A stretch of 46,216 bases of DNA from a virus: IMG/VR virus record IMGVR_UViG_3300017917_002425, positions 1-46,216 of that record; one strand, written 5' to 3'. Positions 1 through 46,216 of the stretch are shown here, piece by piece; the first letter of the stretch is position 1; each line of letters starts with the position of its first letter. The translations under genes and the position numbers were made by a program. The notes beneath the pieces were generated by a model, which did no database searches, was not told the DNA's origin, and saw only the letters and a list, made by a program, of their open reading frames with translations.

Positions 1-2
1 CG

Positions 3-224
3 CCAGCACTAAGTCATAGTAGTGTTTATGCAGGAGTTCCGGTATTTGTTGATGTGGGCAATAGGAGCAATTATTCTCGTTTAAATTTGCAATGGCCCAA
101 AGCACCTTATCAAATGCTAATAAATGGTAGTCAACCCATTTGGACTAGTGCCCAAATTTCGGTAAATTCTGCTATAGTTGCTCAAACTCGCAGAATAGAA
201 GTAGATGTAGTGCTTCAGAACTAG
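3..224 (+). CDS. C-terminal end of an unidentified protein (partial)
   Basis: An open frame runs from the left edge (codons in phase with base 3) to a TAG at 222-224, giving about 73 residues that begin PALSHSSVYAGVPV and end RRIEVDVVLQN. No start lies inside the window, so this is the 3' end of a gene that begins upstream. The sequence is rich in Ser, Asn, Val and aromatic residues, like beta-rich phage structural proteins, but I do not recognise a family. A 53-base gap with a -10 element separates it from the next gene. Confidence 0.55.
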   Translation, partial: PALSHSSVYAGVPVFVDVGNRSNYSRLNLQWPKAPYQMLINGSQPIWTSAQISVNSAIVAQTRRIEVDVVLQN

Positions 225-273
225 TAATTTAGTACAAGTTTGCTCTGTCATAAGTAATAGTATCCGTTTACTG

Positions 274-282
274 TGTTATAAT
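274..282 (+). promoter_or_regulatory. Extended -10 promoter for the first ClpP-like gene
   Basis: TGTTATAAT at 274-282 is an exact extended -10 (TGnTATAAT). There is no good -35 at 17 bp. The predicted start of transcription near 289 would leave a leader of about 24 nt before the ATG at 313. Confidence 0.5.
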
Positions 283-312
283 ATACGCAGTTAATAATAT
301 TGTTGAGAATGT

Positions 313-891
313 ATGGCAACCGCACCCGAAATAGATAACTCTGAAAAAGAACCGTCGAAGCTCTTGCAAGATCATGGCATGTATGTTTTCATGGATGATG
401 TTGATGCAGAAACTATCAAGCCTATCATTGAATGGATCCTTGTTGAGAATCACGTAGTAAAGAAAAAGAAAAAAGAATTGCTGTTGATGATCTGCTCACG
501 CGGCGGCCAAGTCGAAGAAGCCTTTGCACTCATTGACGTAATGAAAGCGTCTAGCATTCCAATTAAAACTGTAGGCTTAGGTTGCATAGCCAGTTGTGGA
601 CTCATGTTGTTCTTAGCCGGACACAAAGGGCGCAGAATCTTAACACCAAACACTAGTATCCTTAGTCATCAATATTCAGACTACGGTGAAGGCAAGCATC
701 ACGAATTGTTTGCGTTGCACAAAGAATACACACTAGTTCATCAGCGTATGCTAGAGCACTACAGAGAAGCCACTGGCTTAGATGATGAAACTATTTTGAC
801 CAAGTTGTTGCCAGCGTCAGACATGTATCTCAGTGCAGGCGAAGCCTTTGATCTTGGCATCTGCGACTACATCTCAGATCTTAAAAAATAA
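313..891 (+). CDS. ClpP-like serine protease, divergent paralogue
   Basis: A 192-residue protein of ClpP/crotonase fold. The serine-protease triad is visible: Ser94 in the nucleophile elbow IASCG, His119 in ILSHQ, and Asp170 in the segment SDMYLSAGEAFDLG, which matches the ClpP RDxFLSAxEAxxYG block. The oxyanion glycine pair is at SRGG (62-65). ClpP forms tetradecameric chambers that degrade unfolded proteins delivered by an AAA+ unfoldase. This copy is much more divergent than the second one at 2371-2964 and has a charged N-terminal extension with a KKKKK run near residue 50. No Clp ATPase is in the window, so it may work with host ClpX/ClpA or process phage capsid proteins; both are inference. 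Its stop abuts the stop of the opposite-strand gene. Confidence 0.85.
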   Translation: MATAPEIDNSEKEPSKLLQDHGMYVFMDDVDAETIKPIIEWILVENHVVKKKKKELLLMICSRGGQVEEAFALIDVMKASSIPIKTVGLGCIASCGLMLFLAGHKGRRILTPNTSILSHQYSDYGEGKHHELFALHKEYTLVHQRMLEHYREATGLDDETILTKLLPASDMYLSAGEAFDLGICDYISDLKK

Positions 892-2319
892 TCAATAACG
901 CTGGAACGGGCGACCGTATTTGGCAATATTATTCTTAGGACGTTGTGGAACAACTTCTGGAGCCGCTGGTACAAGTTCTTCGGTAGTGACTTGTTTAGGT
1001 CCTAGTTTAAAACTGAATCCACCACTACTTGGTTCAATAGCACTAGACTTATGTGACATAACTACATGCCCATCTAGTTTAGCTGGCCATTGTGTATGAA
1101 ATACTAGGGTGTTCTTTTTTAAATCTGAATACTGTTGAACAAAGTTATAATCTAATATTTCTAAAATAACTGCTTGCATTTGTGGAATTGCACCACCATT
1201 GATAGCTTCAACAACACCATTCTTAAGTGCATAGATAAGTTTACCACCGTCGGTGGCGCCTTCTTTTTTAAAGTTAATATCAGCCCATAAATTTTGATAT
1301 TCTGGCAATGGGGTTTTATTTTTAAGACTGTTCACAGCTTTAGTTTTAATTTCGTCGGTAAATGGTAAGAATTGACGGAACTTTTGTGGAATATGACTTG
1401 GACTAAGTTGGTTGATTAAGTCCATGGCATCAAATGGCTGGAATACCACGGGTCCAGTTTTACAAATATCAATAAACTCTAAAGCATTTTTGTATTGTTT
1501 CTTTTTATACAATGCATCTGGAATTTGTAATTTACTAATAGCAGGAGCAGCGCCACCGCCTTTGCCTTTACTACTAATATTGATTTCGTGATTAGTTGCT
1601 GGATTTTCAAAACGAGCATAACTATCAGCTAATGGATTATTGGCTTTACTTGGAAAGTTTAGAATAATACTGTTCATACTGCCGCCAAGCCACTTTAAAA
1701 ATGCATCACGGCTTGGAAAGTCTGTTTGATTATATACTAATGCAAGGACCCCTAGGTATTCTGTAGCGTAGTCGCGTATAGCTGTTCCAACTTTGGCATT
1801 AGACAATACTTCATTTGGCAAAATTGCAGGTTGTCCGGCCATGATTTGTTTAGCACACTCAATTACTGCCTGACCATACGGTGTACTTTTTAGTATTGGA
1901 TTATTAATAATTGCAGAGCCAAGTGTATCAGCAGGAATATTTTTATCAGTAATTTGAATTTGACCGGGTTTAACTAATACTGCTTCTTTTCCCATAGTTT
2001 GTTCAGTGTCGCCGGCTTTGGCAGCGTGACCTCCAAAGTCTGCTGTTTTAGCAAAATGACTCAACGGATACATCATATTATCCGTGCCTTTGGCTTTTAG
2101 CGTACCTTTAAATTTACCTGCTTGTTTTAATTCTAAAAAACGATCAGCTTCAGTAGGATCAACAATGACTTCTTTTCCGTCAGCAGTTTGAAAAGGTGTG
2201 CCGTTTTGAATATATTGAATAAATTTATTAAAACGATTTTGATCCTTGTTTAATTCTCCAGCAGCCAGTGTAGAAGCTTCGTCAAGGATGTTTTCGAGTA
2301 AGTTTAGAATATCACGCAT
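892..2319 (-). CDS. Unknown 475-residue protein between two clpP genes
   Basis: A 475-residue soluble protein with no signal peptide or membrane segment. I do not recognise a family. One block near the middle, EINISSKGKGGGAAPAIS, has an acidic residue followed by SSKG and a glycine-rich stretch. That is reminiscent of the D...E-x-K cores of some PD-(D/E)XK nucleases, but this is only a visual resemblance. The C-terminus is Pro-rich (LVPAAPEVVPQRP). The gene lies on the strand opposite its neighbours, ends against the ClpP-like gene, and diverges from the canonical clpP. Its ATG has only a weak A-rich ribosome site. Confidence 0.75.
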   Translation of the reverse strand: MRDILNLLENILDEASTLAAGELNKDQNRFNKFIQYIQNGTPFQTADGKEVIVDPTEADRFLELKQAGKFKGTLKAKGTDNMMYPLSHFAKTADFGGHAAKAGDTEQTMGKEAVLVKPGQIQITDKNIPADTLGSAIINNPILKSTPYGQAVIECAKQIMAGQPAILPNEVLSNAKVGTAIRDYATEYLGVLALVYNQTDFPSRDAFLKWLGGSMNSIILNFPSKANNPLADSYARFENPATNHEINISSKGKGGGAAPAISKLQIPDALYKKKQYKNALEFIDICKTGPVVFQPFDAMDLINQLSPSHIPQKFRQFLPFTDEIKTKAVNSLKNKTPLPEYQNLWADINFKKEGATDGGKLIYALKNGVVEAINGGAIPQMQAVILEILDYNFVQQYSDLKKNTLVFHTQWPAKLDGHVVMSHKSSAIEPSSGGFSFKLGPKQVTTEELVPAAPEVVPQRPKNNIAKYGRPFQRY

Positions 2320-2348
2320 TTGTATTTTCTTTAAGGTTATGTTATACT
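2320..2348 (+). promoter_or_regulatory. Extended -10 promoter for clpP
   Basis: TGTTATACT at 2340-2348 gives an extended -10, with a poor -35 (TTGTAT, 2320-2325) at 17 bp. Transcription would begin near 2355. A strong AGGAG site precedes the ATG at 2371. Confidence 0.5.
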
Positions 2349-2370
2349 TATCAAATAAACAGGAGAACCT

Positions 2371-2964
2371 ATGCCAAATTTAGTACCTATTGTAGTAGAA
2401 CAAACTAGTAAAGGCGAACGTAGCTACGATATATACAGTAGATTGTTGCGCGACCGCATTGTTATGCTGGATACAGATGTAAACAGTCATTCGGCTAGTT
2501 TAATCGTAGCGCAAATCTTATTTTTAGAGGCTGAAGATCCTGAAAGAGACATACTATTCTATATTAATAGTCCTGGTGGAAGTGTCACTGCTGGCATGTC
2601 TATATATGATACTATGCAATTTGTCAAACCCGACATAAGCACTATTGTTATGGGCCAAGCCTGCTCAATGGGCAGTTTATTAGCACAAGCCGGAGCTCCG
2701 GGTAAGCGTTATATACTACCGTATGCACGTCATATGATTCATCAACCATCGGGTGGCGCACAAGGTCAAGCAACAGATATTCAAATTCAAGCACAAGAAA
2801 TCTTAAAGATGAAGAAGTACTTGACAGAGATTTACGCCAAGCATAATACTGCTGGCAAAACTTACGAGCAGTTGGCCGCTGACATGGAACGTGATTATTT
2901 TATGTCAGCTGAAGAAGCACTGGCTTACGGACTTGTAGACAAGATTATAACTAAGAGAGATTAA
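2371..2964 (+). CDS. clpP: ATP-dependent Clp protease proteolytic subunit
   Basis: A 197-residue canonical ClpP. The triad is Ser99 ([10 protein letters not shown]), His124 ([15 protein letters not shown]) and Asp175 ([11 protein letters not shown]), and the oxyanion SPGGS is at 67-71. The length matches mature bacterial ClpP with almost no propeptide. ClpP self-assembles into a barrel and needs a ClpX/ClpA-type partner to feed substrates; none is encoded here, so a host unfoldase is the likely partner. The start at 2371 has an AGGAGAA site 6 bases upstream. The stop shares one base with the next ATG (TAATG), so it is probably translationally coupled to the asparagine-synthetase-like gene. 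Confidence 0.95.
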
Positions 2965-4133
2965 TGTTTTTTTCGATAACCAGGGAAGTAAAAGATAATT
3001 TTAACAATAATTATCGTTTAGGTTCATTTAATATCTATACCGACGCAGGTTGGCACCAAGGTTCAGTTGGCGACCATTTAGTTTTATATAAAGGGTATGC
3101 TGACGTAGGCACAATGGAAACTTTATTGCCAACTATTGTGCAACAGCAAGAACCGGAATTACGTGGAAATTTTTGTGCTATAGTTTTTGATCCAGCAACT
3201 AATACTGTTCAAATTAAAACTGATCGGTATCGTAGTTTTCCCATCTACGTGACCGACAATGAAGAAATTACTAATTTATTGTCACAGGCATGGACAGTTT
3301 GGGCAGACAGTGTGATTACTATTGATCAAAATCTACGAGTCACACAACAACATTTTAATCTAATAGGAAACATTAATCTTAATCCTATAACATTAGATGA
3401 CGCACTGGATCAAATTGATTCTATTCTTTCAGAACGTGTGCAAGGTTTTTTACAGCACAATACACTGCCAATCAAAGCATTTCTTAGTGGTGGTGTAGAT
3501 AGTTTATTAGTTTACAGTTATCTACAACGATTCACTGACAATTATGAATTAGTTAAATATCAACATATTGACTATGATCGTTTCTGGTTGATGAATTCAG
3601 GAACTCTTAAAGAACGTTTTTGGGGTTATGGGCAAATTCACCACTGGACTGAACCTTGTATTTTAACTTCAGGAACTCCGGGCGATGAATTTATGTTGCG
3701 TAGTCCCACTACATCAGACATGCTATTAAAATTTAACAAGATGTACATAGTTGATATGTTAACTTTACCAGAATGGCAAGGTTGTCTGCATGAAAAATAT
3801 TTTCGTAAACCACAAAATTATAGAATATTTAAAGAGCAAACAATAGATCCAGGTTGGGATCAAGAAATGTTATTATGGAACATGTGTAATATCATTGCTA
3901 ATGATTGGCAACATTGGCATCTAGGCAATACACTAACATTTACACCTTTACGCGACTTAGAAATTTTTAAAATATTACTTCGTTTACCGTTAGATATACA
4001 ATTAACACAAATTATGAACAGCGATATTTCAAAAGCATTAATTGAGCGCAATGGCCCGGGTCTAACCCGTTTAATTAGCAATCAAAAAAATGTTGGAAAT
4101 CCCCTAAGCAATTTAGTGGACTTTTTGTTGTAA
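2964..4133 (+). CDS. Asparagine-synthetase-like ATP-dependent amidotransferase lacking the nucleophile Cys
   Basis: A 389-residue protein with the AsnB domain order. The N-terminal half resembles the class II glutamine amidotransferase fold: GNFCAIVFDP (69-78) and TDRYRSFPIYV (87-97) match the GxFA and DRxGxxPLYY landmarks. The C-terminal half is a PP-loop synthetase with SGGVDS at 175-180 and TSGTPGDEF at 235-243. In true glutamine-dependent enzymes Cys follows the initiator Met; here the protein begins MFFS, so glutaminase activity is unlikely. It may use free ammonia or another nucleophile, or modify a peptide or small molecule as other AsnB-like ATPases do. It is shorter than E. coli AsnB (about 550 residues). 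It follows clpP with a one-base overlap. Confidence 0.8.
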   Translation: MFFSITREVKDNFNNNYRLGSFNIYTDAGWHQGSVGDHLVLYKGYADVGTMETLLPTIVQQQEPELRGNFCAIVFDPATNTVQIKTDRYRSFPIYVTDNEEITNLLSQAWTVWADSVITIDQNLRVTQQHFNLIGNINLNPITLDDALDQIDSILSERVQGFLQHNTLPIKAFLSGGVDSLLVYSYLQRFTDNYELVKYQHIDYDRFWLMNSGTLKERFWGYGQIHHWTEPCILTSGTPGDEFMLRSPTTSDMLLKFNKMYIVDMLTLPEWQGCLHEKYFRKPQNYRIFKEQTIDPGWDQEMLLWNMCNIIANDWQHWHLGNTLTFTPLRDLEIFKILLRLPLDIQLTQIMNSDISKALIERNGPGLTRLISNQKNVGNPLSNLVDFLL

Positions 4134-4144
4134 AAAAACAACGG

Positions 4145-4184
4145 TTGACCAAAAATGCCCGATTTGCTATACTATTAAAATAGT
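4145..4184 (+). promoter_or_regulatory. Sigma70-like phage promoter (early type)
   Basis: TTGACC (4145-4150), a 17-bp spacer, then TATACT (4168-4173) preceded by TGC, which makes an extended -10. AAATAGT at 4178-4184 is a variant of the GTATAGT element found four bases below the -10 of four sister promoters. Confidence 0.85.
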
Positions 4185-4202
4185 AAACAAAACGGAGCTA
4201 AA

Positions 4203-4613
4203 ATGAAACAAATTCAATACGCAGGTTATTCAATTCTTAAAGATGGCACTTGGAAGTTTCGTACTGCTACAAACGAAAATCGTGTGCATCAATTAGTGGC
4301 ATTTGGTGAAGCGGTACATATGATTCTGTTGCCTAAGCCTGTAGCAACCAAGTCTGAAGCTGCCAAGCAGTTGTTGGCCATGGATTACAAGAGTAAAGAT
4401 GCGGCTGCAGTAGATTTCTTTGTGCAAAATGCTCGAGACGAAAACCCGTTCAAACGGTCTGCAAAGGTTGTCAAAGTTTCTGTGCCTAACTCTGCCATGG
4501 TTCAGTTAGTAGGTGCCAAGGTTAAAGTTGTTAACGAACACGGTACTGCTAAAGAACGTCGTGAAGCAAACAAAAGATTAATGGCCCAATACGAAGCACA
4601 GATGGCTGCATAA
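4203..4613 (+). CDS. Unknown phage protein, 136 residues
   Basis: A basic, Ala/Lys-rich soluble protein of 136 residues beginning MKQIQYAGYSILKDG. I do not recognise a family. The start is set by a GGAG site 6 bases upstream and by the strong promoter at 4145-4173. The C-terminus (KERREANKRLMAQYEAQMAA) looks helical. As the first gene after an early-type promoter it may act in host takeover, but there is no direct evidence. Confidence 0.75.
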   Translation: MKQIQYAGYSILKDGTWKFRTATNENRVHQLVAFGEAVHMILLPKPVATKSEAAKQLLAMDYKSKDAAAVDFFVQNARDENPFKRSAKVVKVSVPNSAMVQLVGAKVKVVNEHGTAKERREANKRLMAQYEAQMAA

Positions 4614-4703
4614 GAATCATTCCATATGATACTCCAAACCCGGCTGTTGATCAGGGCACACCAATAAGTCCTAAGTCCGGGATAATGATCGATAATTAAC
4701 TGC

Positions 4704-5741
4704 ATGAGAATAAGAGTAATAGGGCAACGAAACAATCTTGGCATAGGTATTCACTATGCCAATTTTTGTGATCATCTTAAAAGGATCTATGGACTAACAG
4801 TAGAAGAAATAGATTTTATGGATCAAAACTCTGTTGATCGTGCTATAGGCTCAAGCCAAGATTCTGATATAAACATTTGTTTTATAGCAGGCAATATACA
4901 TGAGTTTTTTAAGGGTAAAATAATCCAATATATTGTGTTTGAAACGGATTGTATTGCCGATCATATACTCAAAGTTTTACAACCCGCAGATGCTGTGTGG
5001 GTGCCAAGCACTTGGGGGCAAGAAATATTAAAACAGCACGGAATTGAATCTACTGTAGTTCCGGAAGGGGTAGATCCAAACTTGTTTAATCCGTATAGAT
5101 TTGACAATATCCAGCGTCCATTTAGATTTTTAACTATTGGTAAGTTTGAAGGTCGTAAAAGCATACGCGAAACTATCGAAGCATTTGCTGAAGAGTTCGG
5201 TAATAACAACAAAGTTGAATTATTTGTTAAAACTGGACACTATAGTGATGATCCAGCTCACTTAGAAGAACTCAAACAGTTTTGCGATAGTTTCAACTTG
5301 GATAATTTAACAGTTTACTGGGGCAATCACGAAAACATGGCGGACTTATATCGGTCAAGTGATGTGTTTGTTTTTCCTACTAAAGGCGAAGCCTGGGGAT
5401 TGCCGTTGATTGAGGCCGCCGCATCAGGATTACCAATTATAACTGTAATGCATTCTGGTCATACAGAATATTTGCAACATATTCTATCCAGTGTAATGTC
5501 GGTTGGATTCAAACTAGTTCCAGTTGATTGTCCAGATTTCAAAAAAGCATATCCGGGTGATTGCGGACAGTGGGCGCAAGTAGATATAGCTCATTTACGA
5601 GAGTTCATGCGATCAGCATACAATAATTTTTCTATTATAAAAGAACGTGCTGTGCAAAATAGCGACATAATACGCACGGCTTTTAGTTGGCAAAGTAGCG
5701 TAAATCGGGCCCTAAAAGTGTTGCAAAAATACAACGGTTGA
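4704..5741 (+). CDS. GT4-family glycosyltransferase
   Basis: A 345-residue GT-B fold enzyme. The C-terminal donor-binding domain carries the GT4 E-x7-E signature, E229 to E237 in TKGEAWGLPLIEAAASG. Other landmarks are VPEGVDPNLFNP (119-130) and the domain-junction strand FLTIGKFEGRKS (142-153). Such enzymes move a sugar from a nucleotide donor to a lipid, protein, DNA base or glycan. In T4-like phages, glycosyltransferases may decorate DNA or virion proteins or alter host surface glycans; the acceptor cannot be told here. No strong ribosome site precedes the ATG. The next promoter's -35 lies over its stop codon. Confidence 0.88.
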   Translation: MRIRVIGQRNNLGIGIHYANFCDHLKRIYGLTVEEIDFMDQNSVDRAIGSSQDSDINICFIAGNIHEFFKGKIIQYIVFETDCIADHILKVLQPADAVWVPSTWGQEILKQHGIESTVVPEGVDPNLFNPYRFDNIQRPFRFLTIGKFEGRKSIRETIEAFAEEFGNNNKVELFVKTGHYSDDPAHLEELKQFCDSFNLDNLTVYWGNHENMADLYRSSDVFVFPTKGEAWGLPLIEAAASGLPIITVMHSGHTEYLQHILSSVMSVGFKLVPVDCPDFKKAYPGDCGQWAQVDIAHLREFMRSAYNNFSIIKERAVQNSDIIRTAFSWQSSVNRALKVLQKYNG

Positions 5742-5777
5742 CCAGAATCTCCATTTCGGCTATAATGTATGTATAGT
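5738..5777 (+). promoter_or_regulatory. Sigma70-like phage promoter (early type)
   Basis: TTGACC (5738-5743), a 17-bp spacer and a perfect TATAAT (5761-5766). GTATAGT occupies 5771-5777, four bases below the -10. The -35 overlaps the end of the glycosyltransferase gene. It drives the cluster 5797-7099. Confidence 0.9.
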
Positions 5778-5796
5778 TAATAAAAAGGAGCTGAAA

Positions 5797-6051
5797 ATGG
5801 AAGTTCAAGTTAAAGACATTATCCGTGCATATGACTTCAAACCAATGGTTGGTCGTGAGGATTGTTTTGTTGAAGGTGAAGTGTTAGATCGTTGTGACAC
5901 TACCCAAGGTTTCCAAGCATACAAAATTCGTGTCACTCGTGATTCGTGGTCAGATTCTGAAGATAAAGGTCGTGTTGGTATTGAAATTTTTGTTCCTTGG
6001 CGTGTTAGTTTTAACGAATACCAGGGTCGTGTTATTAACTTGTCAAGATAA
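5797..6051 (+). CDS. Unknown small phage protein, 84 residues
   Basis: First gene of a five-gene cluster behind the 5738 promoter, with an AAGGAG site 8 bases before the ATG. The 84-residue product (MEVQVKDIIRAYDFKP...) is acidic and Val-rich, with a C-terminus VSFNEYQGRVINLSR that suggests a small beta fold. I do not recognise a family. It is followed after 10 bases by the next gene. Confidence 0.75.
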   Translation: MEVQVKDIIRAYDFKPMVGREDCFVEGEVLDRCDTTQGFQAYKIRVTRDSWSDSEDKGRVGIEIFVPWRVSFNEYQGRVINLSR

Positions 6052-6061
6052 GGAGCGGTTA

Positions 6062-6217
6062 ATGGACTTTAAAACTATACCTCTTAAAGAATTGCTTGAA
6101 AAAATTGAGTATTACTCCAGTTTCGAGCCACGTGGTGTCAACTACCAAAACATGTTGAATCAGTATGAAGCCGAACTTGAACGTCGCTTCTTGGCCTGGG
6201 AAGTTTGCGAAGTATGA
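6062..6217 (+). CDS. Unknown small phage protein, 51 residues
   Basis: ATG at 6062 preceded by AAGGAGCGG. A longer in-frame extension exists upstream but is only a shadow of the preceding gene. The product, MDFKTIPLKELLEKIEYYSS..., is helical and rich in Glu/Lys/Leu. No family is recognised. Its stop overlaps the next ATG. Confidence 0.65.
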   Translation: MDFKTIPLKELLEKIEYYSSFEPRGVNYQNMLNQYEAELERRFLAWEVCEV

Positions 6218-6498
6218 AGACTCCGGTCGCTTACGAACACACAGATCGTTTAGGGCAACCTATACAGGTGGGAAATTATGTGGCATTTACTTCGTATCAC
6301 TATCGAGGTGTTTGGGTTGGTACAATAACCAAGTTAACGGCCAAACGTGTTAAAATGACATTTACTAACTCGTATGAGCACAACGGAGAAAGAAAGTATT
6401 ACACTTGCCGTCATATTGCTCATCCGCAAGATTGTTTGATATTGAGCGAAACATTACCACAACATTTAACATTAGCTACATTACAGAAAAAAATATGA
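6214..6498 (+). CDS. Unknown phage protein, 94 residues
   Basis: ATG at 6214 overlaps the previous stop (ATGA), so this start is preferred to a TTG nine bases earlier. The segment LGQPIQVGNYVAFTSYHYRG...GTITKLTAKRVKMTF looks like a small SH3-like beta barrel of the type used in nucleic-acid or protein binding. That is an impression, not a family match. It overlaps the following gene by four bases. Confidence 0.7.
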   Translation: MKTPVAYEHTDRLGQPIQVGNYVAFTSYHYRGVWVGTITKLTAKRVKMTFTNSYEHNGERKYYTCRHIAHPQDCLILSETLPQHLTLATLQKKI

Positions 6499-6734
6499 AC
6501 GAAATAAAAGTAGAAAGTTTTATCTCGGGTGACTCCAACTTATTCAATGTTGTTAGTCAATATCCACGTTTGAATATGGTTCCTATTGATCATGTCGATA
6601 CAGTTCGTTCAGGATTAAAGCGATTAGGGTATAACTTCCGTATTCGTTATCGTGGTCCGCATCGTCCGCAACATGATACCTTAAAACAAGATGCCCGTGC
6701 CTTTACTGTTTACATTTACGATAATATATTATGA
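6495..6734 (+). CDS. Unknown phage protein, 79 residues
   Basis: ATG at 6495 overlaps the previous stop (ATGA). The product MNEIKVESFISGDSNLFNVV... is basic in its second half (RIRYRGPHRPQ). No family is recognised. It is the fourth gene of a tightly coupled cluster and overlaps the SWIM-domain gene by four bases. Confidence 0.7.
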   Translation: MNEIKVESFISGDSNLFNVVSQYPRLNMVPIDHVDTVRSGLKRLGYNFRIRYRGPHRPQHDTLKQDARAFTVYIYDNIL

Positions 6735-7099
6735 AAACATTTCAAGAAGTCACTGAATGGGATCCAGAATATTGTGTTCCTAACCATGTGTATTTTCTCA
6801 ACGATTCAAAAGAAAAAATGTATGGCTATGTTAATAGCAAGGGCATAGTTCAAAACTTCACTAAGCCCTACAAGTTTTACAGTAAAGGTCGTAAGTTTAA
6901 AGAAGTAGATAACACTTGGGGTTTTCGAATTGAGGAGGAAGAACCAGAAGTTATTGTAGGCAAAGAATACAAAGTGCCCGGTAGTCGAGGTGCTATCTAC
7001 ACTGTGACCGACGATAACGGAACTTGGAGTTGTACTTGCCCCGCATCAAAGTGGCAAAAGGGTGAGTGCAAACATATTCAAGCACTTAAAGTTCAATAA
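6731..7099 (+). CDS. SWIM zinc-finger protein
   Basis: A 122-residue protein whose C-terminus carries a CxCx9CxH zinc site: Cys101, Cys103, Cys113 and His115 in WSCTCPASKWQKGECKHI. This is the SWIM-finger signature, a module for DNA or protein binding. The N-terminal 95 residues are unassigned. It ends the plus-strand cluster that starts at 5797 and overlaps the last LamG gene tail-to-tail by seven bases, so transcription converges here without a visible hairpin terminator. Confidence 0.85.
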   Translation: MKTFQEVTEWDPEYCVPNHVYFLNDSKEKMYGYVNSKGIVQNFTKPYKFYSKGRKFKEVDNTWGFRIEEEEPEVIVGKEYKVPGSRGAIYTVTDDNGTWSCTCPASKWQKGECKHIQALKVQ

Positions 7100-7794
7100 C
7101 CGTATTTGGCTTTGGTTGCGTTGTAGTTCTGTAGCACTTGTTGGGCTGATAATGCTCCTGAATAGCAATAAACTTCGGCGATATTGCCGTTAAGCAAATT
7201 GCCTCCTGGTGCGAAGCAACCTAAATTAACGGACCCATCTCCTCCATGACCACCGGCACTATAGGTAGGATCAAACTGATCCAGCACACCATTCACATAA
7301 AGAGATATCTGTGGATCTGAAAATACTACTGTAGCGCAATACCAAGTTCCTGAATTAAAATTAGTTGAACTGCCAAACGCACCGCCTCCGGCATAGGGAG
7401 GAATGTTAGAATTGCCGGCCCATAGTGTAGAAGTGCCAGAAAAGAACATGTAATGCCCGCCGGCATCACTACTAACAATATTATTGTCTGCGCCCAAAGT
7501 AATTTGAAACCATACCATCTTGGTGTAGGTGTTAGGTGGCAATACATATGGAGTGGAGCCTGTGCTGTATTGAGTAAATCCGTCAAAGGAAAAATAACTA
7601 GGTAATCCTGAGACGTATGTAGGTGAGTTTACTAATGTTTGATCAGCACCATTACCTGACAAATCTGCCCAGGTAGTGCCCGAACCAGGATAACTGGCAG
7701 GGTTATTGGCATCTAACCACATGGTCAGCCCACTGGTGACTAATCCTGGCGTTTGATAGCGCCCACCTACTAATCGTGTTCCTTGAATAATCAT
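7093..7794 (-). CDS. LamG/concanavalin-like lectin protein, fourth tandem copy
   Basis: 233 residues, last of four tandem paralogues. It shares the frame MIIQG...; LTMWLDANNPASYPGSGTTW-ADLSGNG; a central beta-sandwich segment; and a C-terminal block IAEVYCYSGALSAQQVLQNYNATKAKYG. This is the LamG/ConA-like jelly-roll layout common in phage adhesins. The likely role is a distal tail-fibre or surface adhesin that binds host glycans. It overlaps the upstream copy by four bases (ATGA). The four copies differ most in the central residues, where binding loops would lie. Confidence 0.85.
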   Translation of the reverse strand: MIIQGTRLVGGRYQTPGLVTSGLTMWLDANNPASYPGSGTTWADLSGNGADQTLVNSPTYVSGLPSYFSFDGFTQYSTGSTPYVLPPNTYTKMVWFQITLGADNNIVSSDAGGHYMFFSGTSTLWAGNSNIPPYAGGGAFGSSTNFNSGTWYCATVVFSDPQISLYVNGVLDQFDPTYSAGGHGGDGSVNLGCFAPGGNLLNGNIAEVYCYSGALSAQQVLQNYNATKAKYGY

Positions 7795-8525
7795 AATCCG
7801 TATCTTCCTCTAAGAGCATTAAAATTTTGTGTGACTTCGGTGGCTGTTAATGCTCGATTGTATACTTTAAACACTGCCCAACGGCCAGCAAGAAAACTTC
7901 CATCGCCAAGATTTGTAGCCGACGGAGCCATTAATCCATAGTAAAGATTAAATCCATTGGCCCAGGGTGTTTGTCTAGTTCCTGTAGTTGTTGCACCAGC
8001 TACAGCATTAAGATAACTCCGAACAGTGGTTCCGTCATAGGTCATTACTGTTTGATTCCAAGTACTGCGATTGTAAGTGCCAGCACTTACTGCCGACAAA
8101 TTCCACATCCGTACATTCATAGTGCCAGAGTCGATTTCCATTTGACTATCATACCAGCCGCCATCTAAAGACGCTGAACCATTTTCAGCTACCATGCCAC
8201 CATTATCAGTGGGAACATAAGTCCACATTTCTAAGGTTGTTGCAGGATTGCTAGGCGAGTTAAACTTTGAAACTAAGTTGCTAGTAAACACATATTGATT
8301 AGAGCCGTTGAAGGTGAAATAACTAGATTGTCCGCTAGATGTATATGTAGGACTATTATATAATGTAGCAGCTCCCAGACCTTGTCCTGATATATCTGTT
8401 ATGCTTGTGCCAGAACCTGAATAACTTGCAGTATTACCTATATCAAGATAATAGACCAATCCTAACGTCACAGCCGGAGCGTCAACTACTGTCACACCGT
8501 TAAGTGTCACACCTTGAATAATCAT
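7791..8525 (-). CDS. LamG/concanavalin-like lectin protein, third tandem copy
   Basis: 244 residues, same architecture as its neighbours: MIIQGVTLNGVTVVD start, LDIGNTASYSGSGTSITDISGQ, a ConA-like middle with TLEMWTYVPTDNGG, and the ending YNRALTATEVTQNFNALRGRYGL. An AGGAGT site and an ATGA overlap (four bases) couple it to the copy before it. Probable virion adhesin; which host ligand it binds cannot be told. Confidence 0.87.
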   Translation of the reverse strand: MIIQGVTLNGVTVVDAPAVTLGLVYYLDIGNTASYSGSGTSITDISGQGLGAATLYNSPTYTSSGQSSYFTFNGSNQYVFTSNLVSKFNSPSNPATTLEMWTYVPTDNGGMVAENGSASLDGGWYDSQMEIDSGTMNVRMWNLSAVSAGTYNRSTWNQTVMTYDGTTVRSYLNAVAGATTTGTRQTPWANGFNLYYGLMAPSATNLGDGSFLAGRWAVFKVYNRALTATEVTQNFNALRGRYGL

Positions 8526-9217
8526 ACTCCGAACACTCCTTTGAGACCATAGTAGTTTTGTTGTATCTGTTCTTGAGTAAGTTTGGTAGTGTAGAGAAAC
8601 ATGTTAGCCACATAACCAAACGGTTGCCCGTTGGGGGTTCCTACACCACCAGTCCAGTCATGAATATTTCCTGCTGCTGTTTGCACTGTGGTACCTACTT
8701 GCTGACCGTTAATATAAAATGTCTGCCCTGCGCTATCACCTGTCACTACCCATTGTGCCCACGTGTTAGCCAACGATGACACATCATTGTATCCGCTAGG
8801 ATAAAATGCATTAGCAGTATTATCATACATGCCTAAACGATTAGAACCCAACTCTATTATTAGTGGATGATCAGCCGGACCAGTCCTGAATAATGTTCGC
8901 CAGGTTGCTGAACTAGAGATCATTCTAGCCCAGGCAATATAAGTAAACCCTGTAGTTGGTAATGTCGGCGATGCTACTGCTGTGCGTATAATGTATGTAC
9001 CGGAACAATCAAAACATTTGACTCCGCTTAATACAGTGTAGGCAGCGGCATTAGATAAGTTCTGTGTGCGACTGTTTCCTGACAAGTCAGTTATAGTAGT
9101 GCCCGATCCAGGATAACTTGAAGCGTTGTTGGCATCGATCCAAATGGCAAGATTGTCGGTAATAATTGATCCATCAACGACTCTTGTTCCGTTGAGCGCA
9201 ACACCTTGTATGATCAT
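8522..9217 (-). CDS. LamG/concanavalin-like lectin protein, second tandem copy
   Basis: 231 residues with the family pattern: MIIQGVALNGTRVVDG, LAIWIDANNASSYPGSGTTI, TDLSGNSRTQNL, and a C-terminal MFLYTTKLTQEQIQQNYYGLKGVFGV. The jelly-roll strand WAQWVVTGDSAGQTFYINGQQVG is typical of LamG sandwiches. It starts immediately after the stop of the upstream copy, with no gap. Confidence 0.87.
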   Translation of the reverse strand: MIIQGVALNGTRVVDGSIITDNLAIWIDANNASSYPGSGTTITDLSGNSRTQNLSNAAAYTVLSGVKCFDCSGTYIIRTAVASPTLPTTGFTYIAWARMISSSATWRTLFRTGPADHPLIIELGSNRLGMYDNTANAFYPSGYNDVSSLANTWAQWVVTGDSAGQTFYINGQQVGTTVQTAAGNIHDWTGGVGTPNGQPFGYVANMFLYTTKLTQEQIQQNYYGLKGVFGV

Positions 9218-9946
9218 TTAAACTCCGTAAACGCCACGCATGGCATTAAAGTTTTGTTTAATCTGTTCGGCTGTAAGTGCAGTGTTGTAAATTAAACATT
9301 GTCCTATTTGTCCATTCATTGGATAACTTCCTGATGCCCCACCTCCTGTAAATGCACTTTTTCCAATCCAGCAGTTTTGATTGTTGGCCAGAAGACCGGT
9401 AGTGGTGTCAGTGGTTGATGTTATTAATACTCCATCAATGTAAAGATATAGTGTATCTGCGGCTACACTACGAACAAACACTCCGTTATGCCATACCCCA
9501 TCGCACATATTGGTGCTATTTACGATTGACGTGCTAGTTGAATTACCATTGATATCGCCAACTAAGCGACCGTCGGATAAATTTAGATAAAATCTATAAT
9601 TCCACGGTGTTCCGGCAGTAGTTTCTTTACTAAACAACATTTGGTAGGTTGATGTAGTTGATGATTTGAACCAAGAACTTAGTGTAAATGTTTCTGAACT
9701 AAGATACTGTCCAGTGTCGATATATCTGTAGTTAGTAGCGCCGTTGAAGCCAAAACTAGGTGCCCGGGCTGTGGAATAGGTTACACCATTTACTAAGGTG
9801 GTAGTATAACGATTAGTGCTTAGATCGTAGGCACTAGTACCAGATCCTGGATAGCTAGAATATTGATCTGGCTCTAACCAAAGCTGTAATCCATTGGTGA
9901 TAATCTGTGGCGGTTGACCCACCATGGCCGCTAATGCACCGGCCAT
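9218..9946 (-). CDS. LamG/concanavalin-like lectin protein, first tandem copy
   Basis: 242 residues. The N-terminus (MAGALAAMVGQPPQIITNG) differs from the MIIQG start of the other three, but LQLWLEPDQYSSYPGSGTSAYDLS, TLYLYIDGVLI and the ending YNTALTAEQIKQNFNAMRGVYGV place it in the same family. Its ATG shares one base with the stop of the giant fibre gene (TAATG). It may be the junction copy that bridges fibre and adhesins; this is inference. Confidence 0.87.
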   Translation of the reverse strand: MAGALAAMVGQPPQIITNGLQLWLEPDQYSSYPGSGTSAYDLSTNRYTTTLVNGVTYSTARAPSFGFNGATNYRYIDTGQYLSSETFTLSSWFKSSTTSTYQMLFSKETTAGTPWNYRFYLNLSDGRLVGDINGNSTSTSIVNSTNMCDGVWHNGVFVRSVAADTLYLYIDGVLITSTTDTTTGLLANNQNCWIGKSAFTGGGASGSYPMNGQIGQCLIYNTALTAEQIKQNFNAMRGVYGV

Positions 9947-12900
9947 TAATAAACTCCTGTGCCGCTGATCACCCAGGTGTTAGCTGCTACTTTCATAACA
10001 GTGGCTAAACCATATGCTCCTACTACTCTATTTCCTGTGGTCGAACTACCGGCTTGATACAAACTAACACCCGCCGCTTGGTTAACCAAGACATTGCCCG
10101 CGGCATTGACCACAATGGTTAATGTAGCACCTGTAGGGAACGCCACTGAACTATTGTCAGGTAGTGTGAGGGCTAAGTTACCAGCTGTAGTTGAATAGTA
10201 ATGACATCCTGCAGCATTAACAGCCGCAGTAGCATTAGCACTAAATGTAATTTGTGGTATATCTCGATATCCGATAGCTGTTGATACACTATTGGCACAG
10301 TTAGCAAGGTCAATGTAGGCGCCTTTGGCATTAGCACTGCCTTCAAAGAATCTGATTCGGTTTTGGTACACATCAATTTTTACAGTGTCCTGCAAAGTAG
10401 TGTTAGCTGCGGGTATTCCTAAGTGTAGTTCGCCGCCTTCATCACCGCCTATGGCAGGCAGAGTCAAGTAACCAGTGTTGTCAAAAGTTGCTGTATAACT
10501 GCCAGCTACCAATGATACATTGGCACTAGTACCAGTTATATTGCCAGTGATGCTAATATTACCGATAAAGTTAGATGCTGTGACATTACCTGCAACGCTA
10601 ATTCCAGTATTACTAATATTAGCAACCAAGGCGCTAGCAGTATTACCGCCGGCAAAAATTTTAACTGTCTTTCCAGCAACTGTAGTTCCGATTACTAAAT
10701 TACCGCCCGATTGACTGGTGTTGCTAATATTACCTTGAGCGTACAAATAAGTATCTGCAGCAAATACAATATTACCTAAACTGTTAGTTGGTGTTCCGTT
10801 GTCATAGCCTGAATTAATAATACCAAAGTCACTGTAGTTAACTGTGTCGTTGCCGTTGTCAGCGGTTAGGATATAGTCAGCTGTGGCATCTGCGCCAGTG
10901 CTCTTGTTTTGGAATGTGATCTGTGTATAGTTGTTGACATTGGCTGTAAATGTTGCTGAACTGTTGCCTAATATAGTTGGGTTCTGACCTGCAACAATAG
11001 CATTTGCACCAGTGGCTGTTTCGCCTAGCGTGGTCAATCTACTATAACCTGTTGAACCGCCTAATGAAAGATTACCGGCTACTGTAAGTGAATTATTACC
11101 AACTAGTGTTAAAACTCTAGCACCGTTAGCGGCTAGTAAATATCCATTGCCACCAATGAGTACACCATTAAGGGCACTGGCTCCGGTGTCTGGTGTTAAT
11201 GAGATTGATCCATTTAAATTAATACTAGAATTACTTGCATTTTGTTTCAAGTAACTTGTGGCATTACCTAAAATAATGTTAGAAGCATTACCTGATGTGA
11301 TATTTCCAGATGATGCGATGTTTGCACTTTGGAATGTGCCGGTGGTAATTAAATTACCGCCTGTGATATTTCCAGCGGCACTAATTAATCCGCCGACTAA
11401 TAAATTACCACTTGAGACATTTCCTGTAGTAGAAATTGTATTGCTACCAATATTGGCCAAATTAGAATTGCCGTAATTTCCGCCTAAACTAACTTGTGTG
11501 CCATTGGCATAATTTACTGTGAATGAATTACCGGGTAGTGTTAAATTACCTGTGTTGTCAAATGTCCAATCATAAGATCCAGCAACAATGTCTACATTTG
11601 TGCCAGCACCAATAAAGTTTCCAGAAGTAATATTACCTGTAGTAGAAATATTATTAGAACCAAATGCTGCTAAAAATGAAGCAACATTCGAATCACTATA
11701 ATTGCCACCTAAACTAACCTGAGTGCCGTTGGCATAGTTAACACTGAATGTGTTGCCCGGTAATGTTAAGTTACCGTCGTTGCCAAAGAACAGATTGCCA
11801 CCATTGGTTTCTAGTCGAATACCATTGCCTAAACTAAATTTGTTGACTATACCTATTTGCTCACCGCCAAATGAGGAACTTGGCAAACTGATATAACCTT
11901 CACCCGAAGATCCACCGTCTATGACTAAAGGTGCATTGTTGTCGCCATTGATATTGCCCGGAACCTGTAAATTTCCATCAGTATTAAATACCCAAGTATT
12001 TCCATTTGATGTAACAAACAGTTGTGGGTCTAAACCCGATCCTACACTAAAGTAGCTGTTTTCGCCGCCTAGAAATAACTGTGAGCTGGAGTTGTCCTGT
12101 ACGCCACCTGCGCGAATATGAATATGATTAGGAGCAGTTGGATCTAATATTAAATAACTGTCATTTACAGTATTGTCTGGAACTAAGTTCATGGTTGTAT
12201 AACCAAAACCGTCGCCTGAACTATTGCCTACCCAGTTAATATGACCATTGTTGTTGGCTGTGACACCTACTAGCATACCGTCGGATGCCAAGTTTAAGTT
12301 ACCAGTACCATCAAACAACCATGTATTAATGCCGCCGTTGGTGCCAATCTCTACATTGCCTGCGTCATTGTGTAGTCGAACATCTTGGACGTTGGCCACA
12401 GAATTTTTTGGAACTGAGAGATATGCGTAACTTTCACCGTTGGGAGAGATAAGAATATTGTCCCAGACATCATCGTTCATGCTTATAACCGAGGCATAGA
12501 AATTCAACGAACCAAGATCAGCTGACTCAGTGGCTGTGATGATGTTGGCTGTGATATTGCCAGGTGCAGTAAGGTTACCGGTAGTGTCAAACGTCCAGTC
12601 AGCACCGCCGGCTGCAATTCTAACATTGCCTTGCTCTTGAACAATACTGAGATCGCTAGGGCTATTGCCAGCTGGTATTTGAACATAAGCAGTTTCGGCT
12701 TCGGCTATGAAACTAAAGTTACTGATTACGACGCCTTGACCATTGGTGTTGTAGATATTGTTGTCGTCAACAGAAAGATTTCCGAGAGTAGTCTGACCGT
12801 TAGCATTGGTTGTTACAACATCATTGCCATCAACTGTAAGAACATTGCCTGCAGTTAAACCGATAGGAACATTGTTCATGTAAATAGTAGCATTACTAAC

Positions 12901-14478
12901 GTAAAGATCCGACCATTGATTGGTTGCATTACCTAAACTATACACATTAGATGTTTTAGGAATAAGATTGCCACCGGCAGTCAAATTACCAGTAGTATCA
13001 AACTTCCATGTGTTGACATTGCCATTAGCAATAGCAGTACCGATTACTAAATTTGCGCTATTTACATACAAATATCCATCATTCGGTCCTACGTCTGTAC
13101 CTAAACTATTTGTTTGTGAACCGTCCCAGTTATTGCTAGCAATACCTAAGTTGATAAAGTTATGTGTATCATCACCGTTGTTAGAAGTAATAATAAAATC
13201 TCCGGATGCCGTCGCTGAATTACTAATATTTTGGAAATTTATTTGGCTATAATCATTTACGTTTCCAGTAAATTGGGCCATAACGGCGCTACCTAAGTCA
13301 GTAAAGCCGGGAGCCCCTACAAACAGTGCATTGGTTCCATTTGCTAGTCCTGCAAAAGAACCAACAGTGACGTACAAGGTTTGTGTTACTTCATTAAAAT
13401 TAAAATCATATGGAGATGCGCCAATTATACCACTACGGTTATATAATACTTGTCCGTTTGCGCCTGGAGAACGAACATTACCAATGAACTCACCAGAAGA
13501 TAAAAAGTCGTGAGCCCCAATGGTATTAAGAGAACTAATATTACCTGGAACACGCATCCAACCATCACTTAAATCAAATGTAAAGTTAGAAGTGCCGCCA
13601 AAAACATTTGCATTATTAAACTGAATAGATGTATTTGTTCCCGCCGGAGTATCGATTCCGTACGGTTGTCCGTTGGCGTAGTTGATGCTCGAGATATTAG
13701 TCGGTAAAGTTATATTACCGGTATGATCAAATGTAAACGTTTTGACATTGGAGCCGGTGTTAGAAGTCTGAAGTAAAAGATTACCATAGGTATTGTATAA
13801 TACTGTAGCATTAGCATCGCCATTAGGAACAATATCTAATCCTGACGTTGAACCCGAAATCAAATCAGCATTGGTAATACTTGGACCATACAAGTCCATG
13901 ATACGGTCATCGGTAAGTATGAGATTACCAGTTTCAAATCCGACGTTGGTAGTCCAAGAATTGTCAGCAGAATTGTACAAGAATGTGGCAATGTTATCGT
14001 TAGCACCGACTGTGATTCCTGACCCGTTGGCTGCATTAGCTGTTCCGGCTGTGTTAGCTAATTGAATAGTTTTAGCATCGGTAATAATATTACCTACTTC
14101 AATAATATTTCCAGTGACACTTAAATTTCCGTTTACTGAGATATCACCAGTGACAGTTAGTGTTCCACCAATGTCAACATATTGAGAATAAAGTGTGTCC
14201 CAGCGACGTGTACTGCTACCTAAATTACGAATACGATTTTGATCCGGAATAACATGTGCATTAGCAATAACTTGACCAATTCCGTTTGGATTTAATATTA
14301 AATTACCGTTGGTATTAGTAGTTAATATGGTATTATTTGCTATACCAATATTGCTATTAACTAGTCCTGTAGCCCAAACTTGGTTAAAATTTAGGTTTAC
14401 ATCGTTAAAAGCGGTGCGTAAAGGGTCGCCTGTGCCGTCGTTTGGTAGTGCGCCAATGTTGATTACATACTGTGTCAT
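9946..14478 (-). CDS. Giant repeat-rich tail-fibre-like protein, 1510 residues
   Basis: The N-terminus INIGALPNDGTGDPLRTAFN matches an N-terminal module found in T4-like fibre proteins and recurs in the 88-residue protein at 36920-37186, suggesting a shared attachment module. The body has dozens of Gly/Asn-rich beta-repeat units such as WTFDTTGNLTAPGNI and NYANGTQVSLGGNY, with no cysteine-rich or enzymatic domain. The C-terminal 90 residues (TLPDNSSVAFPTGATL to NTWVISGTGVY) form a distinct tip. It is the first gene of a five-gene minus-strand operon with the LamG copies. A late-promoter-like element lies 23 bases upstream. Confidence 0.88.
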   Translation of the reverse strand: MTQYVINIGALPNDGTGDPLRTAFNDVNLNFNQVWATGLVNSNIGIANNTILTTNTNGNLILNPNGIGQVIANAHVIPDQNRIRNLGSSTRRWDTLYSQYVDIGGTLTVTGDISVNGNLSVTGNIIEVGNIITDAKTIQLANTAGTANAANGSGITVGANDNIATFLYNSADNSWTTNVGFETGNLILTDDRIMDLYGPSITNADLISGSTSGLDIVPNGDANATVLYNTYGNLLLQTSNTGSNVKTFTFDHTGNITLPTNISSINYANGQPYGIDTPAGTNTSIQFNNANVFGGTSNFTFDLSDGWMRVPGNISSLNTIGAHDFLSSGEFIGNVRSPGANGQVLYNRSGIIGASPYDFNFNEVTQTLYVTVGSFAGLANGTNALFVGAPGFTDLGSAVMAQFTGNVNDYSQINFQNISNSATASGDFIITSNNGDDTHNFINLGIASNNWDGSQTNSLGTDVGPNDGYLYVNSANLVIGTAIANGNVNTWKFDTTGNLTAGGNLIPKTSNVYSLGNATNQWSDLYVSNATIYMNNVPIGLTAGNVLTVDGNDVVTTNANGQTTLGNLSVDDNNIYNTNGQGVVISNFSFIAEAETAYVQIPAGNSPSDLSIVQEQGNVRIAAGGADWTFDTTGNLTAPGNITANIITATESADLGSLNFYASVISMNDDVWDNILISPNGESYAYLSVPKNSVANVQDVRLHNDAGNVEIGTNGGINTWLFDGTGNLNLASDGMLVGVTANNNGHINWVGNSSGDGFGYTTMNLVPDNTVNDSYLILDPTAPNHIHIRAGGVQDNSSSQLFLGGENSYFSVGSGLDPQLFVTSNGNTWVFNTDGNLQVPGNINGDNNAPLVIDGGSSGEGYISLPSSSFGGEQIGIVNKFSLGNGIRLETNGGNLFFGNDGNLTLPGNTFSVNYANGTQVSLGGNYSDSNVASFLAAFGSNNISTTGNITSGNFIGAGTNVDIVAGSYDWTFDNTGNLTLPGNSFTVNYANGTQVSLGGNYGNSNLANIGSNTISTTGNVSSGNLLVGGLISAAGNITGGNLITTGTFQSANIASSGNITSGNASNIILGNATSYLKQNASNSSINLNGSISLTPDTGASALNGVLIGGNGYLLAANGARVLTLVGNNSLTVAGNLSLGGSTGYSRLTTLGETATGANAIVAGQNPTILGNSSATFTANVNNYTQITFQNKSTGADATADYILTADNGNDTVNYSDFGIINSGYDNGTPTNSLGNIVFAADTYLYAQGNISNTSQSGGNLVIGTTVAGKTVKIFAGGNTASALVANISNTGISVAGNVTASNFIGNISITGNITGTSANVSLVAGSYTATFDNTGYLTLPAIGGDEGGELHLGIPAANTTLQDTVKIDVYQNRIRFFEGSANAKGAYIDLANCANSVSTAIGYRDIPQITFSANATAAVNAAGCHYYSTTAGNLALTLPDNSSVAFPTGATLTIVVNAAGNVLVNQAAGVSLYQAGSSTTGNRVVGAYGLATVMKVAANTWVISGTGVY
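11483..11775 (-). repeat. Diverged internal DNA repeat in the fibre gene
   Basis: Two 68-bp units, 11483-11550 and 11708-11775, encode nearly the same peptide (TLPGN-FSVNYANGTQVSLGG). They differ at scattered mostly third-position bases. This indicates an old internal duplication of the fibre shaft, not a recent copy. Confidence 0.7.
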
Positions 14479-14500
14479 GGGTGGATTCAGCCTTTTTTAT

Positions 14501-14508
14501 TATTTATG
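14501..14508 (-). promoter_or_regulatory. T4-late-promoter-like element before the fibre operon
   Basis: Minus-strand CATAAATA ends 23 bases before the fibre ATG and differs from the T4 late consensus TATAAATA at one base. It has no -35, as expected for sliding-clamp-activated late promoters. Confidence 0.45.
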
Positions 14509-14530
14509 GCTAAATGCTTAACCTAAACAG

Positions 14531-14559
14531 TTGACCTGCTGATAAAACTAGCATATACT
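14531..14559 (+). promoter_or_regulatory. Sigma70-like phage promoter (early type)
   Basis: TTGACC (14531-14536), a 17-bp spacer and TATACT (14554-14559). It fires away from the fibre operon, toward the small HTH-like gene. It lies about 25 bp from the divergent late-type element. Confidence 0.82.
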
Positions 14560-14611
14560 ACTAAAACGCTGTAGATTTACAGCCATTGTTAAATTTATGA
14601 AAGGTAATACC

Positions 14612-14878
14612 ATGAAATTGATTAATCCAGAATCTAAAACTTTTAAGGTTTTTTCTGCTTTGCAAGAAGGTCGTACTTTGACTGCTAGCCAAGCTAAGAA
14701 AATGGGCGTAGGCAACTTGTCCGCTGAAGTATCACGCATTCGCCAACACGGTTTTGCTGTTTATGCAAACAGCCGTAAAGCTGGCAACGGTGTTCAAGTT
14801 ACTGAGTATGTACTCGGTAAGCCAAGCCGTAAGATTGTAGCAGCTGGCTACAAAGCTATTGCTGCTGGTTTAGTTTAA
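14612..14878 (+). CDS. Small helix-turn-helix-like protein, 88 residues
   Basis: The ATG at 14612 is preferred over the in-frame ATG at 14597 because AAAGG lies 8 bases before it. The segment RTLTASQAKKMGVGNLSAEVSRIRQHGFAV (about 23-52) has the helix, turn and recognition-helix spacing of a winged helix, followed by a beta wing (VYANSRKAGNGVQVTEYVLG). The role could be DNA binding or transcription control. It is a single-gene unit between a strong promoter and a strong terminator, which suggests high, isolated expression. Confidence 0.75.
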   Translation: MKLINPESKTFKVFSALQEGRTLTASQAKKMGVGNLSAEVSRIRQHGFAVYANSRKAGNGVQVTEYVLGKPSRKIVAAGYKAIAAGLV

Positions 14879-14919
14879 TCCCCACCTAAAATGCCCCGTT
14901 CGGAGGCATATTAAGTAGT

Positions 14920-14950
14920 AGCCCTAAGTGCAATGCTTAGGGCTTTTTCT
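14920..14950 (+). terminator. Rho-independent terminator
   Basis: AGCCCTAAG (14920-14928) pairs perfectly with CTTAGGGCT (14936-14944), with a 7-base loop and a following TTTTCT. It ends the HTH-like gene's transcript. A smaller hairpin with ATGCC/GGCAT arms lies at about 14891-14909. Confidence 0.9.
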
Positions 14951-14954
14951 ATGG

Positions 14955-14983
14955 TTGACCTGAAAATCTATTAATTGTATAAT
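14955..14983 (+). promoter_or_regulatory. Sigma70-like promoter, probably leaderless
   Basis: TTGACC (14955-14960), a 17-bp spacer and TATAAT (14978-14983). The first in-frame ATG is at 14990, just where transcription should start, so the message probably has no 5' leader. Confidence 0.85.
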
Positions 14984-14989
14984 ACTTGT

Positions 14990-15418
14990 ATGCTGAAAAA
15001 ACTCATGCAACGGCTAGGTAGATATCGTGTTATTATGGATAGGGAAGATAACGAGCCCTATCTGGAACGCTATTATATTTTCCTTAAAGACCGCAAATGG
15101 TTTCCGTTTAATGTGTTTATACATAGATTTTTAAAATCAGATCCGGATGATTTACATGATCATCCTTGGCCTTATATGACCATCATACTACGTGGTGGCT
15201 ATTGGGAATATACTCCTGATAGTCCCATTCCAAGTTGGAAAGGTGCAGGACAAATCCGTTTTGGACGCTCAACTGATTATCATAGGATAGAGTTAGAGCC
15301 CGGAGTTGATTGTTGGACTATGTTTTGGCCAGGGCCGCAGACTCGTGAATGGGGTTTTTTAAGAGGCCGCAAGTGGATTCAGCACGAAGAGTATTTTGAA
15401 CAACGTAAAACTAAGTAA
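14990..15418 (+). CDS. Cupin-like protein, 142 residues
   Basis: The ATG at 14990 sits about 7 bases after the -10, so translation is likely leaderless; an upstream in-frame ATG at 14975 lies inside the promoter and cannot be used. The core LHDHPWPYMTIILRGGYWEY resembles cupin motif 1, with His residues placed for metal binding, and YHRIELEPGVDCWTMFW looks like the second cupin strand pair. Cupins include dioxygenases, isomerases and sensors, so the substrate cannot be named. Confidence 0.75.
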   Translation: MLKKLMQRLGRYRVIMDREDNEPYLERYYIFLKDRKWFPFNVFIHRFLKSDPDDLHDHPWPYMTIILRGGYWEYTPDSPIPSWKGAGQIRFGRSTDYHRIELEPGVDCWTMFWPGPQTREWGFLRGRKWIQHEEYFEQRKTK

Positions 15419-15426
15419 GGATATCT

Positions 15427-15942
15427 ATGCCAAATTGGTGTTCCAACCGTGCTCGTATTACAGGACCTGCTCCAGTAATCGAAAAAATTAAAGAAATATT
15501 AGAAAGCGAAGACAAAGAGTTATTAAACTGGATGAGTCCTCGCCCTAAAGCAGAGGAAGATTGGTATAATTGGAATATCCAAAATTGGGGCACCAAGTGG
15601 GACATTTGCGATGCTTATATTGACGATGTCATTGAAGATGATGAAATACAATTTTCTTTCAGCACGGCCTGGGCACCACCAATAGAAGCATTTCATACTT
15701 GGGCAGTAAACGATGGACGTGTGCAGTTTACATTAGAATATTGGGAACCCGGTTGTGCCTTTGTAGGTTCGGCCAACTATGACGGTGAATACTTTGATGA
15801 TGACTATGTTGACTCGGGGACGGATCCAGATGCCTACAAATTAAGGGCCAGTGCAGACTGGGGTTATGAAGAGTGGGAAGAACCCGAACCACTCACAGAA
15901 TGGTATAAACAGGGTGTAGAAGATAAAGGACTAAACAAATGA
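15427..15942 (+). CDS. Api92-like/YubB-type ferredoxin-fold protein
   Basis: 171 residues beginning MPNWCSNRARITGP, the hallmark start of Api92-like (DUF1281/YubB) proteins found on phages and plasmids. It also shares the family's FSTAWAPPIEAFHTWA block and Trp-rich acidic C-terminus. The fold is ferredoxin-like alpha/beta; the function is not known. An AAGGA site precedes the ATG. It overlaps the next gene by four bases. Confidence 0.82.
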   Translation: MPNWCSNRARITGPAPVIEKIKEILESEDKELLNWMSPRPKAEEDWYNWNIQNWGTKWDICDAYIDDVIEDDEIQFSFSTAWAPPIEAFHTWAVNDGRVQFTLEYWEPGCAFVGSANYDGEYFDDDYVDSGTDPDAYKLRASADWGYEEWEEPEPLTEWYKQGVEDKGLNK

Positions 15943-16331
15943 TAGATTTTGGAGCAATCATACTTGGTATTTTAGTAGGCGTAGCTATTGCTATATTGTT
16001 AATTTATTTGTATGTTCGCGGCCTGGTGCGTGAGGTCATGGGCGAACTACAAGAACACTTAGAACGTGCAGAAGCCTCTCTGTTGCCCGTGGTAGTAGAA
16101 CGACACAACGGTGTGATTTTTTGTTATGAGGAGGAAGGTCGTCAGTTTATCTGCCAAGGCAAAGACCTAGCAGAAATTAAAGCGGCAATGAAATTACGCT
16201 TTCCAGAAAAGGTAGCATACCTAGCTGGTGGTGACGATGATTTGGTCAAAGAATTGCGTGAGCAGTTGGTTAAGGAAAAAGTTGAAGGCATATTAGCACA
16301 AGCGGAGGAAGCCAGTGCTAAAGTGGATTAA
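15939..16331 (+). CDS. Single-span membrane protein with coiled-coil tail
   Basis: 130 residues. Residues 7-27 (IILGILVGVAIAILLIYLYV) form a membrane helix; the rest is charged and largely helical, with likely coiled-coil segments around residues 30-48 and 105-128. It is an inner-membrane anchor of unknown role. It starts at an ATGA overlap and overlaps the next gene by 17 bases. Confidence 0.75.
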   Translation: MIDFGAIILGILVGVAIAILLIYLYVRGLVREVMGELQEHLERAEASLLPVVVERHNGVIFCYEEEGRQFICQGKDLAEIKAAMKLRFPEKVAYLAGGDDDLVKELREQLVKEKVEGILAQAEEASAKVD

Positions 16332-16497
16332 GTATTCGGGTGCTAGTATTATCTTTACACTGAACCCTTTACACTGGAGTTTAGTCCCCAAGGCGTATAA
16401 AAGTTTTGACGAGTGGGCTGGTCCTAACGAATGGACCGGGCAAGCAAGTTGGTTGTTTTTAACTATTCGTGTTTGGATTGACGATGGAAGTTGGTGA
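16315..16497 (+). CDS. Small Trp-rich phage protein, 60 residues
   Basis: A GTG start at 16315 inside the end of the preceding gene gives MLKWIKYSGASIIFTLNPLH... ending RVWIDDGSW. The high Trp content and an ending that continues directly into the next overlapping gene support a real coding frame. No family is recognised; it may associate with membrane. Confidence 0.6.
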   Translation: MLKWIKYSGASIIFTLNPLHWSLVPKAYKSFDEWAGPNEWTGQASWLFLTIRVWIDDGSW

Positions 16498-16708
16498 AGT
16501 AAGAATTATTAATGGTCGCCTTAGTTTGATTACCAGCGGCCATCCTTATCCAGTGAATTTTTGGACTTGGCGCACTGTTCGCAAGGATGGAACGCTAGGT
16601 AAAGAATATAAAGGGTATGGCACCTTCAAGATTGGTATGAGTAAACCTATACCACACGAGGTTATTATTAAGGTCAATTCGTTTGATTTATTAAAGGTTA
16701 AGGAATGA
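16484..16708 (+). CDS. Unknown phage protein, 74 residues
   Basis: The ATG at 16484 overlaps the end of the preceding gene. The product MEVGEVRIINGRLSLITSG... is a small basic beta-rich protein. It ends in an overlap with the next ATG. No family is recognised. Confidence 0.65.
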   Translation: MEVGEVRIINGRLSLITSGHPYPVNFWTWRTVRKDGTLGKEYKGYGTFKIGMSKPIPHEVIIKVNSFDLLKVKE

Positions 16709-17307
16709 AAGTTTATAAAAGCAAGTATCGTAATCATTGGATTTCGCCATACACTATAGCTGAGAAGTTATGCTTTTGGCGTGAGATTGATTATGATGAG
16801 CCTTGGGTTAGAGCGGTTAACCGTGTGTTGGAACGGCCCTGCCAGGTAGTTCAACGGGTGTTAGACTTTGTTCATCCACAGATTGATTATGTAAAAATTG
16901 ATCCTTGGGATACTTGGTCAATGGACCATACCTTGGCAAATATTATTCTGCCTATGCTTAAACAGTTGCAAGAGACCAAACACGGTGCTCCACATACTGA
17001 CGATGCGGATGTTCCAGAATATCTGCGTAGCCACATGGCACAGCCCAAAGAAAACGAGTGGGACACAGATGACTTACACTTTATGCGTTGGGATTGGATC
17101 TTAGCAGAAATGATCTGGGCATTTGAACAAGTAGTCACAGATGCCGAGGATCAGTTCTTTGATCATACGGCAAGTAATGGATTAGAGCCATGGGATCCAG
17201 AATACGTAGGTCCTAAATGGGACCGTGAAGGTCACATGAAATGGCAAGAACGCAAGAACAACGGCTTCCGCTTGTTTGGAAAATACTACGAAGCATTATG
17301 GGACTAA
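16705..17307 (+). CDS. Conserved-looking acidic phage protein, 200 residues
   Basis: A soluble, Trp/Asp-rich 200-residue protein. The central block KIDPWDTWSMDHTLANIILP followed by KQLQETKHGAPHTDDADVPE looks like a conserved family of T4-like phages, as I recall it, but no biochemical role is known to me. It starts in an ATGA overlap and overlaps the next gene by ten bases. Confidence 0.8.
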   Translation: MKVYKSKYRNHWISPYTIAEKLCFWREIDYDEPWVRAVNRVLERPCQVVQRVLDFVHPQIDYVKIDPWDTWSMDHTLANIILPMLKQLQETKHGAPHTDDADVPEYLRSHMAQPKENEWDTDDLHFMRWDWILAEMIWAFEQVVTDAEDQFFDHTASNGLEPWDPEYVGPKWDREGHMKWQERKNNGFRLFGKYYEALWD

Positions 17308-17831
17308 CACTTCCACCGGATGATCCGCAGAATCCTAAACGGAAGAAAAAGTCTAATGTAGCAGATGGCAGGACTTCCGAGGATATGCAGGTAGGAGATA
17401 GTTTAGTTGCGTTTATTAATCGCAATGTGACTCCTTATCCTACCGAAGTTGGTGGTCCAGCATTTGACATGATTCCTGTCGAAAAGCAAAAGGACATCAT
17501 GGTCAATGTTGCCCGTATGCATGCCAAGCAAGAATATAATCGTATTATGGAGTTGGTAGCAGTATTACAACGTCAAGCCGATGAAGTAAGACAGAGGTTA
17601 GATATAACAGATTTGGTACATGCCGCAAAGTATAGTTTCCAAATATATCACGGACAGTGCTATTGGTTGGCATATGATCGTTGGCATGGCGGAACAATAC
17701 TGACGCAAACTGGTCCTGCAGACTGGACTACTAAGCCACCAGATTATTATGAATATGTTTGTCGTGTTAAATGGTTAGGTGATTATACCTGGGTTGAAGT
17801 TGATGAAAACGGGGAAAGCGTTTATGGGTGA
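17298..17831 (+). CDS. DUF2452-family protein
   Basis: 177 residues. The segment YPTEVGGPAFDMIPVEKQKD and the region through QEYNRIMELVAVLQRQADEV, RLDITDLVHAAKYSFQIYHG and VKWLGDYTWVEV match my memory of the DUF2452 family. A basic N-terminus (NPKRKKKS) precedes it. The ATG at 17298 is preferred over 17241, whose extra residues only read through the previous gene. The function of the family is not known. Confidence 0.8.
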   Translation: MGLTLPPDDPQNPKRKKKSNVADGRTSEDMQVGDSLVAFINRNVTPYPTEVGGPAFDMIPVEKQKDIMVNVARMHAKQEYNRIMELVAVLQRQADEVRQRLDITDLVHAAKYSFQIYHGQCYWLAYDRWHGGTILTQTGPADWTTKPPDYYEYVCRVKWLGDYTWVEVDENGESVYG

Positions 17832-18078
17832 TACAGTTTTTAAACAAATGGTAGATGTAATGCAAACTAAACATACTCCATTACGGACGTGGTCGGGTAA
17901 AATTGATCGCGAAGAATACGAGCAGTGGCGCAAAGATTTTATTTGGGAAGCACTACATGGTATGCGTTATGGCCAAAGTTTTTGTAATCGTTTTGGTTTG
18001 CACGATAACCACTTGTTCTACAATACAGGTGACATAGAGTGGGCTGATGAGTACATTAGAAAGACCTACATTGACTGA
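17824..18078 (+). CDS. Unknown phage protein, 84 residues
   Basis: The ATG at 17824 overlaps the DUF2452 gene by eight bases. The product MGDTVFKQMVDVMQTKHTPL... has a Trp-rich, mixed-charge composition with the segment FIWEALHGMRYGQSFCNRFG. No family is recognised. It overlaps the following gene by 32 bases. Confidence 0.65.
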   Translation: MGDTVFKQMVDVMQTKHTPLRTWSGKIDREEYEQWRKDFIWEALHGMRYGQSFCNRFGLHDNHLFYNTGDIEWADEYIRKTYID

Positions 18079-18292
18079 AGCCGGATATGATCACCATGTA
18101 GCAGTATGGTGGAGCGAACGTATGCGCCCTGTCACAGCATGGGATGAAGTTTGTATCTATGCCATAGAACACTATGGCCTGCCAGGAACAAGATACATTA
18201 CAGATATATCTGCGGATCGTATGGTGTGGTCTTTTCGGGATCCTAAGGATGCACTTATGTTTAAACTTAGATGGAGTGAAGTAGCAGTATGA
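18047..18292 (+). CDS. Unknown phage protein, 81 residues
   Basis: The ATG at 18047 lies inside the previous gene in another frame. The product MSTLERPTLTEAGYDHHVAV... ends MVWSFRDPKDALMFKLRW, a strand-helix pattern like small alpha/beta phage proteins. No family is recognised. It overlaps the cyclotransferase gene by four bases. Confidence 0.65.
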   Translation: MSTLERPTLTEAGYDHHVAVWWSERMRPVTAWDEVCIYAIEHYGLPGTRYITDISADRMVWSFRDPKDALMFKLRWSEVAV

Positions 18293-18714
18293 AAAGATTA
18301 TATTTTGCCTACGGTGCTAACATGAGTATAGAAAGCATGACTTGGCGATGCCCTGAAGCTCGTCCAGTATGCAGTTATATCCTTCGTGATTGGGAATTGG
18401 CGTTTTATAGCCATGCTACTATTCGTCCTAAAAAGGGTGCAGAAGTTGCTGGTGTGCTTTGGTATATTACCGAAGAGTGTGAACGTAATTTGGATGCGTT
18501 TGAAGGATTTCCTGACTACTACACTAAACGGTCATGGATTCAAGATGGCGAACACATTATGTTTTACGAAATGTCAGATTTTCTACGTGGCCAACCTACA
18601 CCAGGCTATATATCTAATATACGTGAGTCATATCACCGCTGGCAGTTGCCAGTTCAATATTTAGATCGAGCCATTAATGCAACAGCTGACAAGAAAGAAA
18701 CCCAATACATTTAG
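18289..18714 (+). CDS. Gamma-glutamylcyclotransferase-like (AIG2/GGCT) protein
   Basis: 141 residues with the GGCT signature YFAYGANM at 5-12 (substrate loop) and the acidic catalytic residue Glu72 in LDAFEGFPDYYTK. Family members release 5-oxoproline from gamma-glutamyl amines or cleave gamma-glutamylamine cross-links. In a phage it could act on glutathione-type metabolites or on a modified base or peptide; the substrate is not shown by the sequence. Confidence 0.85.
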   Translation: MKRLYFAYGANMSIESMTWRCPEARPVCSYILRDWELAFYSHATIRPKKGAEVAGVLWYITEECERNLDAFEGFPDYYTKRSWIQDGEHIMFYEMSDFLRGQPTPGYISNIRESYHRWQLPVQYLDRAINATADKKETQYI

Positions 18715-18937
18715 ACAGCCTGTGGACTTTAGAGATAAAGAAAGTTTTGGATTTGCTAAAGAAATAGTTAAACCATTCGGTGCTATTGAATCGGTATTGG
18801 ATTGGGCCAAGCAAGAACTTACTTCAGAATGGCGCTGGCAGTTAGTAGAAGTGTCAAGTGAACGACGTCCTGGACGGTATATATTCTACTTTGAATCCGA
18901 ACGTGATTACTTAGCATTTCTGCTCAAATGCAGTTAG
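18677..18937 (+). CDS. Unknown phage protein, 86 residues
   Basis: The ATG at 18677 lies inside the end of the GGCT gene. The product has a basic N-terminus (MQQLTRKKPNTFRQP) and an alpha/beta body ending GRYIFYFESERDYLAFLLKCS. No family is recognised. It is the last gene of the operon begun at 14990. Confidence 0.65.
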   Translation: MQQLTRKKPNTFRQPVDFRDKESFGFAKEIVKPFGAIESVLDWAKQELTSEWRWQLVEVSSERRPGRYIFYFESERDYLAFLLKCS

Positions 18938-18938
18938 G

Positions 18939-18967
18939 TTGACCAGAAATCACCCTCATAGTATAAT
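18939..18967 (+). promoter_or_regulatory. Sigma70-like promoter, nearly leaderless
   Basis: TTGACC (18939-18944), a 17-bp spacer and TATAAT (18962-18967). The only ATG that follows is at 18977, leaving two or three untranslated bases. Confidence 0.85.
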
Positions 18968-18976
18968 TGCTATACT

Positions 18977-19114
18977 ATGAAAAATACACAGCCCATTCAA
19001 AAAACCCGTGCTCATAATGTGTTGTTTTTACGCAACACTCCTTTTAAGCCCAAGCGTGTAGAGTTAAAAACACGCTATAAACGCCACAGTAAACATCGGT
19101 TGACCGAAAACTAA
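18977..19114 (+). CDS. Small strongly basic protein, 45 residues
   Basis: MKNTQPIQKTRAHNVLFLRN... ends in a KRVELKTRYKRHSKHRL stretch; about one third of residues are Lys, Arg or His. It is too short for most gene finders. It sits directly after a strong promoter with almost no leader, and the -35 of the next promoter overlaps its last codons. Nucleic-acid binding or host RNA-polymerase targeting is plausible but unproven. Confidence 0.55.
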   Translation: MKNTQPIQKTRAHNVLFLRNTPFKPKRVELKTRYKRHSKHRLTEN

Positions 19115-19139
19115 CCTTTTGCTATAATATTTGTATAGT
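19100..19139 (+). promoter_or_regulatory. Sigma70-like phage promoter (early type)
   Basis: TTGACC (19100-19105), a 17-bp spacer, extended -10 TGCTATAAT (TATAAT 19123-19128) and GTATAGT at 19133-19139. It drives 19160-20814. Confidence 0.9.
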
Positions 19140-19159
19140 AATTAATAAGGAGCGACAAC

Positions 19160-19552
19160 ATGATGCAACCAGGCAAATATTACATCGGTGACTTGTGCTA
19201 TGTTATGCACGGTGAATGGGATGAGTTTTGTAAGTTGACCATTTCTGGTAATCGTGTATTAGATGGCGAGTTTAACTTGAAAGATGGTCGTCGTTTTGCT
19301 ACTTTCACTACCCGTTGGGGTGATGGCACTTACTTTGACGAGTTGGGAAATAGTTATGATGTAGATGCTGGCCTGATTGGTTGCATTCGGTTAGACGATA
19401 TTGACTTCACCAACCCAGCAAACTTTGTATCAGGTGGCCGTGTTGTAGAGTTTGTTAAAGAATTTACTACATTTTCATCTGGTGGTGTTATCAGCATTGG
19501 GAATGTATCAATAGATACTGACCCTGTAGAGGCCGAAGAGGAGTGCTACTAA
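19160..19552 (+). CDS. Unknown phage protein, 130 residues
   Basis: Begins MMQPGKYYIGDLCYVMHG after an AAGGAGCG site. The GKYYIGDLCYV...WDEFC opening is a pattern I have seen in uncharacterised phage proteins. The rest is beta-rich with DGRRFATFTTRWGDGTYFDE. Function is unknown. First gene of a six-gene cluster with TAATG couplings. Confidence 0.75.
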   Translation: MMQPGKYYIGDLCYVMHGEWDEFCKLTISGNRVLDGEFNLKDGRRFATFTTRWGDGTYFDELGNSYDVDAGLIGCIRLDDIDFTNPANFVSGGRVVEFVKEFTTFSSGGVISIGNVSIDTDPVEAEEECY

Positions 19553-19953
19553 TGAAACTGTTCAAACGTCGATCAACTGCCACTGTTATTCCTGCAGATC
19601 TTAATCTACGCAACTTTCGTTTCTTAGGTGAAGAAGCAGAAGCATTAGGCACTCGCTTAGATGCGGCTCGTAAGAGTTTAGCAGAATCTACTACACCTTG
19701 GGCAGTAAATCATTGGACTAAGGTTGTAGAGCAGTTGGTAGCACAGTGGCGTCGCTTGCCTATCCTACACGATGGTGAAGCTAAAATGAGTATTATTCCT
19801 CGTTGGACTGTAGACTATAACTTTTACGAATTAGCAGAGGAAATACCCGGTAGTATAGGTGGTAGACTGTATCATCAATATGTAGCAAAGGACCCAGATC
19901 TCTCTTGGTCATGGGAAAACAATAGAGCACAACGATTAGCAAAGGCACAATAA
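19552..19953 (+). CDS. Unknown phage protein, 133 residues
   Basis: The ATG at 19552 shares a base with the previous stop (TAATG). The N-terminus is MKLFKRRSTATVIPAD, followed by a helical section (GTRLDAARKSLAESTTPWAV) and a Trp-rich C-terminus. No family is recognised. Confidence 0.7.
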   Translation: MKLFKRRSTATVIPADLNLRNFRFLGEEAEALGTRLDAARKSLAESTTPWAVNHWTKVVEQLVAQWRRLPILHDGEAKMSIIPRWTVDYNFYELAEEIPGSIGGRLYHQYVAKDPDLSWSWENNRAQRLAKAQ

Positions 19954-20150
19954 TGAAACATATTTTATTAGTATTAGTGGCTGCATTTATTATATTTTTT
20001 GTAATTTTCATTGGATTTGGCCCTAAGGCTGAAGTTAAAATTACAGCACCAGAAGTGCAAAAGACTACGGACTATAAGCGTCCAGTTCGCGAAGGCAACT
20101 GTTGGCGTCAATGGGACTCGGCGGGTAATAGTTTTTTAGTTTGTCATTAA
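19953..20150 (+). CDS. Small membrane-anchored protein, 65 residues
   Basis: Residues 3-23 (HILLVLVAAFIIFFVIFIGF) form a signal-anchor or signal peptide; the short remainder holds two cysteines in NCWRQWDSAGNSFLVCH that could pair outside the cytoplasm. The role is not known. TAATG coupling to the gene before. Confidence 0.7.
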   Translation: MKHILLVLVAAFIIFFVIFIGFGPKAEVKITAPEVQKTTDYKRPVREGNCWRQWDSAGNSFLVCH

Positions 20151-20159
20151 GGAATTGAT

Positions 20160-20324
20160 ATGCAAAAGAAGTTTGTAGGCTCAGATGGTAAGATTTTTAT
20201 TGTAGAAGACGTTCCGCAGGTTGACGGGAAATTATGGGTCAACTATACTAATATTGAAACAGGGCAGAAGTATTCTTGTTTGTTAGAAGCATTTTCAGAA
20301 CGATTCACTTTATTGGAGCAATAA
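20160..20324 (+). CDS. Unknown small phage protein, 54 residues
   Basis: The ATG at 20160 follows a GGAATTG site. The product MQKKFVGSDGKIFIVEDVPQ... ends YSCLLEAFSERFTLLEQ, a strand-strand-helix pattern. It fills the gap between its neighbours exactly. No family is recognised. Confidence 0.6.
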   Translation: MQKKFVGSDGKIFIVEDVPQVDGKLWVNYTNIETGQKYSCLLEAFSERFTLLEQ

Positions 20325-20326
20325 TT

Positions 20327-20521
20327 ATGATGACAGAAGAACGCATGATGGTAGCTGAAGCAGTTATGGCTGGGCAACTTGATGAATCTTATCTAACTCA
20401 AGATGAAATTGATGAGCTGTTTGAAATGGCTTGCGATGCCGCAACCGAAGCACTATTACAAGATGCAGTAGAACGTGGTATGAGTGTGTTTGATGGTATC
20501 GAAGGCGATACCTTACAATAA
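20327..20521 (+). CDS. Small acidic phage protein, 64 residues
   Basis: ATG at 20327 has a GGAG site 8 bases upstream; a longer in-frame reading from 20276 runs back through the preceding gene and is rejected. The product MMTEERMMVAEAVMAGQLDE... is strongly acidic and helical. TAATG coupling to the next gene. Confidence 0.65.
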   Translation: MMTEERMMVAEAVMAGQLDESYLTQDEIDELFEMACDAATEALLQDAVERGMSVFDGIEGDTLQ

Positions 20522-20814
20522 TGAAAAAATATCGATTTACCAAACTCGATAAGCGGTATAACGGGCATCAAAAGTTTAAGTATTCAATCTCACCAACCGC
20601 GGTGCCATATCTTGAGCAACAACAAGACTTTCAAGAATTACGTGAATGGATGTGGGAAAACTATGGTCCCAGTATGGAACTTGAGTGGGCTATGGCACAG
20701 GCTCGTGCTAACCAAACTGAAGCAATTTGGGCGTGGGATACAGAACACAAAAATAAACGATTATACCTACGCGGTGATGCAGAATTAACTTTTCTTAAAC
20801 TAAAATTTACTTAG
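20521..20814 (+). CDS. Unknown phage protein, 97 residues
   Basis: A 97-residue protein beginning MKKYRFTKLDKRYNGHQKFK, with a Trp-rich middle (LREWMWENYGPSMELEWAMA) and the ending RGDAELTFLKLKFT. It resembles small phage proteins of unknown role. Last gene before the restriction-modification promoter. Confidence 0.7.
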   Translation: MKKYRFTKLDKRYNGHQKFKYSISPTAVPYLEQQQDFQELREWMWENYGPSMELEWAMAQARANQTEAIWAWDTEHKNKRLYLRGDAELTFLKLKFT

Positions 20815-20815
20815 G

Positions 20816-20844
20816 TTGACCATGGTCCTTTGTTTTGCTATAAT
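20816..20844 (+). promoter_or_regulatory. Sigma70-like promoter of the restriction-modification cassette
   Basis: TTGACC (20816-20821), a 17-bp spacer and extended -10 TGCTATAAT (TATAAT 20839-20844). Predicted leader is about 23 nt to the GTG at 20874. Confidence 0.88.
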
Positions 20845-20873
20845 ATAACTATATTAACAGTTAACGGATTAAT

Positions 20874-21686
20874 GTGAAACAAATTATAGTTGAAAGTAAA
20901 AACGGTGCAGAAAATATTCGTTTGAGCCGTTTATCTACTAGACAGTCTAATTTAGAAGAAGATCGTAAATGCTGGGAAGTTCTTTCAAAAACTCCCTGTA
21001 GTCGACTTTTTCCTAAAATGAAAAATAAAATTTTGAATAATGGAAAGACTAAGCAAATCATTGATCGCGATTTTGATGATGCAATGAATGTCGGTTCAAC
21101 TATTACTCAACGAATAGTGACTCGTTATGCTGATGACTTTAATGTAGTCGAAGAAAAAGATGTCACTACCGAAATGATTAAAACAATGGCTTTAGAATAT
21201 TTAAGTTGGCCAGAGCGAGCACAGTTATTGGTCTGTCGAGACCCTAGTCGTCAAAGCATCGACGAAGAAGTGCAAAAAGCAACTTTGGAAAAATACTTAC
21301 CTGGTGCCAGTGTTAAAAAACCAACCAACGGTGTATTGACACTTGTAAACGGTGATATTGTTAATAAACCTAAAAATGACAAAGTAGAAGCACGAAGTAT
21401 CGACTTTGTTATTACTCGTGGACAATTTGAATTTAACCTATTTGCTAAGTATTCGGCAGTTTCGGGATCAGGACAGAGTCATCAAATTGACGAAAGCCGC
21501 CGATATATTCAAGAAGCCAAAAAGTATATTAACAAACATAATGATGGCAAATATTTTATTGTATTAACTGATGGCAACGAAGGCGAGAAGCACTTACCCG
21601 AGATGAACGAGTTGGCTAAAGATTACCCTAATATTTTTGCTGGTAATTGCGAAAGTGTAATCAACTTTATACGGGCTATTAAATAG
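20874..21686 (+). CDS. Putative type II restriction endonuclease
   Basis: 270 residues from a GTG start; the ATG two bases earlier reads straight into a stop. The C-terminal half has a nuclease-like pattern: RSIDFVITRGQFEFNLFAKY (175-193), then SGSGQSHQIDESRRYIQEAK (197-216). This recalls the PD-(D/E)XK core with Asp177 and Lys192 followed by the Gly/Ser/Gln loop seen in several type II enzymes. The usual acidic residue two before the Lys is Phe190 here, so the catalytic set is uncertain. The assignment leans on its position directly before an adenine methyltransferase. The recognition site cannot be read from sequence. Confidence 0.6.
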   Translation: MKQIIVESKNGAENIRLSRLSTRQSNLEEDRKCWEVLSKTPCSRLFPKMKNKILNNGKTKQIIDRDFDDAMNVGSTITQRIVTRYADDFNVVEEKDVTTEMIKTMALEYLSWPERAQLLVCRDPSRQSIDEEVQKATLEKYLPGASVKKPTNGVLTLVNGDIVNKPKNDKVEARSIDFVITRGQFEFNLFAKYSAVSGSGQSHQIDESRRYIQEAKKYINKHNDGKYFIVLTDGNEGEKHLPEMNELAKDYPNIFAGNCESVINFIRAIK

Positions 21687-21690
21687 TAGC

Positions 21691-22719
21691 ATGACAAAAA
21701 AAGTCGAGTTAGGACAGTTTTTTACTAAAAAAGATCTGTGGCTAAAACCTCATATAAAGAAGTTCATTTCTTCAATTAAATTTGACAAAATCATCGATCC
21801 GTTTGCTGGAGGTGGACACTTGCTAAGTGTGTTTGAACCAGATATACAAACGGCTGGATATGATATCGATCCATCACTTAATTGGCCAATTAATGACGGC
21901 CTTATTAGTATACCGGCACACCCTACTGATCTGTGTGTCACTAATCCTCCATATCTAGCTAAAACTACTGCTGTTCGTTTTAAACGTACAGGTATTTTAA
22001 AATACTTTGATCAATTCCCACAGTTTGATGATTTGTATCTAATGGGTATAGAACAATGTTTAAAAAGTTTTCCATATGGTGTTGCTATTATACCCGAAAC
22101 TTATCAACTGCATCCAAAGAAAACTAAAAGATTAATCAGCTTAACTGTATTAGAAGAAAATGCATTTGATGATACTGATTTTCCTGTAGTTATAATTTGT
22201 TGGGGTCCAGATGAACATGACGATTATGAGATTTATAAAAACGATCAACTTGTTGGAACTAACAACACTCTAACTAATAAAATCCCAGAAAAAAAGAATC
22301 TTGATCGAGATTTAATTAAGTTTAATGATATTAACGGAAATCTTGGAATTGTTTGTATTGATCGAGGTGATTTGATAGGCGGTATTAAATTTACCACAGG
22401 TTCTAGTATTAAAGGTCCGATCAAACATAGTAGTCGAACATCAACTCGAGTTATGGTTAATGCCGCAGTAGATTTAAACCAGTTAATTGCAGAGTCTAAC
22501 GCTTTATTAACACAGTATCGAGCAGATACTAAAGATGTTTTTATGGCGCCTTTTAAAGGAAATGATAATCAAGGACTTCGCAGGCGTCGATTAGATTTTA
22601 CTACAGCAAGGTTGATTATTGAAAATGCTTTAGTTAAACTAGATCCAACACTTGCTACAACTAAAAATAAAAACGTATATCCTGAATTGTTTGAAGAGGT
22701 TTCCGATGAGCTATCTTAA
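21691..22719 (+). CDS. N6-adenine DNA methyltransferase
   Basis: 342 residues. Motif X-like GQFFT at 8-12, SAM-binding motif I DPFAGGGHLL at 36-45, and catalytic motif IV NPPY at 85-88. The order X-I-IV fits the gamma/N6 amino-methyltransferase group, as in TaqI-like and other type II enzymes. It transfers a methyl group from SAM to adenine in a specific site. It follows the putative endonuclease after four bases and overlaps the ABC/GNAT gene by 14 bases, so the three are one operon. The target-recognition part is residues 170-342. Confidence 0.88.
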   Translation: MTKKVELGQFFTKKDLWLKPHIKKFISSIKFDKIIDPFAGGGHLLSVFEPDIQTAGYDIDPSLNWPINDGLISIPAHPTDLCVTNPPYLAKTTAVRFKRTGILKYFDQFPQFDDLYLMGIEQCLKSFPYGVAIIPETYQLHPKKTKRLISLTVLEENAFDDTDFPVVIICWGPDEHDDYEIYKNDQLVGTNNTLTNKIPEKKNLDRDLIKFNDINGNLGIVCIDRGDLIGGIKFTTGSSIKGPIKHSSRTSTRVMVNAAVDLNQLIAESNALLTQYRADTKDVFMAPFKGNDNQGLRRRRLDFTTARLIIENALVKLDPTLATTKNKNVYPELFEEVSDELS

Positions 22720-23752
22720 CGAAATTAAAGCTCGCTACGATATTAAGGACTATGTAGAGCCCAAGGTAAACATACCCGAGTTGCCTACAGAAGGTATTGT
22801 GCTTATTGTAGGCACTTCTGGATCAGGTAAAACTACAATCTTAAAAACAGTAGATAATCCTAAACCTATTAATATCGATTACAATAAAACAGTAATTGAA
22901 AACTTCTCTACACCAGAACGTGGAGAAGAACTATTGCTTGCTTGCGGACTAAGAACTATTCCTGCTTGGTTCCGCACACCTAACACCTTAAGCAATGGTG
23001 AGTTTCATAGATTTGAAATTGCTGTAGGATTGGACCAAGGGCATAACATTATTGACGAGTTTACATCAGTAGTGGATCGTGATACTGCTAAGAGCCTTGC
23101 TTACAGTGTTCGCAAGTATTTTGATCGCAATCCTGGTGTGCTGTATATTGCAAGTTGTCATAGAGATATTATAGACTGGTTAGATCCAGACTGGGTGTAT
23201 GATACCGACCTACAGGTATTAGATAATCGGAGGTCACTTCTTCGACTGGGGACCAGACCAGAACTTACACTCACCATCAAAAGCACAAGTGCAGACTATT
23301 GGCGATATTTCAGTAAGTATCACTATCTAGATACTGAAATAAGCAAGTCAGCACACTACTATGTCTTGTTGTTAGGTGACAAGCCCATTGGATTTCATGC
23401 TGCCATACATTCAACCAACCGAGACATACACAGTTATTGGCGTGGTCATAGAACTGTAATACTGCCTGAGTTTCAAGGCATGGGTATAGGTACAGCCTTT
23501 TCGGACGCCATTGCTCAAATGTATGTTGACAAAGGACTACGATATTTTAGCAAAACAGCACATCCAAGTTTTGGCGAACATAGAGAAAAATCAGATCTAT
23601 GGCGCCCTACATCGACTAACCGGAAAAGCCGCTTAGGCAGCTACCTCTTAAAGGACGGAACTGCTCGTAAAATGCCCGGATATGGTGGCACTACAACTGC
23701 ACGTGACGCAGGACGCATTTGCTACAGCCACGAATATATTGGTAAAAAGTAA
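22706..23752 (+). CDS. ABC-type ATPase fused to a GNAT acetyltransferase
   Basis: 348 residues. The N-terminal ABC ATPase has Walker A GTSGSGKT (36-43), signature LSNGE (95-99), Walker B IIDEFTS (115-121) and H-loop His152. The C-terminal GNAT domain (about 190-300) has the acetyl-CoA loop QGMGIG (257-262) after VILPEF. This is the layout of COG2401, described as an ABC-type ATPase fused to a predicted acetyltransferase. There are no membrane segments, so it is not a transporter. The ATG at 22706 has a GAAGAGG site. Position at the end of a restriction-modification operon suggests a role in DNA modification or control of the nuclease, which is inference. Confidence 0.85.
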   Translation: MSYLNEIKARYDIKDYVEPKVNIPELPTEGIVLIVGTSGSGKTTILKTVDNPKPINIDYNKTVIENFSTPERGEELLLACGLRTIPAWFRTPNTLSNGEFHRFEIAVGLDQGHNIIDEFTSVVDRDTAKSLAYSVRKYFDRNPGVLYIASCHRDIIDWLDPDWVYDTDLQVLDNRRSLLRLGTRPELTLTIKSTSADYWRYFSKYHYLDTEISKSAHYYVLLLGDKPIGFHAAIHSTNRDIHSYWRGHRTVILPEFQGMGIGTAFSDAIAQMYVDKGLRYFSKTAHPSFGEHREKSDLWRPTSTNRKSRLGSYLLKDGTARKMPGYGGTTTARDAGRICYSHEYIGKK

Positions 23753-23757
23753 AATTG

Positions 23758-23869
23758 TTATTGATTTTTTCAATAAGCGTTATTAAAAAATATTATTAAA
23801 AAAATCGCTTAAAACCGTAGATTTAATTGATATATATGTTTACAATAAAACATCAGTAATACCACTGAT
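23758..23869 (+). other. Two perfect inverted repeats upstream of ahpC
   Basis: TTATTGA (23758-23764) pairs with TCAATAA (23770-23776) around five Ts. ATCAGT (23852-23857) pairs with ACTGAT (23864-23869) around six bases. The first could end the upstream operon. The second lies about 25 bases before the ribosome site of ahpC and could be an operator or leader hairpin. The region is very AT-rich and I could not place a convincing promoter. Confidence 0.45.
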
Positions 23870-23904
23870 TAGTAATTTTCAATTTTAAACTTAAGGAGAT
23901 GTAT

Positions 23905-24444
23905 ATGAAAACTGTAGGACAGAAGTTAGAACCATTTGTGGTCACAGGCGTTAAACCAGGACAACCAGAAGATGCTTTTTTTGATATCACTGAAGAAAGT
24001 TTTCCAGGTAAGTGGAAAGTAATCGTTTACTATCCAAAAGATTTTACATTTGTATGCCCAACAGAAATTGTTGCATACGACAAACTAGCACAGGACTTTG
24101 CTGACCGTGACGCTGTATTGCTCACAGGGTCAACAGACAACGAGTTCTGTAAGGTAGCTTGGCAAAATGCACACGAGGATTTGAAGAAGATCACTCACAC
24201 ACAGTTTGCTGACACACAGCGTGGTGAGAAGTCATTGATCGAGCAGTTAGGTGTATTCTATGCTCCAGCTGGTGCTGCACTTCGCGCAACATTCATCGTT
24301 GACCCTAACAACGAAATCCAGCATGTGACAGTAAACAACTTGAATGTTGGCCGCAGTCCAGAAGAAACATTACGTATCTTGGATGCACTTCAAACCGGAG
24401 AGTTGTGTGCATGTAATCGTAAAGTAGGCGGGGAGACACTGTAA
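23905..24444 (+). CDS. ahpC: Alkyl hydroperoxide reductase, 2-Cys peroxiredoxin
   Basis: 179 residues from the ATG at 23905, chosen because AAGGAG ends 6 bases before it; ATG 23899 lies too close. Peroxidatic Cys51 sits in FTFVCPTE. Two C-terminal cysteines, Cys168 and Cys170 in GELCACN, match the AhpD-dependent type of mycobacteria. The enzyme reduces H2O2, organic peroxides and peroxynitrite and is recharged by a thiol donor. The next gene encodes that donor, AhpD, with a one-base overlap. The codon choice looks slightly richer in G/C than neighbouring unknown genes, so recent acquisition is possible but not measured. Confidence 0.95.
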   Translation: MKTVGQKLEPFVVTGVKPGQPEDAFFDITEESFPGKWKVIVYYPKDFTFVCPTEIVAYDKLAQDFADRDAVLLTGSTDNEFCKVAWQNAHEDLKKITHTQFADTQRGEKSLIEQLGVFYAPAGAALRATFIVDPNNEIQHVTVNNLNVGRSPEETLRILDALQTGELCACNRKVGGETL

Positions 24445-24950
24445 TGGCATTCAATGACTCAGTCAAAGAAGCCTTGCCAGAATACGCAAAGGACACCAAG
24501 TTAAACTTGGACGCTGTCCTTTTGCGTAGCACATTGGATGCAGATGTGGCCATGGGTTGTGCTGTGGCCGCACTGGCCGCAACAGGCAACGGCAAATTAG
24601 TTAGTTTAATTTTAGCAGACGCACCCATTCACGCAGATGCCGCAATGACTGCCGCAAGTATTATGGCACAGAACAACGTATGGTATCCTTATGTTGAAAT
24701 GGCCGATGACGAACAGCTAAAGGGTTTACCAGCGCAGTTACGCATGAATGCTATTGCGAGTCATGGAGGAACTACCAAGGCAAACTTTGAAGCGTTTAGT
24801 CTAGCCGCTAGCATTGTTGGCAAGTGTCATTTCTGTGTTAAGGCACACTACGACACACTCAAGAAGGAAGGCTATACAGTAGAACAACTTCGTGATATTG
24901 GACGCATTGCCGCAGTAATGAATAGTGTAGCAAAAGTTTTAAACAGTTAA
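24444..24950 (+). CDS. ahpD: Alkyl hydroperoxide reductase AhpD, thiol donor for AhpC
   Basis: 168 residues. The catalytic set Glu116, Cys128, Cys131 and His135 (FEAF...GKCHFCVKAH) is offset by exactly two from the mycobacterial AhpD residues E118/C130/C133/H137 as I remember them. AhpD passes electrons from a lipoylated partner to the resolving disulphide of AhpC. Its ATG shares one base with the ahpC stop (TAATG). A strong bidirectional terminator follows. Confidence 0.93.
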   Translation: MAFNDSVKEALPEYAKDTKLNLDAVLLRSTLDADVAMGCAVAALAATGNGKLVSLILADAPIHADAAMTAASIMAQNNVWYPYVEMADDEQLKGLPAQLRMNAIASHGGTTKANFEAFSLAASIVGKCHFCVKAHYDTLKKEGYTVEQLRDIGRIAAVMNSVAKVLNS

Positions 24951-24967
24951 TATTTTTTAACTTCAAC

Positions 24968-24992
24968 AAAAAGCCCCTTTCGGGGCTTTTTT
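24968..24992. terminator. Bidirectional Rho-independent terminator
   Basis: AAAAAGCCCC and GGGGCTTTTTT pair around TTTC. The T-run on one strand and A-run on the other let it end both the ahpCD transcript and the convergent terC transcript. Confidence 0.92.
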
Positions 24993-25686
24993 ATTTCTGT
25001 CTAAACAGATAGCGTTTGACTAAATGTAATCTAGCCTTGGCATACTGCACAGCCATAATTGTGAATCCACCAGTCCATGGTAGTGTTGTTAATACCCAGT
25101 TAGGTAATCCGCTTAACCAGTTAGCTAACAATGGCTCTTTGAACAGCATTTGAAATGCCACAACAAACAACACAAAGCTACCTACAAACACAATGTCTGG
25201 CCAACGACTTAGTATCTTACTAACAATACTTGAACCAAATAAGATGATAGGCACACTGATCAACAGGCCAAATATAACCAGGCCAAAGTCACCATGTGCG
25301 GCTGCCGCAATACCTAACGCATTGTCAATGCCCATGACAGCATCTGCTACAATGATTGTTGATATAGCACCCCATAAGGTGGTTTTGCTTTCAACTGATT
25401 CATCTGTGTGTTGATCAAATACCAGTTTCCAACCTATGTAGATTAATGCCAGTGCTCCAATAAGACGTAGGCCCGGTATCATTAACAAATAGGTTAATGC
25501 GGCAACTGATACAAAGCGAATTGCTACAGCACCAAAAGTGCCCCAGAAGATTGCTTTCCGTCTCATTGCAGGTGGCAACTTGTTTGCTGCCATACCAATG
25601 ACCAGTGCATTATCACCAGCTAATACAATGTCTATCAAAATGATAGCTAAAACTGCCCACAGGGCTTGTAGTGCGAATAACTCCAT
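24991..25686 (-). CDS. terC: TerC-family membrane protein, putative metal exporter
   Basis: 231 residues with about seven membrane helices. The two family signatures are DIVLAGDNALVIG (19-31) and DAVMGIDNALGIAAAA in the second repeat; their acidic and Asn residues sit in membrane helices and probably bind metal. The length matches the short YjbE/YkoY-type TerC proteins. Relatives export manganese and help load Mn onto secreted enzymes. Here that role is strongly supported by the yybP-ykoY manganese riboswitch in its leader. The AAAGGAGT ribosome site can pair with the preceding ACTCTTT, which could hide it. It converges on ahpCD. Confidence 0.92.
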   Translation of the reverse strand: MELFALQALWAVLAIILIDIVLAGDNALVIGMAANKLPPAMRRKAIFWGTFGAVAIRFVSVAALTYLLMIPGLRLIGALALIYIGWKLVFDQHTDESVESKTTLWGAISTIIVADAVMGIDNALGIAAAAHGDFGLVIFGLLISVPIILFGSSIVSKILSRWPDIVFVGSFVLFVVAFQMLFKEPLLANWLSGLPNWVLTTLPWTGGFTIMAVQYAKARLHLVKRYLFRQK

Positions 25687-25785
25687 TTTACTACTCCTTT
25701 AAAAGAGTATATCATGGATCTGTCGCCAGAACCTGCAGATTGATGTAGAGAGATTATGAGGATTGAGTGATCCATAATATACTTT

Positions 25786-25897
25786 AATATTATGGTCTTG
25801 TCCAGAACCCATTTCCCTTATGCACCGAGCTGTTAAGCCGAATTGACGATGCGTAAGCCTCTTAACTTAAGAGTGGACTACTCCCCATGCAAATATT
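25786..25897 (-). ncRNA. yybP-ykoY manganese riboswitch in the terC leader
   Basis: On the minus strand the leader shows the family landmarks in order. P1 is AATATT (25897-25892) with AATATT (25791-25786). Next come the invariant GGGGAGTAG (25886-25878) and P2 GTCCA with TGGAC. CTCTTA/TAAGAG forms a hairpin. The metal-binding loop segment CGTCAATTCG is followed by GCT-TAAC-AGC and the matching arm TCGG. The closing AAGACC is at 25799-25794. These match the L. lactis and E. coli Mn sensors as I recall them. Downstream, ATGGATC (25775-25769) pairs with GATCCAT (25720-25714) and may form part of the switch. There is no T-run, so control is probably at translation. Confidence 0.93.
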
Positions 25898-25903
25898 TAG
25901 TAT

Positions 25904-25937
25904 TTGTAATAAAATTGTAATACTTTAGCCCTTAAAT
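25904..25937 (+). promoter_or_regulatory. Pho-box-like promoter for pstS
   Basis: TTGTAAT (25904-25910) and TTGTAAT (25915-25921) are perfect 7-bp repeats separated by AAAA, an exact 11-bp period. The PhoB half-site consensus is CTGTCAT. Ten bases later, TTAAAT (25932-25937) sits where the -10 lies in PhoB-activated promoters. There is no normal -35. The site abuts the 5' end of the opposite terC riboswitch, so PhoB binding could affect both genes. Confidence 0.62.
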
Positions 25938-25974
25938 ATTATTGTGCAATCGCACAACAACTAAGGAGATCTCT

Positions 25975-26976
25975 TTGAAACATTTCATTTTAGCAGTATT
26001 AGCCTCATTCGCATTATCAGCACAAGCCGCAGACATTACAGGTGCAGGTGCTACATTTCCATATCCTATCTATTCTAAATGGGCAGAAGATTACGCAAAA
26101 CTTTCTAGCAATCGTTTGAACTATCAAAGCATTGGCAGTTCTGGCGGTGTTAAACAAATCAAAGGTGGTACTGTACACTTTGGTGCTACAGATGCTCCGT
26201 TGTCCGGTGACGACCTGGCCAAGTCTGGATTAGTTCAGTTTCCAGCAATCCTAGGCGGCGTTGTTCCAGTAGTAAACTTAGAAGGAGTTAAACCTGGTGA
26301 GTTGACGCTTACTGGCGAAGTGCTAGCCGACATTTACTTAGGCACAATTACTCGATGGAATGATGCTCGTATTGCAAAGTTGAATCCAGGCAAGACATTA
26401 CCGGCACAAGAAATCACAGTAGTGCATCGTGCAGACGGTTCTGGAACAACATTTATTTTTACCGATTACTTAACGGAAGTCAGTAAAGCCTGGTCAGATC
26501 GTGTGGGCAAAGGTGCCGCGGTTAAATGGCCAGCCGCAAGCAGTGTAGGTGGAAAAGGCAACGAAGGTGTGGCTGCTAATGTGGTCCGTGTTAAAGGTGC
26601 TATTGGTTATGTTGAATATGCTTATGCTAAGAAAAACCGAATCACACACTTAAAACTACAAAACCGTGAAGGCAAAGTTGTAGAACCAGATGATATTACT
26701 TTCGCCAGTGCTGCCGCAAAGGCAAACTGGTTTGGCACTCCTGGCATGGGTATCAGTTTGGTAAATCAAAAAGGTGCCAGTGCTTGGCCAATTACAGGTG
26801 CTAGTTTTATTTTAGTTCCTGCTAAAGGTAATGCTAGCACAGATGAAGTATTAAAGTTTTTTGAGTACGGATTTACATATGGCGGCAAGGCTGCCGCAGA
26901 GTTAGATTATGTTTCATTACCTAAAGAACTAACAGATAAGATCAAATCTCAAGTTTGGACTACAATTAAAAAGTAA
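25975..26976 (+). CDS. pstS: Periplasmic phosphate-binding protein PstS
   Basis: 333 residues from a TTG start at 25975, preceded by AAGGAG with good spacing; a longer ATG frame from 25942 would add 11 residues before the signal peptide. The signal peptide is MKHFILAVLASFALSAQA, cut before ADITGAG. Phosphate-binding loops are visible as GAGATFPYPIY, IGSSGGV and RADGSGTTF. PstS captures phosphate in the periplasm for the host PstCAB transporter, so phage supply raises host uptake during infection. Cyanophages carry the same gene under Pho-box control. No pstCAB genes are in the window. Confidence 0.95.
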   Translation: MKHFILAVLASFALSAQAADITGAGATFPYPIYSKWAEDYAKLSSNRLNYQSIGSSGGVKQIKGGTVHFGATDAPLSGDDLAKSGLVQFPAILGGVVPVVNLEGVKPGELTLTGEVLADIYLGTITRWNDARIAKLNPGKTLPAQEITVVHRADGSGTTFIFTDYLTEVSKAWSDRVGKGAAVKWPAASSVGGKGNEGVAANVVRVKGAIGYVEYAYAKKNRITHLKLQNREGKVVEPDDITFASAAAKANWFGTPGMGISLVNQKGASAWPITGASFILVPAKGNASTDEVLKFFEYGFTYGGKAAAELDYVSLPKELTDKIKSQVWTTIKK

Positions 26977-26999
26977 TATAAAATCGGGCACAAGATTGG

Positions 27000-27755
27000 G
27001 TGCCACTGGAACCCGTAACCAGCAATAAATACCAGGTGAAACCTGTATTAATCTTACAACATCAATTACCCGAAAACGCAGCATATTTGACTACTTGGCT
27101 AGAACGCAATCGTGTTCAATATCAAGTAGTTAATGCTGGCGCAGGCGAAGATTTTCCACCAAGCATTGAGCCTTATTCTGCCTTGGCAGTAATGGGCGGT
27201 GGTATGAGTGCTAATGATCCCTTATTAAGTAATCGCAAAGCAGAAATCCTAATCTTACAGGCCATACACAGAGATATACCTGTAATAGGACATTGTCTGG
27301 GTGGACAACTAATGGCTCGTGCCCTGGGCGGAACTATTCAGGCAAGCCCTCGACCCGAGATTGGATGGCAACCCATCCGGTATGAGAACCACCCATTGGT
27401 TGCAGAATGGTTTGGCACCGATCCAACCGACACAGTTATACACTGGCACTATGAATCATTTAGTATCCCCAAAGGTGCGGTTAGATTAGCAAGTTCAGAA
27501 GCCTGTCCTAATCAGGCATTTGCCTATGGTAAACACCTTGCAATGCAGTTCCACATAGAAATCAATGAAACAAAGATTGATTCCTGGGTTAATGATGATG
27601 ATCCTAAATGGCACCAAACTAGACAACTATATGAATCTGTACAGGACAAGATCACAATGCTTAATGGTATTCCTTACCACTTAGCAAAACATCAAGCAAC
27701 TGCTGATCGAATTTATAGTAAATGGCTTGAAACTACAGATTGGACTGTTGTATAA
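27000..27755 (+). CDS. Class I glutamine amidotransferase-like protein
   Basis: About 251 residues from a GTG at 27000; a GTG at 27036 is another candidate and neither has a clear ribosome site. The triad is visible: Cys99 in GHCLGGQL, His185 and Glu187 in QFHIE. GGGMSAND forms the oxyanion region. The sequence resembles the single-domain GATase proteins related to GMP-synthase amidotransferases and gamma-glutamyl hydrolases of polyamine breakdown. Substrate unknown. It follows pstS by 23 bases and probably shares its transcript. It may complement the Cys-less asparagine-synthetase-like protein, but that is speculation. Confidence 0.85.
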   Translation: MPLEPVTSNKYQVKPVLILQHQLPENAAYLTTWLERNRVQYQVVNAGAGEDFPPSIEPYSALAVMGGGMSANDPLLSNRKAEILILQAIHRDIPVIGHCLGGQLMARALGGTIQASPRPEIGWQPIRYENHPLVAEWFGTDPTDTVIHWHYESFSIPKGAVRLASSEACPNQAFAYGKHLAMQFHIEINETKIDSWVNDDDPKWHQTRQLYESVQDKITMLNGIPYHLAKHQATADRIYSKWLETTDWTVV

Positions 27756-27783
27756 AAACAACACTCAAAACACCTGAAAACGG

Positions 27784-27823
27784 TTGACCTAAAATGCCCT
27801 ATTTGCTATAATATTTGTATAGT
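27784..27823 (+). promoter_or_regulatory. Sigma70-like phage promoter (early type)
   Basis: TTGACC (27784-27789), a 17-bp spacer, extended -10 TGCTATAAT (TATAAT 27807-27812) and GTATAGT at 27817-27823. The spacer is nearly identical to that of the promoter at 4145. Confidence 0.9.
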
Positions 27824-27842
27824 AAGAAATTAGGAGCATAAC

Positions 27843-28106
27843 ATGTTTATAGATGAAACACAAACAGAACAAGAAAAAATAGTAGACGCATTACGTGGCC
27901 CACAGTTTGATCGCAAACTGCATGGTAGCTTATTTGACCGCGGTAGTGCAGACAGTTATTATGGTCGTGAACGTCGTCCTCACTATTACCCAGAAGGCAC
28001 CTACAATGGTCCTCGTGTGACTGATTTAACCGAAGAAGAAATTGCGGCTTACAATGCTGGTTATGATTATAACGAGCAGTACGGCGACAAGAAATCTTGG
28101 GAATAA
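27843..28106 (+). CDS. Unknown phage protein, 87 residues
   Basis: A hydrophilic 87-residue protein rich in Tyr, Arg and Asp (DRGSADSYYGRERRPHYYPE). TAGGAGC precedes the ATG. The DLTEEEIAAYNAGYDYNEQYG ending looks like a short helix with aromatic repeats. No family is recognised. Single-gene unit between two early promoters. Confidence 0.7.
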   Translation: MFIDETQTEQEKIVDALRGPQFDRKLHGSLFDRGSADSYYGRERRPHYYPEGTYNGPRVTDLTEEEIAAYNAGYDYNEQYGDKKSWE

Positions 28107-28111
28107 ATTGG

Positions 28112-28151
28112 TTGACCAGAAACGACAGATCGGTTATAATAGTAGTATAGT
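28112..28151 (+). promoter_or_regulatory. Sigma70-like phage promoter (early type)
   Basis: TTGACC (28112-28117), a 17-bp spacer, TATAAT (28135-28140) and GTATAGT at 28145-28151. Confidence 0.9.
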
Positions 28152-28170
28152 TAGTTAACAGGAGAAGCAA

Positions 28171-28335
28171 ATGAACACATATCAAGTTAGTTATACCGCG
28201 TATGTTGGCAACTCTAGTCAAGTACTTTCAGAAGGTACTATGCAGATTCAAGCCAACCAAGCAAGCCAAGCAGAGAATGTAGTTAAGTCTATGTTCCAAG
28301 GTAATGACGTTATTATCCGTTCTGTTTTTGGTTAA
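28171..28335 (+). CDS. Unknown small phage protein, 54 residues
   Basis: MNTYQVSYTAYVGNSSQVLS..., ending NVVKSMFQGNDVIIRSVFG. An AGGAG site sits 8 bases before the ATG, and it has its own strong promoter and good codon texture. The strand-helix-strand pattern suggests a compact alpha/beta fold. No family is recognised. Confidence 0.65.
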   Translation: MNTYQVSYTAYVGNSSQVLSEGTMQIQANQASQAENVVKSMFQGNDVIIRSVFG

Positions 28336-28353
28336 CCAAAATTCACATTATGG

Positions 28354-28382
28354 TTGACAGGTTTTTACCGATCAGCTATAAT
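28354..28382 (+). promoter_or_regulatory. Consensus sigma70 promoter
   Basis: A perfect TTGACA (28354-28359), 17-bp spacer and perfect TATAAT (28377-28382); the strongest-looking promoter in the window. Confidence 0.92.
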
Positions 28383-28388
28383 ATGGAT

Positions 28389-28418
28389 ATGCTGTGAAAA
28401 ACAGCATTGTAGTTTTTT
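28389..28418 (+). other. Hairpin at the mRNA 5' end with a T-run
   Basis: ATGCTGT (28389-28395) pairs with ACAGCAT (28401-28407) around GAAAA, then AGTTTTTT follows shortly after. The hairpin starts at the predicted first transcribed base. It may protect the message from 5'-end decay or act as an attenuator. Confidence 0.6.
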
Positions 28419-28456
28419 ATTTTAATTGTAAGGCAACTTAGAAAGGCAACACAAAA

Positions 28457-28783
28457 ATGGCAACAGAAAAATTATTTACAGTAGCAGGTACAGCAACTAA
28501 TCCTGACGGTACTACTAAAGCTCGTTTTGCTAACGACTTGGTAGCTCGTATCAAGATTTTGAACAAAGCTGGTTGTACTAACATTAACTTGGTTGAGCTC
28601 CCAAAGGCAATGACTAAGTTAGAAGCTCTGCAACATTTGGCATCTATTGGTATCACCGAAGGTGACGCTGGTTATGCTGTAGCAAACAAGTTGGCAGAGA
28701 AAACTAAACTCGCTAAACGTGGCGAAGTGAAAGTTAAGGCCGCTAAAGTTTCTGCAAAAGTTAAAGAAGCAGAAGTAGCCTAA
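28457..28783 (+). CDS. Unknown Lys/Ala-rich phage protein, 108 residues
   Basis: 108 residues: an alpha/beta N-terminal part (MATEKLFTVAGTATNPDG...) and a Lys/Ala/Val-rich, likely unstructured tail (KVKAAKVSAKVKEAEVA) that recalls histone-like tails. It has a consensus promoter, a stabilising leader hairpin and a downstream hairpin, so it is probably made in large amounts. GAAAGG lies upstream of the ATG. No family is recognised; nucleic-acid binding is possible. Confidence 0.72.
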   Translation: MATEKLFTVAGTATNPDGTTKARFANDLVARIKILNKAGCTNINLVELPKAMTKLEALQHLASIGITEGDAGYAVANKLAEKTKLAKRGEVKVKAAKVSAKVKEAEVA

Positions 28784-28789
28784 TAATAA

Positions 28790-28807
28790 AGGGGGCTTAG
28801 TCCCCCT
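28790..28807 (+). terminator. Possible terminator hairpin
   Basis: AGGGGG (28790-28795) pairs with CCCCCT (28802-28807) around CTTAGT. The following sequence (AAAACATTTTG) has no good T-run, so termination may be partial and the DUF805 gene could be read through. Confidence 0.55.
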
Positions 28808-28829
28808 AAAACATTTTGAAAGAATTATT

Positions 28830-29216
28830 ATGAGCAAGCCAGTATTTGAAGATTTGTTTAAGTTTAACGGTCGTCGTAATCGTCAAAGTTATTTGTTATT
28901 AGCATTAGCACAATTTGCCGCAATCATTGTATTAACATTTTTGGGTTTCTTTGGTGTGGCTATGTTAGATAGTTTTGCACCCGTAGGTTATTTGATTATG
29001 CTGGTTGTAGCGGCAGGATACATAGCTCTAATGATTAATGGTTGGGCCGCAGCTAGTCAACGCATTAGGGACTTTAATCAAAGTGGCGTATGGTCTTTGT
29101 TAATCTTAATTCCATATGTTGGTTGGGTAGTAGCATTAGCTTTGTTCCTTATTCCAGGTACAGACGGTGATAACAGATACGGTCCGGATCAAACTAAGCC
29201 ACAGTTATCAACCTAA
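28830..29216 (+). CDS. DUF805 membrane protein
   Basis: 128 residues with three or four membrane helices. DUF805 landmarks: FKFNGRRNRQSYLL near the start, SQRIRDFNQSGVWSLL in the middle, and FLIPGTDGDNRYGPD at the end. The function of this inner-membrane family is not known; bacterial relatives include YhaH. In a phage it may alter the host membrane. A modest GAAAGAA site precedes the ATG. Confidence 0.88.
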   Translation: MSKPVFEDLFKFNGRRNRQSYLLLALAQFAAIIVLTFLGFFGVAMLDSFAPVGYLIMLVVAAGYIALMINGWAAASQRIRDFNQSGVWSLLILIPYVGWVVALALFLIPGTDGDNRYGPDQTKPQLST

Positions 29217-29395
29217 AGAATGTCAACCGACCAAGGGTTTATACTTGGGGCCGCGGACTTGCCAGAATGTCAAGGGTTGGAAAGATTAGCCTAAAATCTT
29301 TTACGCAGCTAGTGCGGAACTAGATAACGATGAAATCCACGCCCGGGGCCTTTGACATAAGGTAGCCGGGCAATCCTTTTGGCATAAATTATATT
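29217..29395 (+). other. Structured intergenic region, possible leader RNA
   Basis: 179 bases without a convincing gene. Three hairpins can be drawn: AAGATT/AATCTT (29282-29300, followed by TTAC); CTAGT/ACTAG (29309-29323); and GCCCGG/CCGGGC (29341-29346 with 29366-29371) with an inner CCTT/AAGG. The block is visibly richer in G+C than its flanks. GAATGTCAA occurs twice. I could not match it to a known RNA family, and no tRNA or tmRNA features are present. Confidence 0.4.
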
Positions 29396-29635
29396 ATGTC
29401 AGACAATCCAGAATTAGACCTCCGAGTTAAAAATTTACTATTTGACCTTATGTTGGTTTTGTATTCGTACGGAATAACAGAAGCTAATGTTGGCGCACTA
29501 ATGCGTATTCTTGGTGTCAGCGAAGAAAAAGCTCGCGAACATGACGACGAAGCAGTTGAACTTACAGATGAATTTGCTAAGTATGTAAAAGAGGCGAGAG
29601 AAACTAAACGCCCAGAGAATACAACACTACATTAA
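29396..29635 (+). CDS. Unknown acidic phage protein, 79 residues
   Basis: A 79-residue acidic helical protein: a first part (LDLRVKNLLFDLMLVLYSYG) and a second part ending in a charged tail. No ribosome site precedes the ATG; instead CATAAATT lies directly upstream, so leaderless or structured-leader translation is possible. TAATG coupling to the next gene. No family is recognised. Confidence 0.65.
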   Translation: MSDNPELDLRVKNLLFDLMLVLYSYGITEANVGALMRILGVSEEKAREHDDEAVELTDEFAKYVKEARETKRPENTTLH

Positions 29636-29877
29636 TGACATTACCCGTTTTTAGATCAGGAGAAGTCCTGTACACTGTGATCATACGAGATCCAGAAGCC
29701 AAAAATCGTTTGAGCAAGTGGACTACCACCAGCCGCAGTATTCAAGCAAAGGTTGAAGAAAATCGTATGCACATATATGATCATAATACACTCAGTTTAT
29801 TTTTAGTGACTTGGGCACACTCGTGGGACAATATGGTCATTTGGGATCCGTGGGCAAAACGGCACATTAATATTTGA
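29635..29877 (+). CDS. Unknown phage protein, 80 residues
   Basis: MTLPVFRSGEVLYTVIIRDP... with a Trp-rich C-terminus (VTWAHSWDNMVIWDPWAKRH). Beta-rich. It is coupled by TAATG to the gene before; the next promoter's -35 overlaps its stop. No family is recognised. Confidence 0.65.
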   Translation: MTLPVFRSGEVLYTVIIRDPEAKNRLSKWTTTSRSIQAKVEENRMHIYDHNTLSLFLVTWAHSWDNMVIWDPWAKRHINI

Positions 29878-29901
29878 CATCCACATTTTATTTGCTATAA
29901 T
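29874..29901 (+). promoter_or_regulatory. Sigma70-like promoter
   Basis: TTGACA (29874-29879), a 16-bp spacer and extended -10 TGCTATAAT (TATAAT 29896-29901). It drives the Hc1-like gene through the radical SAM gene. Confidence 0.88.
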
Positions 29902-29941
29902 TAATAGGTGCTCATGGCACTAATAATAAAGGAAAATAACA

Positions 29942-30127
29942 ATGTCAACACATGACCAAATCGTTGAAGCATTCAACACTTACATCTCAGAAAATGAAAA
30001 GTTTACAAGCAAAGGTGTTAAGGCCTCTGCTGCTCGTGCTCGTAAAGCATTACAAGAAATGAGCAAGGGTATTAAAGAGCGTCGCAAAGAAATCACTGCA
30101 GAGAAGGAAGCACTTGCCAGCAAGTAA
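29942..30127 (+). CDS. Hc1-like (histone H1-like) basic protein
   Basis: 61 residues, Lys/Arg/Ala-rich. KGVKASAARARKALQEMSKG followed by IKERRKEI resembles the helical core of Hc1-type histone-like proteins, in which a KAAxxRARKAL block is typical. It could compact phage or host DNA. A GGAAAATAAC site precedes the ATG. It overlaps the next gene's TTG start by 14 bases. The short length leaves room for doubt. Confidence 0.6.
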   Translation: MSTHDQIVEAFNTYISENEKFTSKGVKASAARARKALQEMSKGIKERRKEITAEKEALASK

Positions 30128-30548
30128 AACTAAAAATGTAGGGACTGGGACTGTTATTATTAGCAGTCCCGATGCTACTGCAACTTATACTGCAAGTTCA
30201 GTCACAGTCAATCCTAAAACACATTCTAACGTGACAGTGACCTCTGGTGCAGGATTAACTTATACATCAGGAACTGGAGTTGGTCAGCCAACTTGGTCTG
30301 CTGGCACAGGAAGTTATCTCGGCACAGGAAAGATGAAGTTAGTTGGCGAAGATGCAGATATTGATATCAACGGTAAAAGTCTTAACGATACACTACGAGC
30401 CTTAGAAGAACGCTTAAACATACTAGTACCCAATCCTGAGCTTGAAAAAGAATGGGAGCAGTTAAAAGAACTAGGCGAACAATACCGTAAACTAGAAGCA
30501 GACCTTAAAGAAAAAGCCGAAATATGGAAGGCTTTAAAAAAAGTTTAA
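30114..30548 (+). CDS. Unknown phage protein with C-terminal coiled coil
   Basis: 144 residues from a TTG at 30114 (AAGGAAG just upstream); no in-frame ATG is available near the beginning. Residues 1-70 are Thr/Ser/Gly-rich and beta-like. Residues 75-144 (KMKLVGEDADIDINGKSL, then LRALEERLNILVPNPELEKE and a Glu/Leu/Lys helix) form a conserved-looking coiled-coil module that I recall from T4-like phages. It lies directly before the radical SAM gene, one base apart. Function is unknown. Confidence 0.7.
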   Translation: MPASKTKNVGTGTVIISSPDATATYTASSVTVNPKTHSNVTVTSGAGLTYTSGTGVGQPTWSAGTGSYLGTGKMKLVGEDADIDINGKSLNDTLRALEERLNILVPNPELEKEWEQLKELGEQYRKLEADLKEKAEIWKALKKV

Positions 30549-31961
30549 ATGTCTACATGGCAAGAATTTTACAACGAAATACGAGATCCTAGTTGGCCTG
30601 ATTGTCCAAGCGAGGACAATTTCCTACAACTTCCAGATCATATACAAAAAGAATGCCAAGAAGTATTTGGGTATCAACCTGGACAATTTCGTAAAACATC
30701 AAAACTATCAAACCGTGTGTTTCCTATACACACCGACACAGCATGCCAACTTAAATGGAATTGGAGTACTATCTTCTTAACTAAAGAAGAAACTGCTAGT
30801 TGCCATAGAACAAATCATCATCAATTTGATACAACTAGTTTTAATTTTCACAACACACCTAGTAAACTCAATGACCGAAAAAGAATGCTTGCAGGACAAT
30901 GGCCCGAGCGTGGTTGTGAATATTGTCGCAACATCGAGCAAGCAGGCGGCGTTAGTGATCGCTTAACTAATTTAAATTTTTCTGGGATGCATGCACCTCC
31001 AGAATTAGACACGGATCTAACAGCAATAAACGTCACACCAAGAATACTAGAAGTTTATTTTGATAATACTTGTAATTTAAAATGTCTTTATTGTGGACCG
31101 CAGTTTAGCAGTTTGTGGGATGCCGAAAATAAACGGCATGGCGATTTTATAAAGAACGGTCTGTATATTTCAAGTCAATTTCAAAAGAGCTCTAACATTG
31201 AATCAAATAAAATAAAACTATTTGATTGGTTAAAAATTAATGGACATCACTTAACCAACTTTAATATACTCGGTGGCGAGCCTCTTTATCAAGATGAATT
31301 ACAACAATGTATTGATTTGTTTGATAAGCATCCTGCACCAGAGTTAAAGTTGCAAATTTTTACTAATCTAAATGCCAAATTAAGTTATGTTAAATCTATT
31401 GTAGAACAAATTAAGAAATTAGTAGATACAAATAAAATTCGTGAATTTGAAGTCACTGCTAGTTTGGATTGTTGGGGACCAACACAGGAATACGTTAGGT
31501 ATCCATTAGACTTAGAAGTGTGGCAAAAGAATTTTGAATACTTAGTTGAACAATCGTGGATCAATCTTATTGTAAGTAGCACAGTGACTCCGTTAACTGT
31601 TAAAACTTTACCAGATTTACTCGAGCGTATTAATTATTGGCGCAAAAGCAGGACAATTTATCACTATCAAAATTCAGTTAATAATCCAAGTTTTATGTAT
31701 ATAGATATTCTTGGACCTATATTCCAAGAAGATTTTGCTAAAGCACTTGCACTTAAACCAACCGATACGCCCGAACAACTGTCTAGTAAACAATATTTAG
31801 AAGGTATAGCACAGCAGGCTAGCAGTCAACAGCCTAATATACCAGAAATACAAAAGTTATTGACCTTTTTAACAGAAATAGACCGACGCCGTGGTACAGA
31901 TTGGCAAAAAACCTTTCCTTGGCTCATTACAGAATTTGAAAAATATAATCTAACTCCATAA
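30549..31961 (+). CDS. Radical SAM protein with extra cysteine cluster
   Basis: 470 residues. The 4Fe-4S site is CNLKCLYC, Cys175/179/182, following LEVYFDNT. The SAM-contact motif GGEP is at 242-245. A second cysteine set precedes the core: Cys85 (TASCHR) and Cys123/Cys126 (GCEYC), which could hold an auxiliary cluster as in SPASM/twitch proteins, though those usually lie after the core. Such enzymes modify peptides, tRNA or small molecules by radical chemistry. No obvious precursor peptide with a Cys/Thr-rich core is adjacent; the Thr/Ser-rich protein before it is one candidate. Last gene of the operon from 29874. Confidence 0.87.
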   Translation: MSTWQEFYNEIRDPSWPDCPSEDNFLQLPDHIQKECQEVFGYQPGQFRKTSKLSNRVFPIHTDTACQLKWNWSTIFLTKEETASCHRTNHHQFDTTSFNFHNTPSKLNDRKRMLAGQWPERGCEYCRNIEQAGGVSDRLTNLNFSGMHAPPELDTDLTAINVTPRILEVYFDNTCNLKCLYCGPQFSSLWDAENKRHGDFIKNGLYISSQFQKSSNIESNKIKLFDWLKINGHHLTNFNILGGEPLYQDELQQCIDLFDKHPAPELKLQIFTNLNAKLSYVKSIVEQIKKLVDTNKIREFEVTASLDCWGPTQEYVRYPLDLEVWQKNFEYLVEQSWINLIVSSTVTPLTVKTLPDLLERINYWRKSRTIYHYQNSVNNPSFMYIDILGPIFQEDFAKALALKPTDTPEQLSSKQYLEGIAQQASSQQPNIPEIQKLLTFLTEIDRRRGTDWQKTFPWLITEFEKYNLTP

Positions 31962-31969
31962 TAACTGTA

Positions 31970-32330
31970 TATAATGTCAAAAACAACCAAAAAAGTCGGG
32001 ATTTTTTGCTAGATTGATTTTACATCACTAAGTATTTTAGAGAACAGTAAAAACAACCAGGCTGACACTTATGCGTACAGCGGAGGATTACAATCTAGAA
32101 CTGTTCCAAAACGGATTGGCTTGTGCCGTAAAGCAAGCAGTAGTAGAGAGGACTTCGGAAATCCTCTTCATTGACAAATGGTATGAGCCCGGGGAGAAAC
32201 AAAACCGCGCTTAGAGAGTATGGCATTGAGGCCCGAGGTCTTATCTGTCTCCATCCTACACTCACTCTGTCAATGCGCTCATTCGGAGCATCCGCTGAAA
32301 CGGTCCAGTAAGAACCGAAGGAGAACGACA
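31970..32330 (+). other. Long structured leader before the first SleB gene
   Basis: 361 bases between the radical SAM stop and the hydrolase start. TATAAT at 31970-31975 could be a -10 but lacks a -35. Pairings seen: GAACAGT (32042-32048) with ACTGTTC (32100-32106); AGAGGA (32147-32152) with TCCTCT (32162-32167) around TTCGG; and a long-range CATTGACA (32169-32176) with TGTCAATG (32268-32275). The block is richer in G+C than its flanks. It may be a regulatory RNA, or part may code (see 32071-32214). Confidence 0.45.
32071..32214 (+). CDS. Possible small protein, 47 residues
   Basis: MRTAEDYNLELFQNGLACAV..., ending KWYEPGEKQNRA. The composition is protein-like, and the ribosome site is weak (CCAGG 11 bases upstream). 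It overlaps two of the leader hairpins. It could be a leader peptide or a chance frame. Confidence 0.3.
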   Translation: MRTAEDYNLELFQNGLACAVKQAVVERTSEILFIDKWYEPGEKQNRA

Positions 32331-32990
32331 GTGAGAAATTTTCTCTTATCGTTAGTACTAGTAGTAGGTAGTACCCAAGTTGTAGCAAATGAAGTAGCAG
32401 AAGTAAAAGCAGAAGTAACATTTAGAGATACAGTTATTACACAAACTACCCAGTTTGTTGAGCGCACTGTTAATCTTATTGCCACACCATTCCTTTCAGA
32501 CAAGGACATAGAGTGCATGGCCAAGAACATATTCTACGAAGCCGGCGGTGAACCCACCGAAGGCAAAATTGCGGTGGGAGTGGTCACACTTAACCGCGCA
32601 CAAGATGGTCGCTTTGGAAAAACAGTTTGTGATGTTGTCAAAGCTCGCACCGTTGTAGTTCGGAACCAAGAAATCAAAAAGACAGAAGTTGTTCAGACTG
32701 GATACTTTGGCACACCCAAGGAAGTTGAAAAACGCGAAGTGGTAGCAAAGGAAGTTCCTGTTTGTCAGTTCTCTTGGACTTGCGCCGGTTATGCCCGCAA
32801 ACCAAAATCTGATGATGAGCGTTGGATTGAAAGCCAAGAAATAGCCCGTAAACTAGCACAAGGCGAGTTTGAACAAGAACGTGCCAAATACGGTTCAGCG
32901 TTGTTTTTTCACAACACTGGTGTACGCCCGTTATGGGCTAAAACCAAGCAATTTATAGCTCGCACAGGGCACCATTTCTTCTACGAATAA
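32331..32990 (+). CDS. SleB-family cell-wall hydrolase, secreted
   Basis: 219 residues from a GTG at 32331 with a GAAGGAGAA site; the longer frame from 32220 would bury the signal peptide. Signal peptide RNFLLSLVLVVGSTQVVA, likely cut before NEVAEV. The hydrolase_2/SleB domain has MAKNIFYEAGGEPTEGKIAV with the catalytic Glu candidate in YEAGGEP, then VTLNRAQDGRFGKTVCDVV and CQFSWTC. An insert of about 35 residues rich in Lys/Glu/Val splits the domain before CQFSWTC, compared with the second copy. It probably cleaves peptidoglycan during lysis. Confidence 0.87.
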   Translation: MRNFLLSLVLVVGSTQVVANEVAEVKAEVTFRDTVITQTTQFVERTVNLIATPFLSDKDIECMAKNIFYEAGGEPTEGKIAVGVVTLNRAQDGRFGKTVCDVVKARTVVVRNQEIKKTEVVQTGYFGTPKEVEKREVVAKEVPVCQFSWTCAGYARKPKSDDERWIESQEIARKLAQGEFEQERAKYGSALFFHNTGVRPLWAKTKQFIARTGHHFFYE

Positions 32991-32993
32991 CAG

Positions 32994-33022
32994 TTGACCA
33001 AAAACTCCTAATTTGCTATAAT
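32994..33022 (+). promoter_or_regulatory. Sigma70-like phage promoter
   Basis: TTGACC (32994-32999), a 17-bp spacer and extended -10 TGCTATAAT (TATAAT 33017-33022). It gives the second SleB gene its own promoter. Confidence 0.88.
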
Positions 33023-33053
33023 AGTTTTATTGCTAGTAAATTAGGAGGTAAAT

Positions 33054-33602
33054 TTGAAGGTCTCACAAACTAATACAGCATTACGGGTAGTAGGATTTTT
33101 AGCAGTAGTATTTTCGTTGTATCATGTGACTACAAATCGTTTAGACTATCTTCGCGCAACTAACGAAGCTGCACGTCAAGGTTTTATTAGTGCAGAAGAT
33201 CGAACCCGGCAACTTGCTTGTCTAACTAAAAACATTTATCACGAAGCCGGCTTTGAGCCATTTGAAGGCAAGGTTGCTGTGGCACAAGTCACCATGAATC
33301 GTGTTGCAGATGGTAAGTTTGGACGTGATGTTTGCGATGTGGTTTATTCTAAAAATGTAGTATATCAAAAGATTATCTGTCAGTTTAGTTGGACTTGCGA
33401 TGGCAAGTCTGCACTGAAACCTATTGCATCGGCTCACTACCGAGAAGCAGAAGAAGTAGCCAAGAAGGTGTTGTTAGAAGGCTTCCGTTTGCCCAGTATG
33501 AAAGACGCTATGTACTATCACGCTGATTATGTCAACCCAAGATGGGGTAAGCCACAGATTACCAAAATTGGCCGCCATATCTTTTATAAGGAAAGCATCT
33601 AA
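33054..33602 (+). CDS. SleB-family cell-wall hydrolase, membrane-anchored
   Basis: 182 residues from a TTG start with a strong AGGAGG site. Residues 10-28 form a signal-anchor (LRVVGFLAVVFSLYHVTT). The SleB core is compact: CLTKNIYHEAGFEPFEGKVA, VTMNRVADGKFGRDVCDVV and CQFSWTC, ending in RHIFYKESI. It is a paralogue of the hydrolase at 32331 without the insert. It overlaps the next membrane gene by one base (TAATG), which suggests a lysis unit. Confidence 0.88.
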   Translation: MKVSQTNTALRVVGFLAVVFSLYHVTTNRLDYLRATNEAARQGFISAEDRTRQLACLTKNIYHEAGFEPFEGKVAVAQVTMNRVADGKFGRDVCDVVYSKNVVYQKIICQFSWTCDGKSALKPIASAHYREAEEVAKKVLLEGFRLPSMKDAMYYHADYVNPRWGKPQITKIGRHIFYKESI

Positions 33603-33928
33603 TGAATATCGATATTAAAAACAACATCAACATTAACCGTGAATCTATTAACCAATTCTTAAACACTTATCTGCCCAAAATCTCAGCAGATACACTAGGA
33701 TGGTTGGCTGTCGTTGTAATCAATTGTGCAACTATTCCTACACTACTTGCCCTAATGACTGGACTGTCAGATAAGGTTCCAAGTTTGGATATGGTTATGT
33801 TTTTATGGGCCAGCTTGATTTTATTGTTTGCTCGTGCTATAGTATTACGAGATATGCTTAATATTATTACTATCAGCGTAGGCTTTATGATCCAGGCCAG
33901 CTTAATGGCAATGATACTGTTCAAATGA
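33602..33928 (+). CDS. Small membrane protein, possible holin
   Basis: 108 residues with a polar N-terminal 32 residues, then membrane spans at about 33-53, 64-82 and 86-107. Size, topology and coupling to a wall hydrolase fit a holin or lysis accessory protein, but no named holin family is recognised. The TAATG start and ATGA end couple it on both sides. Confidence 0.6.
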   Translation: MNIDIKNNININRESINQFLNTYLPKISADTLGWLAVVVINCATIPTLLALMTGLSDKVPSLDMVMFLWASLILLFARAIVLRDMLNIITISVGFMIQASLMAMILFK

Positions 33929-34098
33929 TATTAGATAATGAAGTCAATGCCATGCAAGATATACAGACCGGTAAGTGGTCTGTGTTCCGTCTTGTTTGGG
34001 ATGAAACTAGTATATTTCCTCAGCGAATAATGATTGCTGAAAATATCGAGCGTGAAGAAGTTGATAAATGGTTAGCATGGGGGAATTTGCAACGATGA
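33925..34098 (+). CDS. Unknown small phage protein, 57 residues
   Basis: MILDNEVNAMQDIQTGKWSV..., ending EEVDKWLAWGNLQR. ATGA overlaps on both sides indicate a genuine coupled gene. It has a strand-strand-helix pattern with acidic and Trp-rich composition. No family is recognised. Confidence 0.6.
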   Translation: MILDNEVNAMQDIQTGKWSVFRLVWDETSIFPQRIMIAENIEREEVDKWLAWGNLQR

Positions 34099-34490
34099 CA
34101 ATGCATCTTGAAGGACCGTGGTTATCTACTACAGGTAAGAAGCGTGGTAAGCGTCAATGGGCTAGTAGTGAGGCTAAGAAATTAGCACAACAACGACAAG
34201 CTGAGTGGGATCGCAAACTTATACAGTTTGAAAAGATGGCGCCACGTTTTAGCACTGGACCATACAATGCTCCACGCAAGACTATGAGTGATTACCTGCC
34301 TAAGACTCCGCCAGGTCGCGAAACTCCTAGTATTGCATCGCAAGATACTGGTTGGGTTCCTTGCGTCAAAGTGCATGATACCGAATATACCGGCACCAAG
34401 ATCAAAGGTATTGGCACTATGCATAAGTCAAACGCTGTTCCGGTGTTCACTGACGACGAAGCCAAAGACATTTCAAGTATGAGGAGATAA
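34095..34490 (+). CDS. Unknown basic phage protein, 131 residues
   Basis: The ATG at 34095 overlaps the previous stop; a longer frame from 34068 is a read-through shadow. The protein is basic in its first half (KKRGKRQWASSEAKKLAQQR) and Pro/Thr-rich in the middle (LPKTPPGRETPS). The ending DTEYTGTKIKGIGTMHKSNA followed by VPVFTDDEAKDISSMRR looks like a conserved phage C-terminal motif. No function is known. Confidence 0.7.
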   Translation: MTMHLEGPWLSTTGKKRGKRQWASSEAKKLAQQRQAEWDRKLIQFEKMAPRFSTGPYNAPRKTMSDYLPKTPPGRETPSIASQDTGWVPCVKVHDTEYTGTKIKGIGTMHKSNAVPVFTDDEAKDISSMRR

Positions 34491-34491
34491 C

Positions 34492-35025
34492 ATGGGTAGA
34501 GTTTTAACCGATGCACAAAGAGAAGCTAAAAATGCTTATAATCGAGAATACAGAAAAAATAATCCCGAAGTAGCAAAAGCATGGTATCAGGCTAATAAAC
34601 TAACACATGCTGAAAACAATCGTCGGTGGAAGAAAGAAAATCCAGACCGTGTTAAGGAACTAGCCAAGGCATATAATGAACGAGTTAAAAAGAGAAGTGT
34701 TAATGATATTGATTTATCACTTAGACGAATGATTAATCAAGCCAAGGGCAGGGCTAAAACACATAATAGAGAGTTTGATATTGACCTTCAGTATATTAAA
34801 AAACTATGGACCAAACAACATGGACTGTGCAAATATACTAAATTGCCAATGAGTCTTGCGATCGGTAGTAAATCTTCTCGTGCCAGTCTAGACAGAATAA
34901 ACAGCAAAAAGGGCTATGTAAAAGGTAATTGTCAGTTAGTATTATTTGGCATCAACTCATTTAAAAGCGAAACAAGTGAAAAAGAGTTTATTAAGTTGTG
35001 TAAAGCTGTAGCTGAGAACAACTAA
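34492..35025 (+). CDS. HNH endonuclease, free-standing
   Basis: 177 residues. The nuclease part reads GLCKYTKLPMSL (111-122) and ASLDRINSKKGYVKGNCQLV (131-150), the pattern of HNH (His-Me finger-like) homing endonucleases in which SLDRID...GYxxGN is typical. The N-terminal 70 residues are a charged helical repeat with repeated Asn, Tyr and Lys. Such genes spread by cutting genomes that lack them. No intron boundaries were seen in the neighbours. A GAGATAAC site precedes the ATG. Confidence 0.82.
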   Translation: MGRVLTDAQREAKNAYNREYRKNNPEVAKAWYQANKLTHAENNRRWKKENPDRVKELAKAYNERVKKRSVNDIDLSLRRMINQAKGRAKTHNREFDIDLQYIKKLWTKQHGLCKYTKLPMSLAIGSKSSRASLDRINSKKGYVKGNCQLVLFGINSFKSETSEKEFIKLCKAVAENN

Positions 35026-35059
35026 ATAAACATAGCACATAATGGAGACATGCAACTAA

Positions 35060-35278
35060 TTGAGTAAAGATGATTTTATTAAGATGGAAGGTGTTATTGC
35101 AGAAGTTTTGCGTAACACACAATACCGGGTTGAAATTGAGAATTTTGAAAAACCCATGCTCGCAACATTATCGGGCCGTATGCGTCAAAACAATATTAAA
35201 GTTCTAGCAGGTGATACTGTAGAACTAGAAGTTAGCCCATATGATTTAACTCGTGGACGAATTGTACGTCGCAGATAA
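35060..35278 (+). CDS. infA: Translation initiation factor IF-1
   Basis: 72 residues from a TTG start at 35060; this start restores the MSKDDFIKMEGVI opening typical of IF-1. The S1-like OB fold is clear: MEGVIAEVLRNTQYRVEIEN, LSGRMRQNNIKVLAGD and VSPYDLTRGRIVRR match bacterial IF-1 almost word for word, at the same length. IF-1 binds the ribosomal A site and speeds initiation-complex formation. A phage copy may tune initiation in favour of phage messages, many of which here have TTG/GTG starts or short leaders. A GGAG lies 13 bases upstream. Confidence 0.93.
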   Translation: MSKDDFIKMEGVIAEVLRNTQYRVEIENFEKPMLATLSGRMRQNNIKVLAGDTVELEVSPYDLTRGRIVRRR

Positions 35279-35286
35279 CTTTTTAA

Positions 35287-35982
35287 ATGAAAACAAAAAT
35301 AGTTAGTTTTGGCGATAGTTTTATATTCGGCAGTGAACTTAACGATAATATCAACGGTAATAAAAGTTGGGTAGGACAGGCTGCTACTCAATTGGGCGTT
35401 GAATATGAAACGCTATCGGTTCCTGGATGCGGCAACGAAAACATTACCAAGCAAATACTAACCTACTTTTCAAACAATCCAAGCGATAATGTATTAGCAG
35501 TAATTAATTGGACTTGGGGAGCTCGTTGGGATTTTTATATTTCTGAAATTGAACAATGGACCACAATAGGATTAAGTTGCGTTCCTTCTAAGTTGGCGCC
35601 ATTGGTTGGGCTTGATGAAGCAGAAAAAGTTTTAGAATTTTATAATAAATATACAGGTCGTAGTATTTTATGGGATCGATTTAGGACATTACAAACGATC
35701 TACAATTCTCAACAGTTTTTAAAAAGTCTTAATGTTCCTAGTGTTCAAACATATATGGATTACGAAATGTGGGACACTAAATGGCATGCGCCAGATTACA
35801 TTAAAACTTTACAAAATCTTACTAAAGAATCTTTACAAAATTTTGAAGGGCAAAACTTCCTTGATTGGAGTCGTAAACACGGATTTCAAATTACAGATCC
35901 ATGGTTGCATCCACTAGAAGATGCACATTTAGCAGCTTGTGAGTTGTGGATAGAAACCTATAGGCAAGCATTAAACCGATAA
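35287..35982 (+). CDS. SGNH/GDSL-type hydrolase-like protein
   Basis: 231 residues. Block I is GDSF (9-12) with nucleophile Ser11; block II/III Gly and Asn may be GCGNENI (47-53) and the INWTW region; block V is DPWLHPLEDAH (204-214), with Asp and His three to four residues apart. The family removes acyl or acetyl groups from glycans and lipids. A phage version could de-acetylate host surface polysaccharide. No signal peptide and no clear ribosome site are visible. Confidence 0.75.
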   Translation: MKTKIVSFGDSFIFGSELNDNINGNKSWVGQAATQLGVEYETLSVPGCGNENITKQILTYFSNNPSDNVLAVINWTWGARWDFYISEIEQWTTIGLSCVPSKLAPLVGLDEAEKVLEFYNKYTGRSILWDRFRTLQTIYNSQQFLKSLNVPSVQTYMDYEMWDTKWHAPDYIKTLQNLTKESLQNFEGQNFLDWSRKHGFQITDPWLHPLEDAHLAACELWIETYRQALNR

Positions 35983-35990
35983 ATATTACT

Positions 35991-36542
35991 ATGAGATCCA
36001 TACGACAAGACATTAAATTAGTAGAACAAAGCACTCGTCCAGCTAAACTGGAAACTACTCCTTTACCTTTTGCTGAAAATGCATTAGAACCAGTGATGTC
36101 AAAGGCAACTATCGATTATCACTATGAGCATCTTGCTAAGGGCTATGCTAAACGCTATAATGCAGGTGAAGGTAATGCTAATTTTAACCGTGCTGGATCG
36201 TTTTTACATAATAAATTTTTCCCACAATTGCGTGCTCCAAAAGGTGCTAATCGCCCTAAGGGTGCTGTGCTAGAGCTTATTGAAAGCAACTTTAAAACCT
36301 ATGAAGACTTTAAAGCAGAATTTAAAAAGGTGGCCATGGCTGTCCAGGGATCGGGCTGGGTATATCTTAGCACATCGGGCGCGATTAAAACTATCCCAAA
36401 CCATCAGGTTAGAACAGATATCTGTGTACTCGTTGACTGGTGGGAACACGCTTGGGCTCTAGATTACCAAAGCGATAAAGAAAAATATCTAGATAACATT
36501 TGGAAGATTATTAATTGGGACGTTTGTTCTGAAAGATTATGA
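35991..36542 (+). CDS. Fe/Mn superoxide dismutase
   Basis: 183 residues. Metal ligands by position: His44 ([10 protein letters not shown]), His73 ([10 protein letters not shown]), Asp149 and His153 ([11 protein letters not shown]). The first helix hairpin and the DxWEHA signature are typical; spacing around His73 is one residue shorter than in E. coli enzymes, as I recall for phage versions. It converts superoxide to H2O2 and O2. With AhpC/AhpD it would form a two-step detoxification route. GATAAATA (35978-35985) lies immediately before the ATG, overlapping the previous stop. Confidence 0.92.
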
Positions 36543-36865
36543 TTACGATAACTGAATCAGCAGTAGCAAAAATACGCGATATTATCGCAGAAGAAAATAA
36601 CCCTAGTTTAAAATTACGTGTGTTTGTCCAAGGTGGCGGATGCTCGGGTTTTCAATATGGGTTTACACTTGATGATACTCAAGCAGAAGACGACTGGACT
36701 TTAGATATTAACGGAATACAAGTTCTAGTAGATTCAATGTCGGGCGGTTATTTACAGGGTGCCGAAATTGACTACAAAGATGATGTTATGGGTAGTAGTT
36801 TTAGTATCAACAATCCAAACGCACAAACTACCTGCGGTTGCGGTAGCTCATTTAGCCCTTACTAA
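36539..36865 (+). CDS. A-type iron-sulphur carrier (ErpA/IscA-like)
   Basis: 108 residues with the three conserved cysteines: Cys35 in GGGCSGFQY, and Cys99 and Cys101 in TTCGCGSSF. The fold landmarks [20 protein letters not shown] and [11 protein letters not shown] match ErpA. The protein receives Fe-S clusters and inserts them in target enzymes such as radical SAM proteins, one of which is encoded at 30549-31961. It overlaps the superoxide dismutase gene by four bases. Confidence 0.92.
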
Positions 36866-36891
36866 CCCAAATCCTTAGTCCATAGAACTCT

Positions 36892-36899
36892 GCTAAATA
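36892..36899 (+). promoter_or_regulatory. T4-late-promoter-like element
   Basis: GCTAAATA (36892-36899) lies 20 bases before the ATG at 36920, with AGAGGA in between and no -35. It resembles late promoters of T4-like phages and precedes virion genes. Confidence 0.45.
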
Positions 36900-36919
36900 T
36901 ACGCAGAGGACTCAAATCT

Positions 36920-37186
36920 ATGGCACAACTAGTAATCAACGTAGGCACAGCACCAAACGATGGATTGGGTGATCCAATACGTACAGCATATCAAAAATGT
37001 AATACTAATTTTAGCGAATTGTTTAGTCGCGTGCAGGTAAATCCACCTACAACTCCAAGCGGAACAGTAGGCGATGCTGCCGGCATGTATGCATTTGATA
37101 CAACATATTTTTATGTTTGCGTAGGTGACTATGACGCTACTACAGAAATTTGGAAGCGCATTGCATTTGACGGCACCCCTTGGTAA
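36920..37186 (+). CDS. Fibre-attachment-module protein, 88 residues
   Basis: The N-terminus INVGTAPNDGLGDPIRTAYQ parallels the start of the 1510-residue fibre protein (INIGALPNDGTGDPLRTAFN), so the two share a module of about 35 residues. The rest (GMYAFDTTYFYVCVGDYDAT) is a small beta domain. Likely a virion protein, perhaps an adaptor or short fibre. An AGAGGA site and a late-type element precede it. Confidence 0.8.
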   Translation: MAQLVINVGTAPNDGLGDPIRTAYQKCNTNFSELFSRVQVNPPTTPSGTVGDAAGMYAFDTTYFYVCVGDYDATTEIWKRIAFDGTPW

Positions 37187-37194
37187 TATAATAA

Positions 37195-39606
37195 ATGGCA
37201 CAACCTGTTTGGATAACTCCTGCTGGTAATTTAGGAACCATACCGGAAGGTGTGTTTTACTCTGTGCCTTTGTTAGCACAAGATCCTGATAATATAGATA
37301 CTGTCTATTACAAACTTATTGCTGGTCAATTGCCAGCTGGTATTGAAGTAGTTTCGGCTACTGGAATAATCTCTGGCGTACCGCAACCGGTAGTTATTAT
37401 AGATGGAGTTCCGACTCTAGTTAGTGAGGATGTCACTAGTAAATTTGCTATTCGTGCATACACTACAAAAGTAGTTAATGGTGTCACAGTAATTAATCGT
37501 TTAGCTGATAGAACATTTACTCTTACTGTAGCAGGACAAAACGATCCTGAATTTATAACGCCGGCTGGACAGATTGGACAGTATTTTGATGGAACACAAG
37601 TTTCAGATTTGCAAATTCAATATACCGATGTTGATCCAGCAGATAATGTTATAGTAAAATTAGCAGGTGGACAATTACCTCCTGGACTAACAATTTCCCC
37701 TACTGGTTTAATATCAGGATTTATTTCTCCTAACACAGATGCTGGAGTTCCAAGTGGATTTAGTCGAGACGGAATTGGATATGATCAATATGGATTTGAT
37801 TATTCAACTAAGAGTTCTACAGTAAACTATTCTTTTGTATTAGAAATTACAGATGGTAAGTCTAGTAATTTAAGAACTTTTAGTATTTTAGTTTATAGTC
37901 GCAATGCGTTAACTGCCGACGACACTCAGTTTACAGCCGATAATACTTTTATTACAGCCGATGCTTCGCCAACTCGTACACCTATATTATTAACCCCACA
38001 AGGATCTATTGGTACCATACGTAATGATAATTTCTTTGCATTTAAATTTGATGGGTTAGATCTCGACGGAGACCAAATTAGTTATACTATTAGTTTAGGT
38101 GGAACAATTGGTTTTGACTTGGCCACTGTAAGTTTTACTCCAGGTAGTTATGACTACCCGGGTGAAAGTTTTGACCAAGGCGGCTTTACATTGCCTCCAG
38201 GATTAGAGTTAGACCCAACCACAGGATGGTTATATGGATTTATTCCTGACTTGGGTATAACTGAATTGACTTATAATTTTGCTATTCGTGTTTACAAAAC
38301 AAACGATCCTGCTATAATCAGTGACTACTATTATTATTCAATGAATATTACCGGTAATCTCAGTACTCAAGTCACTTGGTTAACTGACAGCAACTTAGGC
38401 AGTATTGATAATGGTGCAATCAGCACACTGTATGTTAAGGCTGTAAATGCCAGCGGCATTCCAATTCAGTATCAGTTGGCTTCAGGGACTGCAAGTAGTT
38501 TACCTCAAGGATTACAATTACTGCCCGAAGGCGATATCGCTGGCCGTGTTAGTTTTGACACCTTTGCACTAGATGGCGGAACAACTACATTTGACGTTCA
38601 AAGTCGAAATGTTTACAATCCTAATACCAGTGCTACTGCATCGTTAACAACAGAAACTACATTTGATATGGTGCATACTTTCACTGTTAATGCTTATAGT
38701 GTTAATGGTGTAGTTAATGTTTTTAAAACATTCTCAATTCGTGTAGTTCGTGTTTACAATGAACCGTTTGATAATTTGTATATACAAGCAATGCCGCCAC
38801 CAAACGATCGCAATTTATTAGATAACTTATTACAGAGTGTTGATATATTCCCTCCAGAGTTGTTGTATCGTCCTCAAGATCCAAACTTTGGTGTGGCTAC
38901 CCGAGTAAAATATTGGCATGCATACGGACTTACTGCTTCTACAATTGATTCTTATGTCGAAGCAATGAATTTAAATCATTATTGGAAAAATTTAGTTTTA
39001 GGCAGTATCGAAACAGCTCGAGCACTTGATGCTAACGGCAATGTAATTTATGAAGTAGTTTATAGTCGCGTCGTTGATAATTTAGTTAACAACGAAGGTG
39101 AAAGTGTAGGTAAAGAAGTTGTATTACCCTATCCATTAGCCGACGGAACAACTACTGTTTATCCAAACAGTTTAGTTGATATGCGTACACAAATTATTGA
39201 TAGTGTGGGACAAATTTCAAATGTTCTTCCACTATGGATGACCAGCAAGCAAGTAAATGGACAAGTTCTTGGATTTACACCTGCTTGGGTAATTGCATAT
39301 ACATTGCCGGGTGAAAGCGGGCAAATTGCTTACAATATTAAAACTATATTCGGCGAACGCCTAAACTTAGTTGATTTTGATGTTGATCGTTATGAGTTAG
39401 ATAATTTATTAACTAAGAATTGGAACAGAAATGCACAAGAGTGGATTCCTACACCTCCAGAAGCTACTACTTTTGACGTAAATCCTGGTCCTCCAACAGT
39501 GTTTGATGGCGGCAGCATACAGTTTATTGCCCCTGTAGATATGTATAGCAACACACAGATATACGATAAATATCTTGTATTTCCCAAACGGAACATTTTA
39601 GAATAA
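37195..39606 (+). CDS. Ig-repeat virion protein, 803 residues
   Basis: Contains at least four putative-Ig (He_PIG/cadherin-like) repeats. Their hallmark is a LPxGL-x-x-x-G-x-I-x-G pattern: GQLPAGIEVVSATGIISGVP (about 44-63), GQLPPGLTISPTGLISG, LPPGLELDPTTGWLYG and LPQGLQLLPEGDIAG. The last 270 residues are a separate domain starting near the VRVYNEPFDNLYIQAMPPPN segment. Such repeats form rods on capsids or tail fibres. It starts eight bases after the module protein. Confidence 0.85.
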   Translation: MAQPVWITPAGNLGTIPEGVFYSVPLLAQDPDNIDTVYYKLIAGQLPAGIEVVSATGIISGVPQPVVIIDGVPTLVSEDVTSKFAIRAYTTKVVNGVTVINRLADRTFTLTVAGQNDPEFITPAGQIGQYFDGTQVSDLQIQYTDVDPADNVIVKLAGGQLPPGLTISPTGLISGFISPNTDAGVPSGFSRDGIGYDQYGFDYSTKSSTVNYSFVLEITDGKSSNLRTFSILVYSRNALTADDTQFTADNTFITADASPTRTPILLTPQGSIGTIRNDNFFAFKFDGLDLDGDQISYTISLGGTIGFDLATVSFTPGSYDYPGESFDQGGFTLPPGLELDPTTGWLYGFIPDLGITELTYNFAIRVYKTNDPAIISDYYYYSMNITGNLSTQVTWLTDSNLGSIDNGAISTLYVKAVNASGIPIQYQLASGTASSLPQGLQLLPEGDIAGRVSFDTFALDGGTTTFDVQSRNVYNPNTSATASLTTETTFDMVHTFTVNAYSVNGVVNVFKTFSIRVVRVYNEPFDNLYIQAMPPPNDRNLLDNLLQSVDIFPPELLYRPQDPNFGVATRVKYWHAYGLTASTIDSYVEAMNLNHYWKNLVLGSIETARALDANGNVIYEVVYSRVVDNLVNNEGESVGKEVVLPYPLADGTTTVYPNSLVDMRTQIIDSVGQISNVLPLWMTSKQVNGQVLGFTPAWVIAYTLPGESGQIAYNIKTIFGERLNLVDFDVDRYELDNLLTKNWNRNAQEWIPTPPEATTFDVNPGPPTVFDGGSIQFIAPVDMYSNTQIYDKYLVFPKRNILE

Positions 39607-39619
39607 CTTAGGATAACTT

Positions 39620-40501
39620 ATGACAAGTTCAATTAACCCAAATAACATCGATGGCGCTTATCCATACGCTGGTCAAGATAATAATTCGCAAGGTTTTCGC
39701 GATAATTTTACTAATACAAAGACCAACTTCCAATATGCGGCAAACGAAATTACTGACTTACAAAACAAGGCAGTTCTTAAAAGTGCATTAACAGGTACTA
39801 CGCTAAACAACGATATGGGTGGAAGTATTTTAAGCAACTTCCAAGGTCAAAATATTAGCGGAACTGTTGTTTCGTTAGGAACATTAAGTGGCGATGTTGG
39901 TATTAACTATGCCGCTGGCCCATTCCAAACTGTGACTACTAGTGGTCCTATTAGTTTAGCATTTACTAACTTTACCGCAGCAGGAACATACGATTCAGTC
40001 ACTGTTCAAGTTGCTGTTGCTAGTGTTGCTCATACATTAACTTTTCCTGCTGCTGTTAGTGTTAACAATACTGGTATTCAAGGTTTAGACGATACAACAA
40101 ATACTATTACTTTTGCTGCTACTGGAACGTATGTATTTAATTTTACTACAAGCAACGGTGGCACTACAATTACTGTTAGTGAAGTAAACGCAAAACTTCG
40201 TCCATTTAATAATAGTCAAGAAGATTTGGCCGCCAGTGCTGCTATTAGTTTAGCAACCACAGTTAGTTACTTCACAACAGACGCTGCCGAAACAGCAACT
40301 TTGGCTGATGGCGCAGAAGGTCAAATTAAAACCTTAATTGCTATTGATGTATCTGCAGGTAATATGGTTGTCACTGTAGCTAGTCCAGGGTGGACTGGCG
40401 CTGGAACTATTACATTTAATGCTGCCGGAGATGCTTGCACTTTACAATTTGTGCAAGGTGCTTGGTACTGTATCGGCAATAACAGCGTCACATTAGCCTA
40501 A
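39620..40501 (+). CDS. Virion structural protein, 293 residues
   Basis: N-terminus SINPNNIDGAYPYAGQDNNS followed by QGFRDNFTNTKTNFQYAANE is an assembly module I associate with T4-like structural proteins. The C-terminal 120 residues (AAISLATTVSYFTTDAAETA through GAWYCIGNNSVTLA) form a beta-rich tip domain. An AGGATAA site precedes it. Part of the virion cluster 36920-40501. Confidence 0.8.
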   Translation: MTSSINPNNIDGAYPYAGQDNNSQGFRDNFTNTKTNFQYAANEITDLQNKAVLKSALTGTTLNNDMGGSILSNFQGQNISGTVVSLGTLSGDVGINYAAGPFQTVTTSGPISLAFTNFTAAGTYDSVTVQVAVASVAHTLTFPAAVSVNNTGIQGLDDTTNTITFAATGTYVFNFTTSNGGTTITVSEVNAKLRPFNNSQEDLAASAAISLATTVSYFTTDAAETATLADGAEGQIKTLIAIDVSAGNMVVTVASPGWTGAGTITFNAAGDACTLQFVQGAWYCIGNNSVTLA

Positions 40502-40511
40502 CCAAAATTTA

Positions 40512-40540
40512 TTGACAGCAGTCTAATTTTAGTATAAAAT
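40512..40540 (+). promoter_or_regulatory. Sigma70-like promoter, probably leaderless
   Basis: TTGACA (40512-40517) with TAAAAT (40535-40540) at 17 bp, or TATAAA (40533-40538) at 15 bp. The ATG at 40547 lies where transcription should begin, although AAAGG sits just before it. Confidence 0.65.
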
Positions 40541-40546
40541 AAAGGT

Positions 40547-40768
40547 ATGGAACACCCTCTTATACCAAACTTAGACTCGCTGACTACTCAGCAACTTACT
40601 GATAAAATTTCAGAGCTTAATAAAAAATTAGGTATTGCTTATCGTACAGGCAATAGCTATCTATGCGATCAAATTCGTATGGCGCTTGAAAGCTACCAAA
40701 CCAAATATCAAGAACGTCTAAACGGTTCCGAGAAAACTCCGTTTGATGAGGTTATTGATATTAAATGA
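40547..40768 (+). CDS. Conserved-looking T4-like small protein, 73 residues
   Basis: MEHPLIPNLDSLTTQQLTDK..., a helical protein whose core ISELNKKLGIAYRTGN and MALESYQTKYQERL resembles small proteins I recall from T4-like cyanophages. No role is known. It overlaps the next gene by four bases. Confidence 0.72.
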   Translation: MEHPLIPNLDSLTTQQLTDKISELNKKLGIAYRTGNSYLCDQIRMALESYQTKYQERLNGSEKTPFDEVIDIK

Positions 40769-41373
40769 ACGTTAGACTACAATACACATTTCACTTTACC
40801 GCAGGCGTGCATTGGAGCGGGCAATTAATCATGAACGGTTATCGACTAACTGTTTATATGGTGACCAATGTTCGCGAAGCTGAACTTACTAACACGGCCT
40901 TTGAAAGATTAAAATATTTCATTAATGAAGAAATCGACTCAACTGTGTTTATTAACTCAGAAGATCAAGAAGCCTGTAGACTTTATACTGCCGCTGGTAT
41001 TAAAATAACAACATTACCTAAAGAACCTGTAGATCAAATAGTAGGAGTAATGCTGTTTCATAAACTTAATGCTATTATGGAAGATCGTATTAGTGTACTA
41101 GAAACAGAACTCTCAAGTCACTTAGGTGATAATATGAGTTATTTGCACAGTGAAAATGAAAACACAGAAGATATTGTAATTCCAAAATGGTGGACCAGCC
41201 CAGACTTAACACACTTTGAATTAGAATATCAAGACGGAGACCATGTGTTTAGTTTAGCCCCTGGTAATTATTCTCTATGGGCGGAGTTAGGTTTAGGATG
41301 GCCCGACGATGAACCCAAAGAAACTGGAAACATAGTTTTTGCAGAATTTGGAAAAGATGAAACAAAACACTAA
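40765..41373 (+). CDS. Unknown phage protein, 202 residues
   Basis: A 202-residue soluble, acidic protein: N-terminal beta section (MNVRLQYTFHFTAGVHWSGQ), middle helices, and a C-terminal part with SPDLTHFELEYQDGDHVFSL. No family is recognised. An ATGA start couples it to the gene before. Confidence 0.75.
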   Translation: MNVRLQYTFHFTAGVHWSGQLIMNGYRLTVYMVTNVREAELTNTAFERLKYFINEEIDSTVFINSEDQEACRLYTAAGIKITTLPKEPVDQIVGVMLFHKLNAIMEDRISVLETELSSHLGDNMSYLHSENENTEDIVIPKWWTSPDLTHFELEYQDGDHVFSLAPGNYSLWAELGLGWPDDEPKETGNIVFAEFGKDETKH

Positions 41374-41872
41374 CGGTGAAATGATCTTTGATGAGCAGGA
41401 TATATGCGACTTGCTAATGCAGGGTCGCGAGCCTGGTTCTATTAAACGTATGCTAGTAGATAGTTCGGTTAATATTGAACACATGATTGATTTTGTTGAT
41501 CGTATGCCCGAGTTTATTAAACATGTCGGTGACCCTACGATTAGTATGACCGTGTTTGATAAAAACGCACAAGCTCGTTGGCACATGCCCGAAGAATACC
41601 GACAGTTAGATATCGCTGAATACATTTTAGGTTTATGTAATAACGAAGCAGAATTACAACGCTGTGGACATGAACTATTACTGTATCAAGAAAAAGACTT
41701 GTTTAACTTGCTACGATATCTAAAGTATTTGGTAGATGTTATGACAACAAACAAGGTTATTTGGGGTGTAGGCCGTGGTTCAAGTGTGGCTAGTTATGTA
41801 CTATACAAACTAGGAGTACACAGAATTGACTCGATGTTCTATAAATTAGAGCCTGAGGAATTCCTTCGTTAA
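41357..41872 (+). CDS. DNA polymerase III alpha-like fragment without the catalytic aspartates
   Basis: 171 residues from ATG 41357 (a TTG at 41339 is possible). The last 40 residues, WGVGRGSSVASYVLYKLG (136-153) and HRIDSMFYKLEPEEFLR, align with the DnaE/PolC palm segment GPGRGSAAGSLVAYALxI...DPLxxxLLFERFLN. The protein ends just before the PDxD catalytic aspartates would occur, so it cannot polymerise DNA by itself. The N-terminal 130 residues are unassigned. It could bind nucleotide or DNA ends, or act as a decoy or regulator of the host replisome. It overlaps the previous gene by 17 bases. Confidence 0.75.
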   Translation: MKQNTNGEMIFDEQDICDLLMQGREPGSIKRMLVDSSVNIEHMIDFVDRMPEFIKHVGDPTISMTVFDKNAQARWHMPEEYRQLDIAEYILGLCNNEAELQRCGHELLLYQEKDLFNLLRYLKYLVDVMTTNKVIWGVGRGSSVASYVLYKLGVHRIDSMFYKLEPEEFLR

Positions 41873-41875
41873 ATA
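41868..41875 (+). promoter_or_regulatory. T4-late-promoter-like element
   Basis: GTTAAATA (41868-41875) overlaps the preceding stop and lies 24 bases before the ATG at 41900, with CAAGGAA between. No -35. Confidence 0.42.
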
Positions 41876-41899
41876 TAGGACTATTTCAAGGAAATAATT

Positions 41900-42391
41900 A
41901 TGACGCAGAAAGTTTATAAATCGGCTATGGGGAAACCAATTGACTTAGGATCCCTTATTTTACAAAACGAAAATGTAAGAGCAGTGGGCAACATGAATGT
42001 TAATGCTCGCGGTGATCTATTAGATAGCACAAATAAAGTCATTGATAAGAAGAGCCATCAGGTACAACGTCAATATCAACGAACTACAAATGTTTCGGAT
42101 TCTGCTACAGTTCAAACTAGTACGAGAGCAGCCAAACAATCAACACCTGTTGAAAAAAATTCTGCCGATTTAGAAGACTTCGAAGATCCGTTGGATACTT
42201 TGGCACCAGAAGCTGAAGTTGTTGCAGTGGCACAACCAGTTGAAGCCCCAGAGCCGGTTTCTGAGAATACTTTTGGTCCTACAGGTGAAGGCGGCTTGGC
42301 GGCTGCTATTGCTCGTAGTAGATTAATTAAGCAAGAAAAAGAAAAAACACTTCGTGAAAAAGCTAGAGAACAAGGAATAAGAAAGATCTAA
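41900..42391 (+). CDS. Probable T4-like structural or assembly protein, 163 residues
   Basis: The N-terminal block GKPIDLGSLILQNENVRAVG followed by NMNVNARGDLLD looks conserved among T4-like phages, as I recall it. The middle (residues 75-130) is Glu/Pro/Val-rich and likely disordered. The C-terminal helix RSRLIKQEKEKTLREKAREQ is strongly charged. The late-type element and disordered linker suit a virion or scaffold protein, but the role is not established. Confidence 0.7.
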   Translation: MTQKVYKSAMGKPIDLGSLILQNENVRAVGNMNVNARGDLLDSTNKVIDKKSHQVQRQYQRTTNVSDSATVQTSTRAAKQSTPVEKNSADLEDFEDPLDTLAPEAEVVAVAQPVEAPEPVSENTFGPTGEGGLAAAIARSRLIKQEKEKTLREKAREQGIRKI

Positions 42392-42392
42392 G

Positions 42393-42791
42393 ATGACGAA
42401 AGCAGCATTTGCACCACACCAAATCCCACGCGAAAAGATTCGAGCATTACAAAATGATGTACTAGTATCAGATATGGAATTTGATACTCGTATTACTCAA
42501 GCAGGATTAATATTACCAAACGACAACGGTACTAGTCTAGGAATTCGTCCACGTTGGGGTCGTGTATATGCTGTAGGTCCTAAACAGAAAGAAGTACGAG
42601 TAGGACAATGGATTATGGTTGCACATGGTCGGTGGACTCGAGGCATTGATATCGAAGACGGCGAGCTCGCACACAAACGCACTATTCGTAAAATTGACCC
42701 AAATGATATTCTTTTAGTATCTGATCGTGAAGACCGTCCACAAGATGATACCATGAGTACCGCAGTACACGTTGCCAAGCAAGAACGCTAG
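42393..42791 (+). CDS. GroES/gp31-like co-chaperonin
   Basis: 132 residues with the GroES-type fold: LQNDVLVSDMEF, then TQAGLILPNDNGTSLGIRPR (about 36-55, the place of the mobile loop), WGRVYAVGPKQKEVRVGQWI and a final DILLVSDRED strand. T4 gp31 replaces GroES to let GroEL fold the large capsid protein. This protein probably caps host GroEL for the same purpose; the extended N-terminus and C-terminus differ from host GroES. It starts one base after the previous stop. Confidence 0.85.
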   Translation: MTKAAFAPHQIPREKIRALQNDVLVSDMEFDTRITQAGLILPNDNGTSLGIRPRWGRVYAVGPKQKEVRVGQWIMVAHGRWTRGIDIEDGELAHKRTIRKIDPNDILLVSDREDRPQDDTMSTAVHVAKQER

Positions 42792-42792
42792 C

Positions 42793-43023
42793 ATGGCCCC
42801 AGTAAAGAAACAACCTAAATGTAGTATTTGTCGTAAAGTTCCTACACCTGACTGTGATTATAAACAGGGTCGGTGTCCACATACTCCTAGTCTACTAGAT
42901 CAAATATTATCCAACCCGTATAAAACAAGATTTTTTAACCTACTTAAATTTTTCAAAGGCAAAAATGAATCATCCAGATCCAAAACTACACAGAAACATA
43001 AGTCTAGTAAAAAGCGCACTTAG
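42793..43023 (+). CDS. Small zinc-ribbon-like protein, 76 residues
   Basis: A Cys/His cluster CSICRKVPTPDCDYKQGRCPH gives CxxC, then Cys and Cys-Pro-His, a likely zinc site. The C-terminus is Lys/Ser-rich (KNESSRSKTTQKHKSSKKRT). The ATG at 42793 is preferred over a TTG at 42772 that lies within the co-chaperonin gene. Resembles conserved T4-like small proteins; role unknown. Confidence 0.72.
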   Translation: MAPVKKQPKCSICRKVPTPDCDYKQGRCPHTPSLLDQILSNPYKTRFFNLLKFFKGKNESSRSKTTQKHKSSKKRT

Positions 43024-43123
43024 AATCTTAGCAGGCGGCCTTCTTTGTGCCGGGCAATTATTTGCTGCAGGTGCACTCTTAATCCTAGCAGAATGCCTAG
43101 GAATTGCCGAAGAACTAGTGTAA
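42965..43123 (+). CDS. Small membrane protein, 52 residues
   Basis: MNHPDPKLHRNISLVKSALR..., with a hydrophobic span from about residue 21 to 46 (ILAGGLLCAGQLFAAGALLI). It overlaps the zinc-ribbon gene by 59 bases in another frame, and its stop shares a base with the next ATG. I recall similar short membrane proteins at this place in T4-like genomes. Role unknown. Confidence 0.68.
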   Translation: MNHPDPKLHRNISLVKSALRILAGGLLCAGQLFAAGALLILAECLGIAEELV

Positions 43124-43287
43124 TGCAAAACCCACTCACAATGCTCAAACGTCGTAGACAAGAGCAGGCCGAGAAGCGTAAAATACAAGAACAAGAAAAG
43201 TTAATAGAGGCATTACGACGTCCTGAGAATGAACCTCGGCGTAGGCCAGCTATGAAATTTGCATCTAATAGAGTAAGGAACAAATGA
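43123..43287 (+). CDS. Small very basic helical protein, 54 residues
   Basis: MQNPLTMLKRRRQEQAEKRK..., ending RRRPAMKFASNRVRNK. A long Arg/Lys/Glu/Gln helix with basic ends. TAATG start and ATGA end couple it to its neighbours. It may bind nucleic acid or act with the clamp loader; unproven. Confidence 0.62.
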   Translation: MQNPLTMLKRRRQEQAEKRKIQEQEKLIEALRRPENEPRRRPAMKFASNRVRNK

Positions 43288-44207
43288 ACGAACTTTGGGT
43301 AGAAAAATATAGACCATCTACAGCACAAGATTATGTGTTTGTTGATGATACACAACGTGATCAAGTTATGTCGTGGATTAAGAATAAAACAATTCCGCAT
43401 TTATTATTTTCCGGTAGTCCGGGCACAGGTAAAACTACATTAGCTAAGATGTTAATTAACGAACTAGGTGTTGATGAATATGATGTTATGTTTGCTAATG
43501 GATCTAAAGAAGCTCGTAAAGTTGAATGGGTAGACAAGTTAATTAGTTTTTGTCAAACTATGCCGTATGGTGATTTAAAAGTAGTGCTGATTGACGAAGC
43601 TGATTATATGAATCCAAACTCAGTGCAACCTGCGCTACGTAATTTAATGGAAGATTATAGCGAAACTGTTAGATTCATTTTAACTTGCAATTACCCTAAC
43701 AAGATTATTCCGCCTATCCATAGTCGTGTTCAGCAAATGCATATTGTTAAAACTGATCATGTAGAGTTTACTGCTCGTGTGGCAACTGTGTTAGTGACTG
43801 AAAATATTGAGTTTGATATTGACACACTTGATACCTATGTTAAAGCAACTTATCCAGATTTAAGAAAATGTTTAAATCTTGTGCAACAAAACAGCACAAC
43901 TGGAAAATTAATTGCACCAGGACTTTCTGACAAATCAATAGGCGACTGGAAACTAGATGCTGTAGCATTATTCAAAGCAGGTAAAATTCGCGAAGGTCGA
44001 ACACTAATCTGTCAACAAAGTACTCCAGAAGAAACTGAGGATATATTCCGCTGGATGTATGATAATTTAGATTTGTGGTCTAAAGATATTGAAAGACAAG
44101 ATCAAGCAATTATTATTATACGCAATGGTATTGCTAACATGCCATTAGTAGCCGATCACGAAATAAATCTAAGTGCTACATTATCGGAATTATGTCAACT
44201 CGGTTAA
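43284..44207 (+). CDS. Sliding-clamp loader ATPase subunit (gp44-like)
   Basis: 307 residues, AAA+ clamp-loader fold. It opens MNELWVEKYRPSTAQDYVF, the typical RFC/gp44 start. Walker A is GSPGTGKTT (44-52), Walker B VLIDEAD (101-107), sensor 1 ILTCNYPNKIIPPIHSR with the arginine-finger SRC-like HSR. T4 gp44 is about 319 residues and works with gp62 to load the gp45 clamp for replication and late transcription. The partner genes are not in the window. The late-promoter-like motifs here fit a clamp-dependent late system. Confidence 0.94.
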   Translation: MNELWVEKYRPSTAQDYVFVDDTQRDQVMSWIKNKTIPHLLFSGSPGTGKTTLAKMLINELGVDEYDVMFANGSKEARKVEWVDKLISFCQTMPYGDLKVVLIDEADYMNPNSVQPALRNLMEDYSETVRFILTCNYPNKIIPPIHSRVQQMHIVKTDHVEFTARVATVLVTENIEFDIDTLDTYVKATYPDLRKCLNLVQQNSTTGKLIAPGLSDKSIGDWKLDAVALFKAGKIREGRTLICQQSTPEETEDIFRWMYDNLDLWSKDIERQDQAIIIIRNGIANMPLVADHEINLSATLSELCQLG

Positions 44208-44959
44208 ACGTCTGTTTTAATGGTTGTAGTCTTACAGCAGGCGAGGGCTTTCCTGTAGAACAGCGATCAGATTTTATCTATGATAGACTTGTTGCTCGGC
44301 AATTTAATCTTGGTCATACAAACATAGCACAAGCAGGATCAAGCAACTATACTATTTTTATGCGTAGTGCTCAAGCACTGCTAAGTCAAAAGTACGATGT
44401 TGTATTCACTCAATGGACAGCATTAAATCGTCTGTGGTTATTTCCTGGGCCCGATAGTGTGTTCTATACCAATGATAGTCACCAACCAGATTTTCGGTAT
44501 CGTGACATTTATCTGTCAAAAAGTGAAAAACAAAAGTTTAAAGATACTGTACTATTGTTAAATCACGATTGGCAAAATATTTTAGATTTAATCGATTACT
44601 GTAAGATACTTGTTAAGTTGGCTAACAATAATACTCGTGTTGTTTTTATAAACGGATTAGTTCCTTGGCAAAGTGATCTTATCAAGCCGCTAACTGATAA
44701 TTTATCAGCTTCACTTAGTGATTATACTAAATCTATACTAGACTTTGATCAGCGCGACGATGCCGAAATTGTTAAATTTTTCCAACAACTGCAATCTAAG
44801 TTTTCCGAGCTTGATAAAGATTTATGGGTAAATTTATTTGATGCTTTTACAGACAATGCTACAGATATAGGACCCGAAGGACATCATCCTGGTGCAAATA
44901 GTCATCGATGGCTGGCCGATCAAGTTTCTAATTACATAACCGAAAGAGAGATCATATGA
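44192..44959 (+). CDS. SGNH-hydrolase-like protein, second copy
   Basis: 255 residues. The opening RLNVCFNGCSLTAGEGF places Ser13 in a GDSL-type block I (the Asp is Cys here), and PEGHHPGANSHRWLADQV near the C-terminus supplies the block V His. The middle is Trp/Asp-rich. It is distantly parallel to the protein at 35287. Probably an esterase-like enzyme or a catalytically altered relative; substrate unknown. It overlaps the clamp-loader gene by 16 bases. Confidence 0.7.
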   Translation: MSTRLNVCFNGCSLTAGEGFPVEQRSDFIYDRLVARQFNLGHTNIAQAGSSNYTIFMRSAQALLSQKYDVVFTQWTALNRLWLFPGPDSVFYTNDSHQPDFRYRDIYLSKSEKQKFKDTVLLLNHDWQNILDLIDYCKILVKLANNNTRVVFINGLVPWQSDLIKPLTDNLSASLSDYTKSILDFDQRDDAEIVKFFQQLQSKFSELDKDLWVNLFDAFTDNATDIGPEGHHPGANSHRWLADQVSNYITEREII

Positions 44960-45240
44960 GATATCTAATCCTAACTTATTATTATAAAGCCGACGGCAAG
45001 ATTGACGAAGGTATGACCGTAAGTAATAATCTTAAAACACGTGATTGGCAAACTGCCAATGTGATTTTGGATTTTAAAGAACAAAAAGTTCTTAAAGCTC
45101 ATACTAAAGATACTGCTATCCCTAAAGATTGGGATCGTATTGTTAGTTATTATTACCCATTCTACACACATATTATGGAACGCTTGTTTACTGAAAACGG
45201 GCATCCTATTGAAATTAAAGCAGAAGTTCCACAAAGTTAG
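44956..45240 (+). CDS. Conserved T4-like small protein, 94 residues
   Basis: MRYLILTYYYKADGKIDEGM..., TVSNNLKTRDWQTANVILDF and a C-terminal WDRIVSYYYPFYTHIMERLF match my memory of a small protein conserved in T4-like cyanophages. No role is known. It starts at an ATGA overlap with the SGNH gene. Confidence 0.78.
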   Translation: MRYLILTYYYKADGKIDEGMTVSNNLKTRDWQTANVILDFKEQKVLKAHTKDTAIPKDWDRIVSYYYPFYTHIMERLFTENGHPIEIKAEVPQS

Positions 45241-45256
45241 TACACACTAACCTAAC

Positions 45257-45285
45257 TTGACAACAATGACATTTTGTAGTATAAT
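45257..45285 (+). promoter_or_regulatory. Consensus sigma70 promoter, probably leaderless
   Basis: TTGACA (45257-45262), a 17-bp spacer and TATAAT (45280-45285). The ATG at 45292 coincides with the expected start of transcription; no ribosome site exists between. Confidence 0.88.
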
Positions 45286-45291
45286 AATACT

Positions 45292-45900
45292 ATGAAATCG
45301 AAATATAAGAACAGAAAAAAACTCATCCTAACTGACTGTGATGGCGTATGCCTCGACTGGGAGTGGGCCTTTAACGTCTGGATGCAGGAGCACGGGTTTG
45401 AAGAAGTGCCCGATAGCAAACTCAGTTATGATATGAGCATACGCTATAACATAACACGTGAGCAAGTTAAAAAACTGATCAAGGTCTTTAATGAATCGGC
45501 TGCAATTGGATTCCTACCTGCACAACGTGATGCCATGTACTACATCAAACGCTTACACGAAGAACACGGATACAAGTTTCACGCTATCACATCATTAAGT
45601 TTAGATCCTAATGCTCAGAAACTACGTGAAATGAATATTCACAAACTGTTTGGCGATGCGTTTGAGCGTATTGTATGTTTAGACACCGGTGCACACAAAG
45701 ACGAAGCCTTAGAAGAATACGAAGGCACTGGACACTGGTGGATTGAAGATAAAATTGAAAATGCTGAGGCCGGTTACAATGCAGGTCTAAAAACTCTACT
45801 GTTGGAACACGGCCACAACATGCACTACGAACATGAACATATTACTATCGTAAAGAACTGGAAGAACATTTACGAAGTAATAACTGGTCAGTCAGCATAA
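45292..45900 (+). CDS. HAD-superfamily phosphatase-like protein
   Basis: 202 residues with the HAD nucleophile motif LILTDCDGV (Asp15 and Asp17), the motif II Ser/Thr in AITSLSL, and an acidic motif IV in HWWIEDKIENAEAG. The layout is that of a small phosphatase or 5'-nucleotidase. In T4-like phages such enzymes may act on nucleotides or DNA 3' ends; the substrate is not shown. It is probably translated from a leaderless message. It overlaps the convergent phoH gene by 13 bases. Confidence 0.87.
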   Translation: MKSKYKNRKKLILTDCDGVCLDWEWAFNVWMQEHGFEEVPDSKLSYDMSIRYNITREQVKKLIKVFNESAAIGFLPAQRDAMYYIKRLHEEHGYKFHAITSLSLDPNAQKLREMNIHKLFGDAFERIVCLDTGAHKDEALEEYEGTGHWWIEDKIENAEAGYNAGLKTLLLEHGHNMHYEHEHITIVKNWKNIYEVITGQSA

Positions 45901-46216
45901 AGGTCAAGCACACGATCAATAATCTTGTGCCGCTGTATGTCGCGATTATCTAACTCGCATACAGCTATACCCTTTACACCTCCTTCCTGCAATCTTTCAA
46001 CTAGATCCATTAGACCATTGTTGTGGCTCTTGCGATCGGCCTGTTCAACGTCGCCCGTTATTACTATCTTGCTGCCTTCGCCAATACGGGTCATTAGCAT
46101 TTTTACTTGACTAGGTGTAGCATTTTGCATTTCGTCTGCAATAATGTAAGCACCTTTGAAAGTGCGACCACGCATAAATGCCAGTGGTGCAATTTCTATT
46201 ACTTGCTCGGCGATCA
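45888..46216 (-). CDS. phoH: PhoH-family ATPase, C-terminal part (cut by window edge)
   Basis: The visible 109 codons are the C-terminal part of a PhoH protein. AEQVIEIAPLAFMRGRTFKG, IIADEMQNATPSQVKMLMTR (Walker B region) and SKIVITGDVEQADR are diagnostic. PhoH proteins are P-loop ATPases linked to phosphate starvation and RNA metabolism, and are very common in T4-like phages. The frame stays open to the right edge, so the Walker A half lies outside. Convergent with the HAD gene. Confidence 0.93.
   Translation of the reverse strand, partial: IAEQVIEIAPLAFMRGRTFKGAYIIADEMQNATPSQVKMLMTRIGEGSKIVITGDVEQADRKSHNNGLMDLVERLQEGGVKGIAVCELDNRDIQRHKIIDRVLDLYAD

Follow-up and report, generated by a model that had tools for sequence, protein, structure and literature searches.

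The terC locus and its phage setting

The window, by which we mean the whole stretch of DNA analyzed here, is an entire IMG/VR virus record of 46,216 bp and is probably a genome fragment. On its minus strand lies terC, which encodes a YjbE-type membrane protein of the TerC family, and the leader of this gene carries a T4-late-promoter-like element, an RNA element of the yybP-ykoY (Mn2+) class and predicted hairpins (Table 1). The TerC protein scores 204.8 bits against the NCBIfam model TIGR03717 ("R_switched_YjbE"; cut-off 134.8). A preliminary description of this locus, drawn up from the sequence alone, had proposed a manganese riboswitch controlling a TerC-family gene in a T4-like phage, and its assignment of the gene to the TerC family held.

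Table 1. Features of the terC leader and of other regions of the window (positions in the window).
Feature	Position	Strand	Sequence	Basis or remark
T4-late-promoter-like element	25894..25901	minus	ACTAAATA; core TAAATA, 25894-25899	predicted transcription start ~25888
yybP-ykoY (Mn2+) aptamer	about 25788-25888 (parts 25792..25888)	minus		R1, 47.5 bits; R2, 54.8 bits
P1.1	25885-25888 with 25792-25795	minus	AUGG with CCAU	4 bp in the window
L1	25878-25886	minus	GGGGAGUAG (motif GGGGAGTAG)	invariant in class
P2 hairpin	25859..25873	minus	CUCUUAAGUUAAGAG	covarying helix in relatives (helix 3)
P3/L3/P3.1 arm	25817..25857	minus		covarying helices 4 and 5
L3, putative Mn-sensing loop	25840-25846	minus	UCAAUUC (TCAATTC within CGTCAATTCG)	same as L. 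lactis L3
Small predicted P4 hairpin	25805..25815	minus	GAAAUGGGUUC	single-sequence fold; alignments
Closing strand	25794-25799	minus	AAGACC	
Anti-P1 hairpin, 9 bp	25772..25795	minus	CCAUAAUAU/AUAUUAUGG	mutually exclusive with P1.1
Hairpin sequestering the terC Shine-Dalgarno	25692..25710	minus	AUACUCUUUUAAAGGAGUA; AAGGAG, 25694-25699	predicted fold only
terC, 231 aa	24991..25686	minus		PF03741, E 1.9e-41; TIGR03717
GC-rich terminator-like hairpin between ahpD and terC	24968..24991	both	AAAAAGCCCC..GGGGCTTTTT	palindromic, flanking A-/T-runs; reported on plus strand
ahpC-like and ahpD-like genes	23899-24950	plus		convergent with terC
pstS-like phosphate-binding protein gene	25933-26976	plus	TAAATA, 25933-25938	divergent from terC; start probably TTG 25975
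ClpP-like head maturation protease genes	313-891 and 2371-2964	plus		two neighbouring genes
Fe/Mn superoxide dismutase gene	35991-36542	plus		PF02777, E 2.5e-23
Dismutase plus A-type iron-sulphur carrier	35991-36865	plus		carrier, PF01521

The affiliation with T4-like phages also held. The window encodes a gp44-type clamp loader of the T4 kind (phrog_168, E 2e-77) together with head maturation proteases, endolysins and an endonuclease VII-like protein, and the three largest contigs that bear the same switch (215-357 kb) carry homologues of both gp23 and gp55. As part of the best explanation set out below, the carrier is very likely a lytic T4-like phage of freshwater type, with dozens of uncultured relatives that share terC and the switch. 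No near-identical DNA was found among phage records.

Several observations concern the surrounding genes. Between the two head maturation protease genes lies an ORF of 475 aa on the opposite strand, without a PHROGs or Pfam family match. The pstS-like gene has a TAAATA of its own, and another TAAATA stands just upstream of the start of the superoxide dismutase gene, which is followed directly by the gene for the iron-sulphur carrier. In the relatives L080, L062 and L072, terC lies directly downstream of ahpC or ahpD; this neighbourhood suggests a cluster of oxidative-stress and metal genes.

An aptamer of the yybP-ykoY class

The aptamer takes up about 100 of the nucleotides between 25687 and 25974, the interval to which it had been assigned; the remainder is leader down to the ribosome-binding site (RBS) and the side of the divergent pstS-like gene. 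The motifs quoted in the preliminary description are all present on the minus strand, in order and with paired arms between them. L1 meets the class sequence, GGGGAGUA(G/A) opposite (G/A)AGA between P1.1 and P1.2 (25878-25886 and 25794-25799), and both GGGGAGUA and GGGGAGTA of L1 are unchanged in the alignment rows of all 43 phage leaders. In the crystal structure of the Lactococcus lactis (L. lactis) aptamer, L3 reads UCA41AU43UC, and the Mn2+-specific contact is made by N7 of A41 (PMC6754395). The L3 of the window is identical to this Mn-binding loop. The Mn-contacting adenosine (A41 in L. lactis, A48 in X. oryzae) is thus present, its equivalent being the A at 25844; that it binds Mn2+ here is inferred.

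TerC relatives were taken from viral contigs at 80 loci. Removal of duplicates left 43 distinct phage leaders with the motif, a number that includes the window as well as L082, a leader picked up through the pattern. The covariation set, from which the covariance model R1 was also made, comprised 39 phage leaders and left out the window and its three long-form relatives. Without a supplied structure, RNAalifold recovered P1.1, P1.2, P2, P3 and P3.1 from the phage leaders. Standard pairs fill 96.7% of the pair cells in the 39 leaders, as against 34-44% in slid structures, and two-sided changes occur at 17 of 26 pairs; the bacterial set is 97.3% paired, with two-sided changes at 22 of 26. P1.1 never varies in the phages and thus has no covariation of its own.

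R1 has a single match in the window (25790-25890, minus strand; 47.5 bits, E 9e-11 over 218 kb). It also matches mntP (26.8 bits) and the L. lactis element (20.4 bits), and alx weakly (14.6 bits, E 0.34). A second model, R2, rests on 31 chromosomal-type matches and contains no T4-like phage leader; mntP is among the 31, as is the L. lactis element, which sits on a prophage-bearing contig. R2 finds the same site in the window (54.8 bits, E 6e-11) as well as the validated alx element, which had been held out (37.5 bits, E 1e-6), and gives no match in otagovirus terC leaders or in T4/gp23 control regions. Because the R2 alignment was fitted through R1, the two models are not fully independent; the window is in neither.

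The preliminary description had proposed a search with Rfam RF00080 in Infernal and had held that a score below the family threshold would refute it. Formally, this check failed: the window scores 11.3 bits against a cut-off of 45, with no match at gathering level and no usable signal at relaxed thresholds. The refutation is met on paper, but is uninformative, because validated positive controls miss the same cut-off. At its gathering threshold, RF00080 (Rfam 15) recovers neither alx nor mntP of E. coli K-12, nor the L. lactis element, nor any of the eleven chromosomal (bacterial) terC leaders tested. Thus, the curated cut-off misses every yybP-ykoY member tested singly, and phage and bacterial copies alike are probably under-annotated.

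A late-promoter-like sequence abutting the aptamer

In 43 of 43 distinct phage leaders, TAAATA ends 4-8 nt (mode 5) before GGGGAGTA/GGGG. At that position it occurs in 0 of the 19 chromosomal terC leaders listed and is absent in alx and mntP. The TAAATA at this place in the L. lactis leader is a chance occurrence; that leader has a sigma-70-type promoter upstream. The hexamer is depleted in the window as a whole (25 observed, 68 +/- 8 simulated), where it is the rarest of its 15 permutations. Its share just upstream of ORFs is the highest among the permutations in 8 of 8 stretches tested, albeit on small counts.

The consensus of T4 late promoters is TATAAATA, with TAAATA as its core. The hexamer matches this consensus only partly. 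Judged by the spacing known from T4 promoters, the RNA would begin at about 25888, on the first base of P1.1, an inference for which there are no start-site data. The 46-kb window fragment yielded no late sigma factor of the gp55 type; the one encoded by the three switch-bearing relatives of 215-357 kb is recognized with E values of 1e-23 to 1e-27. As a positive control for late promoters, gp23 was rejected: the 120 nt upstream of it contain no TAAATA, probably because the gene is co-transcribed. The placement of this promoter core before the aptamer is established by computation; late timing of expression is inferred.

Association with TerC-family genes

Viral contigs were also scanned without regard to gene content, using the pattern TAAATA-N4-8-GGGGAGTA-N20-48-CGTCA. 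There were 99 matches in the fetched loci; the GACC strand closes 90 of them, which represent 69 distinct sequences. A TerC-family gene follows in 86 of the 90 closed matches, being TerC in 76 and a second, Alx-type TerC branch in 10. As for the other four, the contig ends before any gene is found in three, and in one the ORF picked has no recognized gene. One of the three contig-end matches, L238, is probably a chance match and is not found by R1.

Members of the second branch (about 313 aa) stand behind the promoter-aptamer unit in L082, L211, L223, L262, L265, L281 and others. The gene preceding the unit often encodes a protein of about 195 aa, judged HAD-like by eye (L003, L005, L013, L036, L048, L069 and others), and its stop codon falls within or just before the TAAATA promoter. 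Some phage terC genes lack the aptamer and start directly behind another gene (L057, L060, L061, L063, L065, L067 and L073-L080).

Chance resemblance, in which short motifs fall in the expected order without shared ancestry, could be argued from the sub-threshold RF00080 score. Against it stand E values near 1e-10 from two models built without the window, the covariation, the TerC-family association in 86 of 90 matches and the failure of Rfam on positive controls, and we regard this explanation as all but excluded. The identification as a yybP-ykoY Mn2+ riboswitch thus held, on the strength of covariation, of two covariance models made without the window, of an intact L1/L3 core and of gene context. 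The terC leader is a genuine aptamer of this class. It is class membership and the association with TerC-family genes that the computation establishes; Mn2+ binding and Mn2+-dependent expression are inferred from it.

A proposed switching mechanism

The best overall explanation, which we hold to be very likely, is that of a Mn2+ riboswitch with its own late-type promoter and Mn2+-ON control of terC in a lytic T4-like phage; Mn2+ binding, the ON direction, late timing and the activity of TerC are its inferred elements. The terC mRNA would be transcribed from this promoter, starting at or a few nucleotides from the first base of the aptamer. Plentiful Mn2+ would dock L1 to L3, with the A at 25844 contacting the metal, and docking would stabilize P1.1 (AUGG/CCAU) and so break the competing hairpin, in which the CCAU strand is used a second time. 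With that hairpin broken, terC expression would be ON, most likely at translation, and late in infection TerC would then either pump Mn2+ out of the cell or deliver it to exported proteins.

Most relatives have a short form of the leader, in which the start codon of terC (AUGG) is paired with the CCAU strand and the Shine-Dalgarno falls in the loop. Stem length is 4-9 bp in most of these and only 3 bp in four; P1.1 is only 2 bp (GG/CC) in most relatives. The start-codon hairpins of most short forms change in sequence yet keep pairing (CCATAA/TTATGG, CCATTTTAA/TTAAAATGG). Given this hairpin, Mn2+ is predicted to turn translation on in the short forms, as for mntP, which is a precedent for Mn-dependent exposure of the RBS (PMC11647493).

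We found no intrinsic terminator after the aptamer. There is no U-run behind the 9-bp anti-P1 hairpin of the window, which is therefore not such a terminator. About 85 nt separate this hairpin from the start codon downstream of it, and it is not beside the RBS, which is further downstream in a predicted hairpin of its own. Because of that distance, the last step from the anti-P1 hairpin to translation remains unresolved in the window, a point that counts against the best explanation, as do the short P1.1, the lack of Mn2+ binding or expression data, the missing late sigma factor in the fragment and the partial match of TAAATA to the T4 consensus. Computed energies favour the competing hairpin in the absence of ligand, as expected for an OFF state; they do not include the tertiary contacts of the Mn-docked form.

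Two further features of the leader were noticed. The Shine-Dalgarno and L1 both read GGAGUAGU, and a pairing of L1 with the anti-Shine-Dalgarno strand can be envisaged, though this is speculative. In the long form, an open frame runs from an AUG in the anti-P1 hairpin (25775, minus strand) into terC out of frame. We set this leader ORF aside as a candidate gene: by eye it is open in the long-form copies, and the differences compared between the window and L002 are mostly non-synonymous, and a brief inspection gave no hint of coding constraint.

A different reading of the leader is that the class fold has been kept by descent, yet serves as a constitutive mRNA leader (for stability or translation) or is governed chiefly by some other signal, for example pH, which has been proposed for alx. 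The shortness of P1.1 and the remoteness of the anti-P1 hairpin of the window from the RBS favour this reading, and the alx leader has also been described as alkali-responsive (PMC9603457). However, the L1 and L3 CGUCA core does not vary among the 43 phage leaders, whose helices nonetheless continue to covary, and a loss of metal binding should relax L1 and L3 first. Further, the partner strand of anti-P1 still pairs in most relatives. We therefore consider this reading unlikely and retain the Mn2+-ON switch.

The preliminary description went further, to a phage that senses intracellular manganese and tunes an exporter, perhaps in concert with its superoxide dismutase. Neither Mn2+ binding nor the direction of regulation has been shown. 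Export is likewise not shown: in view of the TerC proteins MeeF and MeeY (PMC12096827), this TerC may either export Mn2+ or supply it to exported proteins, and the choice between export and metal loading is unsettled. The dismutase gene is indeed present (PF02777); its metal type is undetermined, and its link to the switch and TerC is not shown. With Mn2+ binding, timing and the role of TerC all inferred, it is likely that these phages sense and adjust manganese late in infection.

Origin of the unit and variation of P4

The nearest chromosomal TerC proteins are those of Polynucleobacter (59-64% identity), which form one clade with the phage TerC proteins (support 99/100). An aptamer stands before all eight Polynucleobacter terC genes (L112-L118, L173), scoring 57-68 bits with the phage model. 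The shared clade and shared aptamer thus fit the capture of gene and switch together from such a host, although the direction is not proven. That Polynucleobacter is the phage host is an inference.

This kinship bears on the possibility that the contig, or its terC region, is host DNA mis-binned as viral and that the riboswitch is an ordinary chromosomal one. The closest chromosomal relatives do share the arrangement, and the neighbouring ahpC, ahpD and pstS are bacterial-type genes. However, the window encodes the clamp loader, head proteases, endolysins and endonuclease VII-like protein described above; the terC-riboswitch unit recurs on the 215-357 kb contigs that also encode gp23 and gp55 homologues; at the place where TAAATA stands in the phage copies, Polynucleobacter has another promoter; and the identity to chromosomal TerC is only 59-64%. 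Mis-binning is thus very unlikely and largely refuted, and a phage-borne switch remains the preferred reading.

A predicted P4 hairpin is kept in the window, L002, L024, L054, L052, L069, L072 and Polynucleobacter. By alignment it is absent in 36 of the 43 phage leaders, leaving a three-way junction; the class layout is a four-way junction with P4. To our knowledge, a P4-less compact form has not been described, but we have not compared it with the full family alignment.

A bolder reading joins these points into a single claim: T4-like phages of freshwater betaproteobacteria captured a unit of terC and Mn-riboswitch, a phage late promoter took the place of the host promoter, putting the mRNA start on the aptamer, and in most lineages the aptamer was trimmed until a three-way junction without P4 remained, its 3' strand directly clamping the start codon. 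We lean toward this reading, by a narrow margin. If true, it would describe a compact metal checkpoint of late infection, one that also serves the second (Alx-type) TerC branch.

Significance and comparison with known systems

Riboswitches have been described as rare in phages (PMC9004378). In the literature searched, we found no prior report of a phage Mn riboswitch or of any metal-sensing phage riboswitch. The RNA class and its partner gene were already known, as were T4-like phages with glutamine riboswitches (PMC9004378). New, as far as we have checked, are the lytic T4-like carrier, the joined late-type promoter and the P4-less copies. A metal-sensing class is present in about 69 distinct pattern-matched viral-contig sequences, nearly always ahead of a TerC-family gene. 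This raises the testable question of whether T4-like phages manage the manganese of the cell late in infection, and why.

The TerC of the window qualifies as one of the YjbE-family putative metal transport proteins of TIGR03717, from which it differs in being phage-encoded. Otagoviruses of Pseudomonas syringae (psageK4e, REC1 and others) also encode a TerC (35-39% identical), and no aptamer was found in the leaders of these and other cultured-phage terC genes that we checked. The chromosomal terC genes of Polynucleobacter have both the closest TerC and the closest chromosomal aptamers; they differ in having TAAATA at the promoter position in 0 of 8 cases and in keeping P4 in 8 of 8. The glutamine riboswitches of T4-like marine phages (Melnitz, PMC9004378) likewise place a riboswitch in a T4-like myophage, but belong to another ligand class and have another target.

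Compared with the established yybP-ykoY members (RF00080; E. coli alx and mntP, and the L. lactis and X. oryzae aptamers), the phage copy has the same GGGGAGUAG L1, CGUCA-type L3, P1.1/P1.2/P2/P3/P3.1 layout, closing AAGACC and TerC-family target gene. It falls below the Rfam 15 cut-off, as do the bacterial members tested. What sets the phage copies apart is their lytic T4-like carriers, a late-type promoter core that abuts the 5' end of the aptamer, and a P4 that is mostly missing.
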